From: Sialis fuliginosa
Taxonomy: Eukaryota; Arthropoda; Insecta; Megaloptera; Sialidae
Reading direction: 5' to 3'
Assembly (NCBI GenBank): GCA_961205875.1
Contig: OY540809.1
Coordinates: 11,110,267-11,174,266 of the forward strand
DNA: 64,000 nt
Part shown: one piece after another, positions 1 to 64,000 of the stretch
Layout of the letters: each line of letters starts with the position of its first letter
Position numbering within the stretch: position 1 is the stretch's first letter
Notes under the pieces: model-generated
Databases searched by the model: none
What the model was told of the DNA's origin: nothing
What the model saw: the letters and a program-made list of their open reading frames with translations, nothing else
Translations under genes and position numbers: made by a program

Positions 1-212
1 GGCGATATCGAGAATAATTTAGCTTCCGTCTAATCAACTTGTGACTTAAATATATCAATCACTGCGCGTGCGCCTCGCAAAATGGGTGCGTTCACGCCTC
101 CTAATGCTTCAATCTAGCGACCTGCGTAATTTGTCATTTTGATATTGGACAAATACGTTTGATTGGTACGCCTTCAAAAAAAATGTGACGTGTGAAATTT
201 AACAACGTCACA

Positions 213-1080
213 ATATTTAAAAAAAAGCTGGAGTCTGCTCGATCGCGCCAAGCTGACATATTAACTATTCAACTTATTTGTTAAATTTTCAATTTAAATT
301 TCTTAATAATAGCCGAAGGCGCACTCGAAGGTCTTCGGGCATTAGATAGTCTTAAAGATAATGGTGTAAGCTATATTTAAAAAAAAGCTGGAGTCTACTC
401 GATCGCGCCAAGCTGACATATTAACTATTCAACTTATTTGTTAAATTTTCAATTTAAATTTCTTAATAATAGCCGAAGGCGTACTCGAAGGTCTTCGGGC
501 ATTAGATAGTCTTAAAGATAATGGTGTAAGCTATATTTAAAAAAAAAACTGAAGTCTGCTCGATCGCGCCAAGATGACATATTAACTATTCAACTTATTT
601 GTTAAATTTTCAATTTAAATTTCTTAATAATAGCCGAAGGCGCACTCGAAGGTCTTCGGGCATTAGATAGTCTTAAAGATAATGGTGTAAGCTATATTTA
701 AAAAAAACTGGAGTCTCCTCGATCGCGCCAAGCTGACATATTAACTATTCAACTTATTTGTTAAATTTTCAATTTAAATTTCTTAATAATAGCCGAAGGC
801 GCACTCGAAGGTCTCCGGGCATTAGATAGTATTAAAGATAATGGTGTAAGCTATATTTAAAAAAAAACTGGAGTCTCCTCGATCGCGCCAAGCTGACATA
901 TTAACTATTCAACTTATTTGTTAAATTTTCAATTTAAATTTCTTAATAATAGTCGAAGGCGCACTCGAAGGTCTTCGGGCATTAGATAGTATTAAAGATA
1001 ATGGTGTAAGCTATATTTAAAAAAAAACTGGAGTCTGCTCGATCGCGCCAAGCTGACATATTAACTATTCAACTTATTTG
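213..1080 (+). repeat. 160-bp tandem repeat array, five full units and a partial
   Basis: Units begin at ATATTTAAAA at 213, 373, 533, 694, 853 and 1013, giving a period of 159-161 bases. Copies differ by only a few bases each. Every unit has GATCGCGCCAAGCTGACAT and a G/C hairpin (GCCGAAG paired with CTTCGGGC). The array stops mid-unit at about 1080 and passes directly into a 20-bp array. A diverged relative occurs at 36428-36645. Confidence 0.9.
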
Positions 1081-1160
1081 TCAAAATGACATTTAAAACG
1101 TCAAAGTGACATTTAAAACGCCAAAATGACATTTAAAACGTCAAAATGACATTTAATATA
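1081..1160 (+). repeat. 20-bp tandem repeat, four units
   Basis: Four consecutive units of TCAAAATGACATTTAAAACG with one or two changes each, the last decaying at its end. It abuts the 160-bp array with no spacer, which suggests both belong to one larger element. Confidence 0.85.
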
Positions 1161-1196
1161 TCCAATCAAATATCAATTTAGAAAAACAAAACACGA

Positions 1197-1690
1197 ATTT
1201 TTAAAATAAATTGAGATAAATCTTTGTAAGGGAATATTTTACAACAAACGTTGTAGACCCATATTATAGGAAATTTAATGCTCTACAAAAAATATTCTAT
1301 AAAATTTTCTCGTAAAATGTGTCGTTCTTGAGATATCTTGAAAAAAAAAATATTTTGGGGTGTCACTCCTCTCCCTTACACACGATTTTGATGATTTTGA
1401 AATGGGACCGTCCTCAAACCAAACCCAACTATCCGACCAAGTTTCAATAATATCGGTTCAGTGGTTCATGAGTTATGCGTGTGACAAGGATTCAGGGGAC
1501 AGACGGACGGACGGACGGACGGACGGACACACGGACAGACAGACAGACACGGAACGAAAAGTGTTTGTCTTGACGTGAAACGGATAAATCAATTTAAAAT
1601 TTTGAAATTGGAGAACTTTTTTTTTGTCTCAATCTGAAACGATCACATAACTTCTCGTATCTTCGATATTGCGAGGAAGCAATAAAAGTA
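1197..1690 (+). repeat. Dispersed repeat family E, copy 1 (with GACGGACG microsatellite)
   Basis: Contains the block order GGGGTGTCAC, ACGATTTTGATGATTTTGAA, GTTATGCGTGTGACAAGGAT, a (GACG)n/(GACA)n stretch at 1499-1550, then GTGTTTGTCTTGACGTGAAA and TATCGAAG-type text. The same order recurs at 33795-34105 and 60455-60765 and, diverged, at 6870-7215. No coding potential; the frames across it are by-products. Class not determined, possibly a non-autonomous element tail. Confidence 0.7.
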
Positions 1691-1699
1691 ATTTTTTAT

Positions 1700-2980
1700 T
1701 TTTAAGGTTATTGGCCTAGCACCCAGTAAAATGTGAACTATCCGTATTTTTTCAATAAAAAAGAAGATTTGATTTCGAATAATTTAGTTTTTAATTTATA
1801 TGGAGAACACATGTACATTTGATGAAATTTTTTATTTTGTTAATAATTAAAAGTAAAAATTTAGATAAGTATAGTTTGGTGACCGCATTATATTTCATAC
1901 AAAAGATTGTGCAACAGCGAATGGAAATGTATATATTTATATATTCCCAACTGTTTCTATTCAACAGTGCATATTATTATAGACTATATCTTTAATATAT
2001 ACTATGACCTCACCGACTCTAGTTGTTGCACTCGCACACGTTGTTTGCATGTAAGTCGCACTCTATTACTGTTACGGATGATTTATTCACGCGTCTTTAC
2101 AAACATGCTGTCATGGTAGCGTTATATTTCTAGTTTTTCATTACTTTGAATAACCCTGGTTCTGTAACTATACGTGAATGTATGTGTTTTATAATTTTTA
2201 TAGTATTTAAAAGGGTTGAAGTTTCGAATAATCAAACGTCTCTGTATAGAATTTCAATAAATAGAGCACTTCCGGCGACTTATCTCATTTACCGTGTATT
2301 AAAAACTCTATTTTAATATCCAATACTCGAAAACCATACGTCCAATATTAAAAAAAAAATTAGTAAAATATCTGAGCTATCCATAAATAACATATTAAAA
2401 TTTTAGACTTTTATCTATAAATTGCTCTAATGATCGAATAACCTTAATATAATTGTTTCTATAGCAGGCCGCGAACTTTTCAAACAGCCTTTGTATAGTC
2501 GAATATGATATAATTTTTTTTTAAGTATAAACATTTCCTTTAAAAAATTCAAGAAACGTAAAAGTCCTAAAACTCGTTAGGGGTATTATATAGCTTTTGC
2601 ATAGTTAATTTAGGTATATAGTTTATAGCTTTGAAACTTTTTTAGCTTCTTTATACAGAACGTACAACATTACTTTTTATATTCATGAAGTGGTTGTGCA
2701 AATAACTTACTATATTTAAAAAAAGATGTACGGCAGTGGTAGAGTTATTTGCCGATATTTTCTTTAACATTTTTATGTGATAATTTTGGGTTTAAAATAA
2801 TGTATTACATATTTCTTTTTTATCGGGCTGCTACATCTATCGTATGTGTATATAATAAAATAAAACATCTGTACAGGGTTAGTCTTAGTGAAATCGATGT
2901 CCTGGGTGAGACTTTTTGCCGCCCTCTCTCCCCACCATGGTTCGTATGAGTGCAGTTTACATTCGAGTTTTTCAATTACA
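1700..2980. other. AT-rich DNA without recognised features
   Basis: Short chance frames only. No splice-supported exon and no repeat with matching copies elsewhere in the window was found. Confidence 0.4.
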
Positions 2981-3700
2981 ATAGAGTAATCCGGTCAAAA
3001 ATGAAAACCCGTAAAAATCTGTTTAATGTAATCTAGAGGTAAAAAACATTGTAGAAAATTTGTTCATACCCAAAAGTTTATCCCGATCCCAAAATATCAA
3101 ATTAAAAAAAAGGTACTTTTCAAACGCTCCAACTAGCGCGCCATGTTGCGTGACGTCATAACCCAGTGTTGAAATATCAGTCAATGCTGAAATGTACAAG
3201 CGTCAACGATAAACATGGAATATTCACGAAAAATAATAAGTTATAAACATTGTTTCGTAACTCAACTCACAAAACTCATGGAAAAAAATTTATAACTGTG
3301 CCAGAAGGAAATTAAGAAAAAAGTTAAAAGTAAAGATATTCTATATAATTGCAATATGTACAATATTAATATACTCGAGATTGTGCAACAATTCCAAATT
3401 TGAGGACTTCGGCTCATTTTTATTATTCTTCTAGTTTTTATAACTTACGCGTTGAAAACTTTGTAATAAACAACATTGACAGCTGAGCTGAACAGAACAT
3501 GGATTATGACGTTACAAACACATCAACCAATCACGTCGTGTTTTAAATGCGAGCTGATTTTTACGACTTTTAATATTGAATAATTTAAAATTGAGCAATA
3601 AAAAAAACAATTTGTTCAATGCTTTTATAATTTTTTTTAGTTTAATCTTTGCAATTAAGTAATAAAAAAGGTATGTAAAAAATTTCCGGATTACTCTATT
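2981..3700. mobile_element. Inverted-repeat element, about 720 bp, ends ATAGAGTAATCCGG
   Basis: The left end ATAGAGTAATCCGG (2981) is the reverse complement of the right end CCGGATTACTCTAT (to 3699). Subterminal blocks also pair loosely: a GTGACGTCATAAC near 3150 and ATTATGACGTTAC near 3505. No transposase frame, so it is non-autonomous. The superfamily is not clear; TA at the edges would fit a Tc1/mariner-type element. Confidence 0.7.
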
Positions 3701-3868
3701 ACGTAGGTCGTAGACTATTTATAATTATTTAAAAAAAAAAACAATATTATTTATGATTTAAAATCGTAATCCAATATTAAGATCATTAAGGGAGTAATTT
3801 ACAAAAATATAAAAATTCGTTGTGCTTTCCTTCAAATCCGGCCCTGTGTCAAAGAGTTCATGGTATAA

Positions 3869-4010
3869 TTACCGTGTTTAGACCAGAAAGACAAAACAGC
3901 AACATTGTTTTTGTTTTTTTGACAAAATAACAACAAACCTACATATATACATTTTTTAAATACAAAGTGTTTTAAAATGTTTTGTCTTTTTGGTCTAAAC
4001 ACGGCATTAG
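3869..4010. mobile_element. MITE family D (CCGTGTTTAGACC ends), copy 1
   Basis: About 140 bp with inverted ends CCGTGTTTAGACC and GGTCTAAACACGG, and inner AGACAAAACA pairing with TGTTTTGTCT. Two sister copies occur at 24064-24197 and 32681-32823. Confidence 0.75.
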
Positions 4011-4539
4011 AATAATATTCTTCTAGGCGTTTTGTTTTCGGAGGTATAGAGAAGTTCTTGTAGATATTGATGGTTTCTCTTTTTGCGTCTTGAAGTTTTG
4101 AGGGTTGTTCTTATGTACCTACTGCGGTTTCGATAAGTATGGTTCTTGTAATATATGTATGTTGTGGTGGTTCAGTTTTCAAGATCTAACTCACAGCTTA
4201 TGGTATTACAATTTACAATTAATAACGATGATGTTTGTGTTGATGTTCATTTTTTTACTGAATAATATGTAAATATTGACCTCGCAGTCGACAATGCGTC
4301 TGTACGCGCCTATACATAACATTCATGCTGTTTAAATATGATTAAACTGTGTCGTTACCATAGCGACGCGTGCATTGCTGTATTACGGCCGTAATCGGTG
4401 CAGTGATATGAAACTATTTCTGATGCTGGTTATTTACTATTTACCGACATGTATAAATAAGCAGTTCAAATGCCAAAGTGACCAAATACGCACAAACAAG
4501 GATATTTATTGAATGTTAATATGAATTAAATAGTACAGG

Positions 4540-5060
4540 GATTGAAAAGTCTTTGACCTGATATGCAAATAGCGACATAAACAAAAAATCCTTATACTTC
4601 CCATAGAGTACCATCCTTAACTAGAATACTGTCAAAATTTTATAACGTTTCATGTACTCTTGTTCAAGTTACAGCCTTCAAAGTGACACTACTTTTGTTT
4701 AATTTTGTGTTTTGATGGGGAAAAATAGCGTCCAAACAAAGTAATGGCTTGATAAGTGTTACGGCACATCTGCCCCAGCTAATTCAACCGTAAAATATTG
4801 GTTTGCTGAGTTTCATCGGACCGTACGAGCATAAATGATGCGCCACGTTCAATAAGGCCAAATGAGGCAGTTACTGCAAAAATCAGCTTTCAAAAAATAG
4901 CAAGCTAACACCATAGGCATCTCAAGGAACGTGCTGATCATATCCTAAATAAATGTTTACATATGAAAAAAATTTGCGCGCGATGGGTACCGCATTTTTT
5001 AACAACTGACCAAAATATGAACGTGTTCGACTTTCAAAGTAAAATTTAGGACTGTTCCAC
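4540..5060 (+). pseudogene. Decayed mariner-family transposon with transposase remnant
   Basis: From 4715 the plus strand reads MGKNSVQTK, then WLDKCYGTSAPANSTVKYWF and AEFHRT, a match in order to the N-terminal DNA-binding part of mariner transposases. After a frame change it continues NDAPRSIRPNEAVTAKIS and later ICARWVPHFLTTDQNM, the segment that precedes the catalytic domain. Stops (a CAA to TAA type change in QTK-stop-WLD, others after RA and AS) and at least one frameshift break it. The catalytic D,D(34)D part is absent, so it is truncated at the 3' side. GATTGAAAAGTCTTTGACCT near 4540 may be the left end. Confidence 0.75.
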
Positions 5061-5343
5061 TGCAATAAGAAGGTTTTATAATGTCAATAATATGCCAATG
5101 TCAAACAGTTGATCGAGGAAGTTATTTTAAACAATAAAGTTTACATGTACCTACATGTGTTCGGAAATTTTCGCGAGGGAGCTTCAGCCCTCTAAAGATT
5201 ATTTTTTTAATGCGAACTTTCAGTTTGACCGCTTTTTGGAAAGGCATTAATTCATTTTTGATTAAAATACTATAATAAAGCAGCTGTAACAAATCCATTG
5301 ATACTATCAAAACTATAGTAAATTTTGTTAGCTCCTTTATAAT

Positions 5344-5930
5344 ACCAGTAGTCCTTGGTCCTGGCTTTAAATTTTGAAATAAAAAATACTCCTCTGAAAC
5401 TTCGTGAGTGGATTCATTTTGGCGTAACCTACAACTTTTTTATCTTCGAAAATTCTGATAATTGGGGCGTTTTTGATGTGGCATGTGTCAAACATGTTTA
5501 GGGCGCAGGTCAGGGCAAAAGACCCTTGATTTTTGTAGGCCAGTATAACCATAACATTTTAGTATTATTTATCTAGCAATTGTGCAAAAATCAGCCGGTT
5601 ATTTATAAATTACATAACATCATGAATTTGACATGTTGAGGGTCTAGGTCTCGCTAAATTCCCCAATATTTTTGTAGGTCAATATATTTCCCGATGTTTG
5701 CATTATAAAATCTTGTAATTCGAGTAAAAAAGAAAGGGTTATTCGTAAATTGCCTATAACTATCGTTAAATTGGCATGTTTGGTGCATGCTACATCAAAA
5801 ACGCCTCAATTCTCAGAATTTTCGAAGATAAAAAAGTTGTAGGTTACGTCAAAATGAATCTACTCACGAAGTTTCAGAGTATTTTTTATTTTAATATTTA
5901 AAGCCGGGACCAAGGACTACAGACATAATA
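5344..5930. repeat. Foldback element, arms about 155 bp
   Basis: The left arm (5346-5500: AGTAGTCCTTGGTCC, then CTACAACTTTTTTATCTTCG) is repeated inverted at about 5776-5928 (CGAAGATAAAAAAGTTGTAG, then GGACCAAGGACTAC). Arms differ at roughly one base in ten; the spacer is about 275 bases. Minus-strand frames here are by-products. The outer text AGCTCCTTTATAATACC resembles the ends of the element at 63463-63984. Confidence 0.75.
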
Positions 5931-5934
5931 CCCA

Positions 5935-6869
5935 AGAAAAGTCATGTTGCGAGAATATGCTTATAAAAAAAAATATTTTAATTTTCCGACATAAAGGAAT
6001 TTTTTATTAGAATTTCTCATAAACTATTTTTGACAGCGTGTTATGTTTCGACACATACATATACGTATTATATTTATTAGAAAACCGAATGTGGTCTCCG
6101 GTGAATAGCTGGCGATTTATGCATCAGATGGTTTTATCGAATTGACAATACAAATAAAAATTATTTATCTATCTATTTTTGTTTTTGCGTCCGTATCATG
6201 AATATTTGTGCTGTAATTTATATTTAGTATGATAAAATATGTAACGGGAAATATATGATTTTAACGTTTTTATCTTATTTTTGGGGTGAAGTCAAATGAA
6301 AATTTGTGTTAGCAGTATTGAATTTATGTTTTAGTTTTGTATTATATTACAAAATGTATTTTTGTTGCGATATTCGAGCATTTACGGTGGTGAATATTGA
6401 ATTTTTGATTTGATTTAAAATTGGTATCGTATTTCTCGGATTTGTTTTATTATAAAAGTGTATAACGACATTATTAATTAGTATATATATTTTTTAAAGA
6501 TATGGAATATTAGATAATATAATTGGTAGTTATTTTCTACTACAGTAAGCAAAAAAAAATATTTCGAAATACACAATTAAAAATTCAGTTTAGGATAAAA
6601 AACAGGATTAATTTTAAATTAATAATTCTTATAAAGGAAATAGTAGGTATTTAAAAAAAAACATCTATCAAGTGAATACTCAGTGCTGCTTCTTGCTAAA
6701 TTCACCAAAAATAGTTAATTATCGAATATTTTTTATTATTATTTAACACATACCTTGACTGGGTCTTGTCCTCTTCCGACGACTCTTCGTATCAATTTTA
6801 ATAAGTATCGATCAAGTTTTAAATGAACTGTTATTTTATATAATTTTATTAAAATTTTTTCTTTGTAGT
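5935..6869. other. AT-rich DNA without recognised features
   Basis: Low-complexity A/T runs; I see no exon, inverted repeat or family member. Confidence 0.4.
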
Positions 6870-7215
6870 ACAAAAGTTGCAGTGACCTTTTTTATAGAAA
6901 ATTGAACGCTCTACAAAAAGATTCTATAAAATTTTCACCTAAGAAGCATCGTTCTTGAGATATTTTGTAAAAAAAAAACACCCCTCCCTCCTACAGCCCG
7001 ATTTTTATGATTTTTTATGTGCCTATGTATCTAATAGCCAGACCCAAAACTAAAAAATCAAGTTTAACCAAAATCGGTTCGGTGGCTCATGAGTTATGCG
7101 TGTGACAAGGATTCAGAAGGAAGACAGATAGGTATGGAAAGATCAAGTAAAAATGTTGAATTCCTTTTTAAAAAATGATCACAAATCTTCCCTTATTCTT
7201 CCGAATATGGCGAAG
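6870..7215 (+). repeat. Dispersed repeat family E, diverged copy
   Basis: Shares CTACAAAAAGATTCTATAAA, GTTCTTGAGATATTTTG, ATCGGTTCGGTGGCTCATGA and GTTATGCGTGTGACAAGGAT with the copy at 1197-1690, but has lost the microsatellite expansion. Confidence 0.55.
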
Positions 7216-7364
7216 AAGCAATTATATTTTACTGATTGTAATCAAAAACAAGAATAACACAAAAAATATAATCTATATCACGTGATTGAAAAATTGACTT
7301 GTTTGGCATCCACTTTAAACAATCTTATTTGAGGTAGTACTACTTGATGAAAGTGCTACTGACT

Positions 7365-7632
7365 TCAGCTAATAGAAGTTCCCGTTGTGGACCATAATAC
7401 AAACGCCATACCACCCCCTGGTGGACCCCTTTTACTATTGCACTCCACCCTTGTTCTTCTTCTTACGGTTGTACACACTAGAATACCGATAGGGAATTCT
7501 TGGAACGGATCCAAATTGCAATCACTGCCAAGTCTACGAAAGACGCTGAATTCATTTTCATTTTTTGTTTTAATTTTATTTTCAGGAAAATTTATTTTGT
7601 ACAATTCGAACAATTATTTTCTTGATGATTAA
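7365..7632. other. Unclassified segment with overlapping frames on both strands
   Basis: Base composition is less AT-rich than the flanks, and both strands carry open frames of about 80 codons (a Pro/Leu-rich one on plus, a GPPGGGM-containing one on minus). No splice signals or recognisable motifs. Two frames open in the same place usually means composition, not coding. Confidence 0.2.
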
Positions 7633-8214
7633 TAGTTGAAGTAGAACAATGTTATCGTATTTTTTTTAATTCTATTATTTTTTTATGAAGAATATACTAT
7701 TGTCAGTGCATATTACGTTTTTAATAAAATGATAAACATACATAAGTGTTTGATCAGTAAAAAATACAATAAATGCATTATTTTATTATCCGATGTGGAT
7801 GTCAGATAAGATAAAAAAAATTTACAATTGTTTCTTTTTTCACATGAGTATAACAATAACGCCAATAAGATAAGAGCATATTTTTAGTGTTCCATGAAAA
7901 CTGAATACTTAATGAATCATTTATAGGTGACCGTCCGTCCGTCTGTCACAGGCGATTTTCTCTGAAACTATTCGACATAAAAATTTCAAATTTGGCATAG
8001 AGGTAGAGTGAGGTGGCCCAATTATAGACGTGAGGTATAAAAATCGAATTTTGATTCTGGGGGTTAATTTCAGGAGGTAAATTGGGAAATGGAAAAAATG
8101 TTTTGATCTGTTAGTGTTTATTGCGCCACAACATTTGTTTATTTTTTAAAGCAGTTATTTTCTGTTATAAACAAACATGCAATATAGTCCACTCAAATTA
8201 AAAATTTCCTATAG

Positions 8215-9070
8215 GTGACAAATGGAATTAATATTCGCCTCGATTATTTTAACGCCAATCGATGGCAAATGATACCCTTAATAAAATATCAAAAATGCTA
8301 GGCTATAGGCTTCCGGGAAATACACTAAAAAATTTTGTGCCGATTATACTTAAATCGTCGATGCAATGAAAACGATGTAAGGTAGAACAAAAATGAACAG
8401 AATCAATTTTACTGATAAGAATATGTCCTATAAGAATGGTACTCCGGTTTATACCTAAAACTAATAGTTCAGGAGTTAGAATCATTCAAAACTTGAGACT
8501 AAAATGTAGTTTTTTGAAAATGTCGCAATTTGTCTCGGTTTTCTAAAAAAAAAATAATATTTTTTTTTATTCTGCGATTAATCGATTATAAAAAAAATAA
8601 CATGCAAAACAGGCTATAAAATACAATAAATTATTTCGTAGTACAGCCCCTATAGCTACAAATTAAAGTCAAAATAAGTTTTAAAATAATGAGTAGCTTC
8701 CCAATAATGTCTAGTTAAACCGTGAATTTTCTAGAAATTACTAACTGGTGAATACCGATATTAAATTTTATAGAAAACCGAGATAAATTGCGACACTTTT
8801 AAAAAACTACATTTTGGTCTCGAGTTTTGAACGACTCTCTTGAACTATTAGATTTAGGTATAAACCATTCTTATAGGAAATTTTCTTATCTGTAAAATTG
8901 ATTCTTTTCATTTTTGTTCTAGCTTATATCGACAATTTAAGTATTACCGGTACTAATTTTTATTTATTTTATATTTCCTGGGAGCCTACAGCCTTGCATT
9001 TTTGATATTTAAGGACATTATTTGCCATCGATTGGCGCTAAAATAATTGAAGAGAATTATATTCAATTTA
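8215..9070. repeat. Foldback element, arms about 310 bp
   Basis: The left arm (about 8225-8545) includes CCAATCGATGGCAAATGATA and GTCGCAATTTGTCTCGGTTT. The right arm (about 8771-9065) carries the inverted partners AAACCGAGATAAATTGCGAC and TTTGCCATCGATTGGCG. The spacer is about 225 bases. Arms carry substitutions and small indels, so the event is not recent. Confidence 0.75.
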
Positions 9071-9119
9071 AAAATGTAATTTGGTTGGTCTTATATATTT
9101 GTCATAACTAAATGATACA

Positions 9120-9205
9120 ATATGCAGTAAACGTTGAACGCTCCGACACAGTCGCGCAGTGATACGTCCAAGCGCGCGCGCTAAGACTCGCGCGTCGTTA
9201 CCTAA
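9120..9205. other. CpG- and GCGC-rich patch
   Basis: An isolated stretch with CAAGCGCGCGCGC and GACTCGCGCGTCG in otherwise AT-rich DNA. It could be a promoter remnant or the end of an unrecognised repeat. Nothing ties it to a gene. Confidence 0.2.
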
Positions 9206-9209
9206 AAAA

Positions 9210-11130
9210 TTAATATTTCATAAAGTTTTCATATGATCATAAATTTTCAAAGTGCTACATACTCAGGAATGATTAAGCTACAACATGTATTTTTATTTTT
9301 AAAATTCAGAGTTGACATGTGCCTCAAATTTTCAGTTAAATTTTATAAATAGAAAAAAATATATTTAAACAAAAGTTTTGTGCAGCAAAATATTTTTTTA
9401 AATAAATTATATACATTTTCCTACAAAATTGATCCCTTGTATTTTTACGCTATCTTTGATAGTTTTTGAGATATTTCGTTTTTAAAATTTTTTTTTCAAA
9501 AGTCGATATTTTTGGGGGGAATTTTTATTTTTATTTTTAAGTACTGTTAAAAATCTTCTTTTAACTAATACTAAAACACATATAAAAATTAAAAAAATCG
9601 GTAATAACAATAAAAAAAGTGTTAGTTAGTTATTTATGGAATGACCGACCTGTATTATAAGTGTTGTTTTAGGAAATGTAAAAAAGTCCTTATTCGGACA
9701 CTGTTAATCAGTGATATTTTTAAACAATAGAATACATTCATAACATTCCATGTTTGGGGTTCATTAAGTCTGCGAGTTGTTGTATGTATAGATTTCCAAA
9801 ACAGCGATAGCTATAGTGTAAGGAAATTATTCTTATCGCTAATTAAATGTTTATAAAACAGTTTGCATTCGTTTACATAAAATTTCACGTTGCAGTAACT
9901 TTAGTTCTGTATATAAATGATTTATCAAAGGTACATTTTAAAATTTAAAATTTCTTGCAAATGCTTTGTTGTTGTTCTATAAATATAATAATTATTATTT
10001 CTAAATTACCGCCAAAGTCTTTTATATGGGCAGTATTAACTGAATTATGGTATTTTTACTTTCTTATACCATGTGTATATGAAATATACATACGTACAGT
10101 ATAGTGAAGCCGATTTTTTTCGAAATCCGGATTTTATGAAATTATCTATTTTGACCTTCCCTGAAACCTATATCCCTATTTTCACCATGATCTGTGTGTC
10201 TGTAGAAGGGTGAAATTTTATATTTAAAATTAATTTTTGTCTGGGAAGAAAACTTTCTATTTTTGAAAACCGATTTTTCAAACGGATATGGATGTTTACA
10301 AAGCTCGATTTTTTAATTTTTCGCATTACTTTGAAACAGTACGAATTAGAGAAAAATAGTCAAGTTAAAAATTGTAGGTAATATTATTATCTATAATTTA
10401 TGTTCTATTCATTTTTTCGAAAAAACAAATTTTTGAAAAAAAAACTTTTTATTATAATTCAAATGGTTCATAACAGAGAAGAAATATCTGCCATGAGTAT
10501 TATGGGACTTTCTTATATGTATATGCAAGCAGATACACGTTTAGCCACTGCCATGTGGAAAAGAACATTTCTTTACAAGTCAACGTTTCTACCTCTGTAG
10601 TGGGTGTTAATTCGACGGTAACGGTTCACATATTGTTGTACCCAATAATATAAATATCAACAAAAAATAGAGATATTGTTTGTGATCAAGAATCAGTATT
10701 AATGATGTCATTTGATAAAACACAATTTTCCACTTAATGAAGTCAAATTTTATACCCACCAATAAAACCTTAGCAAAAAACAATTTTTGGCTAACCAAAC
10801 AGAAAAAACCATAAAAATAAAAAAGCGTACTTATGTTACAAATCAAATGCGGTGAAAAAGAATATATGTTATGTAGAAACCCCCAATAAAAATTCTGGTA
10901 TCTATCTGATAAGTTTTATTGCATTGTGAGATTGGTAAAAGTCAGATAGAAACAGATCCGGCTTTTAAGTTTGTGGAATCAAAGACTTAGTACAAATATA
11001 AATTGTAAGAAATATTTAATTATCTGATTTTGGTGAACGTTGAAATCTTGTAAAAACCGAGCAAGGTTCTTACATACAATATTTTTAACGGTCCAGCCAT
11101 TTATCTGCTATTTTATCAGAGAAAGCTGTA
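9210..11130. other. AT-rich DNA, some old repeat text
   Basis: The stretch 10080-10600 shares scattered phrases with 19620-20010 (GTTCATAA, TTATTATCTATAATTTATGT) and 62215-62260 (GCCATGAGTA, GGGxCTTTCTTAT), so old dispersed repeats are present. There are no credible exons; the two frames at 10400-10846 are by-products. Confidence 0.35.
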
Positions 11131-11132
11131 AG

Positions 11133-11300
11133 GTACTGGCATCAGTCTTGAATATAACCCCAGTAATGGCTATTTTTTAATTAAATGTACTGAAATAGAA
11201 ATATTTGTTGATATTTGATTACTACCATTTCTGAATATTAATCTATATACATATAACTGTCAGCAATGATTTGATTTGAAATCAATCAAATCCATAATAA
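11133..11300. mobile_element. MITE family C fragment
   Basis: Shares GGTACTGGCATCAGTCTTG and TGTTGATATTTGATTACTAC with the full element at 34972-35525. Only one end is recognisable. The hAT-like element at 11329 starts a few bases beyond it. Confidence 0.6.
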
Positions 11301-11328
11301 CCTTCAATTAAAAAACCAATTATAAAGA

Positions 11329-11597
11329 CAGGGCCGTAAGTAGAGGCTCTAGGGCCCCGGGGCAGCTAGTGACCGAGGGGGCCTCACTATATGCAAAATA
11401 TACCATAAAAATTGATGATCTTTTTTTTTCGTTGCTACCGCCATTCATTATTGTACACTTGTTACTATTGTTACTAATTTTAATTACATTTTGTTCCTAA
11501 GTCTTACCGATCCCAATTTTTACGCTACTGTGGGGACCCCCTATACTCGGGAGGCCCGGGCATTGCTCCGGCTGCTCTGGTAGCAGTTACGGCGCTG
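11329..11597. mobile_element. hAT-like non-autonomous element with exact 8-bp target duplication
   Basis: The left end CAGGGCCGTAAGTAG and right end CAGTTACGGCGCTG are imperfect inverted repeats. TATAAAGA stands directly on both sides (11321-11328 and 11598-11605). Length is 269 bp with G/C-rich ends and an AT-rich middle. The ends match those of the larger element at 16858-18096, so they are one family. No coding sequence. Confidence 0.9.
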
Positions 11598-12599
11598 TAT
11601 AAAGACACCGCAACATTATTTTCATTATTTTATCTTATAAGGTGTATAAATTAGTAGTCCGTACATTGTACGGTCTTTAGATATTATCAGTTGTGGTGTA
11701 AATTATATTTAAACTTTAATTGTAGCACTGAAATACCTTTAAAATAATATGTCACAAGATATAATTTTCTATTTAAAAATTCTACTTTGATCCCGCGTTG
11801 ATAGATAAAGGGTAAAAATTACTATAGACAATTAAAAGTACTGTATTTAGAATCTTATTACTTGTATCAGATGGGTTGGTAAGAGAAGTAATATTCTACG
11901 TATCATATTCTTTGAGTTTATTACATCCACTATAAATTTGAAATCTGAAACCGCCCTTTATATTATGTATGCATAGTGTATAGGAAGTAACAAGGTACAT
12001 ACTTGTTCATAAATAATACATTATAATGTAAGTTTTCTGAAACATTTGATGTTCTTGAATCGTTAACTGCCCCAATGACGTAACAATAATTTGAGGGGTA
12101 TCCGTGCAAGAAGACTTTAAGGATTATCTCTCAAGAAAATTTTTATTAAATCCAACCTAAAATTGTTTACAGTTATAGACTGTGACTTGCTATTAGTCCA
12201 ACGTTTTTACAGCTAATAGAATGTCAATTGACCATCTGAAGAAGTTCTGAGTAACTGATTCATTAACACACAGTCCAAGCCCTTGATTTTAGGTATATAA
12301 AATTTTAGGGATGTCTTTCTTTTATGTCGTAAGCACCTAGTAAGAAGGGATTTTCCGAAATTTAATTTTTAAGGGCAGTGGAGGGGGAGGGAATACGTGT
12401 TAAACTTTTTTATTTTAAAACATTTATTTGCATAACTGCTTATATTATAAATAAATGTGAATTTCAAGTAAAATACTTTTCTCTTAAAATAAAAATACAT
12501 ATTATTTTAAGAAATTATTCCAGATTAACAGTAAAAACGGTATCAGATTTTATAAATTATATAAATACTATAGCTGTTTCCGCGACTAGGTAGGAGCTG

Positions 12600-12845
12600 T
12601 CAGACATAAACTCCATGAAGAAGAAGGTTATGATAGTTATGATAGTCGATAAAACTGGTCGCGAGTGTAAATATCACACACCCATTTATTTATCTAATAA
12701 AATTTTCGGGTTATAGAGTAGCTTATGTCCTTCCTTAGGATGCAAGCTATCTCCTTGCCAAATTTCATCAAGATCGGTTTAGCGGTTTTTCCGTGAAAAG
12801 GTAACAAACAAAGAGACAGATACAGATACATTTTTAGAATTCATT
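12600..12845 (+). repeat. Dispersed repeat family G (CCAAATTTCATCAAGATCGG), copy 1
   Basis: Carries GATAGTCGATAAAACTGGTC, ATGCAAGCTATCTCCTTGCC, CAAATTTCATCAAGATCGGT and a tail of GTGAAAAGGTAACAAACAAA. Copies on the minus strand lie at 32826-32965 and 54270-54590. Tails of this type are known from RTE-type LINE and related insect repeats, but no coding part is present, so class is inferred. Confidence 0.65.
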
Positions 12846-13476
12846 TAAAATGCATTGTTTTGATTTTTTAGATGTGTCGTCACGAAGCTTGTGACTCTTC
12901 CCCCCCTTGTCACACCACTTCACACCTCCTCTCCCTTAACATGTGACGAAATTGATGGATGAGCCCTTATTGTAAATGTTTACATTTTTAGCAGCACACT
13001 AAAGCCGGACCTCGATATTTGATAGTAGGAGTGTAATTTTTTCTCCAATTTCCACAGGAAAACATACACGGCTCGTAAAACAACGCTCTCGAAGGCGAAT
13101 AAAACAAATGAGCTAGATTAATGACACCCCCACACAAAGTCTTCTGGAGTGCTTTGTCTCTGCACGTATGTATTTTACACCGAAACATTGATAGAACAAC
13201 GGCGGCGGCGACTGCGCGGCGCGGTGTTCAGATTTCATGGCACGTTTCCTGTACAAAACAGTTTCCTTTCACTGCTGCCGTTGTTGTTATATAACAACAT
13301 AGCCACCACTACCCACTCATAACATCACCGCCGACTTTTTTAATGCTGTCATAACTACTATATACAAGGGAAAATAAATCGCTGTGTTTTGTGATACATG
13401 GCTGTTGTGTTTATAGTTCCAATAATGGAACGATGTTATAGGTTATTCAAGATTTGTTGTAGTGGTTCTGTTTATT

Positions 13477-14356
13477 AGACCAGGAGCTAGAAGGAAGTGA
13501 GTGGACATAATATGACAACCGGCAACTATGTTCAGATTCGTATACCTGTGACCTCAACGAACTTAAAAAGTCAAGGTGCCAGTCGCTACTTTGGTGCAAT
13601 TTTTTTGCGAAAAGGCCTTACAAAAGGAAAAAAATGTTTTTTTAAATTAAAACTTTTTTAGTATCATAATTAGTAACTCTACTCATTTATTTGTTATAAT
13701 TTTTTTAAAGTTCATAAAATCTTGAATTTGGGTGTTTTCAATCACGAAAATGTACACTTTAAAACTAATATTATCATATTTAAAAAAAAATGTATAATCT
13801 CCAAACGAATTTTAACAATATTAAGATTATTACCGGCACCCACCTTTACTTTAATTAACAACTATGTGCGTTTTTCTACTCTGCGTACTCATATTGCCTT
13901 CACAGAGTAGAGAAACGCGCTTAGTTGTTAATTAAAATAAAGGTGGGTGCCGGTAATAATCTTAAAATTGAAGTATACATACCATATTGTTAACATTCGT
14001 TTGAAGATTATAAATATTTTTTTAAATATGATAATATTAGTTTTAAAGTGTAGGTACATTTTCATGACACCAAAATTCAAGGATTTATGAACTTTCAAAA
14101 AATGATAACAAACAAATGAGTTACAGTTATGAGTGTAAGGACCTTTTTTAAGCGGAAAGGCCTAATGATGACACAAAAAAAGTTTTGATTTAAAAAAACA
14201 TTTTTTTCCTTTTGTAGGGCCTTTTCGCGCTTTAAAAAAATTGCACTCAAGTACCGACTGACATCTTGACTTTTTAACTTCTTTGAGGTCTCAGGTATAT
14301 TATTATTATATTATATATTATATTACACCCATTCACTTCCTTCTAGCTCCTGGTCT
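13477..14356. repeat. Long hairpin (foldback), 880 bp, loop about 20 bp
   Basis: The outer ends AGACCAGGAGCTAGAAGGAA (13477) and TTCCTTCTAGCTCCTGGTCT (to 14356) are exact inverses. Homology continues to the centre, where CTACTCTG and CAGAGTAG flank a loop of about 20 bases near 13885-13902. Inner landmarks pair: GATTATTACCGGCACCCACC with GGTGGGTGCCGGTAATAATC. Arms of about 430 bp have substitutions and several indels. The frame at 13722-13910 is a by-product. Confidence 0.85.
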
Positions 14357-14559
14357 ATACAAGTCGTGTCTTCTTGGTCGTTATGTTGTGATAACTCAAT
14401 GTTAAAAACCTGTCACACGAAGTAGCTAGGGCAAGGTACCGCAACCTCTTTGTTTAACGAGCTCTGATTGGCTAACGGTGTCAATAGATAGATCATAACT
14501 CCCTGTACTTAAAACATTTGATTTGCACGATATGAGGGTAACCATTGAAACAACCGAAA

Positions 14560-15043
14560 CGTTTTTAGTAAGCAGTGATATTTATACTTACGAGAATAAG
14601 TAACTCCAGCTAGAATTATAATTCCAATTTGAAGTACGTTACAAGTTTAATAGCGTACCAACAGGAAATCCCAAAAATACTTCGTTTCCTTTACGTCCCA
14701 CGAATTACGCTTTTTTGTATATTCCATCTGTTCGTCGCAGGTGTTTTAACTGACGACGCTTTTTCAAATGTTAATGCGAAGTGCATTACGATAAAATTCT
14801 TATACTCCGTAGATACTTTAATTTTTTGGGGTTGGATAAATAGATATAACTATGTCCGTATATACAGTTTACACGTGTCTTTATTCCGGTTTAGTTATGC
14901 TATGGCTGTAAGTCAGGATGAATAGAATAATTAAAACTAATTAGTTATGTCGGGTGTAATGCGCCATCTACACACATTTTTAAACTTGGTTTTACTACAT
15001 CGGTTACAGTAAAACTGGAATAACAGCGCTGTGTAAACGTACT
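14560..15043 (-). mobile_element. MITE family B (GTTTACACAGCG ends), minus-strand copy
   Basis: The right end reads GTTACAGTAAAACTGGAATA then ACAGCGCTGTGTAAACGTAC, matching the inverted ends of 41341-41821. Inner blocks CTCCGTAGATACTTTAATTT and CACGAATTACGC are also shared. The far end near 14560-14600 is degraded. Confidence 0.7.
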
Positions 15044-15532
15044 TTATTTCTATCAACATTATAGAGTTATCACTCTAATTTTATTATAAGTATAATATAT
15101 AATTGTTATGGTTAGTTGAGAAAATCGTAATGTGGAAATATAAAAATAGAAATAAGTTATGGTTTAGGATAAAAAAATATATCATATAAAGGTACATCTA
15201 TGAATATAAAAAATATTGTGTGAACCTCGTGCGTAAAATATATCTTTCACAATCGAGTGATTGATAATTTCAACTAGAAAAGTGACATTTTACGTTCTAG
15301 ATACACAAATAACTATTTTATCATATTTATAGTTTTTGAGTACCTCCATTCAGTTTTTATGAAATGGGGATCTGTTACTACTGAAGATTTAGAACCGCTG
15401 CTATGGAGTGTTTTTTTTTGTCCTGATTTATTTTAACCAATGACATATGATAATCACGTCCTTTTTCACGTTGTTCAAAAATGGCAACAGCATCGAAGAC
15501 GCTTCAAAAAATTCTTTGAAATATTGTGTTCA

Positions 15533-16312
15533 TTTTTAGGGTTCCGAAGAAACCCTATTAATCTCACTTTGTCGTCCGTCCGTCCGTCCTTTTCACTCAA
15601 AGTTAAATAGCTTGTAAACTATATAAGCTAGAAACCTGAAATTTTTACTGAACATGTAAAATCACACCCTCTAGTAAAATATGTACAAATTTATTGAATA
15701 AATAATTTTTCAGGGGGGGGGGGGAAATAAGGAGCTAAAGCTAGGTAAAACAATTTTTTTTATACCAAGGCATGTGGCACGTTAAAATGTATAACCAAAC
15801 AAGCGGAATTTGACCCTTTTTCTATTTTTTTTCTAAATCAAAAATGGTGCCTGTAGGGGGCTTTAAAGCAAATCCAAAAAAAAAACAAAAAAATTGTATA
15901 CCAAGACGTGTGGCATGTCAAAATGTACATCTCAATTAGTAGAATTTGACCATATATTTTTTTTTCTAACTCAAAAATGGCGCCTGTAGGGGCCTAAAAG
16001 CAGTATTTTATTCTGCCCCCCCCCCCTCTAACTCTGTAACTACAGGCTCAAAAAATCTGAAAAAAATTGATAACGAGGTTTTGGTGGGACTACCAACGAC
16101 AAATACTAAAGTCAACAATATAGTTTTAAATTTTTGAATTATGGGGAGGGGCGTCATAGAATTTTTTATTTTGAAATCTAGGCATGTGGTATGTCAAAAT
16201 ATAGATCTCAATTAGTAGAACTTGACACTTTTTTATATTTTTTTCTAACTTAAAAATACACCTGTAAGTGGTTCCAAACATTTCACGTAGTACGTACTTC
16301 GGAACCCTTATG
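15533..16312 (+). mobile_element. Element family F (GGGTTCCGAAG ends), full copy
   Basis: Begins TTTTTAGGGTTCCGAAGAAA and ends TACTTCGGAACCCTTATGGC, an inverted pair. Just inside the left end is a CGTCCGTCCGTCC run. The interior repeats a unit of TACCAAGGCATGTGGCA, then AGAATTTGACC and TCAAAAATGG three times (about 15765, 15900 and 16180), a degenerate internal tandem. Long G/C runs occur at 15714 and 16016. No coding frame. Confidence 0.7.
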
Positions 16313-16857
16313 GCATACACTCGTGTATGTCTTGCCTGAATTTTTACGTTATAAAATCGCATTAACAGAGTTCGACTATCGTAAGTTCCGTTTTTCGTCG
16401 ATAAAGTCGAATATGCGATTCATTTAAAAAAAGCGAATTTAGATAATTTATTAGAAAAATCACGCAACAATAACGATCTATCACTGCAATGGGGAAATAA
16501 CGAGACGTGGGAGTTTTGTAGCGAGCAAAACGGGCACAAGAAATGCAATCGTCTGAGAGAATAATAATGGTAATTTATGTAAGATAACGGCTGGTTTGCG
16601 CGAATTCTATTCCCAAACGTGCTGTGGCCACTGGCAGAGAGATATTGACGCGTTGTGCAAAAACACTACGTGCCAAGTGATTATGCGTTCAATGTCTTAC
16701 ATATTGATGTATGTGTGTGCTATACCAAAGATCTCATCCCGTTCGTATCGTAATCGCTGCCGTTAAATCGAATTTGCAAGTGCGATGATACCGCGGTGAG
16801 GTTAGGTTGATCTAGTGCAGTAGTTGTTCTTAAATTTCAGAGAAGTAGTGTTAATAA

Positions 16858-18096
16858 CAGGGCCGTAACTACCAGTGGCGTATTTACCATGGGGTCATGG
16901 GGGCATGGCCTAAGGCGACAGGTTGAGAGGGGCGGTAGAATTGTATAGTTTAATATAGTATATTTAAAAAAAAAAATCGAGAGATAAAAAATTAGTAACG
17001 CGACTAAAAACAAAAGGTCTTCAAGTTTTCATCTACCTATCTTCCAAACTTTTTAGTTCATAAAATTAGAAATTTCAAAGGTAATCAAAAAAAAAAAAGT
17101 TAATCAGTTTTTAATTTATATTATTTTTTCCATTATTTGTAAAAATTATCACTTTTCAGTTCATGTAGTAATTCTCACTATCAAAAATAAATTATATTTT
17201 CTCTTGATAAAGGGGCGGCAATTTTTTTTGCCCAGGGCAACAATTTTTTTTGCCCGGGGCGGCAATTATTTTTTACCCAGGGCGGCATTTTTTTTTGCCC
17301 AGGGTGGCACTTAACGTAAATACGCCACTGGTAACTACCCCCGGGCCCCCGAACAAGGAATACATTTTTTTACGAAATCGGATTAAAAAAAATAAACTTA
17401 TTTTGATTCAACACGGAGGAAATTTTTCAAAAACAAAAACCCCAAAAATTATATTTTTAAAACATTTATAGAATTATCTTTTTTTTTTGTTGCCCACAAT
17501 GTATCAACGAGTCAATTTTTATTTTTAATGTGTTTTTTAGCCGTTTTGATTGGGAACTTGTCACAGTTAATATAAATATTATAAATACATATTTATAATC
17601 ATAAGGAATATATTTTCTTAAAATTTTGTTAAAATCGATTTATTATAGGTCGTTGTAAAAAAAGTACTAATGTTTTTTTAGGTTCCATATGTAATAAAAT
17701 TATAAGATTTATAATATTTAGTTCTATAGGGAAATCCATAACAAAGAAAATACATTTTTTATTTTTGCAATCTGACCAATAGAATTGGAGATATTTAAAA
17801 AAAAGTATACGAAAAACCGTAAAATGGTCGTTTTTCAACAAGATACAAAATTTTTCGCTAATATGACCCCACTATAAATCGAGTTTTATGCAGCTCGATT
17901 GTTTGTTTTTTTCAAAAAAATTATTTATTGGTGTAAAAATATTAATAATTAAAATTTGAAATCATTCACATTTGTATTGAAAACTTTTATTTTTTTCGAA
18001 AATAGTCACATACAGTAAAATTGTTAAAAAAAAATTATAAGGGGTCCCTCGATCACTTGCTGCCTCGGGGCCCCAGAGCCTCTAGTTACGGCTCTG
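16858..18096. mobile_element. hAT-like element carrying a nested hAT-like insertion
   Basis: The left end CAGGGCCGTAACTAC and right end CTAGTTACGGCTCTG are inverted repeats. GTTAATAA flanks both sides exactly (16850-16857 and 18097-18104). A 458-bp element (16873-17330) sits 15 bases inside its left end; without it the host element is about 770 bp. Ends match the element at 11329-11597. Frames inside have no transposase features. Confidence 0.9.
16873..17330. mobile_element. hAT-like element (CAGTGGCGTATTTAC ends) nested in another
   Basis: Left end CAGTGGCGTATTTACCATGG and right end CGTAAATACGCCACTG are inverted repeats. The exact 8-bp duplication GTAACTAC stands at 16865-16872 and 17331-17338. 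The right side has a run of GGCGGCA-type units alternating with T tracts (17210-17310). A sister copy lies at 52924-53235 in the opposite orientation. Confidence 0.92.
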
Positions 18097-18911
18097 GTTA
18101 ATAATATAAATGGTTACAGCTATATGTGTTAAAAAGTAAGGTATCTCATCTCCGAAGCACTAGATCATTTTATAAAATAAACTGCGATTGAAAAAAAAAT
18201 CTGTAAACTGTAATTAATTTTTTTTTTTGATTGAGGGAAGGATATGTTATTAAGGATACATCGAACTATGTGTTAACAAATTTTTATTAAAAATATTAAA
18301 AAATTACACAGTAATAAAATATAATATGGCGGCTCATTTTAAACGTAACATAAACATTTTATAGTATTTTTTTTAGAGAATTAAATTTTCTATAAGAAAG
18401 GTCATTGCAACTTTTTTAGTAAAATATAATAATAAACAGGCACGTATTGAAAAAAAAATTTTATAATAAAATATATTCAAACTAAAAATGAAAAGGTTAA
18501 CCAAAGATAGTTTATCAGAATACTTTATAGGTATTTATTAACATACTTCGATAATTAATTGGTGAATTTAGCACGAAAAAGTACTGTGCAATCACTTGAC
18601 AAATGTTAAAATAATATAAATCGTTGTAAATATTAAAATACATCAACTTAATTGAGGTAGATTTTATATATGTGCTGAATATAGCAATACTTATTTGTTT
18701 ATTTAATATGTTTACACAAATTCATATCTGAAACTCATGTAAATGTGTACAAATAGATAACTAATATATGTAGCATCTACTTATAAAATTTTTTAAATAT
18801 ATTAAAAATGTTATGTTATGTGTAAAAAAATAATTGCAAATATGTTTAAATTATTTGTGTTAATTAATAGTGAAGTTTACAAAGACTAAATTTGTGTTGT
18901 TATTTTTTCAG

Positions 18912-18984
18912 TTAACTTGACACGGGTTAGAAAATGGCGCCAACTACTACTATTGAAACGGTCACCATAACACGCCCGCTAAAG
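18912..18984 (+). CDS. Start-codon exon (MAPTTTIETVTITRPLK), gene unknown
   Basis: A strong acceptor (TTATTTTTTCAG) is followed by 22 untranslated bases, an ATG at 18934 in good context (AAAATGG), and 17 codons ending exactly at AAG followed by GTAAGT (18985). The exon leaves in phase 0. The upstream acceptor implies at least one earlier untranslated exon; a CCGCG followed by GTGAGG near 16795-16805 is one weak candidate donor. The peptide is Thr-rich and cytosolic in character with no signal peptide. I cannot assign a family. With three other phase-0 start exons on this strand it may be one of several alternative N-termini of a large gene running right. Confidence 0.6.
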
Positions 18985-19076
18985 GTAAGTCTATGTTTAA
19001 TTAGTTCGTAATTTCCACAAAGGTTTCTTCTCATTGTCAGCGTTTTTCTAATTGTACAAGATTGAAAAAAATCTAT

Positions 19077-19408
19077 TAAGGTAGTGGCACTAGTCTTGGC
19101 AAGGACCCTGTAATGGAAAATTTTTAATTAAATGTACTGAATTAGAAATATGTGTTGATATTTGATTACTACCATTTCTGAATATTAATCTATATACATT
19201 TAACATACATTATTAGTATAATTTATTTATTAATTATTATATTATCATAGAAACAGCTTTACATTGTTTCAATATTTGACGTTTCTTTCTTTTATATCTT
19301 TTGTGTCATAGTACTTATCATTTTGTAATCATTTATTAGTAAGCTCATTAATCCAAAAAAACCGACAACTTGCTCTTATAGCGGCCATAACTGGTGCATT
19401 TACTTTAC
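19077..19408 (-). mobile_element. MITE family C, reversed copy in the intron after the first start exon
   Basis: Begins TAAGGTAGTGGCACTAGTCT and ends with CTTGCTCTTATAGCGGCCAT AACTGG-type text, the two ends of the element at 34972-35525 in reverse order. It starts about 90 bases after the donor at 18985. Confidence 0.65.
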
Positions 19409-20796
19409 TGAAGTTCGCAAATTCCGAACGTGTAGTAACTAATTGTAAGTTAAAAATAATAAGACAAATAAAAAAAGTTTATTTTTTATTTTTGTATTCT
19501 GTATAATATGTACCTACTGGATTTTACCAATGGCGCATCTATAATGATTTTCAGGGAGTCAATAAGTGATAATGAAAATTTATATTTATGATATTGTATG
19601 TCATATAAATGAAATATATCTAGTATAAAAAAGTATAATATTGTCGAAAATTTTCTCTATCGGGATTTTGATAAAAATACCAATTTTAACTTACATTTAT
19701 TCCATTTTGACTACTTGCATCATGTCTGTGAAAAAAGGTGAAATTTCTGTTTAAGCCTTGTCAATTTTTAAAATTAAAAAAAATATTTTTTATCGATATA
19801 GTTATGTAATAGAAATTTTGATCCTCCCCCCCAAAATATTAAAGAAAGTAATGTATTTTTTATTGAATTATATTTGAAACGGTTCATAATAGAATAAAAT
19901 ATTATAAATAAAAGTAGATGACAATGTTATTATCTATAATCTATGTTCTATTATTTTTTTTGGTATAACGAACTGTTGTGAAGATATTCGATTATGTTTA
20001 ATAATATATGGAAAAGTCATGTGGTGGCCACTGTGGTTAATTCAAAACTATTTTACTTAAAAACACTTCTTTAATATGTTAAAATTTAATTTTTTTTTAA
20101 TGTATAAGAAAGTCTTGTAGAATCCATGACAGTTTTGAGTAATCAAACCCCTCTTAACATACGCCCATGTACACATATGTAGGTAGATACATATATAGGT
20201 ACTTACGGTAATATGTATTGTTACTAAACGCGTCTACCGTTATCCATCCGTTATAATATATATGCAATACAATTTTCCTCTAAAACTTTCTTTTCATTTT
20301 CAAGTAATTGAAATAGTTTTCCAAAACAATTGCTTTATATTTTCGTAGAATTTGTATGAAACTGGTTAATGTAAAATTTAATAAATAGTTCGAATACCAA
20401 AACTATGTAGGTATTTAATTAATGTTTTATCATCCTCACAGTATGTGGTTATTTTAATTTAATATAATTTGTTAATTAACTGTAATTTTAATAACAAATA
20501 AATTTTATTGATGTGTGGGATGTTAATCTTATGAATAAATTAGATTGGGTTTGTTTTAATAATTAGAGAAGATAAAATAAAATACAGTGTTCATGTTTCT
20601 ATTTTTATTTTATTTTTCAGTTTTTTATTTCATTTTATATTTTTTATTACAATGTAATTAATAAAACAAATACTTTTTTACGTGGATAATTAAGTATACT
20701 TATCATATTTATAAAAATCCCAGCATTTGCTCAAGTATTGAGGAAAACCACGAAAAAACCTCAGAAAGGATTGTAAAAAAAAATTTTAATTTGATA

Positions 20797-20823
20797 TTTT
20801 TATATTGCATTGCAATATAAAAA
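20797..20823. other. Short near-perfect palindrome downstream of the nuclease stop
   Basis: About 27 bases reading TTTTTATATTGCA and then its complement, with only the centre unpaired. It lies about 80 bases past the stop codon of the minus-strand nuclease frame. It could form a hairpin in the 3' untranslated region, but an AT palindrome of this size can also occur by chance. Confidence 0.35.
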
Positions 20824-20901
20824 TAAATAAAAAATCCAAGACGTTTTTTTAAATTCAACACTATTTGTTTCATTAATTACATCGGGCAGATCAGAAAATA
20901 T

Positions 20902-21933
20902 TTAATTGGTACAAACGACTGCTTTTTTTAATTCTTCTTTAAAACATTCACTATCCAGTTCTGCTGTGGGCTGAAAGGAGAAGATAATTGGCACAATTGC
21001 TTTTATTAATTCTTTTATGAAGCTAGCAATGTCGGGTTTTATTTTTAAAAGTTGCGCTCTGTGATCACTGATGTCATCCCATAATAGTTGTTTACATTCA
21101 CAATCAGATGTGAAATCATCTCCAGAATAGTTGGCCATTAGAACATGATCGATTAGAGTCTCTGTAGAATTGGTAACTCTTGATGGTTGATCAGTTATCA
21201 TTAGTTTTACTTGATTTTCTTCCAAAAGTTTTAAATACTCCTTTGCATTCTTCAATACATCGATATTAAAATCGCCCATCATTATAATACTTTTTTTTTC
21301 TTCTTTGATTACGTCTAATATTTGTTTCATGATGTCGTAAAATAATTCTATGTTCCCTGCATCCGGGCGATTTTTATATTTCTGAACTCGATAAATACAA
21401 CAAAGAACTATGCTGTGTTCAAAAGGAAAACTAAACTCAATTGCTGAAATTTCAACGTTCCATTCTACAGATAAATTCTCCAAATCATTCCTAGGTTTGT
21501 AATTTTGTTGTTTTTCATCATTTACAAATATTACCGTTCCTCCTGAAGCATGTTTACAATCTTTTCGCTGAAATGAAGATGCCACATTGTATTCTTGTGG
21601 GCAATGTTTTTTCAAGTTGTATCCAATATCATTTATTTTCTTTATTTTTTTGTTACCATTTTCTTTTTGCGTGTCGTTTGAACTTTTTGCTGTTTTATTG
21701 TTTTCTTCATTTATTTGATTCTCATCATAATTCCGTCCTTTAATTTTATGCTCTGATATGCATAAAAAGTCAGGAATGAAATCTTTTATTTTTTCATATA
21801 ATTTCTTGCCCTTTTTTCGTATACCATTTATATTATGATGAATTATCGAAACGTAGAAATTTTCTTGTAAAAGAAAGACTAGGATTGCTCCTAATAATAT
21901 TATTAATATCAATATTTCAGTTATTCCACTCAT
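20902..21933 (-). CDS. Membrane-anchored EEP-family nuclease, LINE endonuclease-like
   Basis: Intact single-exon frame of 343 residues. Residues 4-22 are strongly hydrophobic (ILILIILLGAILVFLL), a likely signal anchor. Residues 29-300 read as an endonuclease/exonuclease/phosphatase domain of the LINE apurinic endonuclease type: HHNING (N34), SEH (E61), IYR (Y181), GDFNID (D221, N223), TLIDHV (D262) and SDH (D290, H291). All the usual metal-binding and catalytic positions appear present. Residues 66-102 form an Asn/Lys-rich insertion. The last 40 residues include a second moderately hydrophobic stretch (310-319). No reverse transcriptase follows. An in-frame stop lies just before the ATG, so the start is firm. 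TATATAAG lies on this strand at about 21972-21979, though it would leave a very short leader; AATAAA lies on this strand near 20606. Inference: a captured LINE endonuclease or an unusual host nuclease. A 5' fragment of a LINE remains possible, but the membrane segment argues against it. Confidence 0.75.
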   Translation of the reverse strand: MSGITEILILIILLGAILVFLLQENFYVSIIHHNINGIRKKGKKLYEKIKDFIPDFLCISEHKIKGRNYDENQINEENNKTAKSSNDTQKENGNKKIKKINDIGYNLKKHCPQEYNVASSFQRKDCKHASGGTVIFVNDEKQQNYKPRNDLENLSVEWNVEISAIEFSFPFEHSIVLCCIYRVQKYKNRPDAGNIELFYDIMKQILDVIKEEKKSIIMMGDFNIDVLKNAKEYLKLLEENQVKLMITDQPSRVTNSTETLIDHVLMANYSGDDFTSDCECKQLLWDDISDHRAQLLKIKPDIASFIKELIKAIVPIIFSFQPTAELDSECFKEELKKAVVCTN

Positions 21934-21970
21934 GTATTTTTAATCTGCAACGAGTCATAATTTTGCATTG

Positions 21971-21980
21971 TCTTATATAC
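21971..21980 (-). promoter_or_regulatory. Possible TATA box upstream of the EEP nuclease frame
   Basis: GTATATAAGA on the minus strand, about 40 bases before the ATG at 21933. The spacing would leave a leader of only 10-20 bases. The TTGCAG closer to the ATG could instead be a splice acceptor, in which case the true promoter is elsewhere. The two readings cannot be separated from sequence alone. Confidence 0.3.
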
Positions 21981-22040
21981 GGTTTCTCCCACTAATTTGC
22001 TTTGAAGGAAAAAGGGTAAAGTCACACGATCTAATTTATA

Positions 22041-22193
22041 TTAAGCATCTACTCTAGTATTTAGTACATTGTATTTTTTTATTGCATTCTTCTTTACAAA
22101 ATCAGCCAACTTATTTTCTTTAATTGTTGTTTCTTCTTCTTGAAGTATGATATGAGGAGCAAACAGAGACACAAAACGGAATGGAGGTTGCCT
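22041..22193 (-). CDS. Possible 3' terminal coding exon, unknown function
   Basis: An open frame of 50 residues without a Met. It starts 6 bases after an in-frame stop, exactly at an acceptor-like site (CTAAC branch-like text, then TTACAG), and ends in TAA at 22041. The peptide begins RQPPFRFVSLFAPHIILQ and continues with an acidic then Lys-rich part (KENKLADFVKKNAIKKYN). Its composition looks protein-like, and 50 open codons are uncommon in DNA this AT-rich. I do not recognise the family and found no partner exon. It ends about 110 bases upstream of the nuclease start on the same strand, so it could be the end of a neighbouring gene or an upstream part of the same transcription unit. Confidence 0.33.
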   Translation of the reverse strand, partial: RQPPFRFVSLFAPHIILQEEETTIKENKLADFVKKNAIKKYNVLNTRVDA

Positions 22194-22752
22194 CTGTAAC
22201 TGTTAGGATAGGGTTCGACAAACAGAACGACATTTTATTTTAATGGTAACTGATTATACGTTTTAAAAATACATTAACATTTTTAATTTTAAATACAAAA
22301 AGAAATTCGTGAATAATTTCAATATTTTTTGTCCAAATTACAGGATTTTTAATAGGGAGCAATAGCTAAAATTTATATTCCATATAACAGCGTTCAAAAA
22401 TAATTCGTAAGTTTTACTGTATTTCATACTCCTTGGGGATTTTGATTTTTATAAAATAATTATTTTATTTATTAATTATTTTAAAAATTCAAAATTGAAT
22501 ACGTTTTTTACTTTTTCCCCGTAAAATGTGTATATTTTTTCGACATATACCATTTAAGAAACCAGAATTGATTCAGATAATAATATAATCAGCTCTTATT
22601 ATAAGTAAGTAGATCATATTTTAGTAAAGCTTTGGCAAATAAGACAACGCTGTAACGTCGCCGTATCGATATTGTAAATAAATAAAGCAGACACTTAACT
22701 AGCGTTAAAACAAGTGCCAACTTCATTCATTTGATTTGAATTCTCTAGGTCA

Positions 22753-22926
22753 CATTGGCGTAGTAAGAAAAAAATTCGGGGGGGGGGGATAAATACATAT
22801 AAGTAAAATTTTTTGAAGGTATTTTGAACTGAAGTTTTCTCAAAACATACGTTTTTTTAAGAACACTGAATATTTCGGGGGGGGGGGGTTCGACCCCAAA
22901 ATCCCCCCCCCGTTCCTACGCCACTG
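22753..22926. mobile_element. hAT-like element (CAGTGGCGTAGTAAG type) with 8-bp duplication
   Basis: Left CATTGGCGTAGTAAG, right CGTTCCTACGCCACTG, flanked by CTAGGTCA on both sides (22745-22752 and 22927-22934). 174 bp. Long G and C runs lie next to both ends. Same family as 39472-39793. Confidence 0.9.
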
Positions 22927-23504
22927 CTAGGTCAATACGGTGACATTATAGCGCTGTCTTATTTGCCAAGGCTTAAATATTATCTTTGTTTTGTTTTGTA
23001 GATTGAACTGCTGATTTTTTATGCTCGTTTGACGCGACCTTTATTCCATAAAATATGTGCTTATGTGTTTTTACAATCAAGGTCAACATGTCGCGCATTT
23101 TTTACATCATTTATTTACCAAATGGTAGACATGGTAGCGAGTTTGTTTGTTATGCTGCAGTGTAGCAGACGTCGCGTTTACAGTTATATAAACTTTATTG
23201 ATGATAGCTGGAAGAAATGCGTCATACTTGATGCATAATTTAACATTGTACTAATAGCACCAAGTAAATAAGAATTATTTTTTTATTAGTGCTAATAGAT
23301 AAATGCTATCTGTTTTGATTAATTACTCTCCGTTTCGTAAGATGGCAGCACTTGTATTAATTTTGTTTTGTTTGAATCGAATTTATAAATGTGTCAAGCG
23401 TGTATATACATACTTTAGTCGCTGGAGGAAATTGAAAAGAAAAATTTGTCATATGTTAGCAATAAATGTATAATAGATGTTTTTTTTTAACCTATAAACT
23501 TGAG

Positions 23505-23788
23505 CAGTGGTGTAGATAGCTTTTTGCGATCGGGGGCGATATGACCAGGCCCCGGGGCAAGTGGTGGCTGAGGGGCTTCTAAAATATGGGAACTAGAAAA
23601 AAATATTAATGTAATTTTAAATTGAATGACCTTTTTTTTTTACTCTTAATTTAACAAATTTTTCCTATTTACTTCTACTATTTTGTTCATATTTGGGGAG
23701 TATAAAAAAATGTCTGAATTTTCTCATGAAGTAAACTCATGGGGGGTGATTGATCATCTTAATCCCCCCCCCCCTACCTACGCCACTG
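23505..23788. mobile_element. hAT-like element with near-exact 8-bp duplication
   Basis: Left CAGTGGTGTAGATAGC, right CCTACCTACGCCACTG. The flanking octamers AACTTGAG and AATTTGAG differ at one base, so the insertion has some age. G/C runs lie inside both ends. Confidence 0.85.
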
Positions 23789-24063
23789 AATTTGAGTTAA
23801 AAAGCTTAAATACCTACTAAAAAAAATTTTAACACCCTCTTAAGAAAATTTCTGGATACACCTGGATGAATTTTTTAATATAAAAATGTCATAAACTAAA
23901 AACTATTGACTATTTATTACTTATCGTAATTTTTATTATAATACTATTGCTAACTAAGAAATTATAAGTTATTATAAATTGAATATAAAAAGTGGAATTT
24001 TTATTATTTTGGAGTTTTCTTTCAATCAAAGATTAAAAAAAAAAAAAAACAATTATCATATAA

Positions 24064-24197
24064 TAGCGTGCGTACACCAAAAAGACAAAACAGCAACACG
24101 GTGTTTTTTTTGACAAAATGGCAACAGAACTTATACATTTTAAAATTCGAATTGTTTTAAAAACACCGTTTTGTCTTTTTGGTGTAAACACGGCATA
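24064..24197. mobile_element. MITE family D, copy 2
   Basis: Same length and inner blocks as at 3869-4010 (AAAAAGACAAAACAGCAACA near the left end, TTTTGTCTTTTTGGTGTAAA near the right). The left end is more degraded than the right. Confidence 0.7.
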
Positions 24198-25129
24198 AGA
24201 ACAGATGATTTTATTGCTTCCTTTGTTTAAAGAAAACGTTACTGACAGCAAATTGTGTTTATTTATACAATTATAAATTATTGTTCGTTTGTAAAATATT
24301 ATTGCAAATTTTGACGCACATTCTTTTTATATATTTTTTATCATACCGGATGCGGATGTTTGGTTATTTTTTTGTTCTAATCGCTGATTCACTACATGGC
24401 AATTACATAAACGAATAATTCTAGCTGTTTTATAAAAACTTTAAGTTTTCTTTGATTTATTTATAATTGATTTGTATTTACGAATTAAAATTTTATATTG
24501 AAATACCTGAAAAAAGTCATTAAAAATATTGTTTGAAAAAAAATGTATTAAAGAGCTCATCAACAATTTCAGTCTGGGGGTCCGTCATAACGCTTGCCAA
24601 CAACTTAATCTATTTATCTACGTCTTCTATTGCCCCCTTACTCATTTCTCATTGTTTAGAATTATTTGAGCTCATATTATGATGCACTTTACTTTAAAAA
24701 TTGTAGATACTTCACTGCAGCCATTTTATTATTTTATCATACCGTATAGTTGTATAATAAACATGTTTTTTTAGTTGTTGTGAAGAATTTTGTTATGTTT
24801 TTATTTTTACACATTGAAAGAGATGGTATTTTTGATGGATTTTTCTTTGTCATAATTTTATCGTAGGTCTTTTGAAAGTGAAATTAGATGATTATTCTAA
24901 CAATATATACTCGTATATACGGTGTAAATTTCCCTTTCTATCATTGTTTTACAGTTATTGTACATTTAATACATTTTAGTACATACTTAGTACGTAGTTT
25001 TGCTTGCAGACATTTGCGAGGCACAAAAAAGCCTTAATTCACTTACCGGCGTTTTTCACTTAACGGCGAGAGTCCGATCTCAATTAAGTCGTTATTGCGA
25101 GGTACTGCTGTATCATATGTATAGCCAGA

Positions 25130-25370
25130 ACTATGCATGTACTTTTGGGGTAATTATAATTGTACTTAAGTATACTTTCCTAAACACGAATACTTGTACT
25201 TAAATACATTTATTAAAAAGTAATTGTACTTGTACTTGAAATGTACTCAAATATTTATAAATGTACTTAATTACCTTTTTAATATTCTGTTTATATACTT
25301 TTGTAAAAGTATTTAAGTATAATTTTTATAAAAGTACTTATGTTTGTACTTTGTAAGTAGCTTTAAATTT
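25130..25370. repeat. Segment saturated with GTACTT/AAGTAC motifs
   Basis: More than a dozen TACTT or AAGTA units in 240 bases, many as TTGTACTTAAGTA or TGTACTTGTACTT. This recalls the terminal regions of some hAT elements in other animals. No terminal inverted repeat or target duplication could be fixed, so the limits are approximate. Confidence 0.5.
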
Positions 25371-25899
25371 TTCCAATTTTAAATTGAATGCCTCAGTTAA
25401 ATAATTTGTAAGTATTTTTAATTAAATAACATATATTATACTTACTGACGTATTAAATACGGTTGAAACTATAGAGAGTAGCAATTTGTGACCATTATTT
25501 GATCCTTTAAGCTTCTTTAAATTATTATTTTTAGAGGTCGTCATCACGCTTTGTGGTAACAAATTAATAATATTAAATATATGTTGAGATCCAACTACAA
25601 AATATTTGGAATTGATATTTAAGTTTTACTGATTTTTTATATATCGTATAACATTTGTTATTTATAATTTTAATATGCCATTAATTTTTACATACATATT
25701 ATAAAACCCAACGTCTCTCTGTCTGGCTGTCAGTTTGGGCGCTTATCACTCGTGAACCACTTATCCGATTTACGTGCATTCTTTTAATTCATAGATATGT
25801 TATTTGCATATATTTTGTTACGTTAGGTAGCATATGGAATAAGCAGTGACGATAATAGTAAATCAAGTCGAAAAAAGCGCTCTTTTGCAATACGTTGCC

Positions 25900-26888
25900 C
25901 AGGCCCGGATTTAGAAATTTGTCACCCCTAGGCAGTTGCGCTTGCGCCCCCCTAGCTTGTGGACAAAAAGTAATAAGTAAATCAGTATTATTGTCCAAAC
26001 AGGGATATTTCTAGACTTCTATGATGTCCATTGAATTTTTGAACGTAAATTTATATTTTGGATCCAGAAAATAAAATATCAAAGTTTTTTTTAATCACAA
26101 TCTTTTATTTTTACATGTAAACTAAAATATCAGGGAAAATTAAAAATAAAATAAAAACACCTAAAGGCAAAGGTCGCAGTATTGGCAACAGTGAAAACTG
26201 TGTTTTGTGTTAAAATAACTACCCACAAAAGCATGGGCAAGGGGGGACGCTTGCCCCTCCCCCTAGCTCGTGAAGTAAGAGTAACAAATTAATCAGTTCA
26301 TTGGCTAAATATTGACATTTTTAGATTCGAAAATTTAAATATCATTGTTTTTTTTATTGTAAAGTTTTTTTTTAAGTATATTATCAATTCAAATTAGATC
26401 GATTTTTTACATTAAATAAAAAAAAACACCAAAATAGCAACGTAGAGTACATTTTTGTAGAGGATTTTGTATTCAAAAAGATATGCACATACATATAAAT
26501 TTAATTGATTGAAAAAAATGTGGCGAAAATAAAAGAAGAAATGAAAAAAATAATGACTTTTCATTGTTACTTTTTGCGCACCTATCTAGAGATATAATAA
26601 ATAATGAAAATGTTAATTTTTTCAATACTAGGCAAAACACGCCGATCAATCGGTTTCAAAAAAAAAAATTTGCCCCCCCCCCCCCTGAACAAAATCCTGG
26701 CTACGCCCATGTTTGCAGTGTATGGATTGAAATTTTTACGTCTCGATTTTCTAAACAATTTTAACTCATCGATAATGGAATCAAAATCAAATTCAATTCC
26801 CACGAATATAACAAGTTTTCAAAGTTTCCACCAAAATTTGCCGCCCTAGGCAGCTGCCTACTCTGCCTGCATGGTAAATCCGGGCCTG
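25900..26888. mobile_element. hAT-like element nested in family A
   Basis: Left CAGGCCCGGATTTA and right TAAATCCGGGCCTG are exact 14-bp inverted repeats, followed inward by CCTAGGCAG and CTGCCTA blocks. Flanks are ACGTTGCC on the left and AG-TCGTTGCC on the right, close to a target duplication. It contains another insertion at about 26232-26711. Confidence 0.8.
26232..26711. mobile_element. Putative third-level insertion inside the hAT-like element
   Basis: Left CATGGGCAAGGGGGGACGC and right CCTGGCTACGCCCATG are short imperfect inverted ends with G and C runs just inside. No target duplication is visible, so the boundaries are approximate. Confidence 0.45.
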
Positions 26889-27541
26889 AGTCGTTGCCTA
26901 AACCGTTAAATGTTGAACAATATAATTTAGTAAAGAATTGTGTAGAATAAAAATATCTAAGATAATTCAACTATATTTTTCAAAAATCCTAAACAATTAT
27001 TCCGTAGTTCATGCGAGCGAAGCCGCGGGTACAATCAGTATAATATAATGACGAATAGTGGATTGATACTACTTATAAAAACTAGTATGTTCTTAAAAAT
27101 GAGATAGCATCGAAAAACTTTTGAGACGAATAAAAAACTGCATAAATATAAATAAATAAGGAAAATGTTCCTTATATTATTATCAGTGGTACTTAAACGA
27201 AATGAAATTTTAATTTTTGGCGATATTTAGTGCAATATATTTATAGAAAGTCGTTTTTAGATCTTTAATAGATCGATAAAAATCAAATAATAATATTATT
27301 GCCGCCAAAAATAATCCATTTTTCCAGTGTTTAAAGTCGCCTTATGGTCGAACCGTCGTTTTTAAGTCATATGCCCATGATGATCTTTTGATCAGCAATC
27401 TTTGTAGACATTTTCTCAGTTTCAGGAACTTTGACCGAAATACCTTTTTCATTGCTTTTGTGCGGGGTTCTTTTTAAATTTTATATACTAAGGGTAGTGT
27501 CATTTAAAAAATAATTTTAAGGGTCATTTTATCTATATTCT

Positions 27542-27845
27542 TAATAAAAACAAACTTGTTTGTCTAAACGTTAAATTTTATTTAAGAAAAGGTAATCGCA
27601 AGCTTTCGATTCACAGAATCATCGTCAGGCTAATAATAAAGATTTAAATTTGAGAACGATGTCGTTATCTCAATAATATTCATGTGACTAGTATATTATG
27701 AATATTATTGAGATAACGACATCGTTCTCAAATTTAAATCTTTATTATTAGCCTGACGATGATTCTGTGAATCGAAAGCTTGCGATTACCTTTTCTTAAA
27801 TAAATTTTGACGTTTAGACAAACAAGTTTGTTTTTATTTATATTC
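27542..27845. repeat. Near-perfect foldback with hammerhead-like blocks in both arms
   Basis: The left arm runs from ACAAACTTGTTTGTCTAAAC through CTTTCGATTCACAGAATCAT and TTGAGAACGATGTCGTTATC. The right arm is the near-exact inverse, ending GTTTAGACAAACAAGTTTGT. The arms are about 135 bp around a short centre (about 27685-27695). A related element with the same outer 60 bases but a different middle lies at 58924-59240. Confidence 0.85.
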
Positions 27846-27869
27846 AACGTCACTACTATTATATTATAT

Positions 27870-28105
27870 CCTTAATATATATAAAGCTCAACGTCTCTCT
27901 GTCTGTCCATTAGTGCGCTTATAACTCGAGAACAACTTCTTCGATTTACATGCTTTTTTTTTTTAATTCATAGATATGTTTTTTGTCCATGTTTTAGTAT
28001 ATATTTTGTTACATTAGGTAGCATAAGGAATAAGCAGTGACGATAATAGTAAATCAAGTCGGAAAAAGGCGTGAAACCCGCGGGCACACCTATAGTTAGA
28101 CAAAC
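27870..28105 (+). repeat. Dispersed repeat family A copy
   Basis: CTCAACGTCTCTCTGTCTGT through GGAATAAGCAGTGACGATAA to CGTGAAACCCGCGGGCACAC. A shorter piece of the same end repeats at 28205-28310. Confidence 0.7.
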
Positions 28106-28204
28106 TGATTAAACTAAAAAAATTATAATTTACTTTTTGCCACTTTGATACTATGCAAATTGTCAAGATAAAATTAAAATAATAAAATAAATGTAAATTA
28201 ATTA

Positions 28205-28310
28205 GTATTATTTTGTTACATTAGGTAGCATAAGGAATAAGCAGTGACGATAATAGTAAATCAAGTCGGAAATAGGCGTGAAAACCGAGGGCACACCTAT
28301 AGTTAGACAA
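28205..28310 (+). repeat. Dispersed repeat family A fragment
   Basis: Repeats TTTTGTTACATTAGGTAGCA, GGAATAAGCAGTGACGATAA and GGCACACCTATAGTTAGACA from the copy ending near 28105, as if the tail were duplicated. Confidence 0.65.
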
Positions 28311-28313
28311 ACT

Positions 28314-28722
28314 GCGATATATTATCAAATGACACCAGTTATGGCCGCTATAAGAGCAAGGTTTACTGTTTTCGTGATTGACGGGCTTCTTTTTTGTAAT
28401 TCTCATGAATTCATGTTACTAATAAAACAAGTAACTCTTTATTTAATCAATTTAATTACCTAAATCCACAAATATACTTTTGTTATGATAATACAATAAT
28501 TAATAAATAAATTTTATTAATAATTAGTTTAAATGTCCACCATTTTGACACCTATTGGCCAATTGTCATCAAATCACACTATAAGACAATTAAATGTATA
28601 TGGAATAATATTCAGAAATGTTAGTAATCAAATATCAACAAATATTTCTAATTCAGTACATTTTTAAAAATAGCCATTACTGAGATCATATCCAAGACTG
28701 GTGCCAGTACCTTATCTACATA
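28314..28722 (+). mobile_element. MITE family C copy
   Basis: Left part has CACCAGTTATGGCCGCTATA AGAGC-type text; right end reads AGACTGGTGCCAGTACCTTA. It lacks the extreme left end and lies directly after a family A fragment. Short frames on both strands across it are by-products. Confidence 0.7.
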
Positions 28723-28729
28723 TCTTCAA

Positions 28730-29280
28730 AAAATGTAAATGCAAAAGTATGTTTTTGGTATTTCCAGTAATTTGTCATACTTAACGAACAAATTCTAGTT
28801 TTTACTTAAGACAATAGAAATGAGAATATGTGTAACCATGTCAAGGGAATTTAATTTAAATATTGTACCATATTGTACCTTTATTTTTTTAAGAGATTGG
28901 GAACTCCTGGCGTGCGTATATATGTATATGTATGATGTATATTTTATTGTGTAAGCTTTTCACAATATACATTCACAGATAATTATCAAACGGTATAATT
29001 ATAATCATTATTATTATTTTACGTGCATTACGCGATGCGACATGGTTGGTTAGTTCTTTTATAAAGACTGGTTTAAGTGATCGGCAGAATATAATCTATA
29101 GATCAAAGTACATGGACACCAATCGTGAAGTGAAGCCTTTCAGTTGAGGATCAGCCCTGAAAGGTTTCGTTTTGACAGTCCCTTTTTAATGCTGACTTAT
29201 GTATACATGAATATATAATACGCGGTTGTGTCGAAAATGCTTATCGAAAGTTTCCACTATTTTTAAACTAATTTAATTTA
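28730..29280. other. AT-rich DNA upstream of the possible promoter
   Basis: No repeat family or exon recognised. It leads into the TATA-containing region near 29290. Confidence 0.35.
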
Positions 29281-29284
29281 TAAT

Positions 29285-29425
29285 TGTGGCCGTATAAAAG
29301 CCACTGATAGCGATGTATAAAACAGGAAAATGAGGGTTTTTTTTATTATGTATCGTGAAGGACGCGAGTTGTTTTATATCTTTTTATTGGAGTAGTTGTG
29401 TTCGCAGAAATTGTGCAAAGTGAGT
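29285..29425 (+). promoter_or_regulatory. Possible core promoter and untranslated first exon
   Basis: CGTATAAAAGCC near 29292-29303 is a good TATA-box match, with a second TATAAAAC about 20 bases on. About 120 bases further a donor-like GTGAGT occurs at 29420, with no ATG-led frame between. This fits a TATA promoter feeding a short untranslated exon that could splice to coding exons downstream. No experimental signal is visible in sequence, so this is tentative. Confidence 0.3.
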
Positions 29426-30118
29426 GAGAGTTTTAATTGGTTTTAAAGATTTGAGTTAGTGAGAGTGTTTGGTTTGATTATTGAAATAATTAAAACCAGT
29501 TTTTCTCAATAAAGGAATAATAAAGTAAATCAACAGTGAAATTGTTAAATAAATATTGTTTAAAAATGTTTGTTTATTTTTATATTTATATTAGATATGT
29601 TTTTTAATTAAATGAGTACATGAACATTTATTAATAACATAATTAATTAAAATTGTTATTTCATTTAACATAAAATTTAAAATATATAATATTAAAATTG
29701 TTTATTATGTTTAAATAAATATTAGCATTTTTGTAGATATGATTTTAACATATATTTAAAAATACTGTATTATATCATCAGAATATAAACAACAAGTGTA
29801 ACAAATAAGTTTCTAAAACATCGCATATGTGATTTGATTACAATGATATTGATCTCATTTTAAAAGCAATTCTGTGGCTTCTTCAAACGATACAAACTTT
29901 AATTTCATTATGTGCAGTTTCTTGTACATTCTTACGAATTCTCGTATCTGAATAGTCATTTGTTTGTTCTCATTGTTGTAAATTGAATAAGCAACAATGT
30001 AAGTTCGTGCATATTTTAAATGAGTTAATTGTTGTCATTTAAACAAGCGACAATTATGTAAGTTCGTGTGTTTTAAATATCCATTGTTGCGTGTGTTTGT
30101 GCATGGAATTCTGACTGT

Positions 30119-30418
30119 ATGATTAAAATGGATAAAGCGGCCGTCATGTCTATACCGGAAAGGTGTAAACAAATACCGGATAGACTGAGAGGGTACGTGC
30201 GACGGATTCGTCGTTATGTGGGATCAAACTTCCGGTCCGCGCCGACAATGGCTCACAGCTCTTCGACCAATTCCGGTTCCATGATAATCTCAACCCTTAC
30301 GTCCATTTATCATACGGAATCCATGGATATACCGCAAAAACAGCAGGATGGCCCCCCCGTGCAGAATGGAGATAGTTTTATTTTGAAATTTATTGCTCTT
30401 GTTAGATCGTTAGCCCAG
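30119..30418 (+). CDS. Start-codon exon encoding a ~97-residue N-terminus, gene unknown
   Basis: Two in-frame ATGs, at 30119 and 30128; the second has the better context (AAAATGG). The frame stays open to CAG followed by GTAAGG at 30419, leaving in phase 0. The segment is richer in G/C and coding-like third positions than its flanks. The predicted N-terminus has a basic stretch (RLRGYVRRIRRYVG), a Ser/Thr-rich middle, and ends in a hydrophobic-basic helix-like FILKFIALVRSLAQ. There is no AG acceptor between the upstream in-frame stop near 30075 and the ATG, so this is a first coding exon, not an internal one. The frame reads through the donor to a stop at 30460, but that part is probably intron. 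The family is not recognised. Confidence 0.6.
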
Positions 30419-30489
30419 GTAAGGGATTTGCTTGAATTAAATATAATTTCTTTATTGTAGATAATTCCATTTTTTTTACAAAATTTTAT

Positions 30490-30880
30490 ATTGATAGGCC
30501 TATACAGGGTTTTCAAGATTTACCAGATTTTCTTACCGCCATTTCTAATTGAATCAGCTTCAAAAAATGTCTCTTATTGTTAGTAAAAAGTAAGAGCTCG
30601 GGAAACCGGAAGACTGTTGCCCATCCCACATTGGGGCGAAAATCGGTTGCACAGATATCTAGAAAACGATAAACTGTTTTGAATCTTGCGTTTCGACCCC
30701 ACTCTAAGCATTCAGGCGAGAACTACATTTCCGTTTCATGCAAGGACACTTGCCTTAAAATTATAGTTCCAACATGGTTTGATGACCCCTTTCCAACGCA
30801 TAGAAACCTCGCTTATCTCGAAAAGTACTACGAAAAAAGTCTTTTTTGAAGCTTATTCAATAACGAATTAAAATATTAAA
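30490..30880 (+). repeat. Possible dispersed repeat with TACAGGGT start
   Basis: Begins CCTATACAGGGTTTTCAAGA and includes TTCCAACGCATAGAAACCTC and TACTACGAAAAAAGTC. Similar phrases occur at 56530-56840 (TTTTCGTAGCAGTT, TTCCGATGCATAAAACTTCG, GCATCCTGTATAAAA) in mixed order. The relationship is distant. Confidence 0.35.
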
Positions 30881-30925
30881 AACGATACAAGTAGGTATAA
30901 CGTAAATATGTTTATTCCTGGTACA

Positions 30926-31067
30926 CAGTGGCGCCGAAATCATTTTTTTTCATCGGGAAGGGCGGGGGTAGTACGAAACTTTTTTTTGGGGGGAGGGGAA
31001 GTAATCATTGCCCCCCCCCCCCCACTGAAAATTTTGGAGGGTAACTCCCTCTGCTCCGGCGCCACTG
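30926..31067. mobile_element. Short hAT-like element, exact 8-bp duplication
   Basis: Left CAGTGGCGCCG and right CGGCGCCACTG are perfect 11-bp inverted repeats, with CTGGTACA exactly on both sides (30918-30925 and 31068-31075). Only 142 bp. The frame across it is a by-product. Confidence 0.92.
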
Positions 31068-31079
31068 CTGGTACAGTAT

Positions 31080-32100
31080 TCATGATTTCAGATAAACCAT
31101 ATTTCAGTTATTGAATTAAATAGATGTCTTATTTTATAAATGATATCTACAAAATAAATTGTTCAAAAGTATTGGAAAATAATAACATGGAACATCTGAA
31201 ATTGAATTATATGCATGGTAGAATGGATCTCATTTCGTTCAGAATAAAAAAGTCTATGTAGATTGAGATGTTTTTCTTAAATTGTATTTTCAATGAAGTG
31301 GAGAAGGAATTGGGAATCTTATAAAGTTCGGTTTCAGTGATATATATTTGAAGTTTATTGAAACAATTTCATTTTTAATCAGAGCAATGCTTAATATTGA
31401 TTTCCGGTATATACTCTCGTACTATTAAATTAAATTGATAGAAATATGCAAAAAATATATTTTAAAGGATTTTAAAGAATTTGAAATACGTTAAAACATT
31501 TTTTTTAAATAATATAATGTATGGGGATTGACTTTTGTTAATAAATCTTTTTTCTATATGAAAATGAGGGTCCGAGATGAACGAAATAAATAAAACATTT
31601 ATAGAAACTTGTTTATTTCTTAATGAGGTCAAGTCTGTATTAAAGAAAATTGCAATCGATATTTTTTATGCAATGCAATGTAACTATAAAAAATTAAAGT
31701 GCCAATTGAATAATCAGGACAGATCTGTATTAAAAAAAAATTAAAAAATCATTTCATTTTCTATTTTTTTTTGTCGACCTTTTTTATTTTACATACATAT
31801 TGCTTTCATATTAAAAACTTACAGAGGTTGAGGCACGTACTATATTGTATTATATTTTGAAGTTTTTGATATAAAAAATATTTAAGGATCGAGAAATTGT
31901 TTATGCAGAAAAAAATGAAATATTTTAAAAATTGTGTGTACGAGTAGTCTTATGAAAATTTTTTGTTGTATTTTATTGAAAATGATAGTAGATTATATGT
32001 AGATGAAAGATCATTTTTGGTAATTTTCATAAGTAATCATTATTTCTGTAATAACAGTTCCATTCGTTACTTATTAGTTACTAAGTAACGAACTATAAGG
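31080..32100. other. Intron-like AT-rich DNA
   Basis: Nothing beyond A/T runs between the hAT-like elements at 30926 and 32123. Confidence 0.4.
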
Positions 32101-32122
32101 CCCAAACTTCTTTAAGTTAAAT

Positions 32123-32647
32123 CACTGGTTCCCAAACTGCGAACCTCGGCTCCTTTGGCGGTTATGGGTGGATCAAAAGGAGCCCTGGTGGTTCTGGGTG
32201 TAATTGAAAAACCCTGGATTATTATATAACACTAGATATGTACATGAAAAAATGTCCACTACTAAAAATCAGGAGTCTTGTGATTTTTTATAGCTAAAAA
32301 TGGGGTAGTGGGTCAAATCAGTACTCTTTGAACACCTGTTGTAGTTTTAAAATTATGTAAATTACCATTATAAATAAAATTATGTAATTATAAACAAAAA
32401 ATTGTATGACTGTTTAATTTAATAGGGTAAATTTATAACTGGAAAATTGTAAGACCCAAACTTTGTATGGTGAATTTGTAAGTGACATTATGACACACCA
32501 AAATAATGATAAAAAAAATATCACATATTGTAGTTACTTTTGGAGAAAAATGTCATTTTCATAAAAATGTAAATTATCAGAGGAGCCTTGTAATTTTTTA
32601 TAGCTGAAAAGGGGGGGTAGTAGGTCAAATTTGTTCGGGAACCTATG
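32123..32647. mobile_element. hAT-like element (CACTGGTTCCCAAAC), exact 8-bp duplication
   Basis: Left CACTGGTTCCC and right GGGAACCTATG are imperfect inverted ends; AGTTAAAT stands on both sides (32115-32122 and 32648-32655). About 525 bp, no coding frame. An inverted relative lies at about 62394-62848. Confidence 0.85.
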
Positions 32648-32680
32648 AGTTAAATAATATCAATACTATAAATACGAAAG

Positions 32681-32823
32681 TAATGCCGTGTTTAGACCGA
32701 AAAAACAAAACAGCAACATCGTGTCTTTTTGACAAAAGTGCAAAAAACCCTATGCATTTTTAAATACGATGTGTTTTCAAACACCGTGTTGCTGTCTTGT
32801 TTTCTTTGGTCTAAACACGGCAT
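32681..32823. mobile_element. MITE family D, copy 3, best-preserved ends
   Basis: Ends ATGCCGTGTTTAGACC and GGTCTAAACACGGCAT are exact inverted repeats. It has the same CAGCAAC and CTTTTTGAC inner blocks. It sits between a hAT-like element (to 32647) and a family G fragment (from 32826). Confidence 0.8.
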
Positions 32824-32825
32824 AA

Positions 32826-32965
32826 CTGTATCTATCTGTTTGTTTCCTTTTTACGGCTAAACCGCTTAACCGATCTTGATGAAAATTGGCAGGGAGATAG
32901 CTTCCATCCTGAAAAAGGACATAGGGTAATTTGTATCCTGAGAAAAATGTTAAATACATATACAT
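32826..32965 (-). repeat. Dispersed repeat family G, short copy
   Basis: Reverse complement of the tail region of 12600-12845: GTTTGTTTCCTTTTTACGGC, then CCGATCTTGATGAAAATTGG and GGGAGATAGCTTCCATCCTG. Confidence 0.6.
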
Positions 32966-33794
32966 TTTAGAACCCACAATAACTCAAAATCATAATCATA
33001 TCATTTTTCGTATTCATTACACTTAAAGTATTAATACCACGAACCTAAAAAATCAAGTTCAATAATAGAGCTACTTCTAGCTCCTCTGCTAATTCTGTCC
33101 ACCAAAGCCCGAGCTTATTGGGTCTAATTGGAAATCTACGAATGTATCAGTTTCATGATACAATTACATTACCTGCAAGAAATTAATCGAAAGTAATTTA
33201 TTTTTACCTGCGTCCATCTATCGATGTTTGAAATCATCATTAACGTTTAAAATATAAATTGATAAAATGATAAAACGGACAATAAAAACGGTTGAACTAA
33301 ACGAGTTATTTCAGCACCAGTGACATAATGTATCCCAACAACTGTCAATTTCATTGTAGGGACATTAATTATTCCTTAACATCGGGCCACTGTGCACTGT
33401 GCTCAAACGGAATTACTGATGGTGTTGCAAAGTACTTTTGTATAAACGCTTTGGTTACTGTTGTTTTTGTTACATATTAGTACGTATACATGTTTTAGTT
33501 ATGGGATTATGTTAATTGTAAACAACGATTCATTAAAACTTATAGTATTTATTTGGGGTTATTTTTTTATCGACCTATTATTATTTTATGAATGTTGCTT
33601 CCTCGCAATATCGAAGATACGAGAAGCTTTGTGATCGTTTATCTAAGATAGTGCATCAAAAAGATCACGTCAATAGTTAAAGGTTAATAATAATTCCTTA
33701 CAGTATATCATTTTGAACTATTAAAAAAAATTATTTGAAGAACTGTCATGATAATTAATTTAATAGTCATAATAAATAGATATTCGCTCTAGAA

Positions 33795-34105
33795 TATTTT
33801 TGCTTCCTCGCAATATCGAAGATACGATTGAGACAAAAAAAAATGTTCTCCGATTTCAAAATTTTAAATAGATCTTTCTGTTTCACGTCAAGACAAACAC
33901 TTTTCGTTCTGTGTCTGTCTGTCTGTCTGTGTGTCCGTGTGTCCGTCCGTCTGTCCCCTGAATCCTTGTCACACGCATAACTCATGAACCACTGAACTGA
34001 TATTATTGAAATTTGGTCGGATGATTGTGTCTGGCTTGAGCACGGTCCCATTTCAAAATCATGTGTAAGGGGGAGGGGTGACACCCCAAAATATTTACTT
34101 CTTAG
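33795..34105 (-). repeat. Dispersed repeat family E, copy on the minus strand
   Basis: Reverse complement of the family at 1197-1690, including the GACA/GACG stretch (33913-33955) and the GGGGTGTCACCCC block. A further fragment of its end lies at about 33595-33640. Confidence 0.7.
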
Positions 34106-34164
34106 GTACGTTTTTTTAATGAAATATAATTTTTTTAACAAGTTTCTTATCATTCTAACAAATT

Positions 34165-34435
34165 ATAAAACTTATCCGATTTACGTGTTATTTTTTTTAA
34201 TTCATAGATTCTTTGCCCAGGTTTTAGTATATATTTTGTTACGTTAGGTTACATAAGGAATAAGCAGTGACGATAATAGTAAATCAAGTCGGAAAAAGTT
34301 TGCCGCGCGCGCGCTCTTTTGCAATACCGTTAAATATTGAACAATATAATGCAATAAATAATTGTGTAGAATAAAAAGATCTAAAATAAACTCCGCGATA
34401 CCATTTTATATTTAAGCGAGCGAAGCCGCGGGCGC
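34165..34435 (+). repeat. Dispersed repeat family A, uninterrupted reference copy
   Basis: TCCGATTTACGTG, GGAATAAGCAGTGACGATAA, then TGTGTAGAATAAAAAGATCT and GCGAGCGAAGCCGCGGGC. It shows the empty form of the site into which the element at 39472 inserted. Confidence 0.7.
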
Positions 34436-34971
34436 AGCATAATACGAATACAAAATTTTAATTTACGTCGATTTTTAAGCTTGTCTAGAGCCTCGATATC
34501 CTAAAACCGTGCCTGAGTATATTATTTTTCAGTATAAAAAAATATATTTGATTGAAATATAAAATATGAATGTATATTTCATACTTTGAGTTTGATAACA
34601 TTTTATAAGAGATGAAATTTCCAGGAAATATAAAAGGTCACATTATAATTAATTTTAAAAATATTACACAATAGTAATTTACATATTACAGGTATATTAT
34701 AATTTTAGTATTTTATTTAATTGCTGCTAAAATTTATAAATAAAAATGTGACAAATTAATTAATAACTTATGAAATATGATTTTGATTTAAACGTACCTA
34801 AATATCCAATACTGGCTTTTACATTTTGATATATAAGAAGTGTTATAATATTATTACGGTGTAAAACGAAAAACGTACATACATGTAACTTATTTTTATT
34901 GAAATAACAATTTAAATAAATCTGTGAGAACAGGAATAAAGTAAATGTGCTTGCAATCGATAAATGAATAT

Positions 34972-35525
34972 AAGGTACTGGCGCCAGTTATGGCCGCTAT
35001 AAGAGCAAGGTTTACTGTTTTTGTGATTGACGGGTTTCTATTTTGTAATTCTCATGAACTCATGTTACTAATAAAACAAGTAACTCTTTATTTAATCAAT
35101 TTAATTACCAAAGTCGGCAAATACAGTTTTTTTTTTAATTATAGCATTTTTTTTTTTTTCTCCAGTAGGTATAAAGTAAAACCAGTAATGAGCACGCAGT
35201 GATGGATACTTGCTAATGATTACAAAATGATAAGTACTACGACACAAAAGATATAAAAGAAAGAATCGTCAAATTTGAAACAGTGTAAAGTAGTTGCTAT
35301 GATAATATAATAATTAATAAATAAATTATACTAATAATTAGTATTTTGACACCTATTAATCGATTGTCATCAAATCACGCTGTAAGATAGTTAAATGTAT
35401 ATAGATTAATATTCAGAAATGGTATTAATCAAATAACAAATATTTCTAATTCAGTGCATTTAATTAAAAAATAACCATTACTGGGGTCATATCCTGGACT
35501 GGTGTCAGAGTGCCAGTACCTTACT
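34972..35525 (+). mobile_element. MITE family C, full-length reference copy
   Basis: Left end TAAGGTACTGGCGCCAGT and right end GTGCCAGTACCTTA are inverted repeats, total about 550 bp. Interior landmarks are GGTTTACTGTTTTTGTGATT, CTAATAAAACAAGTAACTCT and CATTACTGGGGTCATATCC. Five other copies or fragments lie in the window. The ends are TA-like at the edges but no clear duplication is seen. Confidence 0.75.
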
Positions 35526-36427
35526 TGTATGTAGAAGTCGTGCTACAACATTCAAACATGACCGCCTTGTATTTAATTATGACATCTGACTTATTGTTGA
35601 TTCTTTTAAATAAATACATGTTTCTAATTTGCTTTATTTCTGTTGTAACAATTTATTTATTATTTAATTTTTTTTAAATACATTTTCTTTTACACTAGTG
35701 ATAATTATTACAAATACAAGTATGTTAGATTATATTAGCTGGAAGTTATTTAGATTATTCTATTTTATCTTATATTTGTTTTTTAATTTTCTAAAATATT
35801 TTGAATTTATTTTAATATTGAATTAACAAACAAAAATTGTATACACCTAATACCTACATTGTTAAAATATAAAGTTTAATTTTGTCTACTGTAGTTTATT
35901 TGGAATTAATATATCACATATTATATTCAGATGTTAATGTCATAATAAACTGCATATTTTTACTATCGAATTCGATTCAATATGGGGTTCATTAACCTTA
36001 TTTTGTTCGCGTGCTACTTTTCTCAATTATAAAAGAAATCTTGTTCACGCACACTACACAGATGGGGCAGAAAAAATTCGATTTACTTCATTAGATAGTG
36101 GATGAAAAAAACCGTAGTACTTTCAATATATCGAAACTAAAAATATCTATCAAATATTTTACAGTTACTTGTATTTGATTCTTGACAAGTCTATTAATCA
36201 TGCATATGTTTATCTTTATTCTGAACATAAAATTGCATTGACCTGTTTTTTTTTTATAACCAGTTTGCTACTATTCTTTAATTATGTACATTTGTTAACA
36301 ATTGGTTATTATCACATAAATACTTAATTTTTTATTACTATGCTTATAAAAATCGATTAATTGACATTGTTTTCACAGTTTGCCATTTAGCATTGGGCTT
36401 TATCTATTTTAATTTGTTTATAATATA

Positions 36428-36645
36428 GGACGCTTTTAGGCAATTAGTACACTTATAAAGATGGAGGTATAAGCTATATTTTAAAACAAAGTTTGAATCT
36501 GTAAGATCGCGCCAAGCTGAGTTATTAATTATTCAAATTAATGTTACGTTATCAATTTATCTATTTTAATTTGTTTATAATATAGGAAAGAGGTCGCGAC
36601 GCTCTTAGGCAATTAGTACACTTAAAGATAAAGGTGTAAAGTTAG
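36428..36645 (+). repeat. Diverged two-copy relative of the 160-bp satellite unit
   Basis: Two spaced copies of text like TTAGGCAATTAGTACACTTA followed by AAGATxxAGGTxTAA, with GATCGCGCCAAGCTGAG between them. This matches the order of conserved blocks in the array at 213-1080 but with clear divergence. It shows the array monomer belongs to a dispersed family. Confidence 0.6.
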
Positions 36646-37387
36646 ACTAACTTATTTATTCAAAGTTTTGATATTATTTATTTATATATGAACAACTTAC
36701 ATTTGCCATATATATTGCCTTAGGAAAGTTCTGATTTATATTCGTTTTCTTAGAACCATCATTTTTATATTCTTAATTTAAAGAAAATATTGAATATGAT
36801 GTTTAATAAGTTTCTTGGAAATTGCTGTTTGTTGACTGTTGGTTTTCGTTTTTCCTAAAATTCTGAATTTTCTTCTACATTATTAATATTGTTGATGTCG
36901 AAAGATTGTTGTGAGTACCCACGTAAATTTTAATATTTTCTTTTTACCTTTTTTTATGTACCTACATACTTTCATATATTTATTTATTAAAGAACAAATA
37001 CATTGCTTATATATCATAATTTTGATAATATATGTACCTACCTACATTTTGTTTTTAAAATTGATCTGTATATTACAAAATTTGCTTAATTTTTGTGTTT
37101 CATACCGAAATTAGATATTAGGAACACTTATGGAATAAACTGTGTCTGTTCGTCTGTCTGTCACAGCCTTCTAATTACTGAACCGTTTGACTTAAAAAAC
37201 TGTTTTAAATTGATTCTTTACTTTGCTGAGAATTAAAACCACTTAAACCCATAATTAAATTACAATTGTTGTAAAGTTTGTGGATTAAAAAACTATATGG
37301 TACGGGACACCAGTACACGAGGCTCAATTTGCACTTGACATTTTTTAAGGGAAGAGAAAGGGTACAGTTGGCTTATTAGTTACATTT

Positions 37388-37565
37388 TTAGGGTTCCGTA
37401 GGAAATTAGAAACCTTATGGTTTCGCTCTGTCCGTCCGTCTGTAAGGACCTTTTGATTTTTACCCTTCAGTCATGATATATTTGCTTTTTTAAGTGTTTA
37501 TCAGAGCCCCTCCCTCTCTAATTTCTAAACTATCGATGCTAAAAATCTGAAAAAATTCCAGAATG
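37388..37565 (+). mobile_element. Element family F fragment
   Basis: TTTTTAGGGTTCCGTAGGAA and a CTGTCCGTCCGTCTG run match the left end of 15533-16312. The rest is short and diverged, and stops at the TA-flanked element starting at 37580. Confidence 0.5.
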
Positions 37566-37579
37566 TAGCATTTAATTAG

Positions 37580-38454
37580 TAGGGGAATTGCTCCAACAGT
37601 GGGAATGGTCCAACAGTGGGAAATGACGATATTTTTTTCTGTTGAGGGGTAACACCAAACTTTTGACTTTGACAGGCAACGTCAATTGCTCTTTCCTTTC
37701 TGTATAGTTTCGGAGCAAAAAGACGCATTTGTTGAGTTGTGCCAAACATAGCGTAAAATTTTTTTTCTAAAAACTTTTTCAAGATTTTTTAAAGTGTTTA
37801 TAAAATTTATATTTTTCATCGAAAAATAAAGGTTTATACAGCGTTCGATTCCCTTTTTATAGTTTTTCATTGTAATAAAAATGATTTGTGAAAATAGTGA
37901 ATGGAATTTTTATTTTTTAGTAATTTCAAAATGGCGTCCGTTTCCAACATGCACTTTCGTAATGCACTTTTTTTTCTTCGTAAAGTATTGAAACGTCATT
38001 TTTATTATTGAAAATTGCCATTGGAATACATGTAAATGATTTTGAATGTTTTTTTAGCTGAATTTTCTGTGTTTTCTGTGCGTAATAGTTTCTACACTTT
38101 CGTTCATTGTGACTCTGATTTAGATGTTAAATCAGATGAAAGTGTTGAATAAATCAATAATATTGAATAATTTTTCATAACTAAATGTGTTTTCTTCATT
38201 TTTCCGCTTTTATAATAGTTTTTATTAGGTTTTAGGCCGTATCCCACTGTTGGACCAAAAAAAAGCCAATTTCAAGCTTCTCAGAAAATTGATGATAACT
38301 TTTTTGTTTCCCAAGATATGGCATATCTTTGTCTGGCAAAAGTTAGAAATTGATATGCTCTTTCGAACGGAGTATCAAGCATTAAATTATCTTATCATTT
38401 ATAAAATTTATGGCCATAAAACAAAACCCTTCCACTGTTGGAGCAATTCCCTTA
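37580..38454. mobile_element. TA-flanked inverted-repeat element, about 870 bp
   Basis: Left GGGGAATTGCTCCAACAGTG and right CACTGTTGGAGCAATTCCCT are inverted repeats with TA on both sides, as left by Tc1/mariner-type insertion. A second, inner pair is GGTCCAACAGTGGGAA (about 37606) and TCCCACTGTTGGACC (about 38240). The frames inside are short with no transposase motif. Confidence 0.8.
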
Positions 38455-38699
38455 CTTTAATGAAAGTTATAACGAACACCTTTGGTGATTTATCACGAGG
38501 AAGCACTATGCATTTACTTGGTAGATCTTTTTTTGTTTAATATGGTAGATTATTATTTATAACAAAAATTCGCATAGACAATTCCAATTTAACATTCATA
38601 ACAAATGCACTATTATACATTACTACATAAATATAGTATATTATAATATGTAACGCACAAATGAATATATTTCCAAACAAACGATCAGGTGTGTGCATG

Positions 38700-38755
38700 T
38701 AGATGCGTGTGTGTGTGTGTGTGAACAACACAGTGTGGGTGTGTGGAGGGTGTAG
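38700..38755. repeat. GT-rich microsatellite
   Basis: A (GT)n core at 38708-38722 within a longer GTGTGGGTGTGTGGAGGGTG stretch. The next 120 bases (CGATCGATCGC, GCGTGCGCTTTCGCG) are less AT-rich and could be promoter-like, but no exon signal was found. Confidence 0.7.
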
Positions 38756-39084
38756 TAGGCAAGCAGGCAGCTTCAATGATCGATCGCAAAACCTGCGTGC
38801 GCTTTCGCGTGATGTTCGTTCGTTCATCGGAGTCAGTTCACGAATACAAATCAGTACATACAAATAACTGCATGTTGTATCGTGTATTTATACAAAGTAC
38901 ATATGCCTCGTCTCGTTATTTTAGTTAGTTTATTTATCGATGAGGGGGCGTACATAAAAATTTCAATTTTATCCCGCGGTTTAGCTAGAAATAATAAATA
39001 AATGTAAATGTATGGCTTCTTGTAAAAATATTTGTTAGTTCTTTGATGGAAAACTGTTGGTACCTAATCTTATTGATTCTATAA

Positions 39085-39260
39085 TCTATATATATTATAA
39101 AACGCAACGTCTATCTGTCTGTCCACTTATCCACTTATACGATTTACGTGTTTTTTTTAATTCATAGATATGTTCATAGCTCAGGTTTCAGTATATATTT
39201 TATAACATAAGGAATAAGCAGTGACGATAATAGTAAATCAAGTCGGAAAAAAGTTTGCCG
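39085..39260 (+). repeat. Dispersed repeat family A fragment
   Basis: CGCAACGTCTATCTGTCTGT through GGAATAAGCAGTGACGATAA to GTCGGAAAAAAGTTTGCC. It is followed after 30 bases by a second copy. Confidence 0.65.
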
Positions 39261-39289
39261 CCATACAACATACATACACTCGAGAATCA

Positions 39290-39860
39290 CTTTTTAATTC
39301 ATAAATTTGTTCTTTGTTCAGGTTTTAGTATATTTTTTGTTACGTTAGGTAATATAGGGAATAAGCAGTGACGATAATAGTAAATCAAGTCAGAAAAAAG
39401 TTTGCCGCCATATAATACGTATAAACCGTTAAATATTGAACAATATAATGTAGTTAAGAATTGTATAGAATCAGTGGCGTAGTAAGAAAAATTTTCGGGG
39501 GGGTTTTGATATTCCAAAAAATATGCGAAATTTTTTTGATTGAAAAAGCAAAAATTTTAGTTAATTATGACTTTTATTGACTAAAAAAAAAAAAAAAAAA
39601 ATGTCACACGATTGAAAATTATAATTATTATATGATCAAAAAAAAAAAAAAAAGGTCATTTACTTCAACATTTTTATATTTATTTCGCATACATTAAAAA
39701 TTTCGGGGGGGGGGGGGGGGGTTATTGCCACAAAATTTCCAAATTGTTATACTAATTTTCGACCCCATAACCCCCCCCGTCCCTACGCCACTGTGTAGAA
39801 TAAAAAGATTTAAAATAATTTAACTGTATTTTTCAAAAATACTAAACGTAGTCCACGCGA
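39290..39860 (+). repeat. Dispersed repeat family A copy split by a hAT-like element
   Basis: Left part to 39471, right part from 39802 (AAAAAGATTTAAAATAATTT) to about 39860. The element at 39472-39793 separates them. Confidence 0.7.
39472..39793. mobile_element. hAT-like element inserted in a family A repeat
   Basis: Left CAGTGGCGTAGTAAG, right CCGTCCCTACGCCACTG; flanking octamers TATAGAAT and TGTAGAAT. The text on both sides joins into a family A repeat seen uninterrupted at 34165-34435, which proves the insertion. Runs of G (about 39705-39721) and A are prominent inside. Confidence 0.9.
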
Positions 39861-39869
39861 GCTAAACCG

Positions 39870-40195
39870 AGTTGAGATTGACTTGAATTCCGACGAGACC
39901 GTCAGAAATTTTGACGAGCCTCGATTATAAAAAGTGATAAATAATTATCAGACAATTAGGTACTGTTTCATGTTAATCTTTACATGAATTATTAAAGCAA
40001 AATGTATAAGATTTATTTTTCAATTACATATAATTATAAACATTAAATGAAAAAAATATTTATTTATTTAAAAAATTCCTTGAGTCTGATATTTATTGTC
40101 TCGGTCAGGTGTACGAGACGAGACCGGTTTAATTTTGGTTTTAAAACCAAGTCGATACAAGATTTACCTGACTCTCGCCTCGTGTGCAGCCCTAG
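39870..40195. repeat. GACGAGAC-rich segment with a hAT-like right end
   Basis: Contains CGACGAGACC, ACGAGACGAGACC and ends CCTCGTGTGCAGCCCTA, whose complement TAGGGCTGCACACGAGG looks like a hAT-type terminus. The left end is not resolved. A related GACGAGAC-rich stretch lies at 58020-58330. Confidence 0.45.
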
Positions 40196-40411
40196 TAATG
40201 AAATTAACTTATTTAAGTTTAAATTTCTGAACCAACTGATTCTAATATAATATATTTCAATACTAAATGTATCAGACGATGTTTTGTGATACTCTATACC
40301 TTTGAAGCCGAATTAAGATAAACTTGAATATTATGTTCCTTGCAAAAAGCTAAATTCATCCTGACTTGGTAATAGTTGCACACATATCAAGGATGGTTTT
40401 TATACAGGAAT

Positions 40412-41125
40412 TAGAGCTGGGCGCGTGAGTAATTTTTGCTCACGATCACGCACGCTCACGAGAGAAAAATTTTTAGTCACGCCCGCTCACTCACGGTTAC
40501 AAAAAAAAGTATTCACGATCACGCACGCTCACGAATACTATTTTTTTACTCACGCCCGATCACGCACGACGGGTCACGCGCGTGACCCAATTTAATGTAA
40601 TTGTTGTAAATTAAATTTTGAAATGATGAAAATTAATGTTTTTACGTGCAATATATTGTGTATATTTTATATTCATATTATTTCTTCTAAACTGCATTCT
40701 AGTAAAAGAAATTACAAACAAAACAATAAGAAAATAAAGCTACAATGCATTTTAAAATCTTTTTTTGGTGTTCTGATATAGTTGGCAATACTGACCATGT
40801 GAAAGTGCTTCCTAAAATAACATTTATTTTTCATACTATATGTTTTAATGTCAAAATTCATTTTAAAACAGTATTATATTTATGCCTTATTAGTTCAGAT
40901 ATTAAAAAAAAGATCAAATAAGTTTATAAAAAAATTATCTTCAAAATATACTCACGAACTCACGGACGAGAAAAATGTACTCACGCACGGTCACGCCTGA
41001 TTGTTTTAATTTGACTCACGACCACGCCCGCTCACGATTCAATATTTGAAAATCGCTCACGTCACGTTGGGTCACAGCCGTGACCCAACGTGACCCGAAA
41101 AATTCACGGCCCGCGCCCAGCTCTA
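40412..41125. mobile_element. hAT-like element packed with CTCACG motifs
   Basis: Left TAGAGCTGGGCGCG and right CGCGCCCAGCTCTA are exact 14-bp inverted repeats; ACAGGAAT flanks both sides exactly (40404-40411 and 41126-41133). 714 bp. The first 170 and last 170 bases carry about 20 TCACG units, mostly as GCTCACG or ATCACGC, while the 350-base middle has none. Confidence 0.92.
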
Positions 41126-41155
41126 ACAGGAATACTAAAGTTACTTCATAGAGTA

Positions 41156-41337
41156 TACTACTGGTAAAACGGAGAAACTGTGGTTTCTTAGTCACTTAAA
41201 CTAAAATTATATACCTTAACCACAATAAAACGATATCACTCGACACGTGTTTCGACTTCACAAGAAGTCCTCATCAGGAGCCTAACAACTGTTAGGCTCC
41301 TGATTATGGTTATGATGTATAATTTTAGTTTAAGTTC
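41156..41337 (-). repeat. Self-complementary repeat with hammerhead ribozyme-like core, copy 1
   Basis: ACTTAAACTAAAATTATA (about 41196) and TATAATTTTAGTTTAAGT (about 41318) form outer arms. Minus-strand text between holds CTGATGA (41271-41277), a GACTTC-TTGT-GAAGTC hairpin and GAAA (41250-41253), then CACGTGTC. A second copy lies at 42793-42960. Confidence 0.65.
41236..41283 (-). ncRNA. Hammerhead ribozyme-like motif, type I layout
   Basis: In order on the minus strand: GGCTC, CTGATGA, stem II GGACTTC with loop TTGT and GAAGTC, GAAA, a very short self-complementary stem III (CACGTG), TC as the possible cleavage dinucleotide after 41242, and GAG pairing back to CTC for stem I. All core bases known for hammerheads are present. 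Such short-stem-III hammerheads are known in Penelope-like and related retroelements and are thought to work as dimers. Activity is not shown by sequence. Confidence 0.5.
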
Positions 41338-41340
41338 ATA

Positions 41341-41821
41341 GAGTATGTTTACACAGCGCCGTTATTCCGGTTTTACTGTAACTGGTGTAGTAAAACCGGG
41401 TTTTAAAAATGCGTGTAGATGGCACATACACCCGACATAACTAATAGAGATGGAATAAAAACGCGGTTAAACTGCATGAACATAGTTATATCTATTTAGC
41501 CAACCTCAAAAATATAAGTATCTACGGAGTATAGGGATTTCATCGTAATGCATTTCGCAAATACATTTGAAAAAGCCTCTTCAGTTAAAATATGGTTAAA
41601 ACACCTGAGACGAAGAGACGGAAAACACAAGAAATTGTGATTCGTGGGACGTAAAGGGGTTTTCTTGTTGGTGCGCCACCGAACTTATAGCATATATCAA
41701 ATCGGAATTATAATCCCAGCTAACGTTATTTATTCTCGTATATGTAAACAGCACCTCACAAAACGCTTTTACTACATCAGTTACAGTAAAACCTGAACAA
41801 CAGCGCTGTGTAAACCTACTC
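41341..41821 (+). mobile_element. MITE family B, best-preserved copy
   Basis: Left end GAGTATGTTTACACAGCG and right end CGCTGTGTAAACCTACTC form inverted repeats, followed inward by CCGGTTTTACTGTAAC and GTTACAGTAAAACC. Total length about 480 bp. CATA occurs on both edges but the duplication length is unsure. No coding capacity; the minus-strand frame in it is a by-product. Confidence 0.8.
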
Positions 41822-42050
41822 ATAGAATCAAACCTATCACAAAATTCATTCTGTACTCACAGAGGCACGTAAAAAATGCCGAATATATTCCGTCAATTGA
41901 TATTATATATTTGGTTATATTATTGGTTGAATTTTTTTATGTATTTGCGCTGCACACGAGACAAGATGAGGGAAGTCTTGAATTTTAGTATAAAATATTT
42001 TGGTTTACAAATATCTGTATATAATTATTAGTAATAATAATAATTAGAGG

Positions 42051-42442
42051 CAGGGTGTCCACTTTCTGGAAAGTCAAGGAAAGTCAGGGAAGCCTAAAGT
42101 GGTCAGGGAAAGTCAGGGCATTTATTAATTTTTTTTTAAAAGTCAGGGAATTTATTATAAATTCTGAGAAGTCAGGTATTTTTCCAAGGCAGTTATACTT
42201 ATGTACTTATTACTAATTTTGATTTTAATGACCTTTTTTTTGCTTCTCAACTTCAATTTTACACTTATTATTCATTTAAAGAAGTGTATAAATTTAAGTT
42301 CACGAGCAAAAAAAAGGTCTTCAAATTTTATTTTTGCCCCGAGACCCCCAAGCCTCTAGTAGTTAGGGAATTTAGAATTTGTGGTCAGGGAAAGTCAGGG
42401 AAATGTCAGGGAATTTTATTTTCAAAACCAGTGGACACTCTG
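42051..42442. mobile_element. hAT-like element rich in GTCAGGGAA units
   Basis: Left CAGGGTGTCCAC and right GTGGACACTCTG are imperfect inverted repeats. Inside are at least seven GTCAGGGAA or GTCAAGGAA units, clustered at both ends. No clear 8-bp duplication remains. Confidence 0.75.
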
Positions 42443-42604
42443 GAGGTGTACCGGAATTCACGTCTAACGTCACTACTATTATATTTTAAATATAAATACA
42501 TAGATTATTATCTTAATTTAATACAACATTATGTTATATGGCATAATTTTTTTCTTCGACTGTTTTTACAGTATAAAAGTCATTAATCAAAGAATTCATT
42601 AATC

Positions 42605-42652
42605 TTACAAAACAAATAATAGTAATAATAATAATAATAATAATAATATAAG
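42605..42652. repeat. (AAT)n microsatellite
   Basis: About 14 tandem AAT units with one early interruption. Confidence 0.9.
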
Positions 42653-42792
42653 GATATATGGACATAGTATGGTGAAAACAAATATGTTAAGATTGCACAT
42701 TTTCAAAGAACTCATTTAGACTGTAGTGACATTTGCTTATTAGGTACATATTCTTTTAAAGTGTTTTTGAGTTTTGCAACAGACGATATGTT

Positions 42793-42960
42793 ATACTACT
42801 GGAAAAATGGAGAAACTGTAGTTTCTTAGTCACTTAAATTAAAAATATGCACCTTAACTACAATAAAACAATGTCACTCCACACGTGTTTCGATTTCACA
42901 AGAAATCCTCATCAGGACCCTAACCGTTCCAGACATATGCATATTTTTAGTTTAAGTGAG
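42793..42960 (-). repeat. Repeat with hammerhead-like core, copy 2 (compensated stem)
   Basis: The same unit as 41156-41337. Stem II is GATTTC with GAAATC, where copy 1 has GACTTC with GAAGTC: both sides changed together. CTGATGA and GAAA are kept. After CACGTGT the next base is G, not C, so this copy would lack a normal cleavage site. Confidence 0.6.
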
Positions 42961-43649
42961 ATCTGTTATAGATTTTGGAATTTTATTGAATATTTTAATT
43001 ATAACAACTTTGCGATGTGATATTTTTATGTTTTTGACAATATTTGTAAAATATTGTGTATTTACAATAATCTTTTATGTTAGTATAACTTTTTTAACTT
43101 CGATATAGTTTATATTTTATCACGCAATTTTTTTTATTTTATGAGCGAATATGTCAATAAATTTTACATTTTCGCATCAGTAGATACGTAAATGTCCCAC
43201 TTAAAACATAATATATGATTTCCTTTCTATACATAAATTCTCAATGTTTCAAACGGTTCCATTTTTATTATATAACCAAATTCATAAAGAATATAATAGA
43301 CAACTGCTCTGCACAAAAGCTTATCTTGAATTTTAATATAAAATGTTTGTTTAAATAAATACACTTGTAAATTTCACTTCGTCTTAAAATAATCAAATTA
43401 TGTAGCAGAACAATGACAACTTGAAATTATTTTTATTATTAAAAATTTTATCTGAGTCTGTTCTTTGTCAGATGAAAATATTGAGTGTAACGGATAAATT
43501 CCATTACAAAAAATTGTTTTCACTATTTTACAATATCATTATTTTATTATTTTATTTTTCCGTACTTACTCCATTATAATTGCACGTATTAACCGATAGA
43601 AATTCACACGCGATTTTCGGCCTTATGGCCAATTATTCAATGTACAATG

Positions 43650-44060
43650 AGTGTTACAAGTCGAGGTACGCGCGAGAACATGCCGGCGCAGGAGGCAGAT
43701 ATACGATAGTATACGTGCATAGGCGGACGCTACGAAAACAATAAAGGAACGGTGAAATCTAATTGTTGGATCCAGGAGGAAAATACGAGCCAAGATTGGA
43801 GGTCCATCTCGGCTCACTTCGTAGAAGGAGAGTTCATCCGAAGAGATCCATACGACGGGGAGTGGAGGTCCAGCCCCGCCGGACATAAAGGAGCAAAGTG
43901 GAAAACCGTCTTCCGAAATTGTACCAATTTATTTTTATAAAATTTTAACCGCCGTGCACCGCTGCGAAATAGTTCGGTTACGCCCCAGTGCATTGTTGTG
44001 TACAAAGACAGTACAGTAGTTAACAGTGGGTGCTATGTTAAATTATCGTTAAAAGTGTCG
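43650..44060. other. G/C-richer segment of unknown origin
   Basis: About 400 bases with overlapping open frames on both strands and no splice-supported exon. It could be an old retroelement remnant or an untranslated exon. Nothing decides between these. Confidence 0.25.
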
Positions 44061-44884
44061 TCCTGGTGTAGATATAAGAATTAGTATATTAGTATATTAA
44101 CCTGTGTACTTGTATATTTTATCATATTTATAATTATTTTGATAATTATTTATTTATTACCACCTTTTCTTTCTGCGGTGTACAATTATTTTTAGGAACC
44201 CTTGGTGTGGCCACAGCAGGAGGACAATAGTACACAGGTATGATTATTATGAATATATATTATATTACCTAGCAATATACACGACATTTTTTTTTTCATT
44301 TTTTTATTTAATATCGACACAACACAAATTTTGATCCTATTTTTTTGTTCTAATACACCACTGTATTATTGCTACTTGTTGTGTATTTAATTACTTTATT
44401 TTCCATAATAATAATTGTTACGAGTAATACTATCGTCTATGATTCGCCCATATATATTAAAAACTTTATTCCTCCTGCAGATATCAAGGAAATCAAGCGT
44501 TAAGGAGTTTTGTGGTACCTCCGCGAAAAGACCACGTGGCGCCCAAACTAAATTTTATAATTTTTCTTTTTTTTTTTCTACAAGTATAATTATTACCTTG
44601 TTTATTGTTTTTTTTTTACCCACCCCGTCTCCACTGAGCGAGGCAGCGGCACCATATTCTTGTGGCGACCATTTTGTCGTCACATGAGGCTAAGATATAT
44701 CCTGTAAACATTAAACAAAGAAGAATGGCAAAATAAACAATGGGCCATCTTTATGGTACTTAGTTTTAATGAAAAATATTTTTTTCGTTAGTTTGTATAC
44801 GTTTTTATTAAAATATCTTAATCGGAATTTATTTAGTTAAGTTGGTAATATTCTATTAAAAGTTTATGTTTGATTATACAACAT

Positions 44885-45430
44885 AGAGTACGTTTACACA
44901 GTGCCGTCATTCCGGTTTTACTGTAACCGATGTAATAAAACCGGATGTAAAAGTTCGTGTAGATGACACATTACATCTGACATAACTAATCAGGTTTAAT
45001 TATGCTATTCCTCTTGGTCTATAGGCATAGCAAAACTAAACCGGAGCAGGAATAAAAACGCGTGTAAACTGCATGGACATTGTTATACCTATTTGGTCAA
45101 CCCCAAAAAATATAAGTATCTACGGAATGTAGGGATTTAATCGTAATGCAATTCGCATTAGTTTTTGAAAAATTGTCGTCAGTTAAAATATGGTTAAAAT
45201 ACCTAAGACGAAGAGATTGAAAACAAAAGAAAACATGATTCGTGGAACGTAGAGGAGCCATGTTTTTTTGGGATTTCTCGTTGGTACGCCATCGAACTTA
45301 TAGCGTATATCAAATCGGAATTATAATTCCAGCTGACATTACTTATTCTCGTATGTGTAAACAGCATCGTTTATACAACGGTTTAACTACATCGGGTATA
45401 GTAAACCCGGAACAACAGCGGCTTACAATC
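44885..45430 (+). mobile_element. MITE family B, third copy with a degraded right end
   Basis: The left end AGAGTACGTTTACACAGTGC and CCGGTTTTACTGTAACCG match 41341-41821. The right side keeps ACTACATCGGGTATAGTAAA and AACAACAGCGGC but the terminal TGTGTAAAC is lost. Confidence 0.7.
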
Positions 45431-45837
45431 TGCGGGGCATTAAATATGCGTTGTAATAAAAATCAGCGATCTAAAAGCAGTGGTGACAAGTGTACATCAT
45501 AAAATACATAGCATTTACCTAATTATATATTTATTACCACTGATCTAAAGTTCCGAGTAAATTCATAACGATTTTACACCTCGCGGTTTTCGTTCTACAG
45601 TAAATTCTTTATTATACCCGATATTAAACTAGCTGTAATGCCATCAAATCGATATAAATACTATTAAGATTGTGTGGAAGGAAGCTACAAAATAATAGAG
45701 TATGTGTTGTGTCAATTTGTGATTTAAATGAAATTTTTCGTCGGCTTGTGTCGTATTTTTCTTTATTACTTATTCCTCTAGCGTGAAGTTACACATATCC
45801 TTAATTACTCGAGTGATCAGAAAGTTTCATCTAAATC

Positions 45838-45920
45838 AGTGGTCTAAAACACGCGGCCCATGGGCCACATGCGGGCCTGTAAAATACTAGAATCCGGCCC
45901 GCGGTCCAAAACGTGTAGTT
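45838..45920 (+). mobile_element. Possible left end of a hAT-like element
   Basis: CAGTGGTCTAAAACACGCGG followed by CCCATGGGCC and CGGCCCGCGG resembles hAT-type termini. No matching right end or target duplication was found, so it may be truncated. Confidence 0.4.
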
Positions 45921-46779
45921 AATTTTATTTAAAAAATAAAATGGAATTAAACAAATATATAAAATACATTTTAAAACATTGGAGAGAATAAAATATACAT
46001 AAATAGTTTTTCCCAAAATAAAATATGCCTACAAAGTAAAAAATATCAGTTATCTATTTGTAAATTTTGTTCAAGCATTTTACCATATAATACCTACCGA
46101 AAATTATGGTTCTTTTTTGTCAGTTTTTTTAAATTTTTTTAAGAAAATATAAATCAGTTATTTTCGAATATGCCTACATAAAATACCTATTTGCTCGCAA
46201 AATTTTTATTTTTTTTGGGAAGATCATTTTTTGAAGGAGATGAGGGCTGTAGCTACGGCCCAAAGAATATGAATTTTTATGCGTTTGGTACCACTATCTA
46301 AATCATATAAATTCATTTGCACTGAATTTTTATAGAGTCGAATTTTTTGTTTGCCAAACTTTTGAACCAAAAATAATTTATTCTAAATACTAGACTAAGG
46401 GAGGTTGGGGTCCATGCCAGAATGTTACTTATACCCTCTATCTCCATACTCTATTTATAATATATACAAAAAAAATGGGGTAAAAGAAAATATTTTTATT
46501 TTATTTTCATTGTACCAATTTTTTTATATTCCGTACAGTGCGTACAGGGTCCCTTAGCACTTAGGGTCCGGGCGGACCACCCCTCGCAGCTACTGTCTAG
46601 ATAACAATTGTCTGCATGTCTGAAATATGATAATACATTCCTTAATTTATGTCCATTAATAAAAAAAAACCTAAAAACTTGTTTTGTTTTTTTTTTTGTT
46701 AAAAAACTTGAACACTTGAAAGTTTTGAATATTCTTTGTGTCTATCTGATACTCCCATCCTTGATTGTCCGCACGTACA

Positions 46780-46990
46780 GTACAAAACAAACCGAACACA
46801 ACGGGGAGGGTAAAAATCCCGTGAACCCGATCGCGCCCCCGTTAGAGAGAGATCCGTCGCGAGCGAGACAGACGGTGAGTAGATCACGACGCCGACTCGG
46901 GACGCCTCAGTCCGGCGCCGACCGCCGTCTGTGACGTCATCGGGAGGTATCCGCGCATCGCCTCTGTCGTCGTCATCGGGCTGCTCCTTA
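46780..46990 (+). promoter_or_regulatory. G/C-rich, CpG-rich promoter-like segment with a donor and a CRE
   Basis: About 200 bases stand out from the AT-rich flanks by G/C and CpG content. They contain GAGACAGACG followed by GTGAGTAG (donor-like, about 46874) and a full TGACGTCA cAMP-response-type palindrome near 46933-46940. Overlapping frames on both strands are probably composition effects. It could be a promoter with an untranslated first exon on the plus strand. Confidence 0.35.
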
Positions 46991-46999
46991 TTCACAACA

Positions 47000-48200
47000 G
47001 AAACACAGCTCCTGCGATATTTAAATATTGTTATACATTTGAAATAATAAACTAGCATTCAGTTCGGAGTGTTTTAATTTTAATTGAATACAAATATATT
47101 TAACTATACGTGCATATATATATACATATATGTGTGCATACATAGATGTATTTGTGTTTGAGGGTAAATAAATTAAAGTAAAATAACAATGATTACAAGA
47201 AAAAGCTTGGTTTCGGCTGGAGATCTGTGATTGTGTGTGTGTAAGAAGTTTTCTAGTTCCTGCTGAGAGCTTTTTTACTGAAAAATATTAACGTTGTTTG
47301 TGTGGGTTTGTCTGTCTGTTGTGTGTGCGTCTGTGTGCGTTTATGTATGAGTGTGTATGTGCATTAATTACGTAATTGGATTATGTAACAGTTGCTGAGC
47401 TGTTCTACGTGTTTTTGTCTCGTTATTGTTTGAATAGGGATTTTGTATGATCGATTTGATTTCTAAAATTAATTAATGTTATATTATTTTCTAAATTCCG
47501 ATAGCTATATAGATTATTTAGTAGGGTACGATAAAATCGTAATTATCTATAAGGATCAGTGATAATTTAGAAGTGTTAAATTCCGAAACAGATTTTTTTA
47601 TTGATATACGTGGATATAAAATGTAGTATGTATTTAAAGCATAAATAATTGGTATATATATAGACTATTTGAGAAAGATTTCAATGAACCCAATGAAGCA
47701 AAAAGTATAATATATTAATATTTACATGTATAATCTATTTATAAATTAAAAGTTATGCAAGCATTATATCTAGATAATAATTCACACAAATATTCTTTAC
47801 TTTAATATTGATTTTTTGAGTTCTTATTAAAAAAAGTGTATTTAGTATTTTTAAATTTAATTTTTAATGCAATAACATTGATGTTATGTTTATCTTTCTA
47901 TGTAATGTGAAAAATAGGTGTATTATAGTTCAGACTCATATCAATTTGTTATTTATTAATGTAATAATAAAGTTAATAAGCGTATACATATAAACAATAT
48001 TTATAAACAATAAACGTGTTTTTTTAAACTGTTGAGTGTGTTATTAAAATAATAAATTCATAGTGGTGACGAGACTAATTTAGATATTTTAAATGAATTC
48101 GTGTTTAAAACGTCGACGATATGAACAATGAATAATTTAAAATAGAAAATGAAAAACGGCATAAAGTTTTCTCCATTTCGTGAATGTTTTATTGGCAATT
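47000..48200. other. AT-rich DNA with GT-rich patches
   Basis: A GTGTGTGCGTCTGTGTGCGT-type patch at 47220-47370; otherwise nothing recognised between the CpG-rich segment and the start exon at 48378. Confidence 0.4.
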
Positions 48201-48377
48201 ATCAAATTGTTAGTGGCACGTCTTGCACAAGAGATGGCAGCACGGTTGTTATGAAGAAGAAAGACGTGATAGGATAGAACAAGCAAGCGCGAGGCGGTGT
48301 GGTGTAGCGGTGCTGGTGGCATTAAGAATTGAGATACCGCTGTAATTTAATATTCCCATTCAATTTGTTCATCCTCA

Positions 48378-48401
48378 ATGGCTGAAAATCAAATTGCGCA
48401 G
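48378..48401 (+). CDS. Short start-codon exon (MAENQIAQ), possible alternative first exon
   Basis: ATG in good context (CTCAATGG) followed by eight codons ending CAG, then GTAATT. It leaves in phase 0, like the start exons at 18934 and 30128. The 150 bases upstream (48220-48330) are more G/C-rich than the surroundings and could hold the promoter. Very short exons of this type arise by chance, so the call rests on context and shared phase. Confidence 0.35.
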
Positions 48402-49782
48402 GTAATTTGCTATTATGTATAAATGAGTGATGCTTGTTTGTGTCAATATCTTCACTTAACTCTATTTGTGCTAGTTAATGCAGTTCACTGATAGGTATAT
48501 AATTGGTTAACGCGGACTCTTCATATATACCTTGAACGAGTATGTCCTGGTTACTCTAGTACATCTTTAGTATTTAAGTCTGATGAAGTAATTTGATTAA
48601 TCATTAGCTATAAATTATATAATCAAATCAAAGTTTATTGTTCTGTTGTTACAGGAAAGTTACAAAAAAAGTAGCTAATTACAATAAGAAAATGATTGGT
48701 TACTAATACAAAATAATAATCAAAATTTGTAATTTAAAAATTCCTCTTGGCTATACAAAAACCTCCATTTTAAGGAAGTTGTTGTTTACAGTACATATTT
48801 TTAAATATTTTGGATATGTTTTTTATTTTGATATGTTTGCTTGTTTATATTATAAAAGTGAATTTCTTCTAATATTTATTAATGCGACTACAACGCGGAA
48901 GAAGCCGCAAACAGGTCGCTTGTTTTATATAGTTTTATCAATAGATAACAAAATATTATTTAAAGCGAATCTGTCGAAAATCAGTTAACATTTATCCAAA
49001 ATTAATCAATGAGGTGACACCCGTATAATATGTTAAAAAATAAAGCCTAGTATAATGTGTAAAAACATTTTTTTGGCCCTTGAAAGTCTAAGGGGTGTGT
49101 GTGGTAACCATCGATTTTTTTTTAAATATTTTTTCTGTCGTTAAAAAATCACAGGGGTGACACCCGCCTAATATGTAAAAAATAAAACTTATTGAATTTT
49201 GGCGTTGGGGGGGGGGGGACATTCTCGATTATAATGTTAATGTAACACCTCATGCTTTTGTTATAATTTTTTTCATATTAATACCTATTTTATAGTATAA
49301 ATAATATAATATTCTGGCTTTTACCCCCCCTTCGCCACTGTATATGATTGCAAATATGTAGCTTTAAATAAATACAATTTTATAATTTTATAATAGACGC
49401 GTTATACAGTAGGTACTTTAGGCAACTGCCTAAGGTCTCGAGTTGAGCAAATAAATAAAAAAATGTATCTATATTTGAAGACTTTTATTTGACTTTTTTT
49501 TAATTCAACCGGTATATGTACATATATTGAATAATATATACATATGTACATACAAAATGGAATACTGTAGTACCTTTAATACCAACCCTGTTTAATGCAA
49601 CAGTGATTTTATGCGGACTTATATTAATATGAATTTTTCTTTGTCGAATAAAAATGTCAATTATGGAATTTTTTCGTGGATGACATCCAAACCTCGGCGC
49701 TCACAACGATATAATAAGGATAATATGTTATATTAAAAACATAATTGCAACATTTTTTCGCCCTCATCTCAGAAAGGCTGTA

Positions 49783-51293
49783 GCCGGGTAAGCATGCAAA
49801 ACATGCCTTTACATGGATTTGGCTGATTATTTTTTTGGAAGTCGCATTCTATTAAACATTCAACCTGACCATATATTAGCTTCCAAAAATTTATAGTTTT
49901 CGAAAAAAAAATTATTTTTGAATTTCAAAAAAAAATTATTTTTTGATAATCTGTCAGTCGAATTTGATGGTGCTTTAAATATATTATAGAGGTACTTATG
50001 ACTCATCAGAGGTAATTTTATTATGATCCTCTGTACATAATAAACCAGAAAAAAAAATTAATAAAATTTAAAAAATCAAAAAAGACCATGTTGTCTTCGG
50101 AGGGCAATCACAATTTTTTTATATATTATACCTTGTATGTACCCAAACAACATATCAAAATCCCAAATTGATACAAAGGGTATAACATACTCGTATAAAT
50201 TCGCATGCGGTCGTATCGGAGTGGCGCGAGCATGGCGCGGGCGAGTGCAAGTGTCTTAATACTTTTAAAATATCTCTAATTTGTTGCTAAACAGGACTGG
50301 GCTAGCCCAGAGGCATATTGAAAATTTGACGGGGCCCATAGTCTGACAAAAACAAAATATAGAGGCCGTAGCCGGGAATATATGGGAACTGAATTAATTT
50401 TACAATTTTTTTTCTCATAGGTTGCTTTTTAACTAAAATTAAATCGCCCTAAATGTCTGTGCTTCAATATATTCATTTTTGCTCAGATAATTTTTATTAA
50501 AAAAAAAAAATCTTGTCTATAGTTTTTAATGGAAGAGATTCGCTAGTTCACAGCGGAAATGTGATTTGTTACTACTAAAGTCGATTATAAACATTTCTAA
50601 GCGATTTGGGGCGATTTTTTGTTACTTAAAAAGCAGCCTATGAGAAAAAAAATTGTAAAATTAATTCAATGGAGCAGTTCCCATATATTCCCGGCTACGG
50701 CCTCTATATTTTGTTTTTGTCAGACTATGGGCCCCGTCAAATTTTCAATATGCCTCTGGGCTAGCCCAGTCCTGTTTAGCAACAAATTAGAGATATTTTA
50801 AAAGTATTAAGACACTTGCACTCGCCCGCGCCATGCTCGCTCCACTCCGATACGACCGCATGCGAATTTATACGAGTATGTTATACCCTTTGTATCAATT
50901 TGGGATTTTGATATGTTGTTTGGGTACATACAAGGTATAATATATAAAAAAATTGTGATTGCCCTCCGAAGACAACATGGTCTTTTTTGATTTTTTAAAT
51001 TTTATTAATTTTTTTTTCTGGTTTATTGTGTACAGAGGATCATAATAAAATTACCTCTGATGAGTCATAAGTACCTCTATAATATATTTAAAGCACCATC
51101 AAATTCGACTGACAGATTATCAAAAAAAAATTTTTTTTTGAAAATCAAAAAAATTTTTTTTTTCGAAAACTATAAATTTTTGGAAGCTAATATTTGGTCA
51201 GGTTGAATGTTTAATAGAATGTGACTTCCAAAAAAATAATCAGCCAAATCCATGTAAAGGCATGTTTTGCATGCTTACCCGGCTACAGCCTTT
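49783..51293. repeat. 1.5-kb near-perfect hairpin (foldback)
   Basis: The outer ends AAAGGCTGTAGCCGGGTAAG (49783) and CTTACCCGGCTACAGCCTTT (to 51293) are exact inverses. The arms, about 670 bp each, stay alignable to about 50450 and 50608, with few differences, mostly in A/T runs. The spacer is about 160 bases. Arms include an island at 50205-50260 (ATGGCGCGGGCGAGTGC), matched inverted at 50815-50870. The plus-strand frame at 50619-50801 is a by-product. Confidence 0.92.
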
Positions 51294-51299
51294 AATCCG

Positions 51300-52920
51300 A
51301 ATTCTTCTGCAAACCTATAAAAAGTAGAAATGAGTTTTCCAAAAAAATTAAATGTATATACGTATAATACGAAAAAACATTTTTTAAATTTATATTGATC
51401 CACAAAATTGCATTCTTTTAGATTGTATGAAAATAAACTTCATAAGATTTTTTTTATATTAAAGTTGAATCATAATTTTTGATAAAATTATGATTTGGCT
51501 GCTATTTATCTGTCTCATTAAAAAGGAAATATTACCGGAAACTTTTTATTTTAATAATGTATTTATTATGTAAATTAGTTGGCAACAGTTATGATACTAA
51601 AAATGATTACAATTCTGCGGCAATTTTTCAAAATTATATAACAATGTTTTATAGATTTTATATTTTTTTCAGTACCAGACAGTAGGAAACAATAGTTATG
51701 CGAAAACAAATAAAATGCTACAATAAAAAAATGCTATGTATTATTTTCGTTGTTTATAAACAGTAAAATTTTATTGGGAATTCTAATCTTATCCCGTATA
51801 TAAACCATAAATCTATTCAATGTATGTTTTATTTTTATTGTCTAGAATATATTTATATTTTTGTATATGAATATTTGTTTTTGAGAAATCTTATATTACC
51901 TAGTTTTTTTATACATTTATTTATTATTTATACGTTTTTAGGGGTAGGAAGTCGAAATCACTTTTTTGTTATTTTATTGTATCTTTTCTTGCCTGAAACA
52001 TGGAAAATAAAGTCTACACTTTTTGACTAGAATACTCCAATTTCTGTGGTCATAGATAACCACTAGAAAATCCGTACAGGACACCAAAATAGTGGGCTGT
52101 TAAAGATAATTGAATCTTAACTCCTATCAATATATTATATATTATTTAAGTAAAAAAGAAAATTTGAAATAAAATATTAATACCATCTGAAAAGTTCTCT
52201 TTTGAACTCATCTATGATCACAAAAAAAGGCATATATTCTAATTAAAAAAACAGCTTTTTATATACTAGACGTAAATTTGGTATGTTGATTTTTAGAATT
52301 TATTTATTTTTTAAAGTGATTATCTTGTTATATGCGCTCTACTAGAGATTGAGTCCCATTGTCACCTAAAATAATCTCCAGTTTCGTCATCAAAGTTTGG
52401 TTATCGCAATATGACACGTAAAAAACTGCTAATAATACCTATTTAGTGTTGAATGTTTCCTTGTTCCAGATTCGTGTTATAATGTTTGACTCACTTCGTG
52501 ATTCACTGTTTGCTTTGTTGTTCTGTAACATATTTGTACGAATATAATATAAATAAATATATATGTAGGTGCATGTACATACACGTTAGGTGGTTATGAA
52601 AATCTTCCTTCCCCCAGATAAAATGAAAAGTCGGCACCTATGTATAGTTTTTTAGAACCCACTCAGGACAAAGATGATTTGAATAATTGTAAATTCGGAT
52701 AATTGAATTATGGAAAACAACCTTACTCTCGACAAAAACACGTATCAATACAATTCGAACAGTTTGTTTTTTGCTGCTTTCTCAAAAAGCAGTTCAAACC
52801 CTCTGTTCTGTTCAATTTTTGGTTTTTCACTATCAGATTAGTTTGATTGGGTTTTCAATTTTGATATCGATATTGGTTTATTAATAAATCACATTATCGC
52901 GATCAGATAATAGACGTTCT
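51300..52920. other. AT-rich DNA without recognised features
   Basis: The frame at 51824-52030 is Phe/Tyr/Leu-rich because of T-rich composition and has no supporting signals. Confidence 0.4.
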
Positions 52921-52923
52921 ATT

Positions 52924-53235
52924 CAATGGCGTATTTACGTTAAGTGCCGCCCTGGGCCAAAAAAAAATGCCGCCCTGGGTAAAAAATAATTGCCGCCCCT
53001 GTACCAAGGGAAAATATAATATATTTTTAACAGTCAAAATTCCTATATGAACTAAAAAATTTGAAGTTTATATAAATAATGGAAAATATAAACCACATAA
53101 AAAACTGATGACCTTTTTTTTTGTCTTACTACTCATTTTTTGTTTCCCTATATTTTTTTTTAAATATGCTAAAAAAATCTACCGCCCCTCTCGGTCTGTC
53201 GCCCTAGGCCATGGCCCCCATGGCCCCATGGTAAA
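52924..53235. mobile_element. hAT-like element, sister of the nested copy at 16873
   Basis: Left end CAATGGCGTATTTACG, right end CATGGTAAATACGCCTCTG, with the exact 8-bp duplication GTTCTATT on both sides (52916-52923 and 53236-53243). Length 312 bp. Internal GCCGCCCTGGG units next to A tracts match the other copy. Confidence 0.9.
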
Positions 53236-53791
53236 TACGCCTCTGGTTCTATTGTACTTGGCTATGTAGAAGCAATAAATGTAATATAGAAGGAAAATAG
53301 ACAAGAGCTAGATCATGTTTGAATTTCCACTTACTACATACTACATCTATCATCTACATAATTCTCACGTGCATTATATGACACTATTCGGTGCATAAAT
53401 TCATTACATTCCCATTTCTGTGCGCATTGTGCGGCGGAGCTCGGGTTAAATCTCTGCCAAGCCCGCGTGTTTCAATAGGATGATTAATCGCATGCACTGG
53501 ATGAAATATGTTGCATTGTGTCTACAATCAAGAACAGAAATTGTACGTAGTCGGCGGTTTGTGTTCGCTAAATTGACGTCAGTTTAATTGCGAATACAGA
53601 TCTGTTGTTTTCAGAGGTATTAATAAGTGGCGTTGTTTGTGAGTTCGATGTTGCAATTGTTTTCATGCGTTTCGGGGGATCAGTATTAATAATGAACTTA
53701 CTTTAGCGAAATGTAATGAACCAAGCTTCTCAGTTTTAGATCGGGGTGCTAGAGCTTGATGCTTTGGAGGATCAGAATTCATCATTAATAA

Positions 53792-54155
53792 CACAGCTAC
53801 ACAAAAAAAGTTGCGGAGCCATATATTTGAGCTTGAATTTTGGGTTTAGCCAACTTGGAAAAATTCAACCTAAACTCAAAATTCAAGCTCGAATAATAAA
53901 AAAATTAATAAGCAAAAAATTTCAAAAAATTAAATTTCGACAATGCTGGACCAATACTACAATGCTATATAGATTGCTTTTTTATATCCCTCCTTTTTTT
54001 GGAAAAATTCAACTTAAGCCCAAAATTCAAGCTCAAATAAAAAAAACTGGTAAGCAGTAAATTCCAAAAATTTGAATTTCGACTATGCTCGACCAATACT
54101 ACAATGCTATATACTTGGCTTTTTTGGCTCCGCACTTTTTTTTTGTGTAGCTGTG
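53792..54155. mobile_element. Inverted-repeat element with TAA duplication, internal tandem
   Basis: Left CACAGCTACACAAAAAAAG and right CTTTTTTTTTGTGTAGCTGTG, then GGAGCCA and TGGCTCCG, are inverted repeats. TAA on both sides fits a PIF/Harbinger-type insertion. Inside, a block of about 142 bases occurs twice (AAAATTCAA, CAAAATTCAAGCTC, ACCAATACTACAATGCTATA). The 104-codon frame across it is a by-product. Confidence 0.75.
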
Positions 54156-54269
54156 TAATGATCTTTAGTTAAATTGATTCTAGCCATTTTAGTTTTTATA
54201 GCACCTTATTTTTGGATCAAGTATAGGCAGAGGCGTAACTTGGAATTGGTGAAACAAAAGATCTCTAGT

Positions 54270-54590
54270 AATCCATACTAATATTATAAATGCGAAAGTG
54301 TGTCTATCTCTCAGTCTGTTTGTTACCTTTTCCCGTGAAAAGGTAATTACTGAATTGATCTTGATGAAATTTGGTAGGGAGATAGCTTGCATCATGAGGA
54401 AGGACATAGGCTACTTTATATCCTGAAAATTTATTAGACAAAAAATGGGTGTGTGACATTTGTACGCATTATAAACGTGAACACAACCAACGTGCAAATG
54501 CGAAACTAAAAACCTGTTTTATCGACTATCATATCAGAAATCTGTATTAACTTACCTGTATTCCACTCCAACGAAGTCGCGGGTAATAGC
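54270..54590 (-). repeat. Dispersed repeat family G, longest copy
   Basis: Carries GTTTGTTACCTTTTCCCGTG, GATCTTGATGAAATTTGGTA and GGGAGATAGCTTGCATCATG. It extends further than the other copies, through TTATCGACTATCATATC to ACGAAGTCGCGGGTAATAGC. Confidence 0.65.
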
Positions 54591-55425
54591 TTGTAGAAAA
54601 TAAAAGATTTATTGTGATATAATTCGTTGTTATAATCTATCTTACCTTTTTATAGTGTTTTGCCTAGTTTTCAATCTCTTTGCTATCGAATTGATTATCG
54701 CGTGATGTCTTAATTGATTTAGGATTTTATATTTCATACGACTTTTGGAAGAAATTATAATACGTAATCATAATTAGAACGTAGCTGCATTTATTTTTCT
54801 GTTAATGCCGTGTAAGATTCAATAAAATGATGATATCACAAAGAGTTAGATTATATATTTTTGAAAATTGTTAAAGCATTTGCATGCAAAAGCTCAATTT
54901 GCTCGAACATCAGATATGCTCGTGATTCACATGTATTTAGTATCAGAATAATTATTCTTACAAACCTACTAGCTGATTTATTGCGAAAAAGGATGTTACG
55001 AAGAAAGAACAAAGAATGGAAAGAAACTACTGTAGAGAATAAAAAGGATAAAAAAGATACGACTATAAATTATTTTTATATCTTTTGAAGAGCTCTGAAG
55101 ATATCCTGTTTAATATTAATAATATGTTAGCTATCACAGTCCAAATTAAGTGACATAAACTCAGAAACGAGTAGAAACCACATAAATATATACATATATA
55201 TCTACCCTTTTTATATTATATTCATTATTATTGGATTATGTTATTTGACCTTGTTCGAGATATTGGTCATTAAAATGTGTATGTTCTATAAAAATACTTC
55301 TGATGCAAATAATTTTACAAAATTATGATCATTTTATAGCTCTAAGTATGTAGACCATATATGGTAAAGAATTATTAACCAAATTTAATATTTTAATTGT
55401 AGGATGAAATAATGTGATCATTTTT

Positions 55426-55880
55426 AGGGTTCCGAAGAAACCCTATTAATCTTACTTTGTCGTCCATCCGTCCGTCCTTTTCAGTCAAAGCAAAATATCT
55501 CGTAAACTATACAAGATAGAATCTTGAAATTTCTATTGAACTTGTAAAATGATGTCCTTTAGTAAAACATGTACAAATTTGTTGAAAAAATAATTTAAAA
55601 AAAGTTATACCAAGGGATGTGGCACGTCAAAATATATAACAAAACCAGTGGAATTTGACCCATTTTCTTATTTTGTTCTAAATCTCTTTTTTATCTCAAT
55701 CAGTAGAATTTCACCGTACTTTTTATTTTTTTCTAACTCAAAAATGGCGCCTCTAGGAGCTCCAAGCAGTAATTTATTTTGCCCCCCCCCCCCCCCCTCC
55801 TCCTTTAACTCGGTAATTACTAGCTCAAAAAAGCTGAAAACAAATTGGTAGCGAGGCTTTGATAGGACTACCAATTTTTA
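55426..55880 (+). mobile_element. Element family F, truncated copy
   Basis: Starts TTTTTAGGGTTCCGAAGAAA with CGTCCATCCGTCCGTCC, then the same ACCAAGGGATGTGGCACGTC unit and a run of C near 55783. The right inverted end is missing. Confidence 0.65.
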
Positions 55881-56455
55881 AAATTATTTAATTTTGAACA
55901 AATTTGACTAAAAAAATTAAATTAAATTTTCTATAAAAAACATCACAATATTTGTAATGAAATATTCCCTTAAAAAAATTATCTCATTTCGTAGAATTTA
56001 GCACTGTGTCATCACTTGGCAGATGTTTTTTCTTTTGTGAATTACAAGTAATACATTGAATAACTAACTCACGTACACGACTAAAACTTTTTCAATGATG
56101 TGTAGAATGATAAATCGATTATACCTGTTTATTGAGCAAATATATATGGCATAATCTGTGAGATTGCATGTAAATCGTGTTAGTACAAATTTATAGCATA
56201 ATGGAGTTACTTAGACAGGTCCTGTTCGTCTATGGGAATGGGGGTTGACTGTTAATTAATTAATCAGATTATATGAATATGTCAAAGGGTTAATTGACTA
56301 GATTCTGTATACAATATTAATGTGAAAGTGAATTTTTATGTGTGTTTAAAAAAAATAAGATCTAATTTTTAAATGAAATAATTTCTAAAATCCATGCACA
56401 AATATTAAATTTTAGAAGTGGCATCTGTTAGAGAACTGTGAAGTGGTATTGCAGT

Positions 56456-56470
56456 ATGAACAATGAACAA
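56456..56470 (+). CDS. Very short start-codon exon (MNNEQ), possible alternative first exon
   Basis: ATG AAC AAT GAA CAA followed by a consensus donor GTAAGT at 56471, again in phase 0. A GCAG directly before the ATG could be an acceptor. With five codons the evidence is thin; it is listed because strand, phase and donor quality match the other three start exons. Confidence 0.25.
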
Positions 56471-56849
56471 GTAAGTGTCCTATATCGATCAGATTTGCTA
56501 ATCTTCGTGGGATTCATAATTGAATAAGCTTTAAAAAAAAGTCCAGTAAAGTTTTTTCGTAGCAGTTGTACTTTTTTTTAGATAATCGGAATTTTATGCG
56601 TCGGATAGAGATTATAAAAACTTTTCCTTTATAAAAACATGTTTTTTTTTATTATCAGAAGAAAAAATCAATAGTTCCAATGAAGGATTACGTTTTAATG
56701 ACCACTTTCCGATGCATAAAACTTCGATTATCTTGTAAAGTATAAATCCTACAATTAAAAAAATTAATGAACTTTTTTTGATGCTTGTTGTATGAGAAAT
56801 CTCGTGGTGATTAGGAATTCCGGTCGATCTGGGCATCCTGTATAAAATC

Positions 56850-57950
56850 GTTATTTACTGGAACAAAAATGCATAAAGTTAAGAGAACATCAATTAATTT
56901 TAATGACAATTGGTCATCGTAAACGCGAGAAAATTTAACACCGAAGTTTGCAAACTGCAGAATTGGGTCTATGTAGTAATTATATCTGAACAACGAAAAT
57001 TAAATAGACGGCCGTTCGCAGTAAACTTCGTCACTTTAATTACTGCCCGAGTTTGTTTTTAAAACTATAAATTATCAAGCTGACAACAACAATCTGAATG
57101 CGGGAGGAGGTCAGCTTGTAAACAACAAGGCAAAACGCTCCTCGACTACCTCCATTATTTCACCGAGGAAAAAACGGACAAAAACACTGAGGCATAGAAA
57201 AAGTTCTGACATGTACTATAGAAGAGTTTGCCCGTTCCTCGTTACTGTGTTGTTACATAATACAGAACACTGTCCGATAAATGTGTTCTTTAATGGGCTT
57301 TCTTTTATGTTTGGTATTTTGATTGGTGTAATGTAAAATGGCATGATATAATCAACGAACGATTAACGTATTATGTTTTTTGACGTGAATAATATCCATT
57401 GAATAATTCAGAAACTAAAAGTCTGACTGGGATGATTTTGGTATCATTCTAACCGGCGTATTGGTCTGTACCCATTAAACACTGAGCCACCCCCGCGGAA
57501 TTGCGGTACGGGTGGATAGAACGCACAGCGATCATTTTGCGCGCTTGTGAAGTTAACAATCAGTATAGCTCGACACTCAGAGCAGCTATCTCGCTGGTTT
57601 TGGTCTCAAGTTATTGATCTCAATTAAATCTACGTAATGTAAGCACAAATCAAAATATTTAATCAGTTAAAACACGTGCAAAAGCCAATATGAAATATAA
57701 AAGACGCATAGCATTGGAAAGCTGTCAGAAAATATACCATTACCAGGAACTGAAAGTGATATACAGAGCATACCAAAATGCGAAAGTCAGCGGCTTGGTC
57801 AACGACGGCACAAACACATCATAAGTCTTAGTTTTATCTAACCCCATTGCCTCGAATGACGCGACCTTGGATTTGGAACGTATTCACGTCAATCCCTCGA
57901 CTGTGAATTCTGACACAGTCACACCCATTTTTTTCGTTTATTGTAGGTAT
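56850..57950. other. Mixed-composition unique DNA
   Basis: 57000-57250 and 57460-57640 are less AT-rich than average and lack repeat matches in the window. A GTAAGC donor-like site near 57638 and CAGTATAG near 57562 would allow an untranslated exon, but the support is weak. Confidence 0.25.
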
Positions 57951-58019
57951 CTACATATTAAGAAATAACAAATGTTTTTTTTACAAGACTTAATAAATTA
58001 AGACTTAATAATTAAGGCT

Positions 58020-58330
58020 TTACACAAGACGAGACTAGGCTTAGGCAAGTATCGTCTCGGTCTCGTGCATTTTCTCATTTTTTTATGTTACATAAAAAAA
58101 TCAATTTTATTCTTCCACAAAATTCGTTGGATTTAAATTGTTTATATTGTACCTTACAGTTATCAAGGAATCTAAAATCATGTTATTGTCAATCCATTAA
58201 TTAAAATCAAAATCTTCGACGAGACTTATAAATCGGTCTGGTCTCGTTAAAATTTAAACAGTCTTGTCTCGGTATCTAAAATTTAATCCGGTCTTACAAA
58301 CTATACAAGAGCAAGAAAAGTCTCACCTCG
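58020..58330. repeat. GACGAGAC-rich segment, relative of 39870-40195
   Basis: Multiple ACGAGAC or GTCTCGT units (58028, 58055, 58218, 58240, 58265). It starts AGGCTTTACACAAGACGAGA, comparable to the terminus seen at 40195. Boundaries are approximate. Confidence 0.45.
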
Positions 58331-58609
58331 GTGTAAGCTCTAAGTAAATTTAAGTGTAGTTGTGTATTTTTTGGTTTACGTATAGCAAATGTTGCATAGT
58401 AAAATACACGTTGCTGAGGATTATCTTGATGTTTTGGTTGCAACTTGCAAGATAGAACTTTAAGTGGTATATGTATAAGACCGCACATACACAATAGCTT
58501 TTCTAGGTATTTAAGGTTATGTGTTCCAATTAACAGCGAAATTACTATTAAATAATTTGTAGGGAAAATGAAATACGCTGACTTATGTTTTTTTTTTAAA
58601 TATATATAT

Positions 58610-58795
58610 CCGACTTCAAAAAAAAAAAACCTGAAAACACTGAAAAGTATACCTAATAATTAATTTTAACAGTTTTTGAAGTCGTTTTTCTTTTTTAATT
58701 TATTAAAAAGTTTTTTATTAGCTTGTCATCGACTTCAAAAACTGTTAAATTTAATTGTAGGTATGCTTTTCAGTGTTTTACGGTTTTTTTAAATC
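58610..58795. repeat. Small foldback, arms about 60 bp
   Basis: CTGAAAAGTATACCTAATAA then TAACAGTTTTTGAAGTCG on the left; CGACTTCAAAAACTGTTA then GGTATGCTTTTCAG on the right. The loop is about 40 bases. Confidence 0.65.
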
Positions 58796-58923
58796 AGTTT
58801 TATTTTTATGTTTTAAGTTTTTTATTTTTCTGATAAAATTTATATGGCACCACCTCGGGAGTATACTCTTTCAACAAACGATATATATAAAATATATAAT
58901 ATACTAGTAGTGACGTTAATTAT

Positions 58924-59240
58924 AATAAATAAAAACAACTTGTTTGTCTAAACGTCAAAAATTTAATAAAGAATAAGTATTTGTAAGCTTTCGATTCACA
59001 GAATCATCGTCAGGTTAAAATATAATAAATAACAATTAAACACAATTAATATAAATTAATATAATGAAAATATTGATTTTTCTGAATTTTTATTTTAAAA
59101 GATCAATATATTAATTTATATTGATTGTATTTAATTGTTATTTATTATATTTTAGCCTGACGATGATTCTGTGAATCGAAAGGTTGCCAATACTTATTCT
59201 TTATTGAATTTTTAACGTTTAGACAAACAAGTTGTTTTTA
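58924..59240. repeat. Foldback related to the one at 27542
   Basis: Outer blocks ACTTGTTTGTCTAAACGT and ATTCACAGAATCATCGTCAG, and their inverse at the right end, match 27542-27845. The middle (ATTAATATAAATTAATATAA and its partner) is different sequence but also self-complementary. Confidence 0.75.
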
Positions 59241-60280
59241 TTTATAAAATATATATATATTGTCCAAATCCAATTGTGTACCTCCTCCAGTTTCCGCCAT
59301 TTGGATGCGTCATATTGAATTTTTCATCCGCCACTTCTAGATTGATATTTGATATAACTGATGCCAAAATCGTAATCATGTATCTAATAAATGTCGCAAG
59401 TGGCGTTAAATAAAGTTGCGATTTTGTCCACCACTTTGTATTTGCCACTCTGAATCTTGTTAAACTAATGTCAAAATCGACATTAATATAATCTTATAAA
59501 CACGCAGACAATGAAATTATGATGTCGTAAAAGCTGTACATGAGTAGCGTGAGGTTAGCATTGTGCTAAATGGTGTTAAACATTCGAATGCGTTTTCTAA
59601 CCTTAAAACGCCTTGTTAGTCAAAATAAAAAAATACTAATGTTTTTCGATGTACTATGTGTGTGCAAAGTTTCAAAAATATCGGCGAGTGGCACTTGGGT
59701 AGTGTTACTTGTTAGTATCCTATTCTTCATGTTGTAACCACTTACCAATATCGTTGTGAGTGAAAATACTGAAAACACACAATATTTGAGAACGCCCTTA
59801 ATCAAACACAAATACCATTTATGTACAATACAAAACATTTTAAAATGCAGGACGAAAGAACATTCTTTATAAATACGTTCTTTTATAAACCGAAAGTAGC
59901 GTGAAAGAGAACAACACAAACTAACAAAAAGCCATGCGTCTATATCACGGAAGAGCGGGTGTGAGTGTAAAGGAAAGAATTTTACTGAATATAACTAGAG
60001 AAATTCCGTAGAGTTTGATGTGTTTGTTATGAGTGAATGATAGGTGACTGATTTGTGATAATAGGAAACCGTGCGTCGGTTCTAAGGGTCAGGGAGGGGG
60101 GGGGGGAGGTAGTGATCCCCTGTTCTGTAGGAGACGATCGATACCGAGCAGACGTCCTAATAGAGTAGCAGTGGACAAGAGAACGGGAAACAGAATGCAG
60201 GAATGTAGCTGTTCGTGGTGAAGTTTTATTCAGTAGTTTTGGTTAATACTGGTTTATTTTTCCAGAATAATATAGTAAGA

Positions 60281-60440
60281 AGGTACTGGCACCAGTTATG
60301 ACCGCTATAAGAGCAAGGTTTACTGTTTTTATGATTAACAGACTTCTTTTTTGTAATTTTCATTAACTCATGTTACTAATAAAACAAGTAACTCTTTATT
60401 TACTCTATTAAATTACCAGAGTCCGCCTTTTTAATTTTGT
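60281..60440 (+). mobile_element. MITE family C, left-end fragment
   Basis: AAGGTACTGGCACCAGTTAT followed by GAGCAAGGTTTACTGTTTTT and CTAATAAAACAAGTAACTC. It breaks off where the family E copy begins near 60455. Confidence 0.65.
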
Positions 60441-60454
60441 TTTTTTAATTATAG

Positions 60455-60765
60455 CCTTATAAATAAATATTTTGGGATGTCACCCCTCCCCCTTACTCAC
60501 GATTTTGATGATTTTTAAATGGAACCGTCCTCAAGCCAGACCCAACCACCAAACCAAGTTTCATTAATATCTGTTCATGAGTTATGCATGGGGACAGATT
60601 CAGGGGACAGACAGACAGACAGACAGACATGGAACGAAAAGTGTTTGTCTTGACCTGAAACGGAAAAATCAATTTAAAATTTTTAAATCGGAGAACGATT
60701 TTTTTGTCTCAATTCTAAAACGATCCAAAACTTCTCGTATCTTCGATATTGCGAGCAAGCAAAAT
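60455..60765 (+). repeat. Dispersed repeat family E, third close copy
   Basis: Same block order as 1197-1690 with a short GACA run at 60607-60630. It follows directly on a truncated family C element, suggesting one inserted into or beside the other. Confidence 0.7.
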
Positions 60766-61341
60766 AATGTTCTGTTTTTGGAAAAAATGAGTTTTCAAGT
60801 TTTCAAACCTGACATTTCTTTCGGTACTCTCTCCTCATTTTCTATAGTTAGGTAAATACTTTTACGCATGATCATGAAAATATACATATGTATTTATGTT
60901 TAAACGTGAAAATTGGATATAAATATCTATAAAAATAATATCGAATATGTAAAACCAAATTAGTTAATCAAACCAAATAAAATGTACTTATTTAAACTAT
61001 TTGCATACATTATGTTGAAGGTTAATTTTGTATTTTGAACCTGTATAACCTAAATGACAATAACAAAAACCTGTTTACTGGTATCTTCATGATTAATTAA
61101 ATCATTTATTATTATTTTAGTTGATTGCTTGAACGGCGAAATGTTGTTGATTAATACCATATTCTTTTTGTGTTTATAAATGCGTATTTATCTCGAAGCA
61201 AAAAGCAAAAAATATATTGTAAAAAAAGTAAACACCTTTCTGTGCTTCGAATAATACATTAAAATTATATCGACAAAAAAAATATTCTGAAAATTTTTAT
61301 ATAGTTGCGAAATCGAAACTGTTCATTTCGTGTACCTAATA

Positions 61342-61714
61342 AGGTACCAGTCTTGGCCATTTAAGAGCAAGGTATATTGTTTTTTGCACTCAGTGATGGA
61401 CACTTGCTATTGATTACAAAATAATAACTACTAGAAAACAAAAGTTATATGTAAACTAAAGAATTGTAAAATTTGAAGCAATGTAAAGCAGATCCTATGA
61501 TGATATTATAATTAATAAATCGATTACACTAATAATTAATTAGTTTAAATATCCACCATTTTGACACACATTGACCAATTTAGAGTTAAGTGTCTATAGA
61601 TTATGATTCAGTATTGGCAGTAATCAAATATCAACAAATATTTCTAATTTAGTACATTCAATTAAACAAGTGTCCAACACTGGAGTATTGTCCAAGACTG
61701 GTGCAAGTACCTTA
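61342..61714 (+). mobile_element. MITE family C, both ends kept, shortened middle
   Basis: Left end TAAGGTACCAGTCTTGGCC, right end AGACTGGTGCAAGTACCTTA. The middle keeps CAGTGATGGACACTTGCTAT but lacks the segment with CTAATAAAACAAG. Confidence 0.65.
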
Positions 61715-62393
61715 TGGATATTGATAAGTAATCTTGCAGAGAATTGTTTTCCATATTGACTTTGTTTGAACATTTACAATTAGTTACTATGTAGGTCGTA
61801 GGCACTACCAATAAAGAAGATTTATCTAACAGTTGATGTGAGCCAATCAGATATACGTTTATTTTCACTACCGTTGGCGTTGCAAATAAAGCGGGTCGTT
61901 ATTTGAAAGCAAATTGCAGGACACGTTTATAGGATACGATAACGCTTTGTTCGTTTCAATACAAGTTAAGATGTTCGTGATTACCGTATTTGTAATAACT
62001 CTTGCTGTCTTATTTTACTACACTATTACAGCAATAATAATAAAGAATAAAGAACAGTAGGTACCAACTGTTCTTTAAGTAATATGTATATAATATTAAT
62101 ACAAATAATTGTGTATAATAATGAACGAATACATAAATGAACATCTTAGAAGTCAAAATATATTAAATAGTTAATGCATTGTCTATAAAATAAACAGTAA
62201 TAAAAATATTTGTAAAAAGCTGCCATGAGTACCATGGGGCTTTCTTATGCGTAATACTGTAACTATATAAAACTTCAGAGTAGTACTTACAAACAAAGAT
62301 AATCTCATAACTTCCAAAGTAACGTAACTAGAGCAACCACAACGAGTCAGTTTCATAGGTAATTATCTAAAATATTTTTCAGCATTAGCGTTA

Positions 62394-62848
62394 TTTTTCT
62401 CCAAAAGTACCTACAAATGTGGTATTTTTTATCATTATTTTGGTATGTCATAATGTTGCCTACAAATTCACACAAAGTTTGGACCTTGGTCTTACAGTTT
62501 TTCAGTTATAAATTTATCCTAATTAATCCCCAAAGTGACTATTTTGTTACTTACCCTATTAAATGAAACAGTCATACAATTTTTTTGTTTATAATTATAT
62601 AGTTTTATTATTAATGGTAATTTACATAATTTTAAAATTACAACAGGTGCTCAAAGAGTACTGATTTGACCCACTATACCCTTTTCTAAAAAATCACAAG
62701 GCTCGCCAGATAATTTACATTTTTTATATACATATCTAGTGTTATATAATAATTCAGGGCTTCCCAACTACACCCAGAACCACCAGGGCTCTCTTTGATC
62801 CACCCAATACCGCCAACAGAGCCGAGGACCACTATTTGGGAACCAGTG
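62394..62848. mobile_element. hAT-like element, truncated inverted copy of the 32123 family
   Basis: Read on the minus strand it follows 32123-32647: CACTGGTTCCCAAATAG, then CTCGGCTC, GGGTGTAGTTGGGAAGCC and TGACATACCAAAATAATGAT. The end opposite to CACTGGTTCCC is missing. Confidence 0.75.
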
Positions 62849-63462
62849 ATTTAAACATTACATACATGTTATCTACATCAAAATGTAAAAATCTTTGTTG
62901 ATGTGAAACCACACATCACTAGTCAATACATTTCCTTTCCTACTTTATATCATCAATAAAATCTAACTTGGGTTTTAAAATATACGGACGTACTCTCAAG
63001 GATACGCTTTTCAGCTTTAGGAAAGAGGTATAATGGCAGCTTTAGGGGTTGGGGAATAATAGCATTAAGAAAATGACGATATGTAAATGTATATTCATAA
63101 ATGTATATTTTGATGCATTGTATAATATTCAAGGGGAAGATAATTACTCCCATTACCTGAACTTTTTATATTATGACAAATCGTTATGTAAAGTTTTACA
63201 TCCTGAAACGAATAGAGTATAAAAAATATTTATGTAGTTTACATTTTCTATAATGTTTGAATGTGGCAAAAATTATAGAATACTAGCGATGTTAACAAAG
63301 ATGTAAATAATTTAGATGGTAGGAAAATGAATAAATACAAATAATGGGGAGAAAAATTGAAATATTAGATTTTCTACACTCTGTAATACTCTGCATCATC
63401 AGTGATAGACAATTCCCGTGTTTGATATAAGTAATTATTTATTATTTCACACCCCAAATAGA

Positions 63463-63984
63463 CGGTATTATAAAGGAGCTAGCAAATTAGCACTTTCAAA
63501 TGGGGTATTAATTCTGTGATAGTATCTATGGATTAGCTATGAAATTTAGAGCAATGATTCTTCAACTTATTGTTACACAGTTGGCGACTCTAACCGTATA
63601 AAATAATTTCCATAATATCGCCATCATAGACATAGAGCATGGACCGCGCATCTGACTCGAAAACAGAGCCCTGTCAAATGAAAGAGATGAAAAATTGTTT
63701 GGGATATACTTGTCCTTATTTATATAGGAATAACTACTTCATTCTTCTTAGAAAAAGAGATAGATATATCCCAAATGCCACCGCATCTCTCTCATTGTTT
63801 TGAAGAAATGTTACACTATGTCTATGATCGCCACTGTTTTAATACCGTTGGTGTTTACATACCACGCGTGCGCGAAAATTGTCAAACATTTCATGAAACT
63901 TAAAGAGAACTATCAGATAGGCTAGAAACCTCATTTGAAAGTGCTTGGTAGCTAGCAAATTTTGCTAGTTCGTTTATAATACCG
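63463..63984. mobile_element. Inverted-repeat element at the right edge, about 520 bp
   Basis: Left CGGTATTATAAAGGAGCTAG, then GCACTTTCAAATGGGG; right CCTCATTTGAAAGTGC, then GCTAGTTCGTTTATAATACC G. The two form a terminal inverted repeat of about 45 bases. The interior has no coding frame. Confidence 0.75.
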
Positions 63985-64000
63985 GACATTAGATTTGGCA

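Follow-up and report, generated by a model that had tools for sequence, protein, structure and literature searches.

A single-copy host gene captured from the endonuclease of a LINE appears to be present in the Sialis fuliginosa genome, and this reading is given a probability of about one half. The captured endonuclease (EN) is presumed to be of CR1/L2-like origin, and the protein is probably functional and probably tethered to a membrane. The gene lies in the window, the whole 64-kb stretch of DNA that was analysed. It lacks two features of LINE retrotransposons, namely a reverse transcriptase (RT) domain after the EN and several copies in the genome, and the locus is single-copy, intact, and immobile, as is typical of a host gene. 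The features of the locus are as follows.

20902..21933, minus strand: intact single-exon frame encoding a LINE-type endonuclease protein of 343 amino acids, stop codon included
21868..21924, minus strand: hydrophobic segment, residues 4-22 (I4-L22), possible membrane anchor (19-residue hydropathy mean 3.04, rare by chance)
21043..21861, minus strand: LINE-type EN domain of the EEP family, covering about residues 25-297 (alignment with LINE ENs, EN profile, and Pfam matches below the curated cut-offs)
21598..21711, minus strand: insert enriched in N, K, and E (residues 75-112, approximately; no counterpart in 11 aligned LINE ENs)
20905..21042, minus strand: C-terminal tail of residues 298-343 (shuffle test without a convincing match to LINEs; hydropathy)
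21972..21979, minus strand: TATATAAG, candidate TATA box with the ATG 38 bases downstream (from its sequence; weak evidence)

Reading frame and endonuclease domain

The length and base composition of the frame suggest that it is coding. It begins with an ATG at 21933 and ends with a TAA at 20902 on the minus strand, and it spans 345 codons from stop to stop. The plus-strand translation of 20902-21933 is riddled with stops. In 40 simulated 64-kb sequences (second-order Markov, matched to the composition of the window), the longest stop-free frame had a mean of 135 codons and a maximum of 165. The second-longest ATG frame in the window encodes 128 amino acids. The G content of the frame is 27% at the first codon position and 11% at the second and third positions, compared to 11-15% in the flanks, and this periodicity is a coding-like signature. 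The gene is apparently intron-free. A T at position -3 is a weak start context, and the ATG of this gene has one. Counting both strands, the window contains five copies of the TATATAAG octamer found upstream of it and 247 of the looser motif TATAWAR.

The catalytic residues of the EEP family are all in place. The EN domain carries N34, E61, Y181, D221, N223, D262, S289, D290, and H291. An alignment of the protein with 11 hand-picked LINE ENs from the same genome has 12 invariant columns, all kept by the protein: seven catalytic residues (N34, E61, D221, N223, D262, D290, and H291) together with G131, G132, Y181, G220, and S289. The EEP catalytic set (N, E, Y, D-x-N, D, S-D-H) is complete in the protein and invariant with the 11 LINE ENs. 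The initial annotation of this DNA had described, with no strand given, an intact frame of 343 residues in AT-rich surroundings and had assigned positions to the seven catalytic residues. The frame was borne out, the surroundings are AT-rich (27% GC at 20001-22000), and all seven residues stand at the positions given. Enzymes of the EEP/LINE EN family are Mg2+-dependent and nick their substrates. The predicted product has the standard EEP active site and would most likely act as a DNA-nicking, Mg2+-dependent phosphodiesterase.

The C-terminal tail has a weaker hydrophobic stretch starting at residue 302 (Kyte-Doolittle mean over 19 residues 1.71). An origin of the tail from a LINE linker was considered and rejected, as the best p value in five shuffle-test comparisons was 0.048 and the others ranged from 0.105 to 0.862.

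Kinship with LINEs and absence of reverse transcriptase

Sequence comparison establishes that the protein is related to LINE endonucleases. Used as a single sequence, it matches the Pfam families Exo_endo_phos_2 (endonuclease-reverse transcriptase; E 2.9e-4) and Exo_endo_phos (PF03372; E 5e-4), both below the curated cut-offs, and no match was found among the solved structures searched (best E 0.53). When a profile of the 12 aligned ENs is compared with solved structures, L1 EN comes first (E 4.3e-25), above the AP endonucleases, and TRAS1 EN is found at 6.5e-14. Because this profile is eleven parts LINE and one part query, these matches support the EN group rather than the query alone.

In its own genome the protein finds itself and 15 weaker matches with 30-34% identity. 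Seven of the 15 were opened (L002-L008), and all of them keep RT. In the translations of L003, L004, L005, L006, and L008 the RT motifs continue in the frame of the EN, while L002 and L007 have RT remains in other frames. A tree was built from 18 ENs, every one of them from the S. fuliginosa genome to which the window belongs; in it the query groups with L002, L004, L006, L007, and L008 with a support of 100/100. Its end branch is long, at 1.35 changes per site. The LINE group of the query (L002, L003/L004, L006, L007, L008) is taken to be CR1/L2-like, and a second EN group, separate from that of the query, is taken to be Jockey-like. The protein is 23-30% identical to its own LINE group in a second alignment. 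It shares with the ORF2 ENs of this group the EEP domain, all invariant catalytic residues, and a common clade, but it differs from them in having no RT, a single copy, a hydrophobic N-terminus, a 38-residue insert, and a tail of its own.

It is hardly credible that the protein is an ordinary cellular EEP enzyme, such as an AP endonuclease or a DNase I-like protein, with no LINE ancestry. The fold family is shared, PF03372 covers cellular enzymes too, and in DNase I a hydrophobic signal likewise sits immediately ahead of strand 1. However, the best Pfam match of the single sequence is to the endonuclease-reverse transcriptase family, and every one of the opened genome matches (7 of 7, from the 15) is a LINE with RT. 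L1 EN also outranks the AP endonucleases in the family profile, although LINEs contribute eleven of its twelve parts.

No RT accompanies the gene. A profile built from 17 LINE RT regions of the same genome found no RT in the six frames of the whole 64-kb window (best E 0.75). As a control, nine LINE loci with short EN frames (L002, L007, L027, L029, L032, L033, L045, L056, and L069) were searched, and RT remains came up in 9 of 9 at an E value no higher than 0.01, in many cases in a different frame. The same test at the locus of the gene gave no RT remains. A protein search of the genome (392,097,322 bases in 20 contigs) found one full-length copy of the gene among 44 of 44 candidates scored, and the 15 others are at most 34% identical. 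The initial annotation had named an adjoining RT and many near-identical copies as the first two findings that would speak against a captured endonuclease. Both were looked for, and since RT is absent from the window and there is one copy, neither of these tests refutes the claim. According to the proposed history, the EN domain of a LINE would have been captured and the RT half lost, and the remaining EN copy gives no sign of moving.

The EN could also have arrived through another mobile element or as virus cargo, but this is highly improbable. The Rep/helicase/EN proteins of Helentrons carry a CR1-like EN that is closest to CR1 ENs (PMC4067079). In addition, Helitron proteins are present in the genome (30 matches). 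Against this route, a six-frame Pfam search covering about 15.0-21.0 and 21.95-26.45 kb found neither Helitron_like_N nor any other family beside the gene at E 0.01, and no neighbouring host gene. The gene is not fused to a Rep or helicase, as it has its own ATG after an in-frame stop and no Pfam family nearby. Inspection by eye placed none of the 30 Helitron matches within 10 kb of any EN match in two lists, the nearest being about 12.4 kb away. This proximity test is weak because the gene in the window is missing from both lists of EN matches and for one of them 150 of 192 candidates were scored. An EN-profile search of the partial Helitron loci L019-L024 gave no match. No relative was found in viral contigs or phages; a viral or bacterial origin was rejected after 4 and 239 pattern matches in viral contigs, none of which was confirmed, and none in phages. 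A bacterial MAG has one weak match (L085), with 25% identity over residues 202-291.

Hydrophobic start, age, and possible role

The protein begins with a segment that may anchor it in a membrane. The Kyte-Doolittle mean over the 19 residues of I4-L22 is 3.04. Elsewhere in the window, 4 of 2041 stop-free stretches of 24 codons reach 3.0. When the gene is counted in, 2 of 454 ATG-led open stretches attain this value, and the gene accounts for one of the two. In five related LINE frames the maximum hydropathy before the EN motif is 0.36. The hydrophobic start is therefore unlikely to be a mere effect of AT-richness, since it is rare in the window and lacking in five LINE relatives. This agrees with the initial annotation, in which a 19-residue hydrophobic start was described as absent from LINE proteins. 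That annotation had proposed a captured endonuclease directed to membranes or secreted. The first part of this proposal is supported as a LINE EN without RT (one copy, no RT in the window, and grouping with LINE ENs), while membrane targeting is plausible, judging from the N-terminal sequence.

The topology signals of the N-terminus conflict. Ahead of the helix there is only a short, nearly neutral N-tail; beyond it, the next 15 residues bear one negative charge, and R39-K44 then form a basic patch. The -3/-1 rule of signal peptidase was used to judge cleavage, and no good site was found after the helix, making an uncleaved anchor likelier than secretion. The helix would lead with hardly any linker into strand 1 of the EN domain, and it probably holds the protein to a membrane of the secretory pathway. 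Three features tilt the analysis slightly toward a nuclease domain that faces the cytosol rather than the lumen or the outside: the strong hydrophobicity of the helix, the short and almost neutral N-tail, and the basic patch R39-K44 beyond the helix.

A different reading of the same DNA keeps the captured LINE EN and removes the anchor: the T-rich DNA read as a helix would close an intron, and the protein would take its true N-terminus from an upstream exon. Immediately ahead of the EN domain, a tract of 78% pyrimidines does reach an AG at 21864, and the codons of the hydrophobic residues are T-rich or A-rich. However, the acceptor would be AAG, which is a poor splice acceptor. The ATG stands 24 codons before the domain, directly after an in-frame stop and with TATATAAG upstream, and the sole upstream stretch that resembles an exon, 22044-22202, proved to be a dispersed repeat. 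Hydropathy of this level is also rare even within the AT-rich window. A spliced start is improbable on balance.

The age of the gene bears on whether it is functional. In a simulation of neutral decay (400 runs per point on the EN frame, substitutions only), 51%, 26%, 12%, 4.5%, and 0.25% of copies were still free of stops at 1, 2, 3, 5, and 10% substitutions, and all 12 invariant residues were kept in 5% of copies at 10% substitutions. Indels would shorten stop-free survival further. Because 4.5% of copies are stop-free at 5% divergence, the gene either is under selection or was cut loose very recently from an unseen source. The second of these possibilities corresponds to a young non-functional remnant, an EN piece of a LINE family that is absent here (lost or horizontally acquired) and that was separated from its RT too recently to decay. 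Active LINE ancestors alone would preserve all of the catalytic residues, and half to a quarter of the simulated copies (51% and 26%) survive 1-2% neutral divergence. On the other hand, the genome has no close relative of the gene, no RT or other LINE remains lie beside it (compared to RT in 9 of 9 control LINE loci), and none of the five LINE relatives examined has such a hydrophobic start. A young remnant is therefore an unlikely explanation, if one to be taken seriously. The end branch of 1.35 changes per site, set against the rapid neutral decay, implies that the lineage was constrained for nearly all of its length, although most of that length may have been run as an active LINE and not as a host gene.

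The captured host gene is presumably expressed and under selection, and its product presumably catalytic and inserted in a membrane. Points against this reading are the Pfam matches below the cut-offs, the lack of a structure match, the weak context of the ATG, the long end branch, and the conflicting topology signals. It is a rather unlikely extension of this reading that the LINE EN has turned into a free-standing, membrane-tethered host nuclease which would nick or degrade foreign or retroelement DNA outside the nucleus. If true, retroelement machinery would have been reused in the way that TREX1 or DNase I work. A salivary, gut, or defence role is speculation.

Known nucleases share parts of this arrangement. 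In DNase I a hydrophobic signal directly precedes strand 1 of the EEP fold, and the hydrophobic segment of the present protein is placed alike; DNase I, however, does not derive from a LINE, loses its signal by cleavage, and acts in the lumen or outside. TREX1, a DNase tethered to the ER membrane, would be a parallel for a membrane-held nuclease; it faces the cytosol, but it has another fold and a C-terminal anchor. DNA transposons and retroviruses seem to have given rise to host genes more often than LINEs have. In a 2003 paper cited in PMC7284322 and PMC6794283, Iwashita reportedly described a bovine paralogue of Bcnt that carries the RTE-1 EN domain, and it resembles the present gene as a LINE EN captured by the host without RT. 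In Bcnt the EN comes from an RTE element and is fused to a host protein, whereas the present gene is free-standing, presumably CR1/L2-like, and hydrophobic at its start. In Helentrons a CR1-like EN is likewise separated from its RT, but there the EN is the C-terminal part of a transposon protein, and no Rep or helicase was found near the present gene. Capture of a LINE EN without RT thus has precedents in Bcnt/RTE-1 and in Helentrons, and both are fusions. A free-standing or membrane-anchored host gene of this kind was not found in the literature searched. If a free-standing EN did have a membrane address, this would mean that a host can benefit from the nicking domain by itself and that the domain can work outside the nucleus. 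The reading is testable on one gene, as the species has public abdomen poly(A) RNA-seq (ERR11496096, listed in PMC11549539) and an alternate haplotype assembly (GCA_961205855.1).

Flanking repeats and LINE matches elsewhere

The surroundings of the gene contain short and old repeats. No repeats of note frame the gene at 16-27 kb, terminal repeats included, and no Rfam families were found at 18-25 kb. Two flanking repeats were seen: a search that scored 40 of 2178 candidates gave a short one at 22751-22926, and a later one gave an old, diverged repeat at 22066-22232. Further diverged repeats may have been missed, because the first repeat search did not list the one at 22066-22232.

The sequence at 22066-22232 (minus strand) is an old dispersed repeat with 46 DNA matches including itself (40 of 104 candidates scored). 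Its longer matches are 71-78% identical, but several copies share a core of about 60-80 bases at 84-94% identity, and the repeat thus presumably resembles a SINE whose core is conserved. About 86 bases lie between the end of the repeat and the TATATAAG that follows it upstream of the gene. The stretch 22044-22202 was also considered as the last exon of a neighbouring gene and was rejected as a dispersed repeat, since 58 of its 61 matches (itself counted) carry stops. The other repeat, 22751-22926, is short and interspersed, with runs of G and C and a best match of 96% identity among 40 of 2178 candidates. It is enclosed by an inverted repeat with arms at 22622-22669 and 22932-22979, and it therefore looks like part of a MITE.

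LINE EN matches are also found near chromosome ends and in a regular array. Among the 150 of 192 candidates scored, such matches lie 3.5-5.3 kb from the contig start on C1, C6, C7, C9, and C11, and also near the ends of C4 and C5. These positions are presumably those expected of telomere-specific LINEs, for example TRAS or SART. On C4, at 11166167-11168468, three EN matches follow each other with a regular spacing of 980 bases and resemble a tandem array of a LINE piece.
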